From an uncultured Bacillota bacterium (GTDB lineage: Bacteria; Bacillota_I; Bacilli_A; RF39; UBA660), in contig CANSWR010000004.1 of the NCBI GenBank assembly GCA_947650795.1, positions 1 to 56,229 of the forward strand: DNA of 56,229 nt. The letters are read 5' to 3'. Each line of letters starts with the position of its first letter. Position 1 is the stretch's first letter. Shown in pieces: positions 1 to 56,229 of the stretch. A model generated the notes under the pieces. The model was not told the DNA's origin. It made no database searches and worked only from the letters and a program-made list of their open reading frames with translations. Both the position numbers and the translations under genes were made by a program.

Positions 1-28
1 AAAAAAATGAATCTAGTTATAGATTCTT

Positions 29-51
29 ATGAAAACTTGTTTTCATTTTTC
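29..51 (+). terminator. Rho-independent terminator of the gene left of the window
   Basis: A stem of ATGAAAA and TTTTCAT closed by a CTTG tetraloop is followed by TTTTC. A second hairpin (GAATCTA / TAGATTC, 9-26) lies just before it. Together they look like the end of a transcript entering from the left. Confidence 0.6.
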
Positions 52-80
52 TTGATAAAAGATATTAAGACTCTTATAAT
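52..80 (+). promoter_or_regulatory. Promoter of the 104-568 gene
   Basis: TTGATA (52-57) and TATAAT (75-80) are separated by 17 nt, a near-consensus housekeeping promoter 24 nt before the start codon. Confidence 0.8.
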
Positions 81-103
81 GGTTATAGGAGGTAATTAAA
101 AAA

Positions 104-568
104 ATGAATAACTGTACAAAAAAAATAATAGATTGTGGAATGCTATTATCATCTAACGATTTAACACTAGAAGAAAAAAAGAATAATTTAAAAAATATAA
201 TATTTAATCACATTGAAGGAAACTATGCAGATTATGATTCTTCAATTTCAATAGATTTATCCATGTCAGAAATAATACAAGGCATAGAGAAAGATCTAAC
301 AAGAATATCAGATTATGAGTATATTAGTGATATACTGAATGCAGTTGTTTTAGGAATGGAAATAATCCAAAATAACCACATACATTTAAAAAATAACAGA
401 AGAGTAAAAAATTATATTGAACCAATATTTAGCTATAATGGAGATGAATGTTTAATATCTATTACAGTATCAGCAAATCAATTTATGTATAGATCATTAT
501 CACAAATATCAAAATATTTTGATAATAAGTTTATGAAAAATAGAAACATAAGAACTTTAAAAATATAA
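104..568 (+). CDS. Hypothetical protein, 154 aa
   Basis: I do not recognise this protein. It is a soluble, Asn/Ile-rich sequence without a signal peptide or membrane segment. The start is well supported: AGGAGGT at 87-93 precedes the ATG and a strong promoter lies upstream. It has a helical N-terminal half with acidic stretches and ends in a basic tail. It precedes a second unknown gene at 663 with about 95 bp between them and no clear terminator, so the two may be co-transcribed. Confidence 0.75.
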   Translation: MNNCTKKIIDCGMLLSSNDLTLEEKKNNLKNIIFNHIEGNYADYDSSISIDLSMSEIIQGIEKDLTRISDYEYISDILNAVVLGMEIIQNNHIHLKNNRRVKNYIEPIFSYNGDECLISITVSANQFMYRSLSQISKYFDNKFMKNRNIRTLKI

Positions 569-662
569 AGTCTTGTGCTTTTATTTTACTCTTTAATTTA
601 AACTTATTGACTTTAAATTAAAAATAAATTACTATAAACTCCAGAAATGAAAGGACAATACT

Positions 663-2729
663 ATGAATATTATAAATATATTAAGAAACTTAATCAAAAG
701 AAAAGAAAAAGTTCAAGATATTATAAATCTAAGAGAAAATATAAATATTCAAAATAGAGAGTCTTTAAATATATCTGAATTAGAAAAACTTGATAAAATA
801 AAAAAAGAATACTGTGAGATGATTAAAGGAAAAATACTTTATAGTGCAGATTTAGATAGTGAAAGATTACAAAAAGAAATGAAAATGACTTTAGAGCTTA
901 TCACTAATTTATTCCTTAAAGATGATACAAATATTTTTGATAAAATTAATGCCACGCCTAAATTAAAAATAATTATCAAAGCAAAAAAGCTAATTATGTA
1001 TTTATCAAGAATCATTGAAATGAAAAACGAAGTGCAGTTAAGAATACTAGCATTAGAAGAAATACTAAAAGAAGTATATTTAAGTAAATATAAAAGAGAC
1101 ATAATTAAAACAAAGTACGAAAATTTAATAAATACATATATTCAATTTAAAACACAAGAAGAAGCAATCAAGCTTGATATATTGTCAGCACTAAATAATA
1201 TAAAATATAGTGTAGAAGAAATTCAAGAAAACGAACTTCATGATAAACTTAAAGAAGTAGAAGAATGTATAAAGATTGCATACCCAAACGACTATGAAAA
1301 TTACATTAATAGAGAATATGAAAATTTATACGACCACATAGCATATTTAGAAATAGAATTAGAAATCTACGTATATAAAAATAAAAACATATTTAACGAT
1401 TATTTTTGGAGAAGCTTATCTAATGAATTTAATCGAGATGATTTTACTTACTTTTCATTCAAAACAAATTCATTTCAAAAAATAGAAATTACATTGAAAA
1501 TATTTTCACTTTATGGAAGAAATCTAGTGGATTATAACTTTATAGAAAAATTATATTATTATAAATTTCTAAATACTACAAGTAAAAATTATAATACTTA
1601 TGACTCTAAATCATTCGAAAACTTAAACTATGCGGAAATGGAATGTTATAACAAAATTATTAATGAAATAATAGAGAGTATCTTATTTAATGAAAATTGG
1701 GTTTTACAAGATTTATTATCTGCTAACTTAGATAACATAACTTTATTTATAAAAAACACATCAAATTTACTTAAAAGTATAGAATTTTCTACATATAATA
1801 TTTTAAATAATCCAATGATATTGTCTTTTTTACTTTCATTTAAAAAGAAAAATGGACCTATAGAGTTTTTTGAAAAATATTTAGTATCAAAAGAAGATTA
1901 CAATTTTCCGCAAAATAGTGGTTTTACTTGGTGTCAAAAAATACCGCTTTTAACTATATGTAAATTAATAGATTATAACTACTTAGAAGAAATAAGTAAT
2001 CCTTATTATAATCTATATGTAATTATAAAAGATAAAGTTAAACTACCTAATATATTACTAGAAGGTTTGAAAAAAATAAATTTTGGTATAGACTATATTG
2101 AAAAAGATGAAATATTAATGGAAAAAATAAACAAAAAAGCAAAGAATAAAATAGTATATACACCTAGCACATTGGAAACGATGTATGGACTATTTTGGAC
2201 AATAGATTCTAGTGAATTAATAATTAATGACGGATTAAAATCACTAGTCTTTATAGCATCTCTAGAACCAAAATCATTTGATATATTAAGTATTCCCTCA
2301 TCACTAAACAATATATATTTAGATTTAGAAAGTAAGAATAGTTATATATATAATATAATCTTTAGAGATTACAAAAATTCTAAAATTCTAAATGATAGAG
2401 ATTATTTAAAATATTTTTGTTCTATAATATTTTCAGTAGACCATAAAAAGTTAAATGATTTTATAAAAGACAGTTATAAAGACTTAGGTATAACCAAAAA
2501 TCCAAATAATGCATATCCTGTAAAAGCACATTTTAGAATTCTAACATTTACAAAGAAAAATAAATGTTTTGATATTGACTGTAGTTTCTTTAATTTTAGA
2601 GTATATAGAAATATTGATAATCCAAGTAATAAGCTAACGGATGAAGAATTAGAACTCTTATCTAATTACATTGAAAAAGAAATTATAAATAATAACAAAA
2701 TAAAATTAACAAAAAAACTAAAATATTAA
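663..2729 (+). CDS. Large hypothetical protein, 688 aa
   Basis: I cannot assign a family. The first ~220 residues are charged and helical, with heptad-like Leu/Ile spacing that suggests coiled coil. There is no signal peptide or transmembrane segment. Residues around 510-590 (GLKSLVFI, then ILSIPSSLNNIYLDL) weakly resemble one BspA-type leucine-rich repeat (inference). An AAGGA site precedes the ATG by about 7 nt. Codon use matches its neighbours. It sits downstream of another unknown gene and ahead of the MATE fusion gene, which has its own promoter. Confidence 0.75.
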   Translation: MNIINILRNLIKRKEKVQDIINLRENINIQNRESLNISELEKLDKIKKEYCEMIKGKILYSADLDSERLQKEMKMTLELITNLFLKDDTNIFDKINATPKLKIIIKAKKLIMYLSRIIEMKNEVQLRILALEEILKEVYLSKYKRDIIKTKYENLINTYIQFKTQEEAIKLDILSALNNIKYSVEEIQENELHDKLKEVEECIKIAYPNDYENYINREYENLYDHIAYLEIELEIYVYKNKNIFNDYFWRSLSNEFNRDDFTYFSFKTNSFQKIEITLKIFSLYGRNLVDYNFIEKLYYYKFLNTTSKNYNTYDSKSFENLNYAEMECYNKIINEIIESILFNENWVLQDLLSANLDNITLFIKNTSNLLKSIEFSTYNILNNPMILSFLLSFKKKNGPIEFFEKYLVSKEDYNFPQNSGFTWCQKIPLLTICKLIDYNYLEEISNPYYNLYVIIKDKVKLPNILLEGLKKINFGIDYIEKDEILMEKINKKAKNKIVYTPSTLETMYGLFWTIDSSELIINDGLKSLVFIASLEPKSFDILSIPSSLNNIYLDLESKNSYIYNIIFRDYKNSKILNDRDYLKYFCSIIFSVDHKKLNDFIKDSYKDLGITKNPNNAYPVKAHFRILTFTKKNKCFDIDCSFFNFRVYRNIDNPSNKLTDEELELLSNYIEKEIINNNKIKLTKKLKY

Positions 2730-2775
2730 AAATAAAAGTCATCCACTCATTTACGTAAAATGAAAAATTCATTAA

Positions 2776-2804
2776 TTGACTTATAAAATTTTTTGCCATA
2801 TAAT
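2776..2804 (+). promoter_or_regulatory. Promoter of the MATE fusion gene
   Basis: TTGACT (2776-2781) and TATAAT (2799-2804) are 17 nt apart. The predicted transcript start, near 2811, favours the ATG at 2843 over the upstream in-frame GTG at 2819. Confidence 0.8.
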
Positions 2805-2842
2805 GTAAAAGTTTTCATGTGAAAATAGGAAAGAGGGATATA

Positions 2843-4837
2843 ATGAAAGAAGAAAATATATTAGGCAAAGAAAAAATAACAAAACTAATAAAACAGTTTT
2901 CAATACCATGTATAATATCAATGCTAGTTAATTCCTTATATAATATGGTTGATCAAATATTTATAGGTCATGGAGTAGGAATACTAGGAAATGGAGCTAC
3001 AAATGTTGTATTTCCAATATCTGTAATAGCGCTTGCCATATCACTAATGTTTGGAGATGGAGCTAGTGCATATTTAAGTCTTAAACTTGGAGAAAAAAAT
3101 TCAGAAGAAGGAGCAAAAGGAGTAGGGACAGGAATATTATTAGCTTTAATAATATCAGTAATTTTAACTTTAACTTCCTACATATTTTTAAGTGATTTAT
3201 TAAATCTATTTGGCTGTACTGACGCATTAAAAGAATATGCACTATCATACGGAAAAATAATCGTTTTAGGCTTACCATTTGTCATAATAGGAACCACATT
3301 AAACTCAGTTATAAGAGCAGATGGTAGTCCAAAATACTCAATGTTTTCAATGGTATTAGGCGCAATTATTAATATAATACTAGACCCAATATTCATTTTT
3401 GTATTTGACATGGGAGTAGAAGGAGCAGCATTAGCAACTATAATAAGTCAGTTTATAACATTTATATTAAACGTATTATATTTAAGAAAACTAAAAAATA
3501 TAAAACTTACAAAAGAAAACTTAAAACCAAACTGGAAAATAATAAAGAAAGTTACAATGTTAGGAACAAGTAGTTTTATTACACAAATGAGCATAGTATT
3601 AGTAATCGCGGTAGAAAACAATTTACTAGGAAAATATGGGTCATTATCTTCATATGGTTCAGAAATACCAATAACTGTATTAGGAATAGTTATGAAAATA
3701 AGTCAAATTTTATATAGCATTGTGTTAGGACTTAGTATAGGAGCACAACCAATATTTGGTTATAACTATGGAAGCAGAAAATATGACCGAGTAAAAGAAA
3801 CACTAAAAATAGTTTTAATAACAAGCATAATAATAACACTAACATCATTCATATTATTCCAAACAATACCAGACAAACTAATATTACTATTTGGAAGTGG
3901 CGACCAAAAATATATAGAATTCGCTTGCTTAACTTTTAGAATATATCTAATGTTAGTAATAGCAAACGGAGTACAAATGCCAGCAGGAATATTCTTTCAA
4001 GCAATAGGAAAAAGTACCAAAAGTGCAATACTATCATTATCAAGACAAATAGTATTCTTAATTCCAGCAATGTTTATATTAGGACATTTCTTTGGACTAA
4101 AAGGAATATTATATTCAGGTCCAGTAGCAGATGGAATAGCATTCATTTTATCAAGTGTATTCTTAATACTAGAAATCAAGACTTTATCAAAACTTAATAA
4201 AGTAGAAGAGAATATTGAATTTAAAGAAGAAGTTACAACAATAAAAGACAACAAAATTATTATAACCATAGGAAGAGAATATGGTTCAGGTGGAAGATAT
4301 ATTGGAAAAATATTATCAGAAAAACTTGGCATAAAACTTTATGACAAAGAAATAATATATAGAACTGCTAAAGAAACAGGCTTACAAGTAGACTACATAA
4401 AAGAATTAGAACAACAAAAAAGCAAATTGGATTCAATATGGTATTATGGAAACCTTAATAATAATGATAAATTATTTATAAGTGAATCTAACATAATAAA
4501 AGAAATCGCAAAAAAAGAATCTTGCATAATAATAGGAAGATGTGCAGACTTTATCTTAAAAGATAATAAAAATATAATTAAAGTGTTTGTATATAGTGAT
4601 ATGGAAAATAAAATAAAACGTGGTATCAAATATTATGGCCTGCCAAAAAGTGAAGCAAAAAAGACTATAAAAGAAATAAATACAAAAAGAAGCGAACACT
4701 ATAAACATTATACTGGAGAGTCATGGAATAATCCATCAAACTATGATATTTGTATAAATAGTGCATTAGGAGTAGAAGAAACTGCCGAAATAATATATAA
4801 TCTAGTAAATGAAAAAATAGCTAAAAATGAAAAATAA
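2843..4837 (+). CDS. MATE-family efflux transporter fused to a cytidylate kinase-like domain
   Basis: Residues ~1-450 are a MATE multidrug/Na+ antiporter-type membrane protein with many hydrophobic helices. It carries family-typical segments such as the early SMLVNSLYNMVDQIFIG. A short acidic linker then leads to a ~200-residue domain with ITIGREYGSGGRYIGK, YDKEIIYRTA and IIIGRCADFIL. These are hallmarks of the cytidylate kinase-like family (PF13189 type), a P-loop nucleotide-binding domain. MATE proteins are usually ~450 aa, so the extra domain accounts for the length of 664 aa. The ATG at 2843 is preferred because GAGGG lies 5 nt upstream and the promoter's +1 is near 2811. The kinase-like domain should face the cytoplasm. 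Its substrate is unknown. Confidence 0.9.
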   Translation: MKEENILGKEKITKLIKQFSIPCIISMLVNSLYNMVDQIFIGHGVGILGNGATNVVFPISVIALAISLMFGDGASAYLSLKLGEKNSEEGAKGVGTGILLALIISVILTLTSYIFLSDLLNLFGCTDALKEYALSYGKIIVLGLPFVIIGTTLNSVIRADGSPKYSMFSMVLGAIINIILDPIFIFVFDMGVEGAALATIISQFITFILNVLYLRKLKNIKLTKENLKPNWKIIKKVTMLGTSSFITQMSIVLVIAVENNLLGKYGSLSSYGSEIPITVLGIVMKISQILYSIVLGLSIGAQPIFGYNYGSRKYDRVKETLKIVLITSIIITLTSFILFQTIPDKLILLFGSGDQKYIEFACLTFRIYLMLVIANGVQMPAGIFFQAIGKSTKSAILSLSRQIVFLIPAMFILGHFFGLKGILYSGPVADGIAFILSSVFLILEIKTLSKLNKVEENIEFKEEVTTIKDNKIIITIGREYGSGGRYIGKILSEKLGIKLYDKEIIYRTAKETGLQVDYIKELEQQKSKLDSIWYYGNLNNNDKLFISESNIIKEIAKKESCIIIGRCADFILKDNKNIIKVFVYSDMENKIKRGIKYYGLPKSEAKKTIKEINTKRSEHYKHYTGESWNNPSNYDICINSALGVEETAEIIYNLVNEKIAKNEK

Positions 4838-4843
4838 TCTTAT

Positions 4844-4870
4844 AAAGTATACATTTAAGTATGCTTTTAT
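4844..4870 (+). terminator. Terminator after the MATE fusion gene
   Basis: AAGTATAC and GTATGCTT form an 8-bp stem with one G-U pair and a 6-nt loop, followed by a T-rich run. Confidence 0.75.
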
Positions 4871-4972
4871 TTTATTATAAGTTCTATAAAATGAAAAAAG
4901 TAATAATATATAATGTATATATAAAAAATACAAAATAAATGTAAAAAAATACCACAAAATACAAGATTTTAT

Positions 4973-5001
4973 TTGACATAACATCTTTCTAGTGATATCA
5001 T
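4973..5001 (+). promoter_or_regulatory. str operon promoter
   Basis: TTGACA (4973-4978), a 17-nt spacer and TATCAT (4996-5001) stand about 85 nt ahead of rpsL, leaving an untranslated leader of ~78 nt. Confidence 0.8.
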
Positions 5002-5050
5002 TAACTTGCTTGAGTTTTTTTATAAAACTTGCATAAAAATTATGAATACG

Positions 5051-5068
5051 ACACACCAGGAAGTGTGT
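5051..5068 (+). promoter_or_regulatory. Hairpin in the rpsL leader just before the ribosome binding site
   Basis: ACACAC (5051-5056) and GTGTGT (5063-5068) form a 6-bp stem with loop CAGGAA, ending 4 nt before GAAAGGAG. It may modulate rpsL translation; this is inference from position only. Confidence 0.4.
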
Positions 5069-5085
5069 ACGAGAAAGGAGCTATT

Positions 5086-5502
5086 ATGACTACTATTAAT
5101 CAATTAGTAAAACATAAAAGAGGAAAAAAAGAGAGAAAAAGTAAAAGTCCAGTATTAAATGTTGGATATAACTCAAAAGATAAAAAAAGAACTAACAATA
5201 CATCTCCTCAAAAACGTGGAGTATGTACTCGTGTTGGAACTAAGACACCAAAGAAACCAAACTCTGCACTTCGTAAATATGCTCGTGTAAGATTAAGTAA
5301 CGGTTATGAAGTAACATGTTATATTCCAGGAATTGGACATAACTTACAAGAACATAGTGTTGTACTAATAAGAGGCGGACGTGTTAAAGACTTAATCGGA
5401 GTACGTTATCACATTATTCGCGGAACTTTAGATACAGCTGGAGTAGAAGCAAGACGTCAAGGAAGAAGTAAATATGGTGCTAAGAAACCTAAAAATAAAT
5501 AA
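5086..5502 (+). CDS. rpsL: 30S ribosomal protein S12
   Basis: Decoding-centre protein of the 30S subunit. The conserved core [21 protein letters not shown] and the end [17 protein letters not shown] are intact, with a ~13-residue insertion near residues 29-40 relative to E. coli. The start is the ATG at 5086 (MTTINQLVK) after GAAAGGAG, not the upstream in-frame ATG. The loop that normally reads KDLPGVRY reads KDLIGVRY (I104 = E. coli P91), an unusual change at a position tied to streptomycin phenotypes. Lys56 (E. coli K43) and Lys101 (K88) are wild type. First gene of rpsL-rpsG-fusA. Confidence 0.98.
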
Positions 5503-5533
5503 CTAAAAATATACAAGAAAGGAGTGAATTTAC

Positions 5534-6001
5534 ATGCGTAAAAGAAGAGCTGAAAAAAGAGATGTTTTAGCAGATCCTATATATAATTCAAAAGTAGTTA
5601 CTAAACTAATAAATAGAATTATGTTAGACGGAAAAAAAGGAACTGCACAAAAAATACTATATGACGCATTTAAAATAGTAAAAGATAAAACTGGAAGTGA
5701 TCCTGTAGAAATATTTGAAAAAGCATTTGAAAATATTAAACCTGCACTAGAAATCAGAAGTAGACGTATTGGTGGAGGAAACTATCAAGTACCAGTTGAA
5801 GTAAGACCAGAAAGACAGCAAGCATTAGCCCTTCGTTGGTTAGTTCAATATGCAAAAACTAGAAATGGTAAAGGAATGGCAGAAAATTTAGCTGCAGAAA
5901 TAATAGATGCTGCTGAGGGAACAGGTGGAGCTGTTAAAAAACGTGAAGATACACATAAAATGGCAGAAGCTAATAAAGCATATGCACATTATAGATGGTA
6001 A
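5534..6001 (+). CDS. rpsG: 30S ribosomal protein S7
   Basis: Primary binder that nucleates the head of the 30S subunit. At 155 aa it is the usual length, with the canonical MRKRRAEKR start, [20 protein letters not shown] and the C-terminal [15 protein letters not shown]. It lies 31 bp after rpsL with GAAAGGAG before the ATG and 17 bp ahead of fusA, the conserved str operon order. Confidence 0.98.
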
Positions 6002-6018
6002 GAAGGGAGAAATAAAAT

Positions 6019-8091
6019 ATGGCACGTGACGTATCTTTAGATAAGACTCGTAATATAGGAATAATGGCACATATAGATGCCGGAAAAACTACTTTTACAG
6101 AGCGTGTACTTTTCCATACAGGAATAACTCATAAAATAGGTGAAACTCACGATGGTGAATCACAAATGGACTGGATGGAACAAGAAAAAGAAAGAGGAAT
6201 AACTATTACAAGTGCTGCAACAACTGCGCATTGGAAAGGTTATAGATTAAACATAATAGATACACCAGGACACGTAGATTTCACTATAGAAGTATCACGT
6301 AGTTTAAGAGTATTAGATGGTGCAATCGCACTAATAGACTCTCAAGCTGGTGTTGAAACGCAAACTGAACAAGTTTGGAGACAAGCAAATGAATGGAAAG
6401 TTCCAAGAATGATTTTTGCTAACAAAATGGACAAAATGGGAGCAAACTTTGAATATAGTCTAGGAACAATAAAAGACAGACTATCAGAAAATTCAGCAGC
6501 TATTGAATGGCCAATCGGAGCAGAAAATGAATTTAATGGAATAATAGACTTAGTTTCAATGAAAGCTTACACATTTGATGGAGAACAACATGAAGAATAT
6601 AAAGAAATAGAAATCCCAGCAGAATTAATGAGTAAAGCTGAAGAAAAAAGAACTGAATTAATAGATGCAGTATCTATGTTTGATGACTCCTTAATGGAAA
6701 AATATCTTGAAGGAGAAGAATTAAGTCCAGAAGATATTAAAAAGGCAATAAGAAAAGGTGTATTAGCTGGAGAATTCCACCCAGTATTATGTGGTACTGC
6801 TTTAGGTAATATAGGTGTTAAATTAGCTTTAGATGCAGTATTAGATTATTTACCTGCACCTACTGACATAGCTCATGTAAAAGGTATAGACATGAATGAT
6901 AATCCAATAGAAAGAAAAACAAGTGATTCTGAACCATTCTCAGCACTTGCGTTCAAAGTTATGAATGACCCATTCGTTGGAAACTTAACATTCTTCCGTG
7001 TATATTCTGGTACATTAAAGTCAGGTAGTTATGTATTTAACTCTAGTAAAGGAACAAAAGAAAGAATAGGACGTATTCTACAAATGCATGCTAACCAAAG
7101 AAAAGAAATTACAGAAGTATTTGCTGGAGAAATAGCAGCAGCTGTAGGATTAAAAGATACTATGACTGGTGACACACTATGTGACGAAAAACACCAAGTA
7201 ATTCTTGAAAAAATGACATTCCCAGAACCAGTTATTGAATTAGCTATAGAACCTAAGAGTAAACAAGACCAAGAAAAAATGAGTCTAGCACTTCAAAAAT
7301 TAGCAAAAGAAGACCCATCATTTAGAGCTAGTACAAACCACGAAACTGGTCAAACAATAATAGCTGGTATGGGTGAATTACACTTAGATGTATTAGTAGA
7401 TAGAATGAAAAGAGAATTTGATGTTGAATGTAATGTTGGTAAACCACAAGTTGCTTACCGTGAAACACTTACTGTTCCAGCGGAATGTGAAGGAAAATAC
7501 ATCAAACAATCAGGTGGACGCGGACAATACGGACACGTTTGGGTTAAATTTGAACCAAACAAAGATAACGGATATGAATTCGTTGACGAAATCGTTGGAG
7601 GTGTAGTACCTCGTGAATATATTGGAGTTGTAGACAAAGGCCTTCAAGAAGCATTGGAAGGTGGAATATTAGCTGGATATCCTATGATTGATGTAAAATG
7701 TACATTATTTGATGGATCATATCATGATGTAGACTCTAACGAAATGGCCTTCAAAATAGCAGCTTCAATGGCATTAAAAGAAGCAAAAAATAAATGTAAA
7801 CCAGCATTACTTGAACCAATTATGAAAGTAGATGTAGTAGTTCCAGAAGAATTCATGGGAACAGTAATGGGAGACTTAACAAGTAGAAGAGGGCGCCCAT
7901 TAGGAAACGAATCTCGTGGAAAAGATTTACAAATCTCAGCTATGGTTCCATTAGCAGAAATGTTTGGTTACATGACAGTGCTTCGTTCAAACACACAAGG
8001 TCGTGGAACATATCAAATGATATTTGACCACTATGAAGAAGTACCAAGAAATATTGCTGATGAAATCATAAAGAAAAACAGCATACAATAA
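6019..8091 (+). CDS. fusA: Elongation factor G
   Basis: Translocation and ribosome-recycling GTPase, 690 aa. The G motifs are AHIDAGKTT (P-loop), RGITI (switch I), DTPGH (switch II) and NKMD. Domain IV carries the [15 protein letters not shown] segment. GAAGGGAG precedes the ATG. It is followed after only 17 bp by a small tuf-like ORF, so the normal fusA-tuf spacing is occupied by two mini-ORFs. Confidence 0.98.
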
Positions 8092-8108
8092 TAAAGTAGG
8101 TGATTAAG

Positions 8109-8288
8109 GTGGAAAGAGAAAAGTTTGACAATACAAAATTAACAATAAGTTTGTTAGAAAATCTTAAAAATTATTCATTTTACGCTTCTGAGTTACAAAG
8201 ACTATTAAAAGAAGAATTAATGAATAAAAGAATTAAGGGTGAAGGAAAACAGAACTCTTTAAACCTTAAACCATCAAAATCAGTATAA
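8109..8288 (+). CDS. 59-aa ORF with an EF-Tu-like N-terminus
   Basis: The start is a GTG at 8109 with AGGTGA five nt upstream. The first ten residues, MEREKFDNTK, closely match the EF-Tu start of this genome ([10 protein letters not shown]), but the rest (SLLENLKNYSFYASELQRLL) has no EF-Tu likeness. It is predicted to be helical, soluble and basic at the C-terminus. It lies between fusA and the next EF-Tu-like fragment and is probably co-transcribed with both. It could be a decayed tuf copy or a small functional protein. Confidence 0.55.
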   Translation: MEREKFDNTKLTISLLENLKNYSFYASELQRLLKEELMNKRIKGEGKQNSLNLKPSKSV

Positions 8289-8302
8289 GGAGGTTAAAAT
8301 AG

Positions 8303-8491
8303 ATGGAAGATAAAAAACATAGTTCAAAACCACATATTATTATTGGTACTATTGGACATATAGACCACGGTAAAACGACCTTAACTGAAGCAATAGAAAA
8401 ATATTTGCAAAATAGTCAAAAAGCAAGTGAAATTTCTAAAGATAATAAACAAAAAGGACTTACTTTAAAAATTGATAAAAATAAAAGATAG
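8303..8491 (+). CDS. Mini EF-Tu: 62-aa protein with the EF-Tu P-loop only
   Basis: Residues 8-31 ([20 protein letters not shown]) align with the N-terminus of EF-Tu including the GHIDHGKT nucleotide-binding loop. A degenerate switch-I-like KQKGLTLKI follows, and the ORF then stops. DxxG, NKxD and domains II-III are absent. AAGGAGG, overlapping the end of the previous ORF, gives a strong ribosome binding site. High nucleotide identity to the start of tuf (8581) shows common origin by partial duplication. It is either a remnant or a deliberately short P-loop peptide. Confidence 0.65.
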
Positions 8492-8519
8492 AAAATATTG
8501 AAAAAAATTCATTTAATGC

Positions 8520-8548
8520 TTGCAAAAGTTAGAAGTATTAGATAAAAT
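8520..8548 (+). promoter_or_regulatory. Dedicated tuf promoter
   Basis: TTGCAA (8520-8525), a 17-nt spacer and TAAAAT (8543-8548) lie 32 nt before the tuf start codon, allowing tuf transcription independent of rpsL-fusA. Confidence 0.7.
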
Positions 8549-8580
8549 TAGAATGTATACAAAAAAGGAGGAAATACAAA

Positions 8581-9750
8581 ATGGCAAGAGAAAAATTTGA
8601 TCGTTCAAAACCACATGTTAACATTGGTACAATTGGACACGTAGACCACGGTAAAACAACTTTAACTGCGGCTATAACTAAATTATATGGAGAATTCGTT
8701 GCTTACGAAAACATCGATAAAGCTCCAGAAGAAAGAGAAAGAGGAATAACTATCAACACATCTCATGTTGAATACGAAACTGAGAAAAGACATTATGCTC
8801 ACGTTGATTGTCCTGGACACGCAGACTATGTTAAAAATATGATAACAGGTGCTGCTCAAATGGATGGTGCTATTCTAGTAGTTAGTGCTACAGATGGTGC
8901 TATGCCTCAAACTAGAGAGCACATTCTATTATCAAGACAAGTTGGTGTACCTAAAATGTGTGTATTCATCAACAAATGTGATATGGTTGATGATTCTGAA
9001 CTAGTAGATCTAGTTGAAATGGAAGTTAGAGAATTACTAACTGAATACGGATTCGATGGAGACAACACTCCAGTAGTTAGAGGATCAGCTCTTAAAGCAA
9101 TTGAAGGAGACGCTAACTATGAACAAGCTGTTAGAGACTTAATGGCTGCTGTTGATGAATGGATTGATACTCCTACAAGAGATACAGACAAACCATTCTT
9201 AATGAGTATAGAAGATGTGTTTACTATCACAGGACGTGGAACTGTTGTTACAGGTCGTGTTGAAAGAGGACAATTAAAACTTAACGAAGAAATTGAAATC
9301 GTTGGTATTAAAGATACAAGAAAAACAGTTGTAACTGGTATAGAAATGTTCAGAAAATCATTAGATTATGCTGAAGCAGGAGACAACGCTGGTGTACTAC
9401 TTCGTGGTATTAACCGTGAAGATGTTGAAAGAGGACAAGTACTTGCTAAACCAGGTAGTGTTCATCCTCATAAAAAATTCAAGGCAGAAGTTTATGTTCT
9501 ATCTAAAGAAGAAGGTGGAAGACATACTCCATTCTTTAGTAACTATAGACCTCAATTCTACTTCAGAACTACAGACGTTACTGGTGTAATTGAATTGCCA
9601 GCTGGTGTAGAAATGGTAATGCCTGGTGATAATGTTACTATGACAGTTGAATTAATCAGCAATATAGCTATTGAAAACGGAACTCAATTCAGTATCCGTG
9701 AAGGTGGACGTACTGTTGGTGCTGGTGTAGTATCAGAAATCATCGAATAA
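8581..9750 (+). CDS. tuf: Elongation factor Tu
   Basis: GTPase that delivers aminoacyl-tRNA to the ribosome; 389 aa, near the usual 393-397. [20 protein letters not shown] and NKCD are intact, and domains II-III end in the normal [21 protein letters not shown] sits 9 nt before the ATG. Codon choice is richer in C-ending codons than in flanking genes, as expected for a highly expressed gene. It has its own promoter and terminator. Confidence 0.99.
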
Positions 9751-9761
9751 TAAAGAAATCT

Positions 9762-9786
9762 AATCCCTACGGGGATTTTTTCTTTT
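9762..9786 (+). terminator. tuf terminator
   Basis: AATCCC and GGGATT form a stem around a TACG tetraloop, followed by TTTTTCTTTT. Confidence 0.9.
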
Positions 9787-9943
9787 GGTTAAAAATCTTG
9801 CCTTTTATTACTTAATCTTTTAAAGTAATATTGTGACTTGAATTTATTTGTGAATATTTTTCTTCTTTTTATTTAATATTTTCAAGTTCTTAGAGTATAT
9901 TTTTACTCTATATTTTATATTTATTATGAAAGGAGGAAAAACC

Positions 9944-10824
9944 ATGAAAGAAAAGAAAGATTTTATACCTTTAAGTTATGACTTACCATTTAAAAGAATT
10001 TTTGGTTGTGAAGATAATATTAAGTTTACTATTAATATGTTAGAAAGCTTATTCAATCTACCTAAAGGTTCATTAAATGGCTCAATTATCACTAACAGTG
10101 TCCTCTTGACAGAAAAACAGTTAATGATAGAAAGTTTGAATTAGACATTGTAGTCAAATCTCCTAATAAGGATTTATTTCTTCTTGAAATGCAAAAAGTT
10201 TATGATCCTAACTCTGAAACTAAAAATGTTATGTACATATCTAAACTACATTCAAATTCATTACAACCAGGAGAAAAGTATTCTAATGTAAAACCAGTAA
10301 CACTGATAAACTTTGTTAAATCTTCATCTATGCACAAAGATAAGAAACTAATAAAAAGATATTACTTAACAGAAGAAGACAATCCAAAAGACAGAATACT
10401 AGAAAATCTATTCACTATATTAATAATAGATGTTGATTCTGAAAGAGACATAAATTATAATAATAACATAAGTGAGTTTGAGAGTTGGAGAAGATTCATA
10501 GGAGCAGACACATTAGAAGAAGCAAAAAAAGTAGTAAACAAATCAAACAATCCACTTATAAAAGACGCATTAAAGGAAGTGGTGAGATTTATGAATAAAG
10601 ATTATGTACAAGATTATAGTTCGCATGAAAAGTTATTAAAAAATCAACTAGAAGATGCTAAGATTGAAGCTGAGGCTAAAGGTCGTGCTGAAGGAGAAAG
10701 AAATAAACAACTAGAAATAGCTAAAATGCTCATAAAGAACACAAAAAGTACACTTGAAGAAATAAGTTTATGCACAGGCTTAAGTATTGAAGAATTAGAG
10801 AATTTAAAATCTAATTTAAATTAA
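9944..10824 (+). pseudogene. Rpn/PDDEXK-type putative transposase or nuclease, frameshifted
   Basis: The N-terminal part (FIPLSYDLPFKRIFG) and the second part with LDIVV, LLEMQK and a GRAEGERNKQLEIAK tail match the Rpn family of PD-(D/E)XK nucleases. The two halves are in different frames. Reading continues if one base is restored near the A5 run at 10113-10117, which brings the catalytic Asp (FELDIVV) and the E-x-Q motif into one protein of about 290 aa. The start is ATG 9944 after AGGAGG; the ATG at 9926 precedes the binding site. This could be true decay, an assembly error in a homopolymer, or less likely programmed slippage on A-AAA. Confidence 0.85.
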
Positions 10825-10832
10825 AAGAAGAT

Positions 10833-10860
10833 AACTACCATTAAAAAGTGGTAGTTTTAT
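10833..10860 (+). terminator. Terminator after the Rpn-type gene
   Basis: AACTACCA and TGGTAGTT form a perfect 8-bp stem with an 8-nt loop, followed by TTATTAT. The remaining bases to 11072 show no convincing gene. Confidence 0.8.
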
Positions 10861-11072
10861 TATAAATAGTAATATTGTTTGCTGGATTAGAATCATTAAA
10901 TGTTATATTTACTCCATTAAAAGTAATATATATTAGTTCCATAGATAATTTTACAAATAATATATAAACTGAAAAATATGTTAATTATATCTTAAGATTT
11001 CTTTACACATTAGAAATAAAAAAATAAATAATATATAATTATAAGTGCTATAATATATTTGGGAGGAAACAA

Positions 11073-11741
11073 ATGAATAAAAGAAAAAATATAATAATAA
11101 CACTATTAGTTATATTACTAATAACATCTTGGACAATTACTTACTTATCATTAAACGGAACTATTAATTTAAAACTAGATAGTAATAAAGAAAGTAAAGA
11201 AGATAAAAAGGAAGAAAAAGATCCATCAACTGATATAGAATCAAAACCTGATGAAAGTAAATTTATTAGAAATGAAGAACTAAATTTAGAAGACACAACT
11301 TGCAAAAATAGAAATATTAATGCAAAAATAAATAATGGAAATATAGTAATTTCATACGACACAAAAGAAATAACAATAAATACAAAAAATGCAAAATATT
11401 TATATAAAACTAATTACCAAGTTTGTACTAATGTAAATCTGTTCTATATTACTGAAGATGGTAAATTGTTTTTAATAACAGGATTAAATGATTTAATCAT
11501 AAGTGATGATGTAAAAAATAATGAAAACTTAGAAATTACTGATATAGATAGTCTAAGATTTAAAGATGTAGACTTTATTAAATTATCAAGCAAAACAGAT
11601 AATATTAAAGAATTTTTAGGTGACTATAAAACGCCAGATAGTGAAGTAGATGATTATGGATACATTTACTCAGAAATAGTGGTACTAGATGAAGATAATA
11701 AAGAAAGAAACATTACTTATCATAAAGATATTTTTAGATAA
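11073..11741 (+). CDS. Membrane-anchored hypothetical protein, 222 aa
   Basis: A basic start, MNKRKN, is followed by one hydrophobic helix (residues ~7-28). A Lys/Glu/Ser-rich linker and a ~150-residue domain follow, which should lie outside the membrane. Two Cys (in DTTCKN and YQVCTN) could form a disulfide. No lipobox is present. GGGAGGAAACAA precedes the ATG. The function is unknown. It stands 38 bp upstream of the SDR gene and may be co-transcribed with it. Confidence 0.75.
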   Translation: MNKRKNIIITLLVILLITSWTITYLSLNGTINLKLDSNKESKEDKKEEKDPSTDIESKPDESKFIRNEELNLEDTTCKNRNINAKINNGNIVISYDTKEITINTKNAKYLYKTNYQVCTNVNLFYITEDGKLFLITGLNDLIISDDVKNNENLEITDIDSLRFKDVDFIKLSSKTDNIKEFLGDYKTPDSEVDDYGYIYSEIVVLDEDNKERNITYHKDIFR

Positions 11742-11779
11742 ATTATAAATATAAGAAAATAAAAGTAAGGAGATATTAA

Positions 11780-12550
11780 ATGAAATTAGAAAATAAAATT
11801 GCAGTTATAACAGGAGGAAATAAAGGAATAGGAAGAGGAATAGTTGAAGTATTTATCAAATATGGAGCAAAAATTATAGTACTAGATTACGATTCAGAAG
11901 TAACTACTATGAATAATGAGAATATTCTAGCATATAAAGTAGACATAAGAGATACTTTAGCAATAGAAAATTCAATAAAAGACGCAATATCAAAATTTGG
12001 TAAAATAAATATACTCGTAAATAACGCAGGAGTCTGTGAATTAGAAACATTTGAAAACATGAGTGACGAAATTCTAAAACATCATGTAGATATAAATATA
12101 GGTGGTGTATGGAATGTAACTAAAGTAGTTATACCATATCTACAAAAAGAATCTGAAAGCACAATAGTTAATTTATCTAGTGTTACAGGACCAATGGTTG
12201 CAGATCCAGGAGAAGTTGCATACGCGATGACTAAATCAGCAGTATTAGGATTTACTAAAGGATTAGCAGCTGACTTAGCTCATAAAGGAATAAGAGTAAA
12301 TGCAATAATGCCAGGCTATGTTAAAACACCACTTGTAGAAAGAATGGCAGAAATTAGTAATAAAGAAAATCCTAAAAGTGTAATAGACGGAATTGCGTCT
12401 GCTATACCTTTAAAAAGATTAGCTAACCCAGAAGAAATTGGAGAACTAGCAGCATTTTTGGCGAGTAAAGAGTCAAGTTACATAACTGGACAAGGAATAG
12501 TCATAGATGGAGGTTCAACACTTCCTGAAACAATGACAATGGGAGTGTAA
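11780..12550 (+). CDS. ucpA: SDR-family oxidoreductase, UcpA-like
   Basis: Classical short-chain dehydrogenase/reductase of 256 aa. GGNKGIGRGI is the NAD(P)-binding glycine motif, NNAG follows strand 4, and the catalytic residues are Ser (NLSSVTG), Tyr and Lys (YAMTK). The segments MVADPGE, RVNAIMPGYVKTP and the C-terminus IDGGSTLPETMTMGV resemble E. coli UcpA strikingly. The substrate is unknown. AAGGAGA precedes the ATG. The similarity to a family best known from enterobacteria could hint at transfer, although base composition matches the neighbours. Confidence 0.9.
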   Translation: MKLENKIAVITGGNKGIGRGIVEVFIKYGAKIIVLDYDSEVTTMNNENILAYKVDIRDTLAIENSIKDAISKFGKINILVNNAGVCELETFENMSDEILKHHVDINIGGVWNVTKVVIPYLQKESESTIVNLSSVTGPMVADPGEVAYAMTKSAVLGFTKGLAADLAHKGIRVNAIMPGYVKTPLVERMAEISNKENPKSVIDGIASAIPLKRLANPEEIGELAAFLASKESSYITGQGIVIDGGSTLPETMTMGV

Positions 12551-12565
12551 AACTAACTGTATATA

Positions 12566-12602
12566 AAGAACTCTACCATAATTAAAATAGGGTTCTTTTA
12601 CT
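12566..12602 (+). terminator. Terminator after the SDR gene
   Basis: AAGAACTCTA and TAGGGTTCTT form a 10-bp stem with one G-U pair, followed by TTACTTT. Confidence 0.8.
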
Positions 12603-12625
12603 TTACACTTAAAACAAAAGTTATG

Positions 12626-12653
12626 TTTACATTTTAAATAAAAATGTTATAAT
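12626..12653 (+). promoter_or_regulatory. Promoter of the 12679 lipoprotein gene
   Basis: TTTACA (12626-12631) and TATAAT (12648-12653) are spaced 16 nt apart, 25 nt before the start codon. Confidence 0.7.
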
Positions 12654-12678
12654 TAATAATAGAAGTAGGAGGATTAAT

Positions 12679-14667
12679 ATGAAAAACATAAAAAAATTAA
12701 TCGGTATTATATTATGCGCATTAATTGTAACTGGATGCGAGCTTAAATATGAAGGAAAAGTTGAGATAACAAAAGATGGAAAAATGGACATGTCAGTTAT
12801 AATGGCATATGATAGAGAACTAGCAAATACTCTTATATATATGGAAAACAATGATAATCTATTTGATAGCGATGAGGATGAAACTTCTGAACCTAGTATA
12901 CCAGAAGCAAGCATAACTGAAATAAGAAACTATTTAGAAAAAAACAAACCTGAAAGTCAAGATGGGCTTGAAGTTAGTAGATATGAGAAAAATGGTTACT
13001 ATGGCTATCAGATGTCATATGAAATAGAAAATATAGATTTAGTATCATCTAAAGATGAAGTTGATTTCACACTATTTAGTGGATTTAATATACAAACAGA
13101 AGATGAAGATACAGAAAATGATAATGATTTAAAAGATAAAAAAATGTTTAAAAAAGATGGCGACACATACTATGCTAAATATAAAATAAATGATGACTCA
13201 CAATCTAATGAAAACTCTATGGGTATGTCTATGCTAGATCTTTCTTTAAACTATACTGTAACTCTTCCAACAAAACCTATAAAGCACAATGCAGATACAG
13301 TTAGTGAAGACGGAAAAACTTTGACTTGGAATATTGATTCATTAGATGAAGAAAGAGAATATATAGAATATTCTTTCAAATTAAAAGAAACTCCTTTAGC
13401 TGATTCAAAATCAGAAGGATTAAATACTGAAATGATAATGCTAATAGCAGGTATAGTTATAATTGTTATAATAATTATAGTAGTCTTAGTTCTATTTGCA
13501 AGAAATAATAAAAAATTAGATAAAAGTTTAGAAGTATTAGATCAAACAATTCCAAGTGGAACTCCAAAACAAACAGAGCAAGCTATGGATAATACAAATA
13601 TAGCTACAACTACAACATCTATACCATCAAACACTCCTATAGTAGCAGCACCTACACAAGTAGTAAATCCAGTAGTCCAAAATGTGGTACCAGAAGTTGC
13701 TCCTAATGTTAATCCAACACCAATAGAAACTGTTCCAGTTATAGAAAGTATACCAGTTACAAACGTAGCAGTAATTGAAAATACTAACAATATAGCTCAA
13801 GAAACTAAAACAGAAGAAATAAATGTTCCTAAGGAAGAAAACAAAACTAATCTTGACGAAATGCCAATTATTATGGAACCAGGAGTAAATAATACAAATA
13901 TAGAAATACCAACACAACAAGTAGTAACACCAACACCTACAATAACTGAAGAAGTTATTAATACACCTGTAGAACCTGTAATAGAAAATATACCTATACA
14001 GGAAATTAAAAATATACAACCAGAACCTAAAATTGAAGAAGAAACAAAACAACCTGAATTAAATATATTTGACATTCCAGTTTCTCCTACATCTAATGTT
14101 ATAAATTCAAATCTACAACCTATAGAACAAGCAAATAATAATGTAAGCGAAATGCCTAAAGAAGTTCCAATAGTAAACACTATAGAAGAACCTGTAAAAG
14201 AACCAGAATTAAACACTGAAGTTCCACAAGGAATGCCAAATAATACTATAGAAAATAATGTAATAACACAAAAAGCTGTTCCAAACTCTATAGCTACAGA
14301 ACAGTCAGTTGTAGTTTCGACACCAGAACCAACAAATGTAGTTAATAATACTGTTAACACTACACCAATAAATACTGTTGAAATTCCATCTGCTAATGTA
14401 AATGTGCAAAATATAGTAAATAATGAAGTGAATAATACTGAACCTCAAGTACCAGAAGTAAAATTGGAAGTACTTGATAATGTAAATACAACATTAGAAG
14501 AACCAAATATTCCACTTCCAGAAATTCCAGTACAACCTATGCCTACAGAGTCAACTACATTAGAACCAGCACCAGTAGTAGAAGAACCAGCTGGAAACAA
14601 ATTTATACAGACAGAATTTATAGAAACTAATAGAGAAACAACTCAAGGAGATAACACTAATTTATAA
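12679..14667 (+). CDS. Lipoprotein with a DUF3153/LppM-like domain, a TM helix and a long low-complexity tail
   Basis: The signal peptide ends in the lipobox VTGC (Cys ~20). The ~230-residue extracellular part, starting ELKYEGKVEITKDG, resembles LppM/DUF3153-type domains. One strong TM helix (MIMLIAGIVIIVIIIIVVLV, ~residues 253-275) is followed by basic residues. A ~375-residue tail rich in Pro, Val, Asn, Thr and Glu (NVVPEVAPNVNPTPIE and similar) completes the protein. If the N-terminus is lipidated outside, the tail is cytoplasmic. AGGAGG precedes the ATG. Its tail composition recurs in the 43242 protein. The function is unknown. Confidence 0.85.
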   Translation: MKNIKKLIGIILCALIVTGCELKYEGKVEITKDGKMDMSVIMAYDRELANTLIYMENNDNLFDSDEDETSEPSIPEASITEIRNYLEKNKPESQDGLEVSRYEKNGYYGYQMSYEIENIDLVSSKDEVDFTLFSGFNIQTEDEDTENDNDLKDKKMFKKDGDTYYAKYKINDDSQSNENSMGMSMLDLSLNYTVTLPTKPIKHNADTVSEDGKTLTWNIDSLDEEREYIEYSFKLKETPLADSKSEGLNTEMIMLIAGIVIIVIIIIVVLVLFARNNKKLDKSLEVLDQTIPSGTPKQTEQAMDNTNIATTTTSIPSNTPIVAAPTQVVNPVVQNVVPEVAPNVNPTPIETVPVIESIPVTNVAVIENTNNIAQETKTEEINVPKEENKTNLDEMPIIMEPGVNNTNIEIPTQQVVTPTPTITEEVINTPVEPVIENIPIQEIKNIQPEPKIEEETKQPELNIFDIPVSPTSNVINSNLQPIEQANNNVSEMPKEVPIVNTIEEPVKEPELNTEVPQGMPNNTIENNVITQKAVPNSIATEQSVVVSTPEPTNVVNNTVNTTPINTVEIPSANVNVQNIVNNEVNNTEPQVPEVKLEVLDNVNTTLEEPNIPLPEIPVQPMPTESTTLEPAPVVEEPAGNKFIQTEFIETNRETTQGDNTNL

Positions 14668-14695
14668 AAAATCGTTATAATATGACGATTTTTTG
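14668..14695 (+). terminator. Terminator after the long-tailed lipoprotein gene
   Basis: AAAATCGT and ACGATTTT pair around a 9-nt loop, with the T-run continuing to TTTTTTG. Confidence 0.8.
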
Positions 14696-14714
14696 TCATC
14701 AATACTGATTTTAG

Positions 14715-14743
14715 TTGATTTTTCATATTATTTATCGTATACT
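14715..14743 (+). promoter_or_regulatory. rpsO promoter
   Basis: TTGATT (14715-14720), a 17-nt spacer and TATACT (14738-14743) give a leader of ~80 nt before rpsO. Confidence 0.75.
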
Positions 14744-14746
14744 TAA

Positions 14747-14831
14747 CTAGTAAGTTTTATCTTGGTTCTGAGAGTTCTCCAACTCTTTACTAGGATATAA
14801 CGGATGATTTAAAAGAAAGGAGAAATATAAT
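14747..14831 (+). promoter_or_regulatory. Structured rpsO leader, likely S15 autoregulatory element
   Basis: CTAGTAA (14747-14753) pairs perfectly with TTACTAG (14787-14793). Inside, AGAGTT (14771-14776) pairs with AACTCT (14781-14786) around a CTCC loop, giving a junction-like fold directly after the promoter. S15 is known to repress its own translation through leader RNA in Firmicutes; assignment here is from position and structure. Confidence 0.55.
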
Positions 14832-15101
14832 ATGGCTTTAACAAAGGCAAGAAAAGAAGAATTAGTTAAAGAATATGGAAGAGTAAAAAATGATACAGGA
14901 AGTGTAGAAGTTCAAGTTGCAATACTTACTGAACAAATTTTAGAACTAACTGATCACTTAAACAAACATATTCATGACTTCCATTCAAAAAGAGGATTAC
15001 AACAAATGGTAGGTAAAAGAAGAAGTTTATTAGACTATCTTAAACGTACTGATGTTGTAAGATACCGTGAATTAATAAAAAAATTAGGATTAAGAAAGTA
15101 G
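14832..15101 (+). CDS. rpsO: 30S ribosomal protein S15
   Basis: Binds the 16S rRNA three-way junction; 89 aa, the standard length. [31 protein letters not shown] and [14 protein letters not shown] are the conserved RNA-binding segments. GAAAGGAGA precedes the ATG. It lies directly upstream of pnp, the widely conserved rpsO-pnp arrangement. Confidence 0.98.
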
Positions 15102-15130
15102 GCGCTTATATTTTAAGTGTCTCTTTTTAT
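15102..15130 (+). terminator. Weak hairpin terminator or processing site between rpsO and pnp
   Basis: GGCGCTTA and TAAGTGTC form an imperfect stem with G-U pairs, followed by TCTTTTT. Partial read-through into pnp is likely because no separate pnp promoter is evident. Confidence 0.5.
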
Positions 15131-15159
15131 TATAAAAAACGAAAAGAAAAGAGGTAAAA

Positions 15160-17304
15160 ATGAAAAAAGTTTTTGAATATGAATTTTTAGGACATAAAAT
15201 AATTATAGAAACAGGAGAATTAGCAAAACAAGCAGCAGGAGCAGTTTTAGTAAGATACGAAGATACAGTAATACTATCAACTTCAGTTATGAGTAACAAT
15301 GTAAGTACAGCAGATTTCTTTCCACTTACAGTTCTTTATCAAGAAAAATTATACTCTGTAGGAAAAATTCCAGGAGGATTTATAAAAAGGGAAGGTAGGC
15401 CAACAGATGCTGCTACACTAACTGCAAGAGTCATTGATAGACCTATAAGACCTATGTTTGATGAAAACTTTAGAAATGAAGTTCAAGTAATAAATACTGT
15501 ACTTAGTGTAGATAATGATTTCTCTCCAGAAATGACGGCATTATTTGGAACAAGTCTTGCATTAGGAATATCAAACATCCCATTTGATGGCCCAGTAAGT
15601 GGAGTAATAGTAGGGAAAATAGATGGCAAATTAAAAATAAATCCAAGTACAGAAGAAATGGAAAGAAGTACTATAAACTTAACAGTTGCAGGAACAGAGA
15701 ATGCTATTAATATGGTTGAATCTGGTTCAAAAGAAGTAAGTGAAGAAGAAATGTTGGAAGCTTTAATGTTTGGACACCAACACATTAAAATACTTTGTTC
15801 TATTCAAAAAGAAATAATAAATGAAATAGGAGTAGAAAAAATAGAAGTAGAGCTTGCTAAACTAGACGAAAATATAATAAAAGAAGTAACTGAAGATATA
15901 AGAGAAGAAATGTTAAATGCAATTCAAATTAAAGATAAATTAGCTTCATACGCAAAAATAGATGAATTAAAAGAACGTGCTTTGACAAACTATGAAGCTA
16001 ATCACTCTGATAGTGAAACATTATCTGATGAATTAAAACAAGTAAAGAAAATAGCAGATAACATTGAGGCAGAAGAAGTAAGAAGACTAATAACAGAAGA
16101 AAAAGTAAGACCTGATGGAAGAGGATTAACAGAAATCAGACCATTAAGCACAGACATTGATTTATTACCTCGTACTCATGGCAGCGCACTATTTACAAGA
16201 GGACAAACTCAAGCACTAGCAGTAACGACTTTAGGAGCTATAGGAGAACATCAAATATTAGATGGACTTGGAATAGAAGATACTAAAAGATTTATGTTTC
16301 ATTACAATTTTCCTTCATTTAGTGTAGGAGAGACTGGAAGATATGGTTCTCCTGGTAGAAGAGAGATTGGACATGGTGCATTAGCAGAAAGAGCACTACT
16401 TCAAGTTATGCCAACCGAAGAAGAATTTCCTTACACTGTAAGAGTGGTAAGTGAAGTTTTAGAAAGTAATGGATCAAGTAGTCAAGCAAGCATATGTGCT
16501 GGATGTATGTCATTAATGACAGCAGGGGTTCCAATTCTAAGTCCAGTAGCGGGTATAGCGATGGGATTAATAACTAAAGGAGAAAACTATACTATACTTA
16601 CAGACATTCAAGGTTTAGAAGATCACATGGGAGACATGGATTTTAAAGTTGCAGGAACACGTAAAGGTATAACTGCATTACAAATGGATATAAAAATAAA
16701 AGGAATCACAGAAGATATATTAAAAGAAAGTTTAGCACAAGCAAAAATTGCTAGAATGCAAATATTAGATGTAATGGAAGAAACTATAAAAGCACCAAGA
16801 AAAGAACTTAGTCCTTATGCACCAAAAATAAAAATGATTACTATTGATCCAGATAAAATAAAAGATGTAATAGGACGTGGTGGAGAAATGATAACTAAGA
16901 TAATATTAGAAAGTTCTAATGTTACAACAGTTAATCATAAAGATGCTGTTAAAATAGATATAGAAGATGATGGAAGAGTAATAGCATATCATACTGATTA
17001 CAACATAATAGATAAAGCACTTAAAATGATAGAAGATGTAGTTAAAGAAGTAGAAATAGGCAAAATCTATACAGGTAAAGTAGTAAAAGTAGAAGAATTT
17101 GGTTGCTTTGTAGAACTATGGTCTGGATGTGAAGGATTAGTACATGTTAGTCAATTAGATACTAAAAGAGTAGATAAACCAAGCGATTTATACAAAGAAG
17201 GCGATGAAATTATAGTAAAAGCTACAGGATATGATAAACGTGGAAAATTAAATTTATCAAGAAAAGAAGCTCTTCCTAAGAAAGACAAAAAAGAAGATAA
17301 ATAG
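15160..17304 (+). CDS. pnp: Polyribonucleotide nucleotidyltransferase (PNPase)
   Basis: Phosphorolytic 3'-5' exoribonuclease of the RNA degradosome, 714 aa. The order is RNase PH domain 1 ([19 protein letters not shown]), a helical linker, RNase PH domain 2 ([19 protein letters not shown] and the [12 protein letters not shown] active-site region), a KH domain (VIGRGGEMI) and an S1 domain ([17 protein letters not shown]). AAGAGGT precedes the ATG. All domains appear complete. Confidence 0.98.
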
Positions 17305-17316
17305 CTGAGATAAAAT

Positions 17317-17488
17317 ATGGAAATATATAATAATAACGATGTAATTTTAATAAGAAAAGAATAGCCAAAATAACAGAGTAATAATAGATAGATGTGAATT
17401 ATATGGTTATTTTACATTATTAGAAAATTTATACAGTGATTTAGGAACAATAAAAATAGAAGAATCTCCAAGATTAACTAAAAAATAA
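17317..17488 (+). pseudogene. Possible decayed small gene after pnp
   Basis: A frame starting MEIYNNNDVILIRKE stops at 17362-17364. A second frame carries on as a protein-like stretch (RCELYGYFTLLENLYSDLG) to a TAA at 17486. One base change would join them into about 57 aa. The ribosome binding site is weak. It could also be chance open frame in AT-rich DNA. Confidence 0.3.
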
Positions 17489-17508
17489 ATTTACAATATG
17501 TATTCATA

Positions 17509-17566
17509 AAAGTAGATACAAATGATTACCTAATTTTTAAGGTAATCTTAATGTATTTACTTTTTT
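17509..17566. terminator. Long bidirectional terminator hairpin
   Basis: A 12-bp arm (17509-17520 with 17552-17563, one G-U) encloses a perfect 8-bp stem GATTACCT / AGGTAATC. TTTTTT follows on the plus strand. It separates pnp from the converging EIIB-like gene. Confidence 0.7.
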
Positions 17567-17585
17567 AACAAATAAAAAAATCTAA

Positions 17586-17906
17586 TTATTTTAGATCTTT
17601 TATATATCTTTTAAGTTGCTTTGAATTAGGACCAAATATTATTTTTAATTGATTTTCAATCTCAACTATACCTTTAGCGCCTAATTTTTGAATACCATCT
17701 TTATTAACTATACTTGTATCTTTTACTGTAACTTTAAGCCTAGATAAATTAGTTTCTACATCAATAATATTTTCTTTACCACCTAAAAAAGTAATAAGTT
17801 TATTTATCTCAACTCTAAAATCTTTTTTATTAATTTTTATTACTATTATAGATATTAAAATTAATACTACAAAAATAATTATATATTGCCAATACATATA
17901 TTTCAC
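17586..17906 (-). CDS. Membrane-anchored PTS EIIB-like domain lacking the phospho-Cys
   Basis: An N-terminal TM helix (YWQYIIIFVVLILISIIVI) is followed by a glucose-type EIIB domain (LITFLGGKENI, NLSRLKVTV, IQKLGAKGIVEI, IIFGPNSKQLK). In active EIIB proteins the strand-1 motif is xxCxTRLR with a phosphorylated Cys; here the aligned residue is Asn (ETNLSRL). Phosphotransfer by the normal mechanism is therefore not expected, and a structural or regulatory role is possible. No EIIC or EIIA gene is adjacent. AGGTGAAATAT precedes the ATG. It is 106 aa. Confidence 0.8.
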   Translation of the reverse strand: MKYMYWQYIIIFVVLILISIIVIKINKKDFRVEINKLITFLGGKENIIDVETNLSRLKVTVKDTSIVNKDGIQKLGAKGIVEIENQLKIIFGPNSKQLKRYIKDLK

Positions 17907-17952
17907 CTACTAAAATTATACTATATAATTAACAAAAAATAAACAAAAATCA

Positions 17953-18495
17953 CTACATAAATTTAATATTTTCTAACCAACTTATAAAAGTATTTGAAAA
18001 TTCATCCTTATTAATTATCTCACAACTAAAAATAATTCTATAAACATATTCATTATTTTCACATATACCATCAACATAAAATAAACCATTATTATCATAT
18101 TCAATATACCTAAGTCCATTACTCAAATAATTTGTAGTTACATTTTCTAAATTAATATTATCATAAATAGAATTATCAACCTTATCATTAATATTAGAAA
18201 TAATTACTTTAAACTTACTTTTATTTTGAGTATCTTCAAATTCATAAATACTTTTATTTTGATCAGATCTACCTTTAAAATAATATTGCTTATTAGTAGT
18301 TATAATTAAATCACTTACATGGTAAACATATTCTTTAACTTCTGGAAATTCATAATCTTTGTCACTCCAGTTTAAGGTTTCAAAAAAATTATTAATAAAA
18401 CTAAAATTAAAACTATTATTCATAAAATAATAAACAGTAGCAGATATAATAAAGCAAATAAATAAAATTAAAAAAATCAAATTTTTTTTATTCAT
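17953..18495 (-). CDS. Membrane-anchored hypothetical protein, 180 aa
   Basis: MNKKN is followed by one hydrophobic helix (residues ~6-25) and then a soluble mixed alpha/beta domain that should be extracellular. Two Cys late in the protein (DGICEN, FSCEII) may pair. There is no lipobox. AAGGAAGG precedes the ATG. I do not recognise the family. Its orientation matches the flanking EIIB-like and coat-like genes. Confidence 0.7.
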   Translation of the reverse strand: MNKKNLIFLILFICFIISATVYYFMNNSFNFSFINNFFETLNWSDKDYEFPEVKEYVYHVSDLIITTNKQYYFKGRSDQNKSIYEFEDTQNKSKFKVIISNINDKVDNSIYDNINLENVTTNYLSNGLRYIEYDNNGLFYVDGICENNEYVYRIIFSCEIINKDEFSNTFISWLENIKFM

Positions 18496-18545
18496 AAAAA
18501 CCTTCCTTGTATATAAATTCTATCAAATAATAAAAAGAAATACAA

Positions 18546-18572
18546 ACAAAAAGACTTCTAAAAAAGAAGTCT
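18546..18572 (-). terminator. Terminator of the coat-like gene
   Basis: On the minus strand AGACTTCT and AGAAGTCT pair around a T-rich loop, followed by TTTTTGTTTG. Confidence 0.8.
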
Positions 18573-18580
18573 CGGAAAAT

Positions 18581-19060
18581 TTAACCGCAAATACATTCTA
18601 CATAAGTGTCATTTAAACATCTAATACTACATAAACAATTAATATTCATAGTGAAAATTGAGTCAGTACCAACATAAGGATAAGGACTTGTAGTATCAGT
18701 ATTAGGAGCTAATACTCTAAAAGTACAGCAACATCCATCAACTTTTTCTACTCTAAACACATTAGAACATCCTTGAGCTGTAGATTCAGCACAGTCAGTA
18801 TTAGTTCTAGTAGTAGGCATACTCCAAGGTCTTCCATTACCACAACAAGTATAAAGCATTATAGGTCTTGTATTACATACTATACAGCTACCTCCACCAC
18901 CTAAAGCTGGTCTATCACAAGAATTTAAGCAATTATCAGGACAAGCATTAGATTGAAGAACATTGATAACTTGAAGTATCTCAGCTATACAATTATTATT
19001 GCACTCATTATTGTCATTATTATTTCTACAACAAGAACCATTATTAAAATTATTATTCAT
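18581..19060 (-). CDS. CotY/CotZ-family Cys-rich coat-like protein
   Basis: About 159 aa with very many Cys. Signature stretches include NCIAEILQVINVLQ, CDRPALGGGGSC, CNTRPIMLYTCCGNGRPWSM, FRVEKVDGCCCTFRVLAPN and CLNDTYVECICG. These match the spore outer-coat/crust CotY/CotZ family, whose members self-assemble into disulfide-linked lattices. The start is the ATG at 19060 (MNNNFNNGSCC) after GAAGGGGTGG; the upstream in-frame ATG at 19087 precedes that site. No other sporulation gene is in the window, so the protein could form a surface layer on vegetative cells instead (inference). Confidence 0.85.
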   Translation of the reverse strand: MNNNFNNGSCCRNNNDNNECNNNCIAEILQVINVLQSNACPDNCLNSCDRPALGGGGSCIVCNTRPIMLYTCCGNGRPWSMPTTRTNTDCAESTAQGCSNVFRVEKVDGCCCTFRVLAPNTDTTSPYPYVGTDSIFTMNINCLCSIRCLNDTYVECICG

Positions 19061-19219
19061 TAATATCCACCCCTTCTTCATATTCACTAATAATTTATGT
19101 ATAAATATTAAAAATGTGATACATCATTTTCATATTTTAATTAAATTAATCTATGAATTTTAAAGAATATATTGTATAATAAAAATATAAAGAGTAAAAG
19201 AGTAAATAGGGAGCATAAT

Positions 19220-19786
19220 ATGAGAGATTTGTTTGGTAGTACAAAGTACATTGAGTTCGAGGTGTTAGAAACAATTCTTAGTAGTAGTAATGCAGTAAAC
19301 AGTCTTCTAGAATATGAAGACAATAAAAATATTTTTGAAGAAAGGTATACATTTTTAGATTATTTATCTAATCTAGATTCTTATTTGTATGGATTAATGT
19401 TATTACCGCCAGAAGACATAACAAAACTAAAAATATGGATAAATAATTATATAAAATATCTTTATCTACCTCTTATAGAAAAAGATAATTTATTTATAGT
19501 AAAATCAAAAGTTATAAGTGAAATAATAAAAATAAAAAAATATACAACAAGAATAGACAAAAAAATAACTGAAATATGTACTAGCATTTTAGATTTGATT
19601 TTAGTAAATATTAGAAATAAAAAACAAGACCTCGAAATTAAAATACTAAAAGAATTAGAAAATGAAAATATAATAGATTACTTAGTTAATTACTATAACA
19701 TATATGAAGATAAAAAATTTATAAAAGAATTATATCATAATAAGGAAAGTTTATACCATATTAAAGATAAATTTGATTTTCTTTAA
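19220..19786 (+). CDS. Hypothetical protein, 188 aa
   Basis: A soluble, helical, Lys/Ile-rich protein with no recognised motif. The ATG at 19220 (MRDLFGSTKYIE) has AGGGAGC seven nt upstream; the ATG at 19172 lacks a binding site. TATAAT at 19175-19180 may be its -10 box. The downstream stretch to 20035 holds T-rich inverted repeats and the topA promoter but no gene. Confidence 0.65.
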   Translation: MRDLFGSTKYIEFEVLETILSSSNAVNSLLEYEDNKNIFEERYTFLDYLSNLDSYLYGLMLLPPEDITKLKIWINNYIKYLYLPLIEKDNLFIVKSKVISEIIKIKKYTTRIDKKITEICTSILDLILVNIRNKKQDLEIKILKELENENIIDYLVNYYNIYEDKKFIKELYHNKESLYHIKDKFDFL

Positions 19787-19893
19787 TAGAAATAATTTTA
19801 AACTTTCTTTTTTATCAGCACTTTAAAGTTTAATAGAAAATCTTACTTTTATGGTTTAAAGCTTTCTTTTTTGCCAAACTAACGAAAAAACGT

Positions 19894-19923
19894 TTGACTT
19901 AATAAAGTCATATATGTTATACT
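19894..19923 (+). promoter_or_regulatory. topA promoter
   Basis: TTGACT (19894-19899) and TATACT (19918-19923) are spaced 18 nt apart. The resulting leader of ~105 nt is AT-rich without an obvious hairpin. Confidence 0.75.
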
Positions 19924-20035
19924 GACACTAAGTAAAATAAATTTATATTAAAATATGTAAATCTTGAGGTATATATAATTAAGTGATAGAATATATTTTG
20001 AAGTCCTTATATATTATATAAAGAGAAGGTGAAAA

Positions 20036-22066
20036 ATGAAAAATTTAGTAATAGTGGAAAGTCCTAGTAAAAGTAAAACAATTGAAAAATATTTAGGCAA
20101 AGATTTCAAAGTTACATCTAGTAAAGGGCATATTAGAGACTTAACAACAACTGGAAAATATGGACTAGGAGTAGACCTTGAAGATAATTTTAAACCAAGC
20201 TATAAAGCAATCTCTGGAAAAAGTAAATTAATTACAGAGCTTAAAAAAAATGTAGCAGCAAGTGATTATGTAATTCTTGCAACCGACCCTGATCGTGAAG
20301 GAGAAGCAATAAGCTGGCATTTAAAAGACGCACTAAATCTTGAAGAAGAAAAATATGGTAGAGTAGTTTTTAATGAAATAACAGAAAGTGCTATAAAAGA
20401 AGCGTTTAAACATCCTAGAGACATTGATATGGATTTAGTTCATAGCCAAGAAAGTAGAAGAATACTAGATAGAATAATCGGATTTAGACTTAGTAAACTT
20501 ATGCAAAATAAGACAGAAGGAAAAAGTGCAGGAAGAGTACAATCAGTTGCCCTAAAATTAATAGTTGATAGAGAAAGAGAAATAGAAGCATTTACTAGTG
20601 AAGAATATTTTACAATAGAAGCAATATTTAATGACTTTGAAGCAGAACTCACTAAATACAAAACTAAAAAAATAGAAATAAAAACAGAAAAAGAAGCTAA
20701 TGACATATTAGAAAAATTGTCTAATGCCTTTAAAATAGAAAATATAGAAAGCAAAGAGAAGAAAAAGAAAAGTAAACCACCATTTACTACTAGTACATTG
20801 ACTCAAATGGCAAGTAGTCGTCTAGGATTTAGTGCTTCCAAAACCATGCGTTTAGCACAAGGACTTTATGAAGGTAAAACTTTGGAAAGCGAGACAGTCG
20901 GACTAATAAGTTATATGAGAACAGATAGTATAAGATTATCTGATGTATTTGTAAAAGAAGCACAAGGATTTATTGCCGGAAAATATGGCAAAGAATATAT
21001 TGGTTTTGTAAAGCAAAGTAAATCAAAAGAAAATGTACAAGATGCTCATGAAGCTATAAGGCCTACAAGTATTAACAGAACACCAGAAAAAGTTAAACCT
21101 TTTCTTACACCAGATGAATATAAACTTTATAATTTAATTTATGTAAGAGCATTATCTAGTTTAATGTCAGACGCAAAAGTAATGGCGACGACCGTAACAT
21201 TAGATAATAATGATTATAAATTTACTTCAAGTGGACAAATAGGAACATTCGATGGATATCTAAAAGTATATAGCCAATTTGAAGAATCAAATGATAAGAT
21301 ATTGCCAGACTTTAGTACATATAACTCTAATGTACTCGTATCTAAAGAAATTCACAAAACTAGTCATTGGACAACTCCACCAGCAAGATTTAGCGAAGAT
21401 AAACTTATAAAAGAAATGGAAAGTTTGGGAATAGGAAGGCCAAGCACTTATGTTAAAATAATTGAAGTATTAAAAGAAAGAAAATATATAGACATAATAG
21501 AGAAAAAGTTCCATCCAACTACAGTTGGAATAAAAGTAACAGATAAACTACAAGAGTTTTTTAGCTCAATAATAAATGTAGAATATACTAGTGATATGGA
21601 AACTCAATTAGATAAAGTAGCAGATGGAGAAGAAATATGGTATGAACTTCTAAATCAATTTTATAAAGATTTTGAACCTTTAGTTAACGAAGCGTATGAA
21701 GGCATGGAAAAAGAAGCTCCAGAAGAAACAGGAGAGACTTGTCCATTATGTGGCAAACCTTTAGTATATAGGCATGGTAAATATGGCCGTTTTGCAGCTT
21801 GCAGTGGGTATCCTGAATGTAAGTATATTCCAAAAGTAGAAAAAGAAGAATCTGTAATATGTAAATGTCCAAAATGTGAAGAAGGAAATATAATATCTAA
21901 GAAAACAAGAAAAGGAAAAATATTTTTTGGATGTTCAAACTATCCAAAATGTAATTATGCTCTATGGGATAAACCAACTGGGGAATTATGTCCTAATTGT
22001 AAAGGACTCCTAGTCGAAAAGAAAGATGAAGTATTTTGTCCAGAATGTAAAGAAAAAAATAAATAA
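20036..22066 (+). CDS. topA: DNA topoisomerase I (type IA)
   Basis: Relaxes negative supercoils; 676 aa. The toprim start is VIVESPSKSKTIEKYLG, with SSKGHIRDL and DPDREGEAISWHL. The catalytic Tyr lies in GLISYMRTDSIRL. Three C-terminal four-Cys zinc fingers follow (CPLCGKP.., CPKCEEGN.., CPNCKGLL..). AGAAGGTGA precedes the ATG. Confidence 0.98.
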   Translation: MKNLVIVESPSKSKTIEKYLGKDFKVTSSKGHIRDLTTTGKYGLGVDLEDNFKPSYKAISGKSKLITELKKNVAASDYVILATDPDREGEAISWHLKDALNLEEEKYGRVVFNEITESAIKEAFKHPRDIDMDLVHSQESRRILDRIIGFRLSKLMQNKTEGKSAGRVQSVALKLIVDREREIEAFTSEEYFTIEAIFNDFEAELTKYKTKKIEIKTEKEANDILEKLSNAFKIENIESKEKKKKSKPPFTTSTLTQMASSRLGFSASKTMRLAQGLYEGKTLESETVGLISYMRTDSIRLSDVFVKEAQGFIAGKYGKEYIGFVKQSKSKENVQDAHEAIRPTSINRTPEKVKPFLTPDEYKLYNLIYVRALSSLMSDAKVMATTVTLDNNDYKFTSSGQIGTFDGYLKVYSQFEESNDKILPDFSTYNSNVLVSKEIHKTSHWTTPPARFSEDKLIKEMESLGIGRPSTYVKIIEVLKERKYIDIIEKKFHPTTVGIKVTDKLQEFFSSIINVEYTSDMETQLDKVADGEEIWYELLNQFYKDFEPLVNEAYEGMEKEAPEETGETCPLCGKPLVYRHGKYGRFAACSGYPECKYIPKVEKEESVICKCPKCEEGNIISKKTRKGKIFFGCSNYPKCNYALWDKPTGELCPNCKGLLVEKKDEVFCPECKEKNK

Positions 22067-22117
22067 TATCAATGTTTATGAAAAGAATAATTAATCTATA
22101 AACAAAATATAATTAAT

Positions 22118-22149
22118 AAAGAAATTAACAAAACAGTTTAATTTCTTTT
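22118..22149 (+). terminator. topA terminator
   Basis: AAAGAAATTAA and TTAATTTCTTT form an 11-bp stem around a 9-nt loop. The U-tract is short. Confidence 0.65.
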
Positions 22150-22199
22150 AAATTTGTAGTAAAATAATATATATAATTAATTTAAGTGGGGTGAAAACG

Positions 22200-22679
22200 A
22201 TGAAATTAAATAAAAAAGGATGGGGATTTTTAGAATTTTTCTTTTTCTTATTCATCTTTATAATATGTTTAATCGGAGCATTTGAAGGACTAAAGAAATT
22301 AGGATTGATGGATGATAATAATCAATTTATAAATAACAATGGTTTTAGCACAAATAATAACTCTAACAATAGTAACAACAATAATAAAGAAGAAAAGCCT
22401 ATAATATCATATCCTTCATTAGAAGAAAAATTAGTCAAAGCAGCAAAAAAATATATAACTGAATACTATAATAACAATCTAGGTTTAGATACTCTTAATA
22501 TAAGAGCAAGTCAGCTAAAAACAAGCGGACATTTAGATAAACTACAAGATACAAAAGAAAGAGAATGCTCTGGATATGTTTCAGTATATGTTGATGGAGA
22601 TGGAAATATTATTTATAAGCCATACTTAAAATGTAAAGACTATGAGACTAATGGTTATGAATCAAGAAAGGATGACTGA
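22200..22679 (+). CDS. Prepilin-like membrane protein, 159 aa
   Basis: The N-terminus MKLNKKGWGFLEFFFFLFIF fits a class III (type IV prepilin) signal: a short basic leader, Gly, then W1-G2-F3-L4-E5 and a hydrophobic helix, with Glu at the diagnostic position +5. An Asn/Ser-rich linker and a small domain follow (LVKAAKKYITEYY, ASQLKTSGHLDKLQD, CSGYVSVY). A start at ATG 22200 fits GGGGTG upstream. The stop overlaps the next gene (TGATG), so the two are translationally coupled. No prepilin peptidase or assembly ATPase is in the window, so pilin status is inference. Confidence 0.7.
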   Translation: MKLNKKGWGFLEFFFFLFIFIICLIGAFEGLKKLGLMDDNNQFINNNGFSTNNNSNNSNNNNKEEKPIISYPSLEEKLVKAAKKYITEYYNNNLGLDTLNIRASQLKTSGHLDKLQDTKERECSGYVSVYVDGDGNIIYKPYLKCKDYETNGYESRKDD

Positions 22680-23005
22680 TGAGTAATAAACTTATAATGA
22701 TATGGGGGACAATTATAATACTTTTGGTTGGAACAATATATTTTATAGGTGTAAAATATGAAGAAGAATTAAAATACATTTCTTTAAAAAATGAATTAAA
22801 AGAATCAGTAAAAGAATATATTGCTGATAAAAAACCTAAATATCCTTTAAAAATAACTACAGAAGAATTAGAAGAAGAAGGGTACATAAACGAACTAAAA
22901 ATAGAAGATAAAATATGTGCAGCTGATATAAAAGTAGAAAAAACTTTCTTATTTCGTGATTATAATATAGAATTTACTTGTTTAAAAGTAGAAGAAGAGG
23001 CCTAA
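22679..23005 (+). CDS. Small membrane protein coupled to the pilin-like gene, 108 aa
   Basis: One N-terminal TM helix (LIMIWGTIIILLVGTIYFIG) is followed by a small acidic domain with KNELKESVKEYI, EELEEEGYINELK and two Cys. The layout parallels the C-terminal domain of the upstream protein: an amphipathic helix, a G-Y/H-I/L-x-x-L turn, then a Cys. The two are probably paralogous and may interact. It lacks the Gly-x4-Glu prepilin motif. Its ATG overlaps the upstream stop codon. Confidence 0.65.
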   Translation: MSNKLIMIWGTIIILLVGTIYFIGVKYEEELKYISLKNELKESVKEYIADKKPKYPLKITTEELEEEGYINELKIEDKICAADIKVEKTFLFRDYNIEFTCLKVEEEA

Positions 23006-23016
23006 AAGCCTTTTTA
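22996..23016 (+). terminator. Short terminator before rsmE
   Basis: AGGC(C)..(A)GCCT hairpin with a small loop, followed by TTTTTATTT. It overlaps the end of the upstream gene. Confidence 0.6.
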
Positions 23017-23017
23017 T

Positions 23018-23046
23018 TTGCTTTACAAGAATATAAATGATATAAT
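23018..23046 (+). promoter_or_regulatory. rsmE promoter
   Basis: TTGCTT (23018-23023), a 17-nt spacer and TATAAT (23041-23046). The -10 box ends only 6 nt before the ATG, which predicts an essentially leaderless transcript. Confidence 0.6.
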
Positions 23047-23052
23047 TACAAT

Positions 23053-23757
23053 ATGCAACAGTATTTTAGTAAAAATAGAAATGGTGAGATATTAGAATTA
23101 AATGAATCTGATAAACACCACATAAAAAATGTAATGAGAATGAACATTGGGGATAAAATAATAGTAGTATATGATAAAATAGCATATTCATGTAAATTAG
23201 ATAAAGACTACTGCCATGCTATTATTGAAAATGTATACAAAAAAGATACAGAAAAAATATACGTAAAAGCATATATTCCAGTACTTACAGAAGAGAAGAT
23301 GAGTTTTATTATAGAAAAAGGAACAGAAATGGGAGTAAGCGAGTTTACTCCAATAAAATTTAATCATTCAAAATTTACAATTAGTAAAGAAAAAGAAAAT
23401 AAAAAAATAGAAAGATGGACAAAAATAGCAAAAGAAGCAAGTGAACAATCTAGAAGACTAATAATTCCTAAAATTAACAATATTACCACAGTTGACAAAA
23501 TAGAAAGTGTAGATGGTGTAAATATATTGTGCTCTCTTGACGAAAATAATGTAAAAGAGATAAAGAATGTGTTAAACGAAAAAAGTATATGTGATAAAAT
23601 AACTATAGTATTCGGACCAGAAGGTGGAATATCAAATAGTGAAGAAAGTTTAATCGAAAGTAGAGATTTTATCAAAACTTCACTAGGTAAAAATGTTTTG
23701 AGGACAGAAACAGTTATTATTAATGTCTGTTCCATTATAAATTATTTGAATGGGTGA
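23053..23757 (+). CDS. rsmE: 16S rRNA m3U1498 methyltransferase
   Basis: SPOUT-class methyltransferase acting on U1498 in the 30S decoding region; 234 aa. The start MQQYFSKN, HHIKNVMRMNIGD and the SAM-binding knot FGPEGGISNSEE followed by RTETVIINV are family hallmarks. No Shine-Dalgarno sequence precedes the ATG and the promoter abuts it. The stop overlaps the start region of the next gene. Confidence 0.92.
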   Translation: MQQYFSKNRNGEILELNESDKHHIKNVMRMNIGDKIIVVYDKIAYSCKLDKDYCHAIIENVYKKDTEKIYVKAYIPVLTEEKMSFIIEKGTEMGVSEFTPIKFNHSKFTISKEKENKKIERWTKIAKEASEQSRRLIIPKINNITTVDKIESVDGVNILCSLDENNVKEIKNVLNEKSICDKITIVFGPEGGISNSEESLIESRDFIKTSLGKNVLRTETVIINVCSIINYLNG

Positions 23758-23761
23758 GATT

Positions 23762-24847
23762 ATGAGAGATAGTATTAACAATTTTATAGATCTTTTAGTA
23801 AAAGGAGATTCTTTCTTAATATTCCTAGTTATAATGTTAGTTATAATTATAGGTGTAATAGTTTGCTTAGTAAGACTTCAAATTGGAGATAGAGATTATT
23901 ATGATGAAGAAGAAGAAACAGAAGATGTAGAAAGTATAAAAGAAGTTACAGAAGACTTAGTTCCAACAACTACAAGAAAAAGAGAACCTATAACACCAGA
24001 GTTTGCCAAATTCGTAGCGCCTGAACAAGAAGACATCGCTCCAAGAATATCATTAAAAGATAAAATGAGAGAATACGAAGCGAAAAGCGAAACGATTTTA
24101 GAGGAAGAAAAAAGTATAAAAGAACAAGTTGAAGAACAAGAAGAAATTTTAAGCAAAAATACGTATGAACTACCAAATAAAAGAGTAGTCGAACAATCAA
24201 GATTTAACTTTGACGCAGACTTTGAAAAAGAAGTAGAAGAAGCTATTGAAGAAGAAGAAAAAAACGAAACACTTGTACCAACTTCTACATATAGCTATGA
24301 AGAAACTAGTGACAAAGTAGATGATTTAGTAAGAAGTAGTTTTGACTTAGAAAATAGTATAAGTAAAATAAGTAATGAAGAAATAGAAGAAGAAATCTCT
24401 TATAATAATCTTCAAAGTCCACTTGAATTTAATGGATACACAAAAGAAGATTTCAAACCAGTAAATAAAATAGAAATAGAAAAAGAAGAAATAGATGAAT
24501 ATACTGACTACGAAAGGGAACAAGAAGAACAAGCGATTATAAGTGCTAGAGAATTAGAAAACAAAATAAATACAATGAAAGAAACAGGAGAATTTGAACA
24601 ACATCAAGAAGAATTAAGAAAGTACGAACAAGAATTAGAAAATAAAGCCATAATTAGTTATGATGAGTTATTAAGCCGCGCTAGTGATGGAATAGTTAGT
24701 TATGAAAGTGAAGAAAAACTAGGGGGAATATCTATTGGCAAAGTTGATACTAAACAAATCGAAACAGTTAGAGAAACTAATGAAAAGCCTTATTATAAAG
24801 AAGAGGCATTCTTAGAAGCAATGAAGGAGTTCAGACGAGCATTATGA
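23762..24847 (+). CDS. Membrane-anchored protein with a long acidic coiled-coil tail, 361 aa
   Basis: A TM helix (FLIFLVIMLVIIIGVIVCLV) near residues 18-38 is followed by ~320 residues very rich in Glu, Asp, Lys and Gln (EEEKSIKEQVEEQEEIL and similar), likely cytoplasmic and partly coiled coil. The ATG at 23762 is preferred because GGGTGAG lies just upstream; 23750 is also in frame but lacks a site. It overlaps mtaB at its 3' end. No known family is recognised. The architecture, short N-terminus, one TM and extended tail, recalls membrane organisers of cell division (inference). Confidence 0.75.
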   Translation: MRDSINNFIDLLVKGDSFLIFLVIMLVIIIGVIVCLVRLQIGDRDYYDEEEETEDVESIKEVTEDLVPTTTRKREPITPEFAKFVAPEQEDIAPRISLKDKMREYEAKSETILEEEKSIKEQVEEQEEILSKNTYELPNKRVVEQSRFNFDADFEKEVEEAIEEEEKNETLVPTSTYSYEETSDKVDDLVRSSFDLENSISKISNEEIEEEISYNNLQSPLEFNGYTKEDFKPVNKIEIEKEEIDEYTDYEREQEEQAIISARELENKINTMKETGEFEQHQEELRKYEQELENKAIISYDELLSRASDGIVSYESEEKLGGISIGKVDTKQIETVRETNEKPYYKEEAFLEAMKEFRRAL

Positions 24848-26109
24848 TGAGTTTTTGTATCAAAACACTAGGTTGTAAAGTAAATACATATGAAAGTGAA
24901 TATATCCATAGCCTTTTCGTTAAGAAAGGGTTTTTATGGAGTGAAGAAAATGCTGATATTTACATAATAAATACTTGCACAGTAACTAATATGAGTGATA
25001 GAAAAAGTAGACAAATAATAAATAGTATAAGAGAGTCAAATCCTAAAAGTATAATTATAGTCTGTGGATGTTACTCTCAAAACGCTTATCAAACAGAAAA
25101 ATTAAATAACATTGACGCAGACATAATAATAGGCAATAAAGATAAAAGTAAAATAATTGAATATTTAGACGAGTATTTAAAGCATAAAAATAAAATATCA
25201 AAATTTTACAATTTAAAAAATACAGAATTTGAAAACATGGAAATAAGTAGTAAAGAAAATAGAACAAGAGCATTTGTAAAAATTGAAGATGGTTGTAACA
25301 ATTTTTGTACTTATTGTATAATTCCATATGTAAGAGGAAATGTTAGAAGCAAAGAATTTGAAAGTATAATAAAAGAAGTTACTGCTTTAGTAACAAATGG
25401 TCACAAAGAAATTGTGTTAACAGGAATACATACAGGAGCATATAATGATGGAACGCATGACTTCGCAGATCTTTTAGAAGAATTAATAAAAACACCTAAT
25501 CTTTTAAGACTTAGAATATCTTCTATAGAAATAAATGAATTAAATAACCGTGTATTAGAAATAATAAAAAATAGCAAAATTTTGGTCCCTCATCTTCATG
25601 TACCATTACAATCAGGTAGTGAAGAAATATTAAAACAAATGAATAGAAAATATAATAAAGCGTTTTTTAAAGAGAAAATAAACTATATAAGAAGTATAAA
25701 AGATGATATAAGTTTTACAACAGATGTAATCGTAGGATTTCCTGGAGAAACAGAAGAAATGCATAAAGAAAGTCTTGAATTTATAGAATCTATTGGTTTT
25801 ACAAAGGTTCATGTTTTCCCTTATTCAGATAGAGATGGAACAGTAGCTAGTAAAATGACAAATAAAGTAGATGGAAACATAAAAAAAAGAAGAGTACATG
25901 AACTCTTAGAACTCTCAAAAAAATTAGAAAATAATTTTTACAAAAGTTACTATAACAAAACCATGGAAGTATTAATTGAAGAAGAAAAGAATGGTTACTT
26001 TACAGGGCATACTTCTAATTTTATAAAAGTAAGTATCCAAGGTAATTATAATATAAACAAAATATATAATATATTACTTACAGAAGAAAATATAGTAAAG
26101 TCAAAATAA
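24844..26109 (+). CDS. mtaB: tRNA (t6A37-C2) methylthiotransferase MtaB
   Basis: Radical-SAM enzyme converting t6A37 to ms2t6A37 in tRNA. The N-terminal UPF0004 domain holds three cluster Cys (TLGCKVN, NTCTVTN, CGCYSQ). The radical-SAM CxxxCxxC motif is in GCNNFCTYCIIPYVRG. VGFPGETEE and a compact C-terminal TRAM-like region follow. At 421 aa it is slightly short for the family. The start is ATG 24844 or 24847, overlapping the upstream stop, so it is coupled to the acidic-tail gene. Confidence 0.93.
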   Translation: MMSFCIKTLGCKVNTYESEYIHSLFVKKGFLWSEENADIYIINTCTVTNMSDRKSRQIINSIRESNPKSIIIVCGCYSQNAYQTEKLNNIDADIIIGNKDKSKIIEYLDEYLKHKNKISKFYNLKNTEFENMEISSKENRTRAFVKIEDGCNNFCTYCIIPYVRGNVRSKEFESIIKEVTALVTNGHKEIVLTGIHTGAYNDGTHDFADLLEELIKTPNLLRLRISSIEINELNNRVLEIIKNSKILVPHLHVPLQSGSEEILKQMNRKYNKAFFKEKINYIRSIKDDISFTTDVIVGFPGETEEMHKESLEFIESIGFTKVHVFPYSDRDGTVASKMTNKVDGNIKKRRVHELLELSKKLENNFYKSYYNKTMEVLIEEEKNGYFTGHTSNFIKVSIQGNYNINKIYNILLTEENIVKSK

Positions 26110-26144
26110 AACCGGTATTGCTAGTACCAGTAACAATTGATATC

Positions 26145-26173
26145 TTGAAAAACAAAAAAGTTTATGCTAGAAT
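26145..26173 (+). promoter_or_regulatory. Promoter of a candidate small RNA
   Basis: TTGAAA (26145-26150), a 17-nt spacer and TAGAAT (26168-26173) with an extended -10 TGC. Transcription should begin near 26180. Confidence 0.7.
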
Positions 26174-26179
26174 ATAAAT

Positions 26180-26285
26180 AGATGAAGGAAACTTCATAAA
26201 AAAGGAACACTTAAACTTTTTCGTTGAGTGTACCTGTAAGGTTTTGAAATATGTCTAACTGTTATAAGTTAGGCGTTTTTTATTT
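26180..26285 (+). ncRNA. Candidate structured small RNA (~105 nt)
   Basis: Immediately at the predicted 5' end, ATGAAG-GAAA-CTTCAT (26182-26197) forms a GNRA-capped hairpin. A second imperfect hairpin spans 26204-26234 (GG..ACACTT.../GTTGAGTGT..CC). The RNA ends in the terminator GTCTAACT / AGTTAGGC plus GTTTTTT (26253-26281). No start codon with a ribosome binding site lies inside. It does not match SRP RNA, 6S, RNase P, or riboswitch consensus sequences that I know. Confidence 0.6.
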
Positions 26286-26364
26286 ATAAAATTTTGTAAA
26301 TAATTACTAGGAGAAAAAATACAATAAGTATTAAAAACATAATCAAGAAGTCCTTTTTGCTCAT
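26284..26364 (-). CDS. 26-aa single-TM peptide
   Basis: The minus strand reads MSKKDFLIMFLILIVFFLLV and six more residues ending KIL: a basic start and one hydrophobic helix. GGATGGTGAT precedes the ATG at 26364, and a strong promoter lies 60-90 nt upstream, so this is unlikely to be chance. It converges on the candidate RNA and ends in its terminator. The function is unknown. Small toxin, transporter-associated peptide or assembly factor are all possible. Confidence 0.65.
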   Translation of the reverse strand: MSKKDFLIMFLILIVFFLLVIIYKIL

Positions 26365-26425
26365 TGTATCACCATCCTTTATAGAAAACTGACACACTCT
26401 AACTTTATAAGTATTCCTTATCATA

Positions 26426-26455
26426 ATTATAAACCATTAAGCATAACGAAGTCAA
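26426..26455 (-). promoter_or_regulatory. Minus-strand promoter of the 26-aa peptide
   Basis: Read on the minus strand, TTGACT (26455-26450) and TATAAT (26431-26426) are spaced 18 nt apart, giving a ~55-nt leader. Confidence 0.7.
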
Positions 26456-26507
26456 ATGAAAAACGGCAAAACATTTGCTGGTCATTAGAATACCTATAGA
26501 AACAAAC

Positions 26508-26536
26508 TTGACAAAATAATTTAAAAAGCCTATAAT
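26508..26536 (+). promoter_or_regulatory. aspS promoter
   Basis: Perfect TTGACA (26508-26513), 17-nt spacer and TATAAT (26531-26536). Confidence 0.9.
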
Positions 26537-26542
26537 TAAATC

Positions 26543-26745
26543 ACTACTTGTTTTGAAGAGTAATAAGCCTAGTTTATTTAAAGAGAGTTAGTGTTTGGTG
26601 TAAACTAACAATAAATGCTTATAAAGACACAAAATATAAAAGTAACCGTATTTCTGCGTTAAAGAATAAAGATGTATAGTAAATCTATAAACTAAGGTGG
26701 CACCGCTTCTCAAAAAGAAGTCCTTAGATTATAGATTTTTTATTT
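26543..26745 (+). promoter_or_regulatory. T-box leader controlling aspS
   Basis: The conserved T-box AAGGTGGCACCGC is at 26694-26706. Its UGGC bulge expects a tRNA with discriminator G73, as in tRNA-Asp. Stem I has an AGTA loop-E-like element (26558-26561) and a likely specifier GAC (26626-26628), an Asp codon. A terminator stem (ATCTATAA..CTAAGG with CCTTAG..TTATAGAT, then TTTTTT) ends at ~26742. Uncharged tRNA-Asp should stabilise the antiterminator and turn on aspS. Confidence 0.92.
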
Positions 26746-26763
26746 ACAAGGAGGAGAGATAAA

Positions 26764-28509
26764 ATGAATAACAAATATAGAAATGTCTACTGTGGTAAAG
26801 TAGATGTGGGATACGAAGGAAAAGAAATAAAACTTGCAGGATGGATAGATACTATACGTAATTTAGGAAGTTTAGTATTTATGACATTAAGAGATGAAAC
26901 AGGAATAGTGCAACTTATTAGTAGTGAAGTAGAACAATATTCAAAATTAAATAGAGAAAGCACTATTACAATTACAGGTATTGTTAAAAAAAGAACGCCT
27001 GATATGATAAATCCAAACATGAAAACTGGAGAAATAGAAGTTGAAATTAAAACACTAGAAGTATTAGGAGATGTATATAAAACACTACCATTTGAAGTAA
27101 AAACTAGTAAAACTTCAAGTGAAGAAACTAGACTAAAATATAGATACCTAGATTTAAGAAATAGTGAAGTGCATGAAAATATCATATTTAGAAGTCAAGT
27201 AATCGACTTTATAAGAAGCACAATGAAATCTTTAGAATTTACAGAAATACAAACTCCAATTTTAACAGCCTCAAGTCCTGAAGGTGCAAGAGACTTTATT
27301 GTTCCTTCACGTAAATTTAAAGGAAAATTCTATGCTCTTCCACAAGCACCACAAATATTTAAACAACTTCTAATGTGTAGTGGTTTTAACAAATACTTTC
27401 AAATTGCACCTTGCTTTAGAGACGAAGATCCTAGAAGTGATAGACTATATGGAGAATTTTATCAATTAGACTTTGAAATGAGTTTTGCAACACAAGAAGA
27501 TGTATTTGAAGTAGGACAAAAAGTATTTTATGATACATTTGTAAAATTTGGAAACAAAAAAGTAAGTCCTCTTCCGTTCAGAAAAATTCCATTTAAAGAA
27601 GCAATGGAAAAATATGGAAGTGACAAGCCAGACTTAAGAATTCCTTTTGAAATCGAAAATATTACAGACATACTAAAAAACAATGATAGTGTAGTATTTA
27701 AAAATAAAACAATAAATGTAATGAAAATAAAATCATTAGAAAAATCAAACTCTTGGTGTAAAAAACTTGAAGAAGAATATAAAACACTAGGTGCTTCATC
27801 ATTAGGATTTATTAAACTAGATGAAGAAAATAATTTAACAGGTAGCATGGCAAAACTATTTAGTGAAGAAGAAAAATCAGAAATAATAAATAAATTTAAT
27901 TTAGAAAAAGGTAATGTATTATTCATAATATGCGGAGACAACACTGAGAAATTCCAAAAACTATGTGGTAATTTAAGATTAAAAATAGCTAACGACTTAG
28001 AACTAATAGACAAAGATAGTTATGAATTCTGTATAATAATAGATTTCCCTATGTATGAATGGAATGAAGAAGATAAAAAATATGATTTTACTCATAATCC
28101 ATTTAGTATGCCAAATGGCGGGTTAGAGGCATTAACAAACAAAAATCCCGAAGAAATAGTAGCGTGCCAATACGATTTCGTATGTAATGGTTTAGAAATG
28201 GCCAGTGGTGGAGAAAGAAACTATAATCCAGTTATACTAAAAAAAGCATTTTCAATAGCAGGGTATGACGAATCAGTAGTAGAAAGTAAATTTCCAAGTC
28301 TTTACCAAGCGTTTCAATTTGGAGCACCACCTCATGCTGGAATGGCACCTGGAATAGATAGAATATTAATGCTTTTAAAAGATGAAGAAAACATACGCGA
28401 AATGGTAGCATTCCCTATAAGTGCTAATGGAAGTGACGCTTTAATGGGCTGTCCTAACGAAGTATTTGAAAATCAATTAAGAGAAACACATATAAAAATA
28501 AGAGACTAA
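26764..28509 (+). CDS. aspS: Aspartyl-tRNA synthetase
   Basis: Class II synthetase of bacterial type, 581 aa. The N-terminal OB anticodon domain includes GWIDTIRNLGSLVFMTLRD. Motif 2 lies around FRDEDPRSDRLYGEFYQLD, a bacterial GAD-type insertion sits near residues 290-420, and motif 3 is in GAPPHAGMAPGIDRILM. AAGGAGGAGA precedes the ATG. Expression is under the T-box leader just upstream. Confidence 0.98.
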   Translation: MNNKYRNVYCGKVDVGYEGKEIKLAGWIDTIRNLGSLVFMTLRDETGIVQLISSEVEQYSKLNRESTITITGIVKKRTPDMINPNMKTGEIEVEIKTLEVLGDVYKTLPFEVKTSKTSSEETRLKYRYLDLRNSEVHENIIFRSQVIDFIRSTMKSLEFTEIQTPILTASSPEGARDFIVPSRKFKGKFYALPQAPQIFKQLLMCSGFNKYFQIAPCFRDEDPRSDRLYGEFYQLDFEMSFATQEDVFEVGQKVFYDTFVKFGNKKVSPLPFRKIPFKEAMEKYGSDKPDLRIPFEIENITDILKNNDSVVFKNKTINVMKIKSLEKSNSWCKKLEEEYKTLGASSLGFIKLDEENNLTGSMAKLFSEEEKSEIINKFNLEKGNVLFIICGDNTEKFQKLCGNLRLKIANDLELIDKDSYEFCIIIDFPMYEWNEEDKKYDFTHNPFSMPNGGLEALTNKNPEEIVACQYDFVCNGLEMASGGERNYNPVILKKAFSIAGYDESVVESKFPSLYQAFQFGAPPHAGMAPGIDRILMLLKDEENIREMVAFPISANGSDALMGCPNEVFENQLRETHIKIRD

Positions 28510-28530
28510 CTGAGAAAAGTTAGTTTTTTT
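28506..28530 (+). terminator. aspS terminator
   Basis: CTAACT and AGTTAG pair around GAGAAA, followed by seven T. It begins within the stop codon. Confidence 0.85.
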
Positions 28531-28558
28531 CGAAAAAGAAAAAACTAACATTAGTTAG
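28531..28558 (-). terminator. Terminator of the Xre gene
   Basis: On the minus strand CTAAC-TAAT-GTTAG is followed by TTTTTTCTTTTTC. Confidence 0.8.
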
Positions 28559-28791
28559 TCGACATCATCAAAAAGTTTTCTAATATCAATGTTTAAAGCT
28601 TTAGCAATTCTATAAAGACTATCTAATCTTGACCTATTATTAGACTTAAGACTTTCTAAATTTCTTATGAATTGATGTGTGAATCCACTTTTATCAGCTA
28701 GTTCTTGTGATGTCATTTTAGATAGTTTCCTATATTTCTTTATATTTATTCTTGCTTGATAGTAGCAATAATCGTCATTGTTTTTATTCAT
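28555..28791 (-). CDS. Xre-family HTH regulator, 78 aa
   Basis: A single helix-turn-helix domain (YRKLSKMTSQELADKSGFTH then FIRNLESLKSN) typical of phage-repressor/Xre proteins, ending in LNIDIRKLFDDVD. The ATG at 28791 follows AGGTGATTGATT. An interrupted palindrome sits 45 nt upstream. It may control the divergent region that leads to the double-HEPN gene (inference). Confidence 0.85.
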   Translation of the reverse strand: MNKNNDDYCYYQARINIKKYRKLSKMTSQELADKSGFTHQFIRNLESLKSNNRSRLDSLYRIAKALNIDIRKLFDDVD

Positions 28792-28835
28792 AATCAATCA
28801 CCTAACATTATTATTACAAAAATAATATTCAAAAT

Positions 28836-28856
28836 ATGTACTCGGCCTATGTACAT
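28836..28856. promoter_or_regulatory. Putative Xre operator palindrome
   Basis: ATGTAC-N9-GTACAT. The right arm overlaps a possible -35 (TGTACA, 28850-28855) that pairs at 17 nt with TATAAT (28873-28878), a rightward promoter. The same half-site recurs as TACAT-T-ATGTA at 29281-29291 in front of the HEPN gene. Confidence 0.45.
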
Positions 28857-28879
28857 TTTCTTAATATTAGTTTATAATA

Positions 28880-29140
28880 CATCATCAAAGTGAGATGGAA
28901 ATATGAATGTGTTAGAAAAAGTATAAAGTTAGAAGTATTATTTACCTCCAGCGAAATATTAAAAATCATTTCAATACGAGAGAATATTTTTATATAGTTT
29001 GTAAAGATGGTAAATTAATAATTAAAGATTGCATGTAAAACTATAAGCAGAGTAATGGATTTATTTCTTTTTTATATAAATTTAAAAAAGAATTTAACAA
29101 TAAGAAACGTTGGAAATGTAATTATAGACCTATATAAATA
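28880..29140 (+). pseudogene. Decayed coding DNA in a 540-bp gene-free stretch
   Basis: An ATG at 28904 opens MNVLEKV and stops. A shifted frame then reads NTREYFYIVCKDGKLIIKDC and stops. Another piece reads SNGFISFLYKFKKEFNNKKR up to a stop near 29137. Together with the upstream promoter this looks like a gene with several lesions. The remainder to 29278 is AT-rich and shows nothing else. Confidence 0.35.
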
Positions 29141-29278
29141 CCAGATGCAATAATATTTGATTGATAATAAACATATGCAATTATAAATAACATAATATTT
29201 AGTGCTTCAAAATACTGTTTTTTGTGTAAAAATTTGTTCAAATGTCTTAACAAATATTAATTTTTTTCATAAACTTAC

Positions 29279-29307
29279 TATACATTATGTACTTTTTATG
29301 GTATTAT
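29279..29307 (+). promoter_or_regulatory. Promoter of the double-HEPN gene
   Basis: TATACA (29279-29284), a 17-nt spacer and TATTAT (29302-29307) with an extended -10 TGG. The palindrome TACATTATGTA (29281-29291) overlaps the -35 and spacer, a repression-type position. Confidence 0.5.
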
Positions 29308-29336
29308 ATTAAAAATCAATTAAAAGGGGGAAAACT

Positions 29337-30872
29337 ATGTATGATAAATATGGGATAAAAAAAGCAGCACTTGGAATAAGACACTTATTATTATATATAT
29401 CAAACAAAAAAGAAGAAAACTTTAATATAGTATTAAATTGCTTAAATGAAATAAAACTATGGTGTCTAATAACTAGTTTATGTAACAATATGGATGAATT
29501 ATTTGACATAGTACCAGAATTTGTCTTAGATAATATATTTTCTACTAGAGTAAATAAAGGAGAAACAGTCGAGCAAATATTTGGAAAAGGATTCAAAAGC
29601 AATTTAGACTTACCTAGAAAAGACGAATTTAAAAAAATAAGAGGATTACTTTCACATGGAAAATTCACTTACAATGATGGTATTATAAATGTTTTTCAAG
29701 AAAAATATGAAGCAACATTTGATATAAAATGGTTAGAAAGACTTATCAGTGTAACTTTAAGAAACAAAAGATTAGGTATACAAAAAGGGATGAGTGATGT
29801 ATCAGTAATGTCTTTAATAAACGCAATTGATGTAGATATAAATCAGTTTAAAGAATTCATTGACTTAGGAATAATTCAATTTTATAAAGTAACTGCATTA
29901 TCAGGAAATAAAGAAAGCATAAGCAATGCAGCGAAAACAGAAATGGATAGCAAAACTTTGACATTTGAAACATTATTTCAAGCTGCTATAAGTTTTTTAA
30001 GAATGGAAAAAAGTAATGTTTATTATTCCATAGCAGAGAATAAAAGAGAACTAAAAGCAAAATATAAAAAAATAGAAGAATTTTTTGGAAATAAAATAAA
30101 AGTTGAAGATATGCCAATAACTTTAGATCCTAAATTATTAAGTGATGAGGATTTTATAAATTTAACTTTTAAAGATAAAATAGCCTATCTAGCAAGATCG
30201 ACAAACTTTAATGACCCAATACTATATAATGGAATTATGGTTCAAAATCTTTTAGAAATGTTTGAAAATATGAGACATGGAAAAGTAGATAGTTTAAACA
30301 TATTTACTTTAAAAGAATCAAAACAATTTCTATTAAAAGTATATGCAAACATTTTCTTTACAGGTATAGATGATAAAAGAGCAGGGTGTTTAGCAGAGAA
30401 ATATGGAATAAACGCTAGATATGTATATGCCCAAAAAATATATGAAGAATACCTAAAGGCACTAGCAAGAAGTTATAAAGAATTAGAAACATACAAGGGC
30501 ACTCCATCTGCCAAGAAAAGTTGTTTATATAATATTCAAATATATACAAATTTATTGAGCGAATCAGCAAACAATCCTTTAAATGAGTTTAGTTGGAAAA
30601 TGAGAAATAGCATAGTACACAACCAAATAGAATATAAAGATGGATTCATGAAATTTTATATAACAGGTAAAAAATTAAAATTAAATCACTTTAGCAAAAA
30701 AAACAATACTTGGGGTTTTAAAGATTTTATTAATAATAGAATAATCTGGGAAATGGTATGTACAGAAGACGAGTTACTATCTTTACTAGATGACTTATAT
30801 GAGATGAATGGAGTAGAAGTAAAAGTCAACATTTCAAAATATGTTAAAAGAAAAGACTATTTAAAAAATTAG
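29337..30872 (+). CDS. Protein with two HEPN-like Rx4H motifs, 511 aa
   Basis: I do not recognise a named family. Residues 102-107 read RGLLSH and residues 423-428 read RNSIVH, each an R-x4-H motif of HEPN ribonuclease type. The surrounding segments align without gaps: KKIRGLLSHGKFTYNDG against WKMRNSIVHNQIEYKDG, with the Y-x-DG after each His. The protein is otherwise helical and soluble, with no membrane segment. AAAGGGGGA precedes the ATG. It stands alone between aspS and infC, flanked by an Xre regulator and decayed DNA, as defence genes often are. RNase activity and defence are inference. No CRISPR array is present. Confidence 0.75.
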   Translation: MYDKYGIKKAALGIRHLLLYISNKKEENFNIVLNCLNEIKLWCLITSLCNNMDELFDIVPEFVLDNIFSTRVNKGETVEQIFGKGFKSNLDLPRKDEFKKIRGLLSHGKFTYNDGIINVFQEKYEATFDIKWLERLISVTLRNKRLGIQKGMSDVSVMSLINAIDVDINQFKEFIDLGIIQFYKVTALSGNKESISNAAKTEMDSKTLTFETLFQAAISFLRMEKSNVYYSIAENKRELKAKYKKIEEFFGNKIKVEDMPITLDPKLLSDEDFINLTFKDKIAYLARSTNFNDPILYNGIMVQNLLEMFENMRHGKVDSLNIFTLKESKQFLLKVYANIFFTGIDDKRAGCLAEKYGINARYVYAQKIYEEYLKALARSYKELETYKGTPSAKKSCLYNIQIYTNLLSESANNPLNEFSWKMRNSIVHNQIEYKDGFMKFYITGKKLKLNHFSKKNNTWGFKDFINNRIIWEMVCTEDELLSLLDDLYEMNGVEVKVNISKYVKRKDYLKN

Positions 30873-30884
30873 AAAATTATATGC

Positions 30885-31008
30885 ATTATACCTTAGTCAA
30901 ATTGAAAATAAAGAAGAAAAAGCTATGTCACAAGAAATTATAGTGAGAACACTTACTAAACGTAATGGTACAAAAAATAGAAGACCAGGAAAAGGACATA
31001 GACATTAA
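30885..31008 (+). pseudogene. Orphan coding remnant after the HEPN gene
   Basis: An open frame without a usable start reads IRKLYALYLSQIENKEEKAM and continues to RPGKGHRH and a TAA at 31006-31008. It looks like the 3' end of a basic protein, unlike the neighbouring genes. A 27-aa ORF could start at its internal ATG (30926), but no ribosome binding site is seen. It may be the residue of an inserted element. Confidence 0.35.
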
Positions 31009-31027
31009 TTATAATGGAATATTTTTA

Positions 31028-31056
31028 TTGACTTTTAATATAATTTATTATAAAAT
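31028..31056 (+). promoter_or_regulatory. infC operon promoter
   Basis: TTGACT (31028-31033), 17-nt spacer and TAAAAT (31051-31056). Confidence 0.8.
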
Positions 31057-31062
31057 ATTGAA

Positions 31063-31190
31063 GTAGAAAAAGAGAAAGCAGTGTATCCACACTCACCTGA
31101 CTGACTAATGAGTTGGTAGGTTAAAAGCTAATTTTAACAGTTTTTATTAGTTTTTAAGTGGATACAATTGTATTCACTTTTTATAATTTT
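31063..31190 (+). promoter_or_regulatory. L20 leader with transcription attenuator
   Basis: A 12-bp terminator arm pair (AAGTGGATACAA / TTGTATTCACTT, 31156-31179, then TTTTTAT) precedes infC. The leader segment GTATCCAC (31083-31090) is perfectly complementary to GTGGATAC in the terminator's 5' arm and can form the competing antiterminator. Between them ACTCA and TGAGT close a further stem. This matches the known L20-controlled leader of Firmicutes infC-rpmI-rplT operons. Confidence 0.85.
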
Positions 31191-31206
31191 TTGGAGGTGA
31201 CTAGCA

Positions 31207-31725
31207 ATAGCTAAACAAAACGATTGTTTAATAAACGAACAAATTAAATTTGAAGAAGTAATGGTTATAGGCCCTAATGGAGAAAAATTAGGAGTCAAAA
31301 AAATAGCTGATGCCCTAACTTTAGCAAACTATGCAGGACTTGACCTAGTATTAATGAGTAGTAATGGTATGCCAGTTTGTAAAGTAATAGATTACAACAA
31401 ATTTAAGTATGAAAAAGTTAAAAAAGAAAAGGAAGCTAAGAAAAAACAAAGAGAACAAAACCTTGAGTTAAAAGAATATAGACTAAGTGTTACTATTGAT
31501 ACACATGACTTTGAAACAAAATTAAAAAATGCTCGAACATACATAGAAAAAGGTCATAAAGTTAAAGTATCAGTAAGATTTAAAGGTAGACAAATAGCGC
31601 ATTCTGACTTAGGTAAAGAAGTAATCCTAAAATTTGCAACTGCATTAGAGGAAGTAGGAGAAATAGAAAGTATGCCTAAACTTGAGGGAAGAAGTATGAG
31701 TTTAGTTGTAGCACCTAAAAGATAG
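31207..31725 (+). CDS. infC: Translation initiation factor IF-3, AUA start
   Basis: Binds the 30S subunit and proofreads the start codon; 172 aa. The N-domain segment CLINEQIKFEEVMVIGPNGEK begins upstream of any ATG. The only well-placed start is ATA at 31207, nine nt after GGAGG (31193-31197), and an in-frame TGA at 31198-31200 excludes an earlier start. Rare start codons are a known feature of infC, giving IF-3 autoregulation. The C-domain (VRFKGRQIAH, PKLEGRSMSLVVAPKR) is complete. Confidence 0.95.
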   Translation: MAKQNDCLINEQIKFEEVMVIGPNGEKLGVKKIADALTLANYAGLDLVLMSSNGMPVCKVIDYNKFKYEKVKKEKEAKKKQREQNLELKEYRLSVTIDTHDFETKLKNARTYIEKGHKVKVSVRFKGRQIAHSDLGKEVILKFATALEEVGEIESMPKLEGRSMSLVVAPKR

Positions 31726-31742
31726 AAAGAAGGAGATTTATT

Positions 31743-31937
31743 ATGCCAAAGCAAAAGACACATAAAGGAATATCTAAAAAAGTTAAAGTAAGACCTGGTG
31801 GAAGCACAAAAATAGGAAAACCTGGTGCAAACCATAAAACAGGAAAAAAACCAACAAGTTTCAATCGAGATCATAGAAAAGGATCATCACTAAGTAGTGC
31901 TGATATGAACAGATATAAGAAAGCGTTAAGGGGGTAA
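31743..31937 (+). CDS. rpmI: 50S ribosomal protein L35
   Basis: 64 aa, standard length, with MPKQKTHKGISKKVKVRPGG, the family basic core NHKTGKK and the terminal LSSADMNRYKKALRG. GAAGGAGAT precedes the ATG. It is the middle gene of infC-rpmI-rplT and lies 5 bp before rplT. Confidence 0.98.
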   Translation: MPKQKTHKGISKKVKVRPGGSTKIGKPGANHKTGKKPTSFNRDHRKGSSLSSADMNRYKKALRG

Positions 31938-31942
31938 AATAG

Positions 31943-32488
31943 ATGACAAGAGTTAAAGGTGGAACAGTAACCAGAGCAAGAAGAAAAAAAGTTCTTAAAA
32001 AAGCTAAAGGATATTTTGGAAGTAAACACAGATTATATAAAACAGCGCAAGAACAATTATTCCATAGTGGAAACTATAGTTTTAGAGATAGAAAGAAAAA
32101 TAAAGGTAACTTTAGAAAATTATGGATCACAAGAATTAATGCTGCTTGTAGAATTAATGATATAAGCTATTCAAAATTCATAGATGGATTAAACAAAGCT
32201 GGAATTGAAATAAATAGAAAAATGCTTAGTGAAATAGCTATAAGTGCACCAGAAGAATTTACAAATATAGTAAATATTGCCAAAGATGCTTTAAACGGAA
32301 AAGGTGTAAAAGAAGTAAAAGCACAAACAACAGAAACAAAAAAGGAGAAAGAGACTAAATCTGAAACTACAGATTTAAACTCTAAAACAGTAGCAGAATT
32401 AAAAGAACTAGCTAAATCAAAAGGTATAGAGAACTATACAAGTATGAAAAAAGCTGAATTAATAGATGCACTAAAGAGGGCTGAGTAG
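31943..32488 (+). CDS. rplT: 50S ribosomal protein L20 with a C-terminal SAP/Rho_N-like extension
   Basis: Residues 1-~120 are normal L20 ([52 protein letters not shown]). L20 is usually ~118 aa; this one is 181. The extra part is a Lys/Glu/Thr linker followed by [20 protein letters not shown] then [13 protein letters not shown], resembling SAP or Rho N-terminal-type helix-extended-loop-helix nucleic-acid binders. GGGGG precedes the ATG. L20 also regulates the operon through the leader. Confidence 0.96.
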
Positions 32489-32518
32489 AAATGAATAATT
32501 TCATTCAGCTTTCTTTTT
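32479..32518 (+). terminator. rplT terminator and first copy of a 33-bp direct repeat
   Basis: GCTGA and TCAGC close a hairpin containing GAAAT / ATTTC, followed by TTTCTTTTT. The 33 bases at 32479-32511, starting GGCTGAGTAGAAATGAATAA and including the rplT stop codon, recur exactly at 33393-33425. Confidence 0.85.
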
Positions 32519-32606
32519 AATGTTATAAAAATTATAAAAAACGCTAGAAATGTTAATTTCTAACGTCATATGTGATACAATCTAATTGACGAAAGAAGAT
32601 GTATCC

Positions 32607-32852
32607 ATGAGACAATCAATTAAAAAAGTTCCAAAAGTTACTAGTATTAGTAATGAGGAAGAAGAAAAATTAATAAAAGAAACAGTTAACTATTATAAAT
32701 CAAATATTAGTGAAAATATGAAAATAGAATTTGAATCAACTAGAAAACATTATGATGTGAATACTAATAAATCATATTTGGATATAAATATGATTGAAAG
32801 AGACACTACTAATGATACAATTGCAATAGTAACTGAAACATTTGAAATTTAA
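32607..32852 (+). CDS. Hypothetical protein in the repeat-flanked insert, 81 aa
   Basis: A small acidic soluble ORF (MRQSIKKVPKVTSISNEEEE..). The start is uncertain: ATG 32607 after GAAAGAAG, or TTG 32586. No family is recognised. Upstream at 32541-32566 is an imperfect hairpin (ACGcTAGAAAT / ATTTCTAaCGT). It lies inside the 0.9-kb segment bounded by the duplicated rplT end. Confidence 0.45.
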   Translation: MRQSIKKVPKVTSISNEEEEKLIKETVNYYKSNISENMKIEFESTRKHYDVNTNKSYLDINMIERDTTNDTIAIVTETFEI

Positions 32853-32860
32853 TGTAAGAT

Positions 32861-32890
32861 TAATCTAAGGAGATTTCTCTCCTTAGATTA
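32861..32890. repeat. Perfect 13-bp inverted repeat
   Basis: TAATCTAAGGAGA and TCTCCTTAGATTA pair perfectly around TTTC. No U-tract follows, and the next gene starts 20 nt downstream. It could be a terminator relic or a leader element of the lipoprotein pseudogene. Confidence 0.6.
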
Positions 32891-32909
32891 TGTAATTTAG
32901 GGTGAAAGT

Positions 32910-33388
32910 ATGAAAAAAATAATTGTATTTACCGTTTGTATAATTTTACTGTCAAGTTGTAAAAAAAATGAAGTTTTGGATTTGGAAAATGAATTTAAAA
33001 CAAAAATTGTAAAAGAAAAAAATGTAAAGATGATTTTGATAACAAAAAAACGTTTTTTTCTGATGAAGAAAGAAAATTGTATTTGATATGTATAGATAAT
33101 ATTGAACTATATAATGGAAATTCTTCAATAATGTTAGATGACTATTTAAAAAGTGATAATGGAAATTTAACTTATGTAATTGATAACTTAAAAGAGAAAA
33201 TAGAATTTTCTTCTAATTTAGAAGATGGTGGAACAAAAATTTATAACAATAAAAAATCAACAAAAGATATTAAAGGAGGAATAACATTAGTAATATGTAA
33301 TACCTTAAATGGAAATAATGATATTTATATTGGAAATGGAGATATGGACATAAGTTACGGATTTAGTAAGAAAAATATGTGCAGATAA
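32910..33388 (+). pseudogene. Small lipoprotein gene, frameshifted
   Basis: ATG 32910 after AGGGTGA encodes a lipoprotein signal (MKKIIVFTVCIILLSSC, lipobox LSSC), which stops early at a TGA near 33084. From about 33029 the -1 frame continues as DDFDNKKTFFSDEERKLYLI to a stop at 33388. One base change in the A-rich stretch 33011-33028 would restore a protein of ~158 aa. The family is unknown. It lies inside the repeat-flanked insert. Confidence 0.65.
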
Positions 33389-33392
33389 AAGA

Positions 33393-33425
33393 GGCTGAGT
33401 AGAAATGAATAATTTCATTCAGCTT
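33393..33425 (+). repeat. Second copy of the 33-bp rplT 3'-end/terminator repeat
   Basis: Exact copy of 32479-32511, including the last rplT codons and the terminator stem, followed by CTTTTTT. It can serve as terminator for the lipoprotein pseudogene. The two copies bound a ~0.9-kb segment, like att sites of a small insertion. Confidence 0.8.
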
Positions 33426-33483
33426 CTTTTTTATGCAATAAATAAAAAACACATATTGCAAAATAAATCAGCATTATGTATTT

Positions 33484-34737
33484 TTATATAATTCTGGGAC
33501 TTCTTTCAAACTCTTTATGCAAAGCTTTAGTAGTCCAAAGCAAACTATACTTTGTATAACTTAAAATAAAATCAAATTCTCCTAAATATTCATAAACTCT
33601 AGGATTCCATATCATCTTAAAATCATTAAGACCTTTATAAGGACTATTCTTACTAAAATCTCCTGCCATTCCATTTAAGTCAATAAAATTAAATCCTTCA
33701 CTTTGATAATTAGTAATAAGCATATAATGAAGAAAATGATTAGGTAATATTCTATTGTAATTTTTATTAAATCCACTAGCATAAATACTAGCAACGCCAT
33801 TATACTTAATTACCAAAGCACCTGCTACAAACTCTTTAAAAATACCACTTTGAATTTTTAAATTAATTTCTCCAATTTCTTTATTAATATCATTTAATTT
33901 TCTATCACTATCCATCTTTTCTTTATAAATATCTCTATTTTTAGTATTAGACTCGAAAACTTTGTTAATTCTTTCATTGATACTAAGTTCAGTAGCATAC
34001 TCATCTTGTAAATTCTCTAAATAATTATGATAATCTACTTCAACAAGAAATAAATCTATCATTTCACTTTCTTTAAAAACTTTGTAAAGTATCTTATAAA
34101 ACTCTGAAGGTCTATCATTCTTTCTCTTAATAAGTTCATATAAATCATTAATATTATAAATATCACCCTTAATTAATCTTAACCCTCTAGAGTGAATTTT
34201 ATCTAATTTCTTTTGAATTTTTTCCTCTAAATTAGAAAAATTAAAACTTCTTAAATTTAATATAGGATTATATTTAGTTAACATACTTTCAAAATAAACA
34301 TTATTTTTTAATCTTTTATAATTATTTTTTTCTAAACATGGATACAACTTTTCAGCTGCCTCATTAATATTTTTAGTATCTGTACTAGGAAAAACCTCGC
34401 TATAAGTAATTAAAGGATCAACCTTAATAAAAGCATAACCTCTTCTTTTAAAAAACTTCTTTATGCATTTAGAAAATTCAGTAAATAACTCTTTATTGAA
34501 ATAATCAATTAAAAAACCACGAGGAGCATAACCATATTTAACATTAAGAGAAATAGACTTAGTAAGAACTAAAGAAGCTCCAATTAAATTATTATCTACA
34601 AACGCTCCAATATAAATATCAGCATAACCACTTCTGGACATAACAGTACCATATTCTTTTGTCTGATAAAAACTTGTCAAAACGTGAGACTTAGAAAAAA
34701 TATTAAATTCATCTTTTGAAATCTCTTTTATAATCAT
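33484..34737 (-). CDS. FemAB/FemX-family peptidoglycan bridge aminoacyltransferase
   Basis: Tandem GNAT-like folds that add amino acids from aminoacyl-tRNA to the stem-peptide Lys of lipid II. 417 aa, as usual for Fem proteins. Recognisable parts are SFYQTKEYG, KYGYAPRGFLIDY, a charged coiled-coil arm (~residues 255-300, DRKLNDINKEIGEINLKI), LVIKYNGVASIYASG, and FIDLNGMAGDFSKNSPYKGL near the end. The start is the ATG at 34737, 8 nt after AAGGAGG; upstream in-frame ATGs lie before or within 1 nt of the site. It implies a cross-bridged peptidoglycan. Confidence 0.88.
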   Translation of the reverse strand: MIIKEISKDEFNIFSKSHVLTSFYQTKEYGTVMSRSGYADIYIGAFVDNNLIGASLVLTKSISLNVKYGYAPRGFLIDYFNKELFTEFSKCIKKFFKRRGYAFIKVDPLITYSEVFPSTDTKNINEAAEKLYPCLEKNNYKRLKNNVYFESMLTKYNPILNLRSFNFSNLEEKIQKKLDKIHSRGLRLIKGDIYNINDLYELIKRKNDRPSEFYKILYKVFKESEMIDLFLVEVDYHNYLENLQDEYATELSINERINKVFESNTKNRDIYKEKMDSDRKLNDINKEIGEINLKIQSGIFKEFVAGALVIKYNGVASIYASGFNKNYNRILPNHFLHYMLITNYQSEGFNFIDLNGMAGDFSKNSPYKGLNDFKMIWNPRVYEYLGEFDFILSYTKYSLLWTTKALHKEFERSPRII

Positions 34738-34767
34738 TTTCATGCCCTCCTTTTGGTAACGTCTAGT

Positions 34768-34796
34768 ATTATAGCATATATTGTACAGTTTGTCTA
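34768..34796 (-). promoter_or_regulatory. Promoter of the FemAB-type gene
   Basis: On the minus strand TAGACA (34796-34791), 17 nt, and TATAAT (34773-34768) with an extended -10 TGC. Confidence 0.7.
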
Positions 34797-34811
34797 AGAA
34801 AATATGCACTC

Positions 34812-34840
34812 TTGTTATTTATATTTAAAAATAGTATAAT
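34812..34840 (+). promoter_or_regulatory. eno promoter
   Basis: TTGTTA (34812-34817), 17-nt spacer, TATAAT (34835-34840). It is divergent from the FemAB-type gene's promoter. Confidence 0.75.
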
Positions 34841-34864
34841 TGTATATTATGAGAGGTGAACATA

Positions 34865-36112
34865 GTGAGTAAAATTACTGATGTCTTGGCAAGAGAAATA
34901 CTAGACTCAAGAGGAAATCCAACAGTAGAAGTAAGTGTTTTTACTGAAAAAGGCAATATTGGAACATTTGGAGTACCAAGTGGTGCCTCAACTGGAAAAA
35001 GAGAAGCATTAGAATTAAGAGATAATGACTCAAGATATTTTGGAAAAGGGGTATTAACAGCAGTTAATAATGTAAATGATATAATTAAAAAGAATATACT
35101 TGGTTTAGAAGTACAAAATCAAAAAACTATAGATAACATATTGATAGAACTAGATGGCACTTATAATAAAAGTAAATTAGGAGCTAATGCTATGTTAGGC
35201 GTTAGCATAGCTTGTCTAAAAGCAGCTGCTAAAGACGCAGGAGTACCACTTTATAGATATCTAAATAAAAGAGATGTTAAAATCCCATTTTGTATGTTTA
35301 ATATTTTAAATGGAGGTAAACATGCTAATAACAATGTAGATATACAAGAATTTATGATCGTACCAAAATTTGACACTTTCAAAGATTCTTTAAGAGCAGC
35401 TAGTGAAGTTTTTCATAGTTTAAAAGGTCTACTCGTAGACAAAGCCTTATCTACTTCTCTAGGTGATGAAGGTGGTTTTGCGCCAGATTTAAACAGTAAC
35501 GAAGAAGCACTTAGCTTAATAGTAAAATCTATAGAAACAGCTGGATATATCCCAGGCAAAAATATATTTATAGCTTTAGATGTAGCTGCTAGTAGTTTTT
35601 ATAACAAACAAAATGATATGTATAGAATGGATAACACAAACATGACTAGGGAGGATATGTTAGAATATTATATAAATTTAGTAAAAAGATATCCTATAAT
35701 TTCTATTGAAGACCCATACGATGAAGACGACATTGATGGATTTAAAATGATTACAGAAGCACTTGGAAAAAAAATAAGTATAGTTGGTGACGACTTATTT
35801 GTAACAAATAAAAAAATTCTTGAATCTGGTGTAAAAGAAGGATTATGTAATGCAATAATAATAAAGCCTAATCAAGTTGGAACATTCTATGAAACATTAG
35901 AAACTATAGTTGCTGCTAAACAAAACAAATACACAGCAGTAGCTAGTCATAGAAGCGGAGAAACAACAGACACATTTATATCAGATTTAGCAGTCGCACT
36001 TAACATTCCATTTATGAAAAGTGGCAGTGTAACACGTGGAGAAAGAATATCAAAATATAATAGACTTCTAGAAATAGAAGAAGAACTTAATGAAAACATA
36101 GAAGATATATAA
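34865..36112 (+). CDS. eno: Enolase
   Basis: Glycolytic 2-phosphoglycerate dehydratase, 415 aa (usual ~430). REILDSRGNPTVEV, GVPSGASTGKREALELRD, NGGKHANNNVDIQEFM, SIEDPYDEDD, VGDDLFVTN, IIKPNQVGT and ASHRSGET include the Mg2+ ligands and catalytic Lys/Glu. The start is the GTG at 34865, six nt after GAGGTGA; an in-frame GTG at 34856 lies within that site. The next gene follows after 12 bp. Confidence 0.98.
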   Translation: MSKITDVLAREILDSRGNPTVEVSVFTEKGNIGTFGVPSGASTGKREALELRDNDSRYFGKGVLTAVNNVNDIIKKNILGLEVQNQKTIDNILIELDGTYNKSKLGANAMLGVSIACLKAAAKDAGVPLYRYLNKRDVKIPFCMFNILNGGKHANNNVDIQEFMIVPKFDTFKDSLRAASEVFHSLKGLLVDKALSTSLGDEGGFAPDLNSNEEALSLIVKSIETAGYIPGKNIFIALDVAASSFYNKQNDMYRMDNTNMTREDMLEYYINLVKRYPIISIEDPYDEDDIDGFKMITEALGKKISIVGDDLFVTNKKILESGVKEGLCNAIIIKPNQVGTFYETLETIVAAKQNKYTAVASHRSGETTDTFISDLAVALNIPFMKSGSVTRGERISKYNRLLEIEEELNENIEDI

Positions 36113-36124
36113 AAAGGAGAATTT

Positions 36125-36928
36125 ATGATATTTATAAAAGAAAATACAAATGAGAGAATTAAAGACTGGAAAGATGATGAAATATATGTTTTAACAGATT
36201 TTGATAGAACACTTACATTAGGAAGCAGCAGTACTTCTTGGAGTATACTATCCAAAAGTGATTTAGTACCTAAAAGTTATATTGAAGAAAGAAACGCATT
36301 TTATGAATATTATAGACCAATAGAAATTGATGAAACATTAAATTATGAAACTAAAAATAATTTAATGAAAGAATGGTGGAATAAGCACATAAATCTTTTT
36401 GTTAAATATCAAATAAGTGAAGAAATAATAAATAAAGCATCAAAAGACTTAAGAGTCATGTCATTTAGAAAAGGAACAAAAGAATTTCTTACTAATATGT
36501 TTAATAGAAAAATTCCAGTAATAATAATATCTGCTGGTATAGGCAATTTTATTAAACAATTTTTAATAGACAATAATGTCTTTTATGATAATATTTTTAT
36601 AGTTTCAAATTTTATAAAATTTGAAAATGGAGTAGCAGTTGGTGTAGAAGATAATATTACACATTCACTAAATAAAAATGAAGTTGCTATGCCAGAAAAT
36701 GTAAAAGCACTAATTAAAAATAGACATCACATAATCTTATTAGGAGATGGATTATCTGACATAAAAATGGCAAAAGAAGAAAACAGAAATGATGCTTTAA
36801 AAATTGGATTTTTAGAAGAAAATATTGATAATAACTTACAAATTTATAAAGACAATTTTGACGTTGTCGGATCTGATAATACAAGCTTTGAAGACTTAAA
36901 AGAAAAAATAAAAATTTTAATAAAATAA
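36125..36928 (+). CDS. HAD-superfamily hydrolase, pyrimidine 5'-nucleotidase (UMPH-1)-like
   Basis: 267 aa. HAD motif I is DFDRTLT (D25 and D27), motif II is in IISAGIGNFI, and motif IV is GDGLSDIKMA. The DFDRTLT form together with SAGIGNFIKQF is characteristic of the cytosolic 5'-nucleotidase III / UMPH-1 group, which dephosphorylates pyrimidine monophosphates. AAGGAG precedes the ATG. It lies 12 bp after eno and is probably co-transcribed with it. Confidence 0.82.
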   Translation: MIFIKENTNERIKDWKDDEIYVLTDFDRTLTLGSSSTSWSILSKSDLVPKSYIEERNAFYEYYRPIEIDETLNYETKNNLMKEWWNKHINLFVKYQISEEIINKASKDLRVMSFRKGTKEFLTNMFNRKIPVIIISAGIGNFIKQFLIDNNVFYDNIFIVSNFIKFENGVAVGVEDNITHSLNKNEVAMPENVKALIKNRHHIILLGDGLSDIKMAKEENRNDALKIGFLEENIDNNLQIYKDNFDVVGSDNTSFEDLKEKIKILIK

Positions 36929-36989
36929 ATAAAAAATAACAAGTTTTTACAATAATAATTTGTTAAAATGCAAATAAATTGCTAAATAC

Positions 36990-37018
36990 TTGTAAAATAT
37001 ATGAATCTATCATATAAT
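36990..37018 (+). promoter_or_regulatory. secG promoter
   Basis: TTGTAA (36990-36995), 17-nt spacer, TATAAT (37013-37018). Confidence 0.75.
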
Positions 37019-37037
37019 ATATACGAGGTATGAAAAA

Positions 37038-37250
37038 ATGGAAATAGTATTAATGATAATAAGTATCCTATTAATTGCTATAATACTTTTACAAAGTAAC
37101 AAAGCTAGCGATGCTGGTCAAATAATTACTGGAGGAAATAGTATGTTAATGGGACAAATGAAAGAAAGAGGAGCAGAAAAGTTTATAACTAGATTAACTT
37201 ATATCTTAGGATTTTTATTTCTAGCAATAACACTTTTTATGGGATTCTAA
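37038..37250 (+). CDS. secG: Preprotein translocase subunit SecG
   Basis: 70 aa, two TM helices (IVLMIISILLIAIILLQ and LTYILGFLFLAITLFMGF) around the conserved loop SNKASDAGQIITGGNSMLMG. Stabilises the SecYE channel. GAGGT lies upstream of the ATG. It precedes rnr and smpB, a common Gram-positive gene order (secG-rnr-smpB-ssrA). Confidence 0.95.
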   Translation: MEIVLMIISILLIAIILLQSNKASDAGQIITGGNSMLMGQMKERGAEKFITRLTYILGFLFLAITLFMGF

Positions 37251-37292
37251 TAAACAAAGTCGTTTCTTATAATGAAATACCTTTGTTTTTTT
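37251..37292 (+). terminator. Terminator after secG
   Basis: AAACAAAG and CTTTGTTT pair, with an inner GTTTC / GAAAT stem, followed by TTTTTCTTTT. Confidence 0.75.
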
Positions 37293-37334
37293 CTTTTCTT
37301 AATGATAAAATATATATAAAGTAAGGTGAAGATA

Positions 37335-39431
37335 ATGAAAGAGAAAATAATAAAAGTATTAAAAAGTTACAACGGAAGAAAAGTTAACCCAATAGAAATA
37401 ATAAGCAAGATTAAAAATAAATATAATTCTAATGACATAAAAGAAGTAAACGAAATACTATTAGATCTAGTTAATGACGGATTAGTAATTGAATGTAAAA
37501 AAAATACATTTAAAATAACAACTAATGAATATATAAAGGCAAAAATTGAAGTAGTAGGCAGCGGAAATGCCTGGATGTTACTAACAGATGGCGACATATT
37601 TATTGATAAGAGAAACCTAAAAAATGCTTTAAATGGAGACGTATGTCTATGTGAAATATTTAAAAACAAAGGAAGTTTTGAAGGCCGTATAAAAAAAGTA
37701 GTAGAAAGAAACTTACCATTAGGAGAAATATGTGTAGAAAACGCTGTGACATATGTAAAACCATTAAAACTATATCCATTTGATTTAATATTACAAGAAA
37801 ATCCAAATATTTCATTAGTAGAAGGAGAAATAGTAAAATTAAAAAGTGTAAGAGAAGATAACAAATGTATTTTTGTAAGTGCTATAGAAAAAATAGGACA
37901 TAAAAATTCGCCAGATATTGACACATTAAAAGTAATGGCAGAATTAGAAGTACCAACAGGATTTAGTGAAGAGACAAAACGTGAAATAAAATTGATTCCT
38001 AAAGAAGTGCTTCCAAGTGATTATGAAAACCGTGAAGATTTAACACAAGAAATGATTTTTACTATAGATGGAAAAGATACAAAAGACATTGATGATGCTA
38101 TTGGACTAAAAATATTAGAAAATGGAAATTACTTACTAAATGTTTCAATAGCAGATGTAAGCAGATATGTTAAATTTGGCAGTGCAATATTTAAAGACGC
38201 ATATAATAAAGGAAATTCAACATATATGGCAGACAGAGTAGAACCTATGCTACCAGTTGAATTAAGTAATGGCATATGTTCATTAAATCCAAATGTACTA
38301 AGATGTGCTGTTTCTTGTGAAATGGAATATGATTCACTTGGAAATCTAGTAAACAAAAGATTATTTCCAAGCATAATTAAATCTAAAAAAAAGATGAACT
38401 ATGATGACGTAAACCAAGTATTTGAAGGAAACACACCTAAAGATTATAAAGAATTTGAAGAAACACTATTAAAGATGTTAGAGTTGTCTAAAATACTTAA
38501 AAAAAGAAAAATAGAAAGAGGCGAAATAGAGTTTGAATCTAGCGAAATAAAACTAATTGTAGATGAAAATGGAAAAGTCACAGACATAAAGAAAAGAACA
38601 CAAGGAATAGGCGAAAATTTAATCGAGGACTTCATGATTGCAAGTAATGAAGCTACAATTGAAATAATCACTAGTCTTTGTGACACAGGCCTATATAGAA
38701 TACATGGGAAACCAAACCCTAAAAAAATAGAAGAATTCATGAAATTCATAAGTACTTTAGGATATACATTAATTGGAAAATATATTTTAGAGAACATTAC
38801 AAATAGAGATATACAGAATATAATGAAACAACTAAAAGATAAACCCGATTATGAAATAATAAGCACAAAAATGTTAAGAAGCATGCAAAAAGCAATATAT
38901 AGCACAGATAACATAGGCCATTTTGGATTAGCTAGTTCAAAATACACTCATGAAACTAGTCCAATAAGAAGATTTTGTGACTTACTAATACATTATTTAA
39001 TAAAAATTGTTGTTTTTGATATTAATATTGGTATAAAACTAGAAGAACTAGCTAATGGTTTAAATGAAGCAGCAGATCATATAAGCATGACAGAACGAAG
39101 AAGTGATGAATGTGAATATGCTGTCAATGATATGAAAATAGCAGAATATATGGAAAATCATATTGGAGAAGAATATAATGCAGTTGTAGATGGTCTATTA
39201 AAAACTGGATTCTTTGTAGAAACAGAGAACTATGTAAGCGGATTTGTTAGTTTAGATAGTGTAAAAGATTATTACACATTAAGTGAAGATAATTTATATT
39301 ACACTAACAGAAAAAAACAAATAGCATTGAAGCTTGGAGATAAAGTACGAGTTAGATGTATAGCTGCTTCTAAAGAAACAAAGCATATTGATTTTATACT
39401 TGTAGAAGGAGACAAAAATGGAAGTATATAA
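37335..39431 (+). CDS. rnr: Ribonuclease R
   Basis: Processive 3'-5' exoribonuclease that degrades structured RNA and works with SmpB/tmRNA in quality control. 698 aa from ATG 37335 (AAGGTGA upstream; the in-frame GTG at 37326 lies within it). A winged-helix N-terminus and cold-shock domains precede the RNB domain with [30 protein letters not shown] and [12 protein letters not shown] follow, then an S1 domain ([18 protein letters not shown]). The last 14 bases overlap smpB. Confidence 0.97.
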
Positions 39432-39840
39432 CAGAAAAGCAAAATTTAACTATTTTATAGAAAGCGAAATAGAATGTGGAATAGAACTTAAAGGAACAGA
39501 AATTAAAAGTATAAGAAAAGGATCGGTAAGTTTAGATGATTCCTATGCAAGATTAAAAAATGGAGAAGTCATCTTAACTAATATGTATATTGCAAAATAT
39601 GAAGAAGGTAATAGATTTAATCATGAAGAAAGAAGAGAAAGAAAACTTTTACTACATAAAAATGAAATAAGAAAAATCTCACGACAAGTTGAACTAAACT
39701 CATACACTTTAATTCCACTAAAACTTTATTTAAAAAATGGAAAAGCAAAAATTTTATTAGGAGTATGTAAAGGTAAAAAACTTTATGATAAAAGAGAAAC
39801 AATTAAAAAACGTGATTTAGAAAGAGAAAGAAGATATTAG
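39418..39840 (+). CDS. smpB: SsrA-binding protein SmpB
   Basis: Partner of tmRNA in trans-translation; 140 aa, slightly short. [39 protein letters not shown] and the C-terminal [15 protein letters not shown] are conserved. AGAAGGAGA inside the end of rnr drives its start. Its RNA partner ssrA lies about 1.7 kb downstream. Confidence 0.97.
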
Positions 39841-39895
39841 AATCAACATAATTAACTAAAAATAATAATATTGCTAAATAACTAGAGGTGAAGAA

Positions 39896-41515
39896 ATGCA
39901 AATAAAAAATTTAACAATGACTTATGGAAAACAAACAATATTTGAAAATATAAATTTAGTAATACCTAATGATATAAAAATTGGAGTAGTGGGAGTTAAC
40001 GGAGCAGGAAAAACAACATTTTTTAAAATTATGATGGGATTACTAACCCCAGATTATGGAAAAATAATATATAAAAATGGAACAAGAATAGACTGGCTTC
40101 CTCAAGTAATAGGAGATGAAGGAACAGATTTATCTATTAATGTATTTGACTATTTATTAAGTGGAAGGCCTTTAGAAGAATTAAATAAAAAACTAGAAGA
40201 ACTTTATGTAAAATTAGGCGAAACAGAAGAAAAATATCATAATGCCATATATAACGAAATAACAAACATACAAGAAAAATTGGAATATTTTGATGTATAT
40301 AATGCGGAAAATACACTTTTAAAAATAATAGACGGAATGAATATAACAGAAGAAATACTAAATCATAAACTTTGTGAATTATCAGGAGGTCAAAAATCAA
40401 AAGTTGCATTTGCCAAACTATTATATTCAAAACCAGATATAATCTTACTTGACGAGCCAACAAATCATCTAGATGAAGAAAGTAAAGATTATATAATAAA
40501 TTACTTAAAAAATTATAATGGAAGTGTATATATAATATCTCATGATATAAAATTTCTTGATGAAGTCACTGATAACACATTACACTTAGATAAATCAAAA
40601 AAAACATTTGAACTCTTTAAAGGAAATTATTCTAATTTCAAAAAATTACAGAAGATAAAAGAAGAAAACTTATTAAGACAAGTAGAAATTCAAGAAAGAG
40701 AAGAAAAGAAATTAAGAGATATAGTATTATTATATTCGCATTCATCAGGAAAACGTAAGAAAATGGCACAAGACAGAGAGAAAAAATTAGAAAAATTAAT
40801 GAAAGAAAAAATAAAGATAGAAGTGCCTTCTAAAAACGTCAAATTTAACATAGAAATGAATAGAGAAAGCGAATTAATCCCACTACAAATAAAGAATTTA
40901 TGTTTTAGTTATAATAATGAACATAATTTAATAGAAGATGTTAGTTTTGATATTTATAAAGGAGAAAAATTTTTAATAGTTGGAGAAAACGGTGTAGGAA
41001 AATCGACATTATTAAAACTGATAATTAAAGAGTTAACTCCAAATAGTGGTAATATATATATTAGTAATAAAACAGATATTGCTTACTATGCTCAAGAATT
41101 AGATGGCTTAGAAATGGATAAAACAATAATAGAAAATTTCAAAGACTTAAATTTGAGTGAAAAAAAATTAAGAAATGTATTAGGAAGATTTCTATTTTTT
41201 GGAGATGAGGTCTTTAAAAAAATACAAGTATTATCTCCAGGAGAAAGAGCACGTGTAGCATTAGCAAAGTTGTCAGTAAGTGGCTCAAATTTTCTAGTTT
41301 TAGATGAACCAACTAACCATTTAGACCCTGAAACAACCAAAGTCATAGCAGACGTATTTAAAGAATTTGAAGGAAGTATGATAATAGTTTCACATAATCC
41401 AGATTTCACAAAATATCTTGGCATAGAAAGAACAATAATATTACCTGAAGGAATACTATCTTATTATAACGATGGAATTATAGAATATTATCAAAAATTA
41501 AATAGCAAAAGTTGA
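39896..41515 (+). CDS. ABC-F family ATPase
   Basis: 539 aa with two ATP-binding cassettes and no membrane helices. Walker A motifs GVNGAGKTT and GENGVGKST, signatures LSGGQ and LSPGE, and LLDEPTNHLD twice. The inter-domain linker is charged and helical (REEKKLRDIVLLYSHSSGKR). ABC-F proteins act on the ribosome, as translation factors or antibiotic-protection factors. The subtype is not clear. AGAGGTGA precedes the ATG. The TGA stop overlaps the ssrA promoter. Confidence 0.93.
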   Translation: MQIKNLTMTYGKQTIFENINLVIPNDIKIGVVGVNGAGKTTFFKIMMGLLTPDYGKIIYKNGTRIDWLPQVIGDEGTDLSINVFDYLLSGRPLEELNKKLEELYVKLGETEEKYHNAIYNEITNIQEKLEYFDVYNAENTLLKIIDGMNITEEILNHKLCELSGGQKSKVAFAKLLYSKPDIILLDEPTNHLDEESKDYIINYLKNYNGSVYIISHDIKFLDEVTDNTLHLDKSKKTFELFKGNYSNFKKLQKIKEENLLRQVEIQEREEKKLRDIVLLYSHSSGKRKKMAQDREKKLEKLMKEKIKIEVPSKNVKFNIEMNRESELIPLQIKNLCFSYNNEHNLIEDVSFDIYKGEKFLIVGENGVGKSTLLKLIIKELTPNSGNIYISNKTDIAYYAQELDGLEMDKTIIENFKDLNLSEKKLRNVLGRFLFFGDEVFKKIQVLSPGERARVALAKLSVSGSNFLVLDEPTNHLDPETTKVIADVFKEFEGSMIIVSHNPDFTKYLGIERTIILPEGILSYYNDGIIEYYQKLNSKS

Positions 41516-41540
41516 CACAGATAAATAAAAATAGTATAAT
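41512..41540 (+). promoter_or_regulatory. ssrA: ssrA promoter
   Basis: Perfect TTGACA (41512-41517), 17-nt spacer and TATAAT (41535-41540). The -35 overlaps the stop codon of the ABC-F gene. Confidence 0.92.
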
Positions 41541-41551
41541 TTATTGTACTT

Positions 41552-41908
41552 GGGGCTGTAATGCTTTCGACAGGATATATCTATTATATGGATGCAAGTA
41601 GTAGGGATACTATAAATCCGAAACAAAATAATCGGAAACGATAATTACAATATGGTACCATCTTTCGCTTAATTTAAGCTAGGTATCAGTTTGGCCTTTT
41701 CTTTGTTCGCGAGAAAAGTGTCCAGACTCATAAAAGCGAACTATACTATATTCTTGTTTAGGGAATATAAAGAAATTTAACTAAACTTAGAATAGTACTG
41801 GACTGTTGGCTCTCCTAGGTATTATTTGAATTAAAAAACCAACTAAACTTGTACACGTCTATATGGTAAGTATCTTGGACAGGGGCTCGCTACCCCTCAG
41901 CTCCACCA
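41552..41908 (+). ncRNA. ssrA: tmRNA
   Basis: The tRNA-like ends pair (GGGGCTG with CAGCTCC) and the 3' CCA is encoded. The 5' part carries the typical GCTTTCGACAGG. A T-arm-like GGGG..CCCC hairpin lies near the 3' end. The likely resume codon is GGA at 41634, after AATAATC. The frame then reads GNDNYNMVPSFA and TAA at 41670-41672, giving tag A-GNDNYNMVPSFA. Pseudoknot-forming repeats fill the middle. It works with SmpB to rescue stalled ribosomes. Confidence 0.95.
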
Positions 41909-41921
41909 AATATTGTATTTC

Positions 41922-41946
41922 AATCCCTGTATTTGCAGGGTTTTTA
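41922..41946 (+). terminator. tmRNA terminator
   Basis: CCCTG and CAGGG pair around TATTTG, followed by TTTTT. Confidence 0.9.
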
Positions 41947-42039
41947 ATTTATTAATTATATAAACTGCTTATTTTAATATTTTACAAATTTTTATATTAA
42001 ATATTTTTCACAAACTTTACACGTAAAAAAAATTAATAG

Positions 42040-42068
42040 TTTAAAAATCTTCTATCATGTACTATACT
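42040..42068 (+). promoter_or_regulatory. Promoter of the DUF3048 gene
   Basis: TTTAAA (42040-42045), 17-nt spacer, TATACT (42063-42068). The -35 is weak. Confidence 0.5.
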
Positions 42069-42094
42069 TGAATATATAAAGAGTAGGTGAAAAA

Positions 42095-43174
42095 ATGAAA
42101 AGAAGAAAATTAAAAAAAAGTGCATTAATTGTGTTGATTTTATTAATAATTCTAATAGGGGTAGGAAGTTATTTTGCAATTACTAAGTTATTTAATGGTG
42201 ATGAAGGAAATCCTAAATCAAAAGATAAACAAAACGAAGTGGTAAAAAAACTGCAAATTTTTGATGAAGATAGTAACACACGTCCAATAGCAGTTATGAT
42301 AAACAATAATCATGCAGCTTGGCCTCATGCAGGATTACAAAAATCATTTTTAAACTATGAAATAGTAGCAGAAGGTGGAATAACAAGAATAATGGCATTA
42401 TATAAAGATGTAAGTGATGTAGAGAAAATCGGTTCAGTTAGAAGTAGTAGACCTTATTATCTTGACTATGTTCTTGAAAACGACGCTATTTATGTACACT
42501 GGGGTGGAAGTGACCAAGCATATTCTGATATAAGAAGTTTAAACATTGACCATATAGATGGAATGACTTACGAAGGAAAATACTTCTTTAGAGATAAATC
42601 AGGAGGTCGTGCATATGAACATACTGGTTTCACAAAAATGAGTATGATTGAAGAAGGAATTAATGATTTAGATATAAAAAAAACTACAGACAAAAAAACA
42701 GTATTTAACTATAGTATTGATGAAATAGATTTAAGCAGTATGAGTGATGCAATAAAAGCAGATGACATTTTAATAGAATATTCTTACTATCATAATACTA
42801 GTTATAAATATGATGAAATAAACAAAGTGTATTTAAGAACTATGTCAGATAAAGCGCATGTTGACGCAGTAACATCTGAACAATATACTACAAAAAATAT
42901 AATAACTTATAAAGTTAAAAATAAAAGCATAGACAGCTATGGAAGGCAAAAATTAGAAAATACAGGGTCAGGGGAAGGATACTATATAACTAATGGATAT
43001 GCAGTTCCAATTACTTGGGAAAAATCAAGTAGAAATAGTAAAACAGTTTATAAATACATGAACGGAGAAGAAATAAAATTAAATGATGGAAATACTTGGG
43101 TACAAATACAACCAACAGATCAAGATTTAGAAATTACAGGAAATATCAGTAATAATGATGAAGTTACAGAATAA
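42095..43174 (+). CDS. DUF3048 (YerB-like) membrane-anchored protein
   Basis: 359 aa. A basic start and a TM helix (LIVLILLIILIGVGSYFAI) lead to an extracellular DUF3048 region: RPIAVMINNNHAAWPHAGLQ, YEIVAEGGITRIMALY, IGSVRSSRPYYLDYV, VHWGGSDQAY and a C-terminal part ending WVQIQP. YerB family members are surface proteins of unknown activity, usually lipoproteins; this one lacks a lipobox. AGTAGGTGA precedes the ATG. Confidence 0.88.
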   Translation: MKRRKLKKSALIVLILLIILIGVGSYFAITKLFNGDEGNPKSKDKQNEVVKKLQIFDEDSNTRPIAVMINNNHAAWPHAGLQKSFLNYEIVAEGGITRIMALYKDVSDVEKIGSVRSSRPYYLDYVLENDAIYVHWGGSDQAYSDIRSLNIDHIDGMTYEGKYFFRDKSGGRAYEHTGFTKMSMIEEGINDLDIKKTTDKKTVFNYSIDEIDLSSMSDAIKADDILIEYSYYHNTSYKYDEINKVYLRTMSDKAHVDAVTSEQYTTKNIITYKVKNKSIDSYGRQKLENTGSGEGYYITNGYAVPITWEKSSRNSKTVYKYMNGEEIKLNDGNTWVQIQPTDQDLEITGNISNNDEVTE

Positions 43175-43186
43175 AATATATTAATA

Positions 43187-43215
43187 TTGAAAATTTCAAT
43201 GTAATTTGCTAAAAT
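43187..43215 (+). promoter_or_regulatory. Promoter of the 43242 gene
   Basis: TTGAAA (43187-43192), 17-nt spacer, TAAAAT (43210-43215) with an extended -10 TGC. Confidence 0.75.
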
Positions 43216-43241
43216 GTATATATAGTAAGGAGGACTTAAAT

Positions 43242-43766
43242 ATGGAAAGTGTGATGAATTTCTTAGCAGACTATTATATATGGTTCTTTATTGGAGCTTT
43301 AGTATTATGTTTTGCTTTAATAGGATTTATTATCGATGCAAGAAAGAAAAAGAAAAACGAATTTAAAGGTGAAGCAATCGCAGAACCAAATGTAACTGAA
43401 AATGTACAACAAGTGACAAATAATCAGCCACAAGTTGTTGGAAATACAGTTAACATGGAAGGCGAGGCTACATTAGGAAGTACAAATACTGTTAGTGATT
43501 CGACAATGGAAATAAATGATATTCCAATGACTTCAACTAATCCTGTTCCAGAAACAAAAGTAGAATTTTATTCTGGTCCAGTTGAAATGCCAACAGCAGA
43601 ACCAGCTCCTGTTAATAACGAAGTAAGTAATCAAGCTCAAACAGCAGCGACAATTGGAGAACCTATTAGTTTTGATACTAATGTTCAAACAACTAATCCT
43701 GCACCAATGCAGAATGTAACACCTAATTCAGAAACTAATACAAATAATCCAACTAACATGAATTAA
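43242..43766 (+). CDS. Single-TM protein with a Pro/Asn/Thr-rich tail, 174 aa
   Basis: The start at 43242 (MESVMNFLADYY) follows AAGGAGGA; the upstream in-frame ATG at 43206 lies in the promoter. A TM helix (IWFFIGALVLCFALIGFII) is followed by ARKKKK, which by the positive-inside rule puts the tail in the cytoplasm. The ~125-residue tail is low-complexity Pro/Glu/Asn/Thr/Val (NNQPQVVGNTVNMEGEATLG). It resembles the tail of the 12679 lipoprotein in composition. The function is unknown. Confidence 0.75.
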   Translation: MESVMNFLADYYIWFFIGALVLCFALIGFIIDARKKKKNEFKGEAIAEPNVTENVQQVTNNQPQVVGNTVNMEGEATLGSTNTVSDSTMEINDIPMTSTNPVPETKVEFYSGPVEMPTAEPAPVNNEVSNQAQTAATIGEPISFDTNVQTTNPAPMQNVTPNSETNTNNPTNMN

Positions 43767-43793
43767 TACGTAAATGATATGTTAAAAAGAAAT

Positions 43794-43822
43794 AAAAGAT
43801 ATAGTAAATATATCTTTTTTAT
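43794..43822 (+). terminator. Terminator before cdaA
   Basis: AAAAGATATA and TATATCTTTT form a 10-bp stem with loop GTAAA and a T-run. Confidence 0.8.
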
Positions 43823-43855
43823 TATATAATTATTGTAGTATAGGAGTGATTAAAA

Positions 43856-44701
43856 ATGACTTTAACACAATTTTATAACTTATTTACAAAAATACTAGAT
43901 GTAGCAATACTCTGGTTTATGATATATTATATATTAAAATATATAAAGAATAATGTGAAGCTAACTTTAATATTTAAAGGAATACTTATAGTTGTCTTAT
44001 TAAAAATACTTAGTGAATGGTTAGACTTAAACACAGTAGGATTATTACTTGAGTATGTAATAGAATGGGCACCTCTAGCGCTAATAGTATTATTCCAACC
44101 AGAAATAAGAAATGTCTTAGAGAACATAGGAAGAAGTCAATTGTTAGGTAGACATAAAGTTTTAACAGTAGATGAAAGAGAAAAAGTAGTATATGAAATA
44201 ATGCAAGCAGTAGAATATATGAAAAGAAATCGTATTGGTGCATTACTTGTAATAGAAAGAGATTATGCACTTAGTCAATACATCGAGCCTGCAAACAAAA
44301 TATATGCTGATTTAAGTAGCGAACTATTAATATCAATATTCTTCCCTAACAATCCACTTCATGATGGTGCTGTAATAATACAAGGAGATAGAATAACATG
44401 TGCAGGAAGTGTACTTCCAACAAGTATGAATACAAATATTTCTAAAAGACTTGGAACAAGACATAGAGCAGCCTTAGGAATTGCAGAAAGTTCAGATGCT
44501 ATAGCAGTATGTGTAAGTGAAGAAACAGGAAGAGTTAGTATAGCATTAGATCAAGAACTTAATTATAATTTAACTCTTGAAGATGCTAGAATGACATTAA
44601 TAGAAGCATTACAGCCTAAAAAAGAAACATTCTTTGACGCTGACGAAGTAGAAGAAAGCATTGAGGAGGTGACATCTAATGAAGAAAAAGGGCAAAACTA
44701 A
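43856..44701 (+). CDS. cdaA: Diadenylate cyclase CdaA
   Basis: Membrane enzyme making c-di-AMP from two ATP; 281 aa. Three N-terminal TM helices, then the DAC domain with FFPNNPLHDGAVII (DGA motif), LPTSMNTNISKRLGTRHRAALG (RHR motif) and a C-terminal acidic tail. AGGAGTGA precedes the ATG. It overlaps cdaR by 23 bp. Confidence 0.96.
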   Translation: MTLTQFYNLFTKILDVAILWFMIYYILKYIKNNVKLTLIFKGILIVVLLKILSEWLDLNTVGLLLEYVIEWAPLALIVLFQPEIRNVLENIGRSQLLGRHKVLTVDEREKVVYEIMQAVEYMKRNRIGALLVIERDYALSQYIEPANKIYADLSSELLISIFFPNNPLHDGAVIIQGDRITCAGSVLPTSMNTNISKRLGTRHRAALGIAESSDAIAVCVSEETGRVSIALDQELNYNLTLEDARMTLIEALQPKKETFFDADEVEESIEEVTSNEEKGQN

Positions 44702-46058
44702 TATAATCAAAAAATTATTTGGAGGCATATATAGCATAATAGACAAGATAATAATAACTCCAATAAGTAAAATAGCATACTTTTTTAAAGACAGACTATC
44801 ATTTAACAGTGGATTCATAGACAGAATATTAAATAAACCTAATGTTCTTTTATACCTATCATTAATACTCGCCTTTGTCTGCTTCTACATAGTAGATAAA
44901 AAAGTAATAGGTTTTAGTAATACGAATGCAATAGTACTATCTAACCAACCAGTTTCTGTTGAATATAACGAAGAAGCATATGTTGTAGAAGGATTACCTG
45001 ATGGAGTTAATATTATACTAACTGGTAGAAAAAGCGACTTATATCTAGCACAAGACTTAAGTGACCATAAAGTAACATTAAATCTATCAAACTATGGTGT
45101 AGGAACACATAAAGTTGCCTTGGAATATAACAAACCAATAAATACACTTAATTATGAGCTTAATCCTGGAACAGTAACTGTGGTAATATATCCAAAAGTT
45201 AGTCAAGTAAGATCGCTATCAATAGACGTAATAAACACAGACAAATTGCCACAAACTTTAGTAGTTAGTAATGTAGTATTAGATAGAGATGAGGTTATAA
45301 TTAAAAGTTATCAAGAAAAATTGGATAAAGTTGCAAGTGTAAAAGCAATAATTGATGTAAATGCGTTAAATGCTACAAAATCAGATACATATACACTAGA
45401 AAATGTTAAATTAGTAGCATATGATGAAAATGGTAAAGAACTAAAAGACATAGAAATAGTACCTGAAAATGTAACAGCAAGTGTAGTTATAACAAGTCCT
45501 AGTAAAACAGTTCCATTAAAAATAGTTCCAAAAGGAGAAATAAGAAGTGGTTCAGCAATTTCAAGTATAACAAGTTCTGTAACTAACGTAACTGTATATG
45601 CAGACGAAAGTATATTGAATGAACTAAAAGAAATTGAATTAGAAATAGATGTAACTAACCTTAGTGAAAGTAAAGTATACCAAATGGTAATAAATAAACC
45701 TAGTGGAGCAAGAAGTATCAGTGAAACGAGTGTAACCATTACTGTAACAATGGAATCAGAAACATCCAAAGACTATAGTAACATAAGCATAGAAACAAGA
45801 AATTTAGACCCAAGATTTAAAGTAATGGCAAGTAGCGAGCAAGACGCAAACGTCACTGTAACAGTAAAAGGAGTTCAAAGCTTACTAAATGAATTAGATA
45901 ATAATTACTTAACTTCAATTAAAGCTTATATTGACTTAAAAGGAATTACAGAAGCAGGACCAGCAACTGTTCCAGTATTTGTAGAAGGTGACGATTTAAG
46001 ACTTACATATACAAGTAAAACAAAAAATGTACAAGTAATAATTATAGAAGCTAACTAA
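44679..46058 (+). CDS. cdaR: CdaA regulatory protein CdaR (YbbR domains)
   Basis: 459 aa. A basic cytoplasmic N-terminus of ~55 residues is followed by a TM helix (VLLYLSLILAFVCFYIVD) and about four extracytoplasmic YbbR repeats (PVSVEYNEEAYVVEGLPDGV, QTLVVSNVVLDRDEVII, and so on). It binds CdaA and modulates c-di-AMP synthesis. GAGGAGGTGA lies within the end of cdaA. In Bacillus glmM follows; here a minus-strand DUF378 gene follows instead. Confidence 0.93.
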   Translation: MKKKGKTNIIKKLFGGIYSIIDKIIITPISKIAYFFKDRLSFNSGFIDRILNKPNVLLYLSLILAFVCFYIVDKKVIGFSNTNAIVLSNQPVSVEYNEEAYVVEGLPDGVNIILTGRKSDLYLAQDLSDHKVTLNLSNYGVGTHKVALEYNKPINTLNYELNPGTVTVVIYPKVSQVRSLSIDVINTDKLPQTLVVSNVVLDRDEVIIKSYQEKLDKVASVKAIIDVNALNATKSDTYTLENVKLVAYDENGKELKDIEIVPENVTASVVITSPSKTVPLKIVPKGEIRSGSAISSITSSVTNVTVYADESILNELKEIELEIDVTNLSESKVYQMVINKPSGARSISETSVTITVTMESETSKDYSNISIETRNLDPRFKVMASSEQDANVTVTVKGVQSLLNELDNNYLTSIKAYIDLKGITEAGPATVPVFVEGDDLRLTYTSKTKNVQVIIIEAN

Positions 46059-46086
46059 TTAGCATTCTTAATTATTTTACTAAAAT

Positions 46087-46120
46087 AAAAAGCCTCGCCA
46101 ATAATTGACGGGGTTTTATC
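46087..46120. terminator. Bidirectional terminator between cdaR and the DUF378 gene
   Basis: AAAAgCCTCG and CGGGGTTTT pair around ~11 nt. The minus strand ends in CTTTTTATTTT, the plus strand in TTTTATC. Confidence 0.7.
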
Positions 46121-46131
46121 ATCATCAAAAG

Positions 46132-46341
46132 CTATTCTTTAGCAGTTTTTTCAAAAGGCATTAAAAGTAAACCTATATTGATAATACCAGCAAGGCCCAC
46201 AAAAGTATAAACAACTTTAGTAAATAAAGTATCTACACCAAAGATTGCTTCAACAATATTAAAGTTAAATAATCCAACAAGGCCCCAGTTTAAAGCACCA
46301 ATAATAGTTAGACCAAGTGCTATTTTTTGAATTGTTTGCAT
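46132..46341 (-). CDS. DUF378 membrane protein (YuzA-like)
   Basis: 69 aa, two TM helices. IALGLTIIGALNWGLVGLFN and VVYTFVGLAGIINIGLLL are typical of the DUF378 family, whose function is unknown. GGGAGGAGGT precedes the ATG on the minus strand. It is a lone gene between two plus-strand operons. Confidence 0.93.
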   Translation of the reverse strand: MQTIQKIALGLTIIGALNWGLVGLFNFNIVEAIFGVDTLFTKVVYTFVGLAGIINIGLLLMPFEKTAKE

Positions 46342-46449
46342 ATATACCTCCTCCCAGTTATTATTAGTTTAAGCATTTTTAAATATTTTATTCATAAACT
46401 AATCAAACATTGGATATAATTAAGTGTAAATAATTAAAGGAGGGTTATT

Positions 46450-47436
46450 TTGAAAAAGTTTTTAGTGGTACTCATTTCTTTACTACTATTGGTAGGATGT
46501 GGTAAAAAAGAAAGTAATATAGTTGAAAAATTTCAAAGTACTGTAAATAGTTTAAATAATTATCATTTAACTGGTGAAATGGAAATAGTAAATAATGAAG
46601 AAAAATATAACTATAAAGTAGATGTAGTATATAAAAAAGGAAATTACTACAAAGTCTCACTAGTAAATAAAGAAAATGAGCATGAACAAATAATACTTAA
46701 AAATGAGGAAGGAGTATATGTAGTAACGCCTAGCTTAAACAAAAGCTTTAAATTCCAAAGTGAATGGCCAACAAATAGTAGTCAATCATACATATTAGAA
46801 ACATTAGTTAATGACATATTAGATGATTCAGAAAGAAGTGTAAAAGAAGAAAAAGATAAGTACATAATAACAAGTAAAGTTAACTATCCAAACAATAGTG
46901 AACTAACTGAACAAGTTATTACATTTAATGACAAATACTTACCAACAAAAGTTGTAGTAAATAATTCTAAAGGACTAGCGCAAATTACAATGAATATAAC
47001 TAATATAGATGTAAAAAGTAAATATGATAAAGAATACTTTGCATTAAATAATAGTGTATGTAAAGATTGTAAAACAGAATCAACTAGTGCAGCTTCATTA
47101 GAAGATATAGTATATCCTATGTATTTACCTACAGGAACAACATATAGTGGAGAAGAAACAATAAAAGAAGAAGGAAGCGAAAGAGTAATACTAACATATA
47201 CTGGAGTAAAACCATTTATACTAATTGAAGAAGCTAGTAATGCTTCAAAAGAACATGAAACTACAGCAGTAAGTGGCGAAGTAGTACAATATGGAAATGT
47301 AGTAGGAGTACTAACTGAGACTTCCTTAAATTGGAGTACAGCAGGTAGAGAATACTATATCATTGGTGATAGTTTATCAAAAGAAGAACTATTACAAATA
47401 GCTAGTAGTACTGCAACAGTAGCATTAACTAAATAA
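46450..47436 (+). CDS. Lipoprotein with a LolA/GerS-like domain
   Basis: 328 aa starting at a TTG with AAAGGAGGG five nt upstream; no ATG is available. The signal peptide ends in lipobox LVGC. The segments LNNYHLTGEMEIVNNEEKY, VVYKKGNYYKVSLVN, EGVYVVTPSLNKSFKF and SEWPTNSSQSYIL have the repeated-strand pattern of LolA-like lipoprotein-binding folds found in Firmicutes envelope proteins such as GerS. Two Cys (CKDCKT) sit in the linker to a C-terminal domain ending in TATVALTK. The substrate is unknown. Confidence 0.8.
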   Translation: MKKFLVVLISLLLLVGCGKKESNIVEKFQSTVNSLNNYHLTGEMEIVNNEEKYNYKVDVVYKKGNYYKVSLVNKENEHEQIILKNEEGVYVVTPSLNKSFKFQSEWPTNSSQSYILETLVNDILDDSERSVKEEKDKYIITSKVNYPNNSELTEQVITFNDKYLPTKVVVNNSKGLAQITMNITNIDVKSKYDKEYFALNNSVCKDCKTESTSAASLEDIVYPMYLPTGTTYSGEETIKEEGSERVILTYTGVKPFILIEEASNASKEHETTAVSGEVVQYGNVVGVLTETSLNWSTAGREYYIIGDSLSKEELLQIASSTATVALTK

Positions 47437-47460
47437 GGGGATTAACCCTTTTTCTTTTTA
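47433..47460 (+). terminator. Short terminator after the LolA-like lipoprotein gene
   Basis: AAGGG and CCCTT around GATTAA, then TTTCTTTTT. Confidence 0.6.
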
Positions 47461-47468
47461 CATAAAAG

Positions 47469-47498
47469 TAGACCAATAAAACATTTCCATGTTATACT
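47469..47498 (+). promoter_or_regulatory. Probable pepF promoter
   Basis: TAGACC (47469-47474), 18-nt spacer, TATACT (47493-47498). Confidence 0.5.
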
Positions 47499-47520
47499 GT
47501 AATAAAGAGGAAGTGAATAA

Positions 47521-49305
47521 ATGAAAACAGAATGGGATTTAACCCTTTTATACAAAAATGACTTAGAATGGCAAGAAGATTACAAAAAAATAGAACAATA
47601 CATAGAATGGCTAAATAAAAATATATCAAACATTTTTACAAATATTGATTCATTCTTAGAATTTCTAAAAACAAAAATAGAAACTGAACGAATAATAGAT
47701 AGAACATTTTCATATGCAAAAAGACAAGTCCATAAAAACTTAACACAGACAGAATACAAAGAAAAAATGAAAAAAACTTTAGATTTATATGGTAAACTTC
47801 AAATTATATCAAATGAATTTGATAGATGTATCATAGAAAAAAGTGATATAGTTACTATATACTTACAAAATCCAATATTATCTCAATATAAAAGACTAAT
47901 AAATCTAATAATAAGAAAAAAAGCTCATCTTATATCAAATAGTGATATATTAATAGATTATTCAAACAAATTACAAGAAATAAGAAACTCATACCAAGAT
48001 ATACTAGTAAATAAAATAAAAGAAACAGAAATTGTTTATGAAGGCGAAACAATAACAATAACAAGAAATAACATAAACGAGCTTCTACTAGATAATAATC
48101 AAGAAAAAAGAAAACTAATATATCAAGCATATATGAAATTAATATCAAAATATGGTAAGGAAATTAAGAAATTATATAAATCTAAATTAACAATAGAAAT
48201 AGAATTATCCAGACAAAGAAACTTTAAATATCTTATAGAAGAAAAAATGTTTAACTATGAAATAGACAGTAATTTCTTTGAAATGGTATTAAAAACAATA
48301 AAAAAACACATACAAACCAAGCATAAATATAATGAAATAAAAAAATCTTCTTTAAACTTAAAAAAATTTAGTAACTATGACACACTTTTATCTATATGTG
48401 ATATTCCTAAAATAAACATAGACTTAGAAGAAGGAAAGAATAAAATAAAAAAGGCATTATCTATATTTGGAGAAGAATATATTTTATTAATTGATAAAAT
48501 GTTTAATGATGGATGGATAGACGCATATCCAAAAGAAAACAAAATAGGTGGTTCATACACTTCAATAGCATATGACGGAGTTCCATTCATATTACTAAAC
48601 TATGAAGAATCTATAACATCTCTAAGATTATTAGCTCACGAAATAGGCCATGCGGTTAACACATATTTTTCAAAAAAAGCTAATGGATACCATAATTTTT
48701 CAGTAACATTCTTTTTAACAGAAATAGCGTCTAAAGTAAATGAATTATTATTAAACGAATATCTTATTGAACATGCCAATAATGATGAAGAAAAAATATA
48801 TATTTTAAACGATGTTATAAATGCCTTAATAAATTCTATATATGGACAAACTTTATTTAGTGACTTTGAAAATAATGCAGTAAAAAGTATTGAAATTTTC
48901 GGAAAGTTTGGTGATCTTAATAAGTTATTTAGAGACTTAGAAGAAGAATATAATGGAAGTGCATTCAATGTAGAAAAATCATCTAAATATGAATGGTTAA
49001 AAATGAGTCATTACATAATGCAAGATTCATATTATGTTTATCAATACTCAGTAGGAGCTTGTTTATCAGTTTACATAGTAAATAAATTATTGAATGATAA
49101 AAATAATTTTAAAGAAAAATATTTAAAATTTCTTTCATTAGGTGATAGATTAAGTATTACCGAAATATTAAAAGAATTAGAAATAGAAATAAACAATGAC
49201 AATTTTATAATAGAAGGAATAGAATATCTTAATCAAAAAATACAAAAATTGGAGGATTTATTAAAGAGAAAAGAGTTAATATTAAAGAAAAATAATATTA
49301 GATGA
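47521..49305 (+). CDS. pepF: Oligoendopeptidase F-type peptidase (M3B)
   Basis: Cytoplasmic zinc metallopeptidase cutting short peptides; 594 aa, the usual length. It starts MKTEWDLTLLY, a typical PepF opening. The zinc motif is LLAHEIGHAVN (HExxH), with the third ligand expected in FLTEIASKVNE. The C-terminus has the YQYSVGACLS segment common in the family. AAGAGGAAGTG precedes the ATG. Confidence 0.93.
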   Translation: MKTEWDLTLLYKNDLEWQEDYKKIEQYIEWLNKNISNIFTNIDSFLEFLKTKIETERIIDRTFSYAKRQVHKNLTQTEYKEKMKKTLDLYGKLQIISNEFDRCIIEKSDIVTIYLQNPILSQYKRLINLIIRKKAHLISNSDILIDYSNKLQEIRNSYQDILVNKIKETEIVYEGETITITRNNINELLLDNNQEKRKLIYQAYMKLISKYGKEIKKLYKSKLTIEIELSRQRNFKYLIEEKMFNYEIDSNFFEMVLKTIKKHIQTKHKYNEIKKSSLNLKKFSNYDTLLSICDIPKINIDLEEGKNKIKKALSIFGEEYILLIDKMFNDGWIDAYPKENKIGGSYTSIAYDGVPFILLNYEESITSLRLLAHEIGHAVNTYFSKKANGYHNFSVTFFLTEIASKVNELLLNEYLIEHANNDEEKIYILNDVINALINSIYGQTLFSDFENNAVKSIEIFGKFGDLNKLFRDLEEEYNGSAFNVEKSSKYEWLKMSHYIMQDSYYVYQYSVGACLSVYIVNKLLNDKNNFKEKYLKFLSLGDRLSITEILKELEIEINNDNFIIEGIEYLNQKIQKLEDLLKRKELILKKNNIR

Positions 49306-49334
49306 CTTTTTTCGACAAAAATATAATAATATAA

Positions 49335-49363
49335 TTGACACTAACAACTATAATTGATATAAT
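49335..49363 (+). promoter_or_regulatory. Promoter of a second candidate RNA
   Basis: Perfect TTGACA (49335-49340), 17-nt spacer and TATAAT (49358-49363), with no start codon that fits a gene downstream. Confidence 0.8.
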
Positions 49364-49369
49364 TTAATT

Positions 49370-49508
49370 GTTAGTAAAAATAACAAATTCCGGCGTTAGT
49401 TTTTACTACGATGAAAGTAAGAAGCAGATGTAAACGTATATGAAGATTGATTAACCCTTACATTTAAAATTAGTCTTTAGCTTGTTTCCTACTTTCTTTT
49501 ATTTTGTA
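49370..49508 (+). ncRNA. Candidate structured RNA (~135 nt)
   Basis: Hairpin I: TTAGTAAAAATAAC (49371-49384) pairs with GTTAGTTTTTACTA (49395-49408) around AAATTCCGGC. Hairpin II: GAAAGTA (49413-49419) with TACTTTC (49490-49496), then AAGC with GCTT, then GATGTAA (49427-49433) with TTACATT (49458-49464). The 3' end runs into TTTTATTTTG, a terminator. No ORF is present and the next gene has its own promoter. I cannot match it to a known RNA family. Confidence 0.65.
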
Positions 49509-49524
49509 AAAAAAATGTAATTAG

Positions 49525-49553
49525 TTGCGAATATTATAAAATTATGGTATTAT
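49525..49553 (+). promoter_or_regulatory. Promoter of the 49573 gene
   Basis: TTGCGA (49525-49530), 17-nt spacer, TATTAT (49548-49553) with an extended -10 TGG. The leader is only ~13 nt. Confidence 0.65.
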
Positions 49554-49572
49554 GTTTCTGAGGTAATTAGTT

Positions 49573-50106
49573 ATGGCAAATAGAGAAATTAGAAGAAAAC
49601 AAAAAATTACTAGTAATCAAGCTAGTACAGTAGAAGAGGTAGACTTAAAAGGATTTATTGTAGTAATACTTGGAATAGCTATTGTAGTTGTAATTGCATA
49701 TGGATTAACATTATTAGCTAAGCATGCTGGATTATTTGATTTAAGATATATTAAACCAGAAATAGCAGCTGCCACAATAGATTATGAAAACATCTCCGCT
49801 GGAACAATATTTAATAGAATAGAAAACGAATACTATGTTATAATCGGGGATTTTGAAAGTGAAGAAAGTGTATATGTAGGAAGTTTAGGAAGCTTATATA
49901 AAAACAAAACAGATAAAATACCTTTATACTCAGTTGATTTAAGTGAAGGATTAAATAAATCAGTAATAAGTGACACATCTAATCCAAGTGCACAAACAGT
50001 TTCAGATTTAAAAATAAATGGACATACTTTAATAAAAATAAGTGGAGGCCGAAACGTTAAATATATTGAAGGAGACGAAAATATAAAAATCGAATTAGGA
50101 ATCTAA
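49573..50106 (+). CDS. Single-TM protein with an extracellular thioredoxin-like domain without Cys, 177 aa
   Basis: A basic N-terminus (ANREIRRKQK), then TM helix GFIVVILGIAIVVVIAYGLT (~26-46). The outer domain has YYVIIGDFES, IPLYSVDLSEG, LKINGHTLIKISGG and YIEG, an order resembling a thioredoxin-like fold, but no Cys is present, so redox activity is excluded. GAGGTAATTAGTT precedes the ATG. The family assignment is tentative. Confidence 0.7.
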   Translation: MANREIRRKQKITSNQASTVEEVDLKGFIVVILGIAIVVVIAYGLTLLAKHAGLFDLRYIKPEIAAATIDYENISAGTIFNRIENEYYVIIGDFESEESVYVGSLGSLYKNKTDKIPLYSVDLSEGLNKSVISDTSNPSAQTVSDLKINGHTLIKISGGRNVKYIEGDENIKIELGI

Positions 50107-50125
50107 ACTTAATATAACAAAATAA

Positions 50126-50150
50126 AAAACTCGCACAACGCGGGTTTTAA
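50126..50150. terminator. Convergent bidirectional terminator
   Basis: AAAACTCG and CGGGTTTT pair around CACAACG, with T-runs on both strands. It separates the 49573 gene from gatD. Confidence 0.75.
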
Positions 50151-50869
50151 TTTATATCAAAATTACTTAAATACTCTTTATATGCTTTAATTTCTGTAGT
50201 TCTATTTAACATCTTTAATTTATACTTTTTATTCTTTTGTTTCATAATACTTTTAACAATATAATTAGTCAAATAAGGATTTCTAATATAAATAGGACCT
50301 ATAAGATAAGTAGCATAAAAGTTTTTATAAAGATATCCTTCTTTAGAATTATTAAGAATTGCGCCTGTACCTTCAATTACTCTAAACAACGGCTTATCAA
50401 TTCCATAAATAACACCAAACCTATTCTGAAAACCAATAATTTTTTCTTTAATCAATCTAGTTTTAGCAATAACACTTCCAACAATTCTAATATTCTCATG
50501 AACAGTGTAATAGGGGAAAATATCTAAAGCTTTAAGAGTTTCTTTTTGATTATTTACTATATGAGTTCCAAAAAGTTCTGTGGCATTTCCAGTAATCAAA
50601 AAATGTTTTCCTTTATCAATGGCATTTTTAATGTCTTTTTTATATTTTTTAATATCTTCTAAAACTAACATTTCACTATTCTCTGAACCCATTCCTATAT
50701 AAAACAAATCATAATCTTCAAAATTAATCTTATCACCAATAGTTAAAAAATGAATATCACACTTAATATCTTGACGTTCAATAAACCTCTTTAAAGCACG
50801 CACATTCCCATTCTCTCCATAAAGATTCATTAAATCATAATACAAATGGGCAATTTTAATTTTCGGCAT
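50147..50869 (-). CDS. gatD: GatD-like subunit of the lipid II amidotransferase, catalytic dyad missing
   Basis: 240 aa. Homology to GatD is clear: IAHLYYDLMNLYGENGN at the start, DLFYIGMGSENSE, IIGFQNRFGVIYG, YKNFYATYLIGPIYIRNP. GatD normally supplies ammonia from glutamine to MurT using Cys94 (ICGGYQ) and His189 (YLHGP). Here residue 94 is Gly (LITGNATELFG) and the His position is Ile (YLIGP). Glutaminase activity by the usual mechanism is therefore not expected. The start at ATG 50869 gives GatD-like numbering, and GGTGAT lies upstream. It overlaps the end of murT, so the pair is retained as an operon. Confidence 0.88.
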   Translation of the reverse strand: MPKIKIAHLYYDLMNLYGENGNVRALKRFIERQDIKCDIHFLTIGDKINFEDYDLFYIGMGSENSEMLVLEDIKKYKKDIKNAIDKGKHFLITGNATELFGTHIVNNQKETLKALDIFPYYTVHENIRIVGSVIAKTRLIKEKIIGFQNRFGVIYGIDKPLFRVIEGTGAILNNSKEGYLYKNFYATYLIGPIYIRNPYLTNYIVKSIMKQKNKKYKLKMLNRTTEIKAYKEYLSNFDIN

Positions 50870-52205
50870 GAACATCACCATCTTTCTTAAGTAAAGCTTT
50901 TAATTCTATTTCTTTATCAAAGCAAACACAACTGTAAATGTTTCCTTTAGTCTTTTCTCTTAAAGTTGGAAGTAAATCATTATCTAAATCTTCAATTAAT
51001 AAAATCTTAGACTTATTTATACCAGCATATTCCATTCTAGTTAACATATCATATTTAAACCTTCCAACTAAAACTATCTTATCTATAGACTTATGAGCTA
51101 AATCTTCAAAATCAATATCCCAAATCCAACTAATGTCATTTTCGCTGTAGCGCCTACTAGAATTATCAAATCCTAAAATAACAGATTTTTTTCCTGGTTC
51201 ATTGACAATAAAATCTAAAGATTGTTTGTAACTTAAATTATTTTCATTTTTACTAGCTAACATTTGCCACATTCTATTATCAAAATTATAAATATTAAGT
51301 CTCTTAGGTTTAAAAGACTCATCATTAATAACTTTTAAAATGTTTTCACTATCAATGCCTAACACACTTGCAACAGCATAACTAGCAGTAACAAAATAAA
51401 CAGAATAAAGAAAATTAGAAGGTAAAGTACATTTTTGTTTATTAATAAAAATAGTGCCTTTAACAACATTTATATTATGAGCAACATAATCAGGGTTTTC
51501 ACGTCCCCATTTACACTTAGGACAACTATATGAACCAATATGACCATAATTATAATAACTATATTTCAATTTCGTATTACAAATGGGACAATAAGAACCA
51601 TCCAAATTATTTAAACTAGATTTAGTAGAGTAGTTATTTTTATCAATTCCGTAAGTAGTTAATTTACCTTTATGATTCGTTGCAAGAGCATTAACTAAAG
51701 GATCATCTACATTTATAATAAGGTGAGTTTTATCTTTAATAATATTACCAATAACTCTTTGTATAAATTCTGGATGAACATTTCTAGGTGGCTGATCTCT
51801 TGTAATATTAGTAATCACTAAATGGGTTAAATCAAAGAATTTCAAACTATTTCCTGAATGTCTTTCATCTAATTCCATAAGTAAAATATCCCCATTTAAT
51901 TTTCCGTTCCAAGTAGAATTATTTAAAATAAGACTAGCAATCGCAGAAGTGACATTACTTCCATTCTTATTATAGACAACTTTGTATCCGCTTTCACTTA
52001 AAATTCTAGCAACTAACTCAGTAGTACTACCTTTACCACTAGAACCAGTTATTCCAATAACATACTTGGGCATCTTAATTTTACTTAAAACGCTAGGGGA
52101 TACTTTAAGAGCAACATACCCGCCAATTACACTTCCTTCTCTTTTAAAAAGCTTAGCAATTTTAGTAGTTATCTTACACATAAATATACTTAATATTTTC
52201 ATCAT
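50856..52205 (-). CDS. murT: MurT-like lipid II amidotransferase subunit
   Basis: 449 aa, Mur-ligase fold with a four-Cys zinc ribbon (CPIC.. and CPKC, ~residues 200-230) and a C-terminal DUF1727-type domain. The P-loop reads GITGSSGKGSTT where MurT normally has GTNGKT. ITNITRDQPPR and LLMELDERHSG are the other Mur-type motifs. With GatD it amidates D-iGlu of lipid II. AGGTGA precedes the ATG at 52205. TTTTAA-17-TATAAT (52251-52223, minus) may be the promoter. Confidence 0.92.
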   Translation of the reverse strand: MMKILSIFMCKITTKIAKLFKREGSVIGGYVALKVSPSVLSKIKMPKYVIGITGSSGKGSTTELVARILSESGYKVVYNKNGSNVTSAIASLILNNSTWNGKLNGDILLMELDERHSGNSLKFFDLTHLVITNITRDQPPRNVHPEFIQRVIGNIIKDKTHLIINVDDPLVNALATNHKGKLTTYGIDKNNYSTKSSLNNLDGSYCPICNTKLKYSYYNYGHIGSYSCPKCKWGRENPDYVAHNINVVKGTIFINKQKCTLPSNFLYSVYFVTASYAVASVLGIDSENILKVINDESFKPKRLNIYNFDNRMWQMLASKNENNLSYKQSLDFIVNEPGKKSVILGFDNSSRRYSENDISWIWDIDFEDLAHKSIDKIVLVGRFKYDMLTRMEYAGINKSKILLIEDLDNDLLPTLREKTKGNIYSCVCFDKEIELKALLKKDGDVHAEN

Positions 52206-52263
52206 TCTATTCACCTATACTTATTATATAATAATTGTTACTAAATTAAAATATTTCTTATAC

Positions 52264-52311
52264 AAAAAATAAAAAGAACTACATATAATAGAGAATAAAA
52301 TCCTGTAGTTC
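52264..52311 (-). terminator. Terminator after the YfhO-like gene
   Basis: On the minus strand GAACTACA and TGTAGTTC pair around a 20-nt loop, followed by TTTTTATTTTTT. Confidence 0.7.
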
Positions 52312-52372
52312 CTTTCAATGTCATATAATTTATTTCGTTGTTTTTTGCTTTACATCAAGAAAAAAACTCAAA

Positions 52373-54574
52373 TTAATGAGATATTTTTTCTTTCTTGTTA
52401 TTAACAATCATATAAATAAAATACATAATTAATGATAAAATAGAAACTATAGAACCTATTTTTAATCCAGGTGTAAAATACTTAAACACTATTTTATTGT
52501 CTCCTTCATTAATCTTAACGGCCATAAAACCATTATCTACCATTTCAATTTTTGCGTCTTTCCCATTAACCGTAGCACTAAAACCTTTATCATAAGGAAT
52601 AGTATAAATAGCTAATGTATCCCCACTAGATGTGATATTAGAAATAAACCCATTATCGATAAATTCAAACTCATTAGAAGAATAAGAAACATTTTTGCCA
52701 AATAAATCTTTATACTTTTCTATCTGTTCATCACTCATAATAACTTTATCTAAAATAACCTTTCTTCTTTCTTCATAACTTAAATTGTTAAATTCATCTT
52801 GACTAATATAATCATCTAATGAAAACCCAAAATTATAATAACTTGGATTATAATATATATAATAACCATTTTCAGTATTATATAATAGCTCATAACCTAA
52901 ATAACTTAAATCATCTCCACAACTCATAACATACTTAACACCAAGAAAACTATTCATATCTTTATCTTTTATATCTATATTAGTATAAATACTTCTTTCT
53001 AAATTTAAACTTTGATGAAACAGAAAACTACTAGAATTTACATTAGAATTAAAAACTCTAATATTATTGTTTCTTAAAATATAACCATAATTAAATTCAC
53101 ATGTAATAGAACCATTAGATCTAGAATTTTTATCTAAACTTATATACTTATCAGAATCTAAAAATCTTTCATAATAATTTGATGTTTTAAAAGTTCCTAC
53201 TTTGTAGTAAAAAACATCTTTATTTCCCCAAAAAGTTACAAATAAGAAAATGGCACAAATTAAAAATTTCAATCCATACTTTCTCTTTTTCCAAAAACAT
53301 AAAAGAGTTAAATTAATAATCATAAAACTTAAAAATAATATAAGACAAGTTTTATTGAAAATAACTTCATTAACAGAAGAATATACAAATAATCCTAAGA
53401 AAAATAATAAAGCACAAATAACAGATAAGATAACTCCTATATTTATTTTTAAATTATCTTCTAAACATTTAATACTCATAAGAGATAAAATTAAAGTTGC
53501 CATATAAAACCATCTAGCATAATAAGTAGCTTGAAATAAAACGAAACTACTATTTAATATTGGTACAATCATAAAAATACCAAGAATTAACATAAGAATA
53601 CTAATCCATTTTTTATAATTTTTAAAGAAATAAGAAATAGCTAATACACTACCAACTACAGGTAAGTATGCTTCAACACTTGTAAAATTATTGGGACTTA
53701 TAATACCTTTCATAGACATTACTTCAGAAGGAAAAATAAATGCTCTTAATATTTCAAAATATCTCAAAATAGGATGTTTAACACTACTCATAAAACTCCA
53801 AGCAGTACTAAGTCTAGTATTTCCCATAGTAAATAGAGCACAAGGAATCAAAACAAACATAGCTATACCTACACCTAAAACTCCTTCAATTAAAATATTT
53901 ATAAAAGTTTTTAAAGTAATTTTGTACTCTTTAGTAAAGAATTTAACAAGAAAATAAATAGCTAAAAACACACATTGACCTATAAAGAAAAACCAATTAG
54001 TAATCGCACAAAGTGCCACACAAATAGCAAATCTTCCTTTTTTATTATCATAAATTAAATTATCCAAAGTATAAAGAAGTAAAGGAAAGAAAGCTACAAC
54101 ATCATGAAAATGATAAAAAAGAATATTTGTTAATTGAAATCCAGAAAAAGTATAAAGTAAACTTCCCAAAACTGCATAATTCTTATTTTTCACATACCTT
54201 TTTAAAAACAAAAATGAAGTAAGACCACAAATACCATACTTTAAAATATATATAGGTCCAATTAAATATTGAAAAATATCAGAAGGAAACAAATATCCTA
54301 TAATATTAAATGGACTAAAAATATTATAAAATCCATAAGTCCCAATCATATTGCTTCCAAACTCATTAAACCATGTCCATAAAAAACTACCTTCTTTTAT
54401 AGAATCATTAATCATTTTATTAAAAGGAATTTGTTGATAATTAAAGTCAGCATCCAATGAATAAACTCCTTTATTAATTATTATATTAGGTAAAATTATT
54501 AAAGACCCTAAAATAAGAGCAAGAAATAATGCTAAAAATGCTTTGTTTTTAAATAAAGATTTAATTCTTTTCAT
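52373..54574 (-). CDS. yfhO: YfhO-family membrane glycosyltransferase partner
   Basis: ~733 aa, about a dozen TM helices with a large C-terminal extracellular part and a final TM helix. GVYSLDADFNYQQIPF, FNEFGSNMIGTYGFYN, SPFNIIGYLFP, LLYTFSGFQ and the C-terminal FSATVNGKDAKI match YfhO (GT-C-like). In Bacillus CsbB makes a lipid-linked GlcNAc and YfhO transfers it to lipoteichoic acid. The start at ATG 54574 lies 6 nt after GGAGG and inside the end of the CsbB-like gene, so the pair is coupled. Confidence 0.88.
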   Translation of the reverse strand: MKRIKSLFKNKAFLALFLALILGSLIILPNIIINKGVYSLDADFNYQQIPFNKMINDSIKEGSFLWTWFNEFGSNMIGTYGFYNIFSPFNIIGYLFPSDIFQYLIGPIYILKYGICGLTSFLFLKRYVKNKNYAVLGSLLYTFSGFQLTNILFYHFHDVVAFFPLLLYTLDNLIYDNKKGRFAICVALCAITNWFFFIGQCVFLAIYFLVKFFTKEYKITLKTFINILIEGVLGVGIAMFVLIPCALFTMGNTRLSTAWSFMSSVKHPILRYFEILRAFIFPSEVMSMKGIISPNNFTSVEAYLPVVGSVLAISYFFKNYKKWISILMLILGIFMIVPILNSSFVLFQATYYARWFYMATLILSLMSIKCLEDNLKINIGVILSVICALLFFLGLFVYSSVNEVIFNKTCLILFLSFMIINLTLLCFWKKRKYGLKFLICAIFLFVTFWGNKDVFYYKVGTFKTSNYYERFLDSDKYISLDKNSRSNGSITCEFNYGYILRNNNIRVFNSNVNSSSFLFHQSLNLERSIYTNIDIKDKDMNSFLGVKYVMSCGDDLSYLGYELLYNTENGYYIYYNPSYYNFGFSLDDYISQDEFNNLSYEERRKVILDKVIMSDEQIEKYKDLFGKNVSYSSNEFEFIDNGFISNITSSGDTLAIYTIPYDKGFSATVNGKDAKIEMVDNGFMAVKINEGDNKIVFKYFTPGLKIGSIVSILSLIMYFIYMIVNNKKEKISH

Positions 54575-55526
54575 CATTTTCCTCCAAATTTTCAGAAATA
54601 ATAAATCTAGGTCTACGCTTAGTTTCACTATAAACTTTGCCTACATATTCTCCAATTAAACCTATTGAAAACATTTGGATTCCAGAAACTAGCCAAATAG
54701 AACATACTATAAATGTCCATCCATCGACAGTTTTGCCCATTAACTTAACTATTAAAGAATAAAAAAGTATTAAAACACTAATGAATAATATAAAAACTCC
54801 TAAATTCATAACAAACTTAATAGGTTTAACGCTAAAAGAAGTAATACCATCCCAAGCTAACTTAAGCATTTTCTTTAAAGGATATTTACTTTCACCTGCA
54901 AACCTTTCATTTCTTTCGTAATATACAACATCAGATTTAAAACCTATAAGTGGAAAAATACCTCTTAAAAATAAATTGACTTCCTCAAAATTTTCAAAAT
55001 GATTTAAGACATTTTTACTAGTTAACCTATAATCAGCATGATTATAAACTACATCTACACCCATAAACTTCATAAATTTATAAAAACTTTGTGCAGTAAC
55101 TCTCTTAAACCAAGTATCTTTCTTTCTACTATTTCTAACACCATAGACTATTTCACAATCTTCATTATTATATTTATCAATCATTTCATCAATAGCATTA
55201 ATATCATCTTGTAAATCAGCATCCATACTTATGACAATATCAGCATATTTTTTAGCAGTTAATAAGCCACCCAACAAAGCATTTTGATGACCTCTATTCC
55301 TAGAAAGAGAAATACCTGTAAATAATTTATCATTTTTACTTATATCTTTTATTAAATTCCAAGTATTATCCTTACTCCCATCATTAATATACATGACTTT
55401 GCTTTTATCAGAAACTTTTCCTTTCTTAATTAAACTTTCCATTTTAACTTTTAACTGTTTTGTAGTCTCCATCAAAACTTCTTCCTCATTATAACAAGGA
55501 ACAACTACATATAAAATTTTACCCAT
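54561..55526 (-). CDS. CsbB/GtrB-like family 2 glycosyltransferase
   Basis: 321 aa. A GT-A domain with VVVPCYNEEEVL, YINDGSKDNTW, LSRNRGHQNALLGGL and the DxD motif in SMDADLQDD. Two C-terminal TM helices (NLGVFILFISVLILFYSLIV and FIVCSIWLVSGIQMFSIGLI) follow, ending GEYVGKVYSETKRRPRF. It transfers a sugar to undecaprenyl phosphate. The start at 55526 (MGKILYVVVPC) follows AGAGGTTGA. It is coupled to the YfhO-like gene. Confidence 0.93.
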   Translation of the reverse strand: MGKILYVVVPCYNEEEVLMETTKQLKVKMESLIKKGKVSDKSKVMYINDGSKDNTWNLIKDISKNDKLFTGISLSRNRGHQNALLGGLLTAKKYADIVISMDADLQDDINAIDEMIDKYNNEDCEIVYGVRNSRKKDTWFKRVTAQSFYKFMKFMGVDVVYNHADYRLTSKNVLNHFENFEEVNLFLRGIFPLIGFKSDVVYYERNERFAGESKYPLKKMLKLAWDGITSFSVKPIKFVMNLGVFILFISVLILFYSLIVKLMGKTVDGWTFIVCSIWLVSGIQMFSIGLIGEYVGKVYSETKRRPRFIISENLEENDEKN

Positions 55527-55636
55527 AAAATCAACCTCTCTAAAATAATTATAACATAATAACAAAAAGATTATCTAATTTTGTCGAAAAACACACAAAC
55601 AATAAATAAAAATATATAATTAAGATAGGTGATAGT

Positions 55637-55858
55637 ATGGAAATGATATATCAAAATAACACACTTTTTGTAGATCTATGTGGAGATGTAGACATAATTA
55701 ATTTTCAAAGAAAACTTTTTAGTGTAGTGAGCAAATATAAAATATCAAAAGTCGTAGTTGATACTAGAGATGTATTTAATTATAAAAGAAGTTCTTATAC
55801 TAATTTAAGAGACGCGTATGAAGAAGAATTTAAAGGCAAGCTCAGTATTGTAAGATAA
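55637..55858 (+). CDS. Small STAS-like protein, 73 aa
   Basis: The pattern NNTLFVDLCGDVDIINFQRK, then KISKVVVDTRDVFNYKRSSY, resembles the strand-helix-strand core of STAS/anti-sigma-antagonist proteins, but it is shorter than the usual ~100 aa and lacks a clear phospho-Ser motif. AGGTGATAGT precedes the ATG. A hairpin at 55862-55890 (AGTGCT / AGCAtACT, then TTTT) may terminate it. The assignment is tentative. Confidence 0.6.
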   Translation: MEMIYQNNTLFVDLCGDVDIINFQRKLFSVVSKYKISKVVVDTRDVFNYKRSSYTNLRDAYEEEFKGKLSIVR

Positions 55859-55870
55859 AAAAAAGTGCTT

Positions 55871-56101
55871 CTACTTGAGCATACTTTTAGGGTAGGGTTC
55901 TCTTTTATCTGTTCTTCCTACTAAATAATCAATACTAGTGTTATAATAATTAGCCAAAATATCTAATTTTTCAATAGGTATAGAATTAATACCTAATTCA
56001 TATTTATTATATTGTTGTTGAGTAACTTTTAAAATCTCAGCAATATTTTTTTGATACAAATCTTTATCATCTCTTAATTCTTTAATTCTTGATATATTCA
56101 T
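55871..56101 (-). CDS. Xre-family HTH regulator, 76 aa
   Basis: A single HTH domain: ISRIKELRDDKDLYQKNIAE, KVTQQQYNKYELGINSIPIE, LANYYNTSIDYLVGRTDKRE, typical of Cro/CI-type proteins. The ATG at 56101 follows GGTGATTATA; the upstream in-frame ATG at 56113 lies before that site. It is divergent from the gene starting at the right edge. Confidence 0.88.
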   Translation of the reverse strand: MNISRIKELRDDKDLYQKNIAEILKVTQQQYNKYELGINSIPIEKLDILANYYNTSIDYLVGRTDKREPYPKSMLK

Positions 56102-56153
56102 TATAATCACCATTAATTTAATTTTAACTTACAACTTAAAATTGTGTTGACTT

Positions 56154-56182
56154 AAACAATCACAGGTTGTATAGATGTAAGG
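56154..56182 (+). promoter_or_regulatory. Possible promoter of the gene leaving the window
   Basis: TTGACT followed at ~17 nt by TATAGA, in the 100-bp divergent gap behind the Xre gene. Short inverted elements (CAAC...GTTG) nearby could be regulator sites. Confidence 0.4.
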
Positions 56183-56200
56183 GTAGAAATGGAGAAATTG

Positions 56201-56229
56201 ATGAAAAAATCAAAGTCTGTAATTTTAAT
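56201..56229 (+). CDS. Start of a partial gene cut by the window edge
   Basis: ATG 56201 with GGAG six nt upstream opens MKKSKSVIL, which looks like the start of a signal peptide or membrane segment. An alternative in-frame ATG is at 56189. Too little is visible to name it. Confidence 0.4.

Follow-up and report, generated by a model that had tools for sequence, protein, structure and literature searches.

Single-chain HEPN pairs that are free of CRISPR have, to our knowledge, seldom been reported. The HEPN motif has the form R-x4-6-H, usually with a polar residue (N, D or H) after the arginine. It lies at the end of helix-3 and has an acidic residue upstream (HEPN census, PMC3710099). Cas13 is thought to have arisen when two HEPN genes associated with defence became fused (PMC12165695), and twelve clusters of the AlphaFold database hold an intramolecular HEPN dimer, two of them linked to CRISPR and ten not (Yoon et al. 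2024, PMC12165695).

The protein reported here is encoded in the window, by which we mean the whole stretch of DNA analysed (56,229 nucleotides). Its family is unnamed in Pfam, NCBIfam and PADLOC, and its kind, which is Cas13an-like or AbiF-like, is already known. Compared by description, the compact type VI effector Cas13an (PMC12165695) shares with it a chain of ~430-580 aa, two HEPN halves with R-x4-H and the lack of a large REC lobe, whereas the window family differs from Cas13an in having an alpha/beta middle region, no array at any of its 19 copies and a host genome that lacks Cas1. The ten non-CRISPR clusters of Yoon et al. 2024 have in common with it a single-chain HEPN pair without CRISPR, and the window family may be one of them.

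AbiD and AbiF (Abi_2, PF07751) are also stand-alone phage-defence HEPN proteins, with the motif RNxxxH, and they are the known proteins that rank highest against the profile of the N-terminal half, whose three top matches, with 213 decoys, were Abi_2 (AbiD/F) proteins. This is a weak profile similarity at the motif only, and no family member has an Abi_2 match in Pfam. Furthermore, AbiD and AbiF have one HEPN per chain and form a homodimer, are ~300 aa long and have the regulatory abiF RNA motif, whereas the window family has no such RNA. Two HEPN domains per chain are also found in the dyads of Csx1 and Swt1 (PMC3710099), and Csx1 likewise has a beta-hairpin right after the motif. However, Csx1 is linked to CRISPR and carries a sensor of the Rossmann/CARF type, and Swt1 is eukaryotic, fused to a PIN domain and described as inactive (PMC3710099).

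The features of the locus are the following:

28524 to 29260, no strand assigned: degenerate mobile-element remnant (Xre gene and internally deleted transposase gene) 5' of the HEPN gene, recognised by DNA identity to an element on contig C11
28555 to 28797, minus strand: Xre/Cro-type HTH gene of the remnant (HTH_3, E 7e-9; paralogue on C11)
29324 to 29330, plus strand: probable Shine-Dalgarno (AAAGGGGG region), 6 bp 5' of the ATG, a good RBS by reading of the sequence
29337 to 30872, plus strand: double-HEPN gene with ATG start, coding for a single-chain protein of 511 aa (ORF reading and 18 homologues)
29337 to 29786, plus strand: N-terminal HEPN-like half, residues 1-150 (AlphaFold2 (AF2) model; HEPN_MAE_28990 match on homologue L023)
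29448 to 29450, plus strand: E38, conserved acidic residue before the first motif (17/19), its role taken by analogy (PMC3710099)
29640 to 29657, plus strand: first R-x4-H, RGLLSH, R102-H107 (R and H invariant, 19/19)
29787 to 30281, plus strand: middle alpha/beta region, about residues 151-315, with no recognised family and holding F273 (AF2 model, alignment)
30282 to 30869, plus strand: C-terminal HEPN-like half, residues 316-511 (AF2 models; RTasHEPN (PADLOC) and pEK499_p136 matches on homologues)
30603 to 30620, plus strand: second R-x4-H, RNSIVH, R423-H428 (R and H invariant, 19/19)

The preliminary description had reported an open reading frame of 511 aa with two R-x4-H sites, and both are where it had placed them. 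Exactly two such motifs occur in this protein, whose composition includes 17 R and 5 H. At least two arise by chance in 0.9% of the composition shuffles and therefore the count is only suggestive; we accept the pair as real because all 19 copies retain R102, H107, R423 and H428. The segments around the motifs align without a gap (97-123 with 418-444), as had been claimed. The Y-x-DG said to follow both motifs is present in the 511-aa protein, but the homologues retain the hairpin and not the DG.

The 19 copies are the window copy and 18 homologues, with 26-40% identity to the window protein. Twelve full-length homologues came from whole genomes of the same order and two more distant ones from a profile search, and a named-genome scan of MAGs of uncultured Bacilli gave 11, which overlap the first set in part. 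Across the 19 aligned proteins only R102, H107, F273, R423 and H428 are invariant. Homologues that had lost the R or the H would count against the preliminary reading, and there are none among the 19. Both sites have the R-x4-6-H form with the usual polar residue after the arginine, which at the first site is N or D in 18/19, the window protein being the exception with G. At the second site it is N in 18/19, and L036 has T instead. E382, the counterpart of E38 in the C half, is less conserved than E38, with E in 13 of the 19 and D in one.

The motif-bearing domain is internally duplicated. The N half and the C half of the family align with an hhalign E of ~4e-7 (probability 92), with E38 paired to E382, whereas the control with the middle region gave 0.1-0.2. 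This middle region is a candidate for the sensing or regulatory part. One HEPN copy, L065, has a frame change near residue 304 and could be a pseudogene or the product of an assembly error.

Regarding its distribution, the family occurs in five genera of one Bacilli family, and patchily, the gene being present in 13 of the 385 genomes sampled from the order. No double-HEPN homologue was found in the 8 other genomes of the window's genus, nor any homologue outside the family in the samples of the class and the phylum, and the window protein had no relatives when searched against genome contigs, plasmids, phages and viral contigs.

What stands of the double-HEPN effector proposed in the preliminary description is a duplicated HEPN-type protein in which both R-x4-H pairs are strictly constrained, with no CRISPR and no conserved partner, accessory, patchy and fast-evolving. 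We think, with a probability of roughly 0.62, that it is an RNase built as a HEPN dimer within one chain, and that it serves on its own as an effector of defence or abortive infection, autoinhibited until it is triggered. The stand-alone defence role fits the patchy, fast-evolving, single-gene pattern as well as the contexts with TIR and PDC-M26A genes given below. Several findings count against it: Foldseek gave no HEPN match; no HEPN profile matches the window protein itself, and the matches on homologues stay under their cut-offs; the neighbours are mostly housekeeping genes; there is a G after R102, where the homologues have N or D; and in genus g3 the site is fixed and the inheritance vertical (Mantel 0/2000), an unusual behaviour if this were a mobile defence gene.

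In g3 a trmB-type methyltransferase gene precedes the HEPN gene by 4-20 bp, and a convergent sortase gene follows closely. Among 29 g3 trmB loci, 12 have the HEPN gene (including the frame-broken L065), 11 have the sortase gene straight after trmB, and the other six are undecided. The mean identity between g3 species is 48% for HEPN against 80% for MurJ, 72% for TrmB and 82% for the sortase. The divergence pattern of HEPN tracks that of the flanking genes (Mantel 0-1/2000), and since it follows MurJ, TrmB and the sortase we take the inheritance in g3 to be vertical. The gene evolves fast in this genus and has probably been lost repeatedly. Most g3 genomes (L055-L083) have two trmB-type genes with ~45% mutual identity, of which the one at the HEPN site persists without HEPN.

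The position directly 3' of a trmB-type gene, at 4-20 bp, and the vertical inheritance in g3 would also suit a host RNA-processing enzyme, that is, a single-chain HEPN RNase which trims or cleaves tRNA or rRNA in normal metabolism and is linked to trmB in one genus. However, most relatives live without the gene and show clean empty sites, the same second trmB copy persists where the HEPN gene is missing, one copy is frameshifted, the divergence is very fast and the neighbours differ at the sites outside g3. We consider such an enzyme unlikely. A functional unit of HEPN and trmB was rejected as well, because trmB stays where HEPN is absent.

In the tree the window copy falls among those of g3 (support 97/97 and 90/86) and yet it lies at a different site, which suggests horizontal transfer. 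In g13 the gene follows an operon with AAA (PADLOC PDC-M26A, E 6e-40) and DUF2357 genes in three genomes. In L021, L022 and L023 (~3300-8700) a four-gene operon stands directly 5' of the HEPN gene and codes for proteins of 357 aa, 501 aa (AAA, PDC-M26A-like), 361 aa (DUF2357) and 417-557 aa, the last with no assignment; it is a candidate defence module. A type I restriction locus in this second genus, considered from gene sizes, was discarded, as Pfam gave AAA, DUF2357, signal peptidase and an Ig-like surface protein. The remaining sites have topoisomerase, glycyl-tRNA synthetase/RmuC and other housekeeping genes nearby. As to the defence islands that the preliminary description had suggested looking for, there is a TIR_2 gene at the window site in a sister species and the PDC-M26A module in g13, but most copies lie among housekeeping genes.

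The TIR_2 gene (E 1.3e-12) occupies the gap between aspS and infC in sister species G003, and this gap, where the window copy lies, may be a recurrent insertion site. The G003 gene (L052:408-1385, minus strand, G003:C80) codes for 326 aa, with a hydrophobic segment at the N terminus and the TIR_2 domain at the C terminus. Two further observations were made on the infC side of the window. An L20_leader (RF00558; 45.8 bits against a gathering threshold of 58.7, E 6e-7) is found at 31070-31191, 5' of infC-rpmI-rplT, an operon for which an L20 leader is expected. A short open stretch at 30865-31008 (KIRKLYALYLSQIENKEEKAMSQEIIVRTLTKRNGTKNRRPGKGHRH) overlaps the end of the HEPN gene out of frame and may be what remains, at the 3' end, of a gene since lost.

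On the aspS side, the remnant at 28524-29260 is, at the DNA level, 74% and 70% identical to an Xre-transposase pair that is intact elsewhere in the same genome (L089, contig C11, 2713-4266) and is made up of an Xre gene and a gene for an intact protein of 349 aa that reads as integrase-core-transposase-like. The transposase gene of the window remnant has an internal deletion and many stops. Therefore the Xre gene is mobile-element debris, being part of a degraded copy of an element that is intact on C11. The C11 pair adjoins tyrosine-recombinase-like and replication-initiator-like genes. An islet between aspS and infC with an Xre regulator and decayed DNA had been described before; the position, the Xre gene and the decay are real, but Xre as a partner has to be dropped, since it belongs to a degenerate mobile element.

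This bears on the next explanation, in which the protein is the toxin of a toxin-antitoxin pair and the antitoxin is Xre, another small neighbour or an RNA. The window does have a divergent Xre gene 540 bp upstream, and in C. difficile AbiF has an ncRNA beside it that neutralises it (PMC12373285). Nevertheless, Xre as antitoxin is rejected, since the gene comes from a transposon in decay and its paralogue stands next to a transposase that is intact. No partner or small neighbour gene is conserved beside the 19 copies, and no conserved antitoxin gene or RNA adjoins them. The abiF RNA motif (RF03085) is absent and cmscan of 27500-32500 with Rfam yields only the L20 leader. In g3 there is no room for an adjacent guide or antitoxin RNA gene because the gap is 4-20 bp. 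Hence a toxin-antitoxin pair seems unlikely to us.

An RNA-guided, CRISPR-less relative of Cas13an, with its guide coming from elsewhere in the genome or from a host transcript, would agree with the size and layout (429-577 aa, two HEPN and a small middle lobe in Cas13an; PMC12165695). Nevertheless, from the marks of Cas13 and type VI systems the family has the two HEPN in one chain and not the adjacent array. As had been noted for the window, no CRISPR array is near the gene: there was none in the window or in the flanks of the 18 homologues (0/19 copies, 292 kb). The host genome, which is 93% complete, lacks Cas1, only 2 of the 15 carrier genomes have it, and no non-coding DNA adjoining the gene is conserved. 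We regard RNA guidance as very unlikely.

As regards the HEPN identity itself, the window protein has no family match in Pfam, PADLOC or NCBIfam. The HEPN matches on homologues are all under the curated cut-offs, the best one having 23.5 bits against 26.8 (HEPN_MAE_28990), and they fall on the motif stretches. These sub-threshold matches are HEPN_MAE_28990 on residues 56-120 of L023, in the N half (E 7e-5); RTasHEPN on the C halves of L023, L022 and L021 (E 3e-4 to 3e-3); pEK499_p136 on the C halves of L042 and L022 (E 0.0056 and 0.012); and CARF_HEPN on the N half of L021 and the C half of L022 (best 0.0014, on the C half). In contrast to the window family, pEK499_p136, MAE_28990 and RTasHEPN are single HEPN domains. 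A PHROGs scan of the homologues gave nothing informative. Other single HEPN-like proteins (R-N-x3-H or R-N-x4-H) with weak HEPN_MAE_28990 matches were seen in related genomes (L091, L092 and L093).

The AF2 model of the full protein has a pLDDT of 84 and a pTM of 0.81, and that of the C half alone a pLDDT of 86. In these models both motifs lie at a helix end and are followed by a beta-hairpin and then a helix. The N half is made of helices, with the motif helix at 94-106, the hairpin at 110-129 and a helix at 130-145, and the C half has the motif helix at 418-427, a beta-sheet at 431-476 and a helix at 477-490. The helix-end position and, in the alignment, the upstream acidic residue are those known for HEPN. 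A sequence search of solved structures with the window protein had no match, and Foldseek with the full model (PDB, BFVD) and the C half (PDB) found no HEPN structure, all matches having E > 0.06. The four-helix up-down fold of the solved HEPN structures thus gains no support from this search. The authors of Cas13an report the same kind of failure between Cas13an and the known Cas13s (PMC12165695). That the protein is not a HEPN protein, with both R-x4-H conserved for another reason, would explain the empty Foldseek and library searches of the window protein, but it is highly improbable given that exactly the R and the H are invariant at both sites with the usual N or D after the R, that the upstream acidic residue, the helix-end position and the duplication are present, and that the sub-threshold HEPN matches land on both motifs.

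We can now suggest how a single-chain HEPN effector of this type might work. An ancestral HEPN ribonuclease domain would have been duplicated and the copies joined by the alpha/beta middle region. The R-x4-H half-sites of both copies would then make up one composite active site within one polypeptide, as in Cas13, and not through homodimerisation as in AbiF. The intact protein would be held inactive until a trigger, which we guess to be linked to infection or stress, is sensed, probably by the middle region. Activation would then lead to RNA cleavage, perhaps of tRNA or mRNA, and the arrest of the cell may limit phage spread. A bolder proposal, which we also consider unlikely, is that the family is a CRISPR-independent sister lineage of Cas13 whose middle region senses phage-derived or host RNA or protein directly, and that it represents a one-gene stage before CRISPR, which could have given rise to effectors like Cas13.

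Going back to the defence effector, the protein is probably like a miniature CRISPR-less Cas13, that is, a self-contained RNA-degrading effector that acts against phages or arrests growth. The family keeps both active-site halves strictly conserved with no array, obvious guide, conserved partner or adjoining regulatory RNA. If it is an RNase, it would offer a one-gene model for how two HEPN halves in a single chain are kept inactive, and then activated, when there is no guide.
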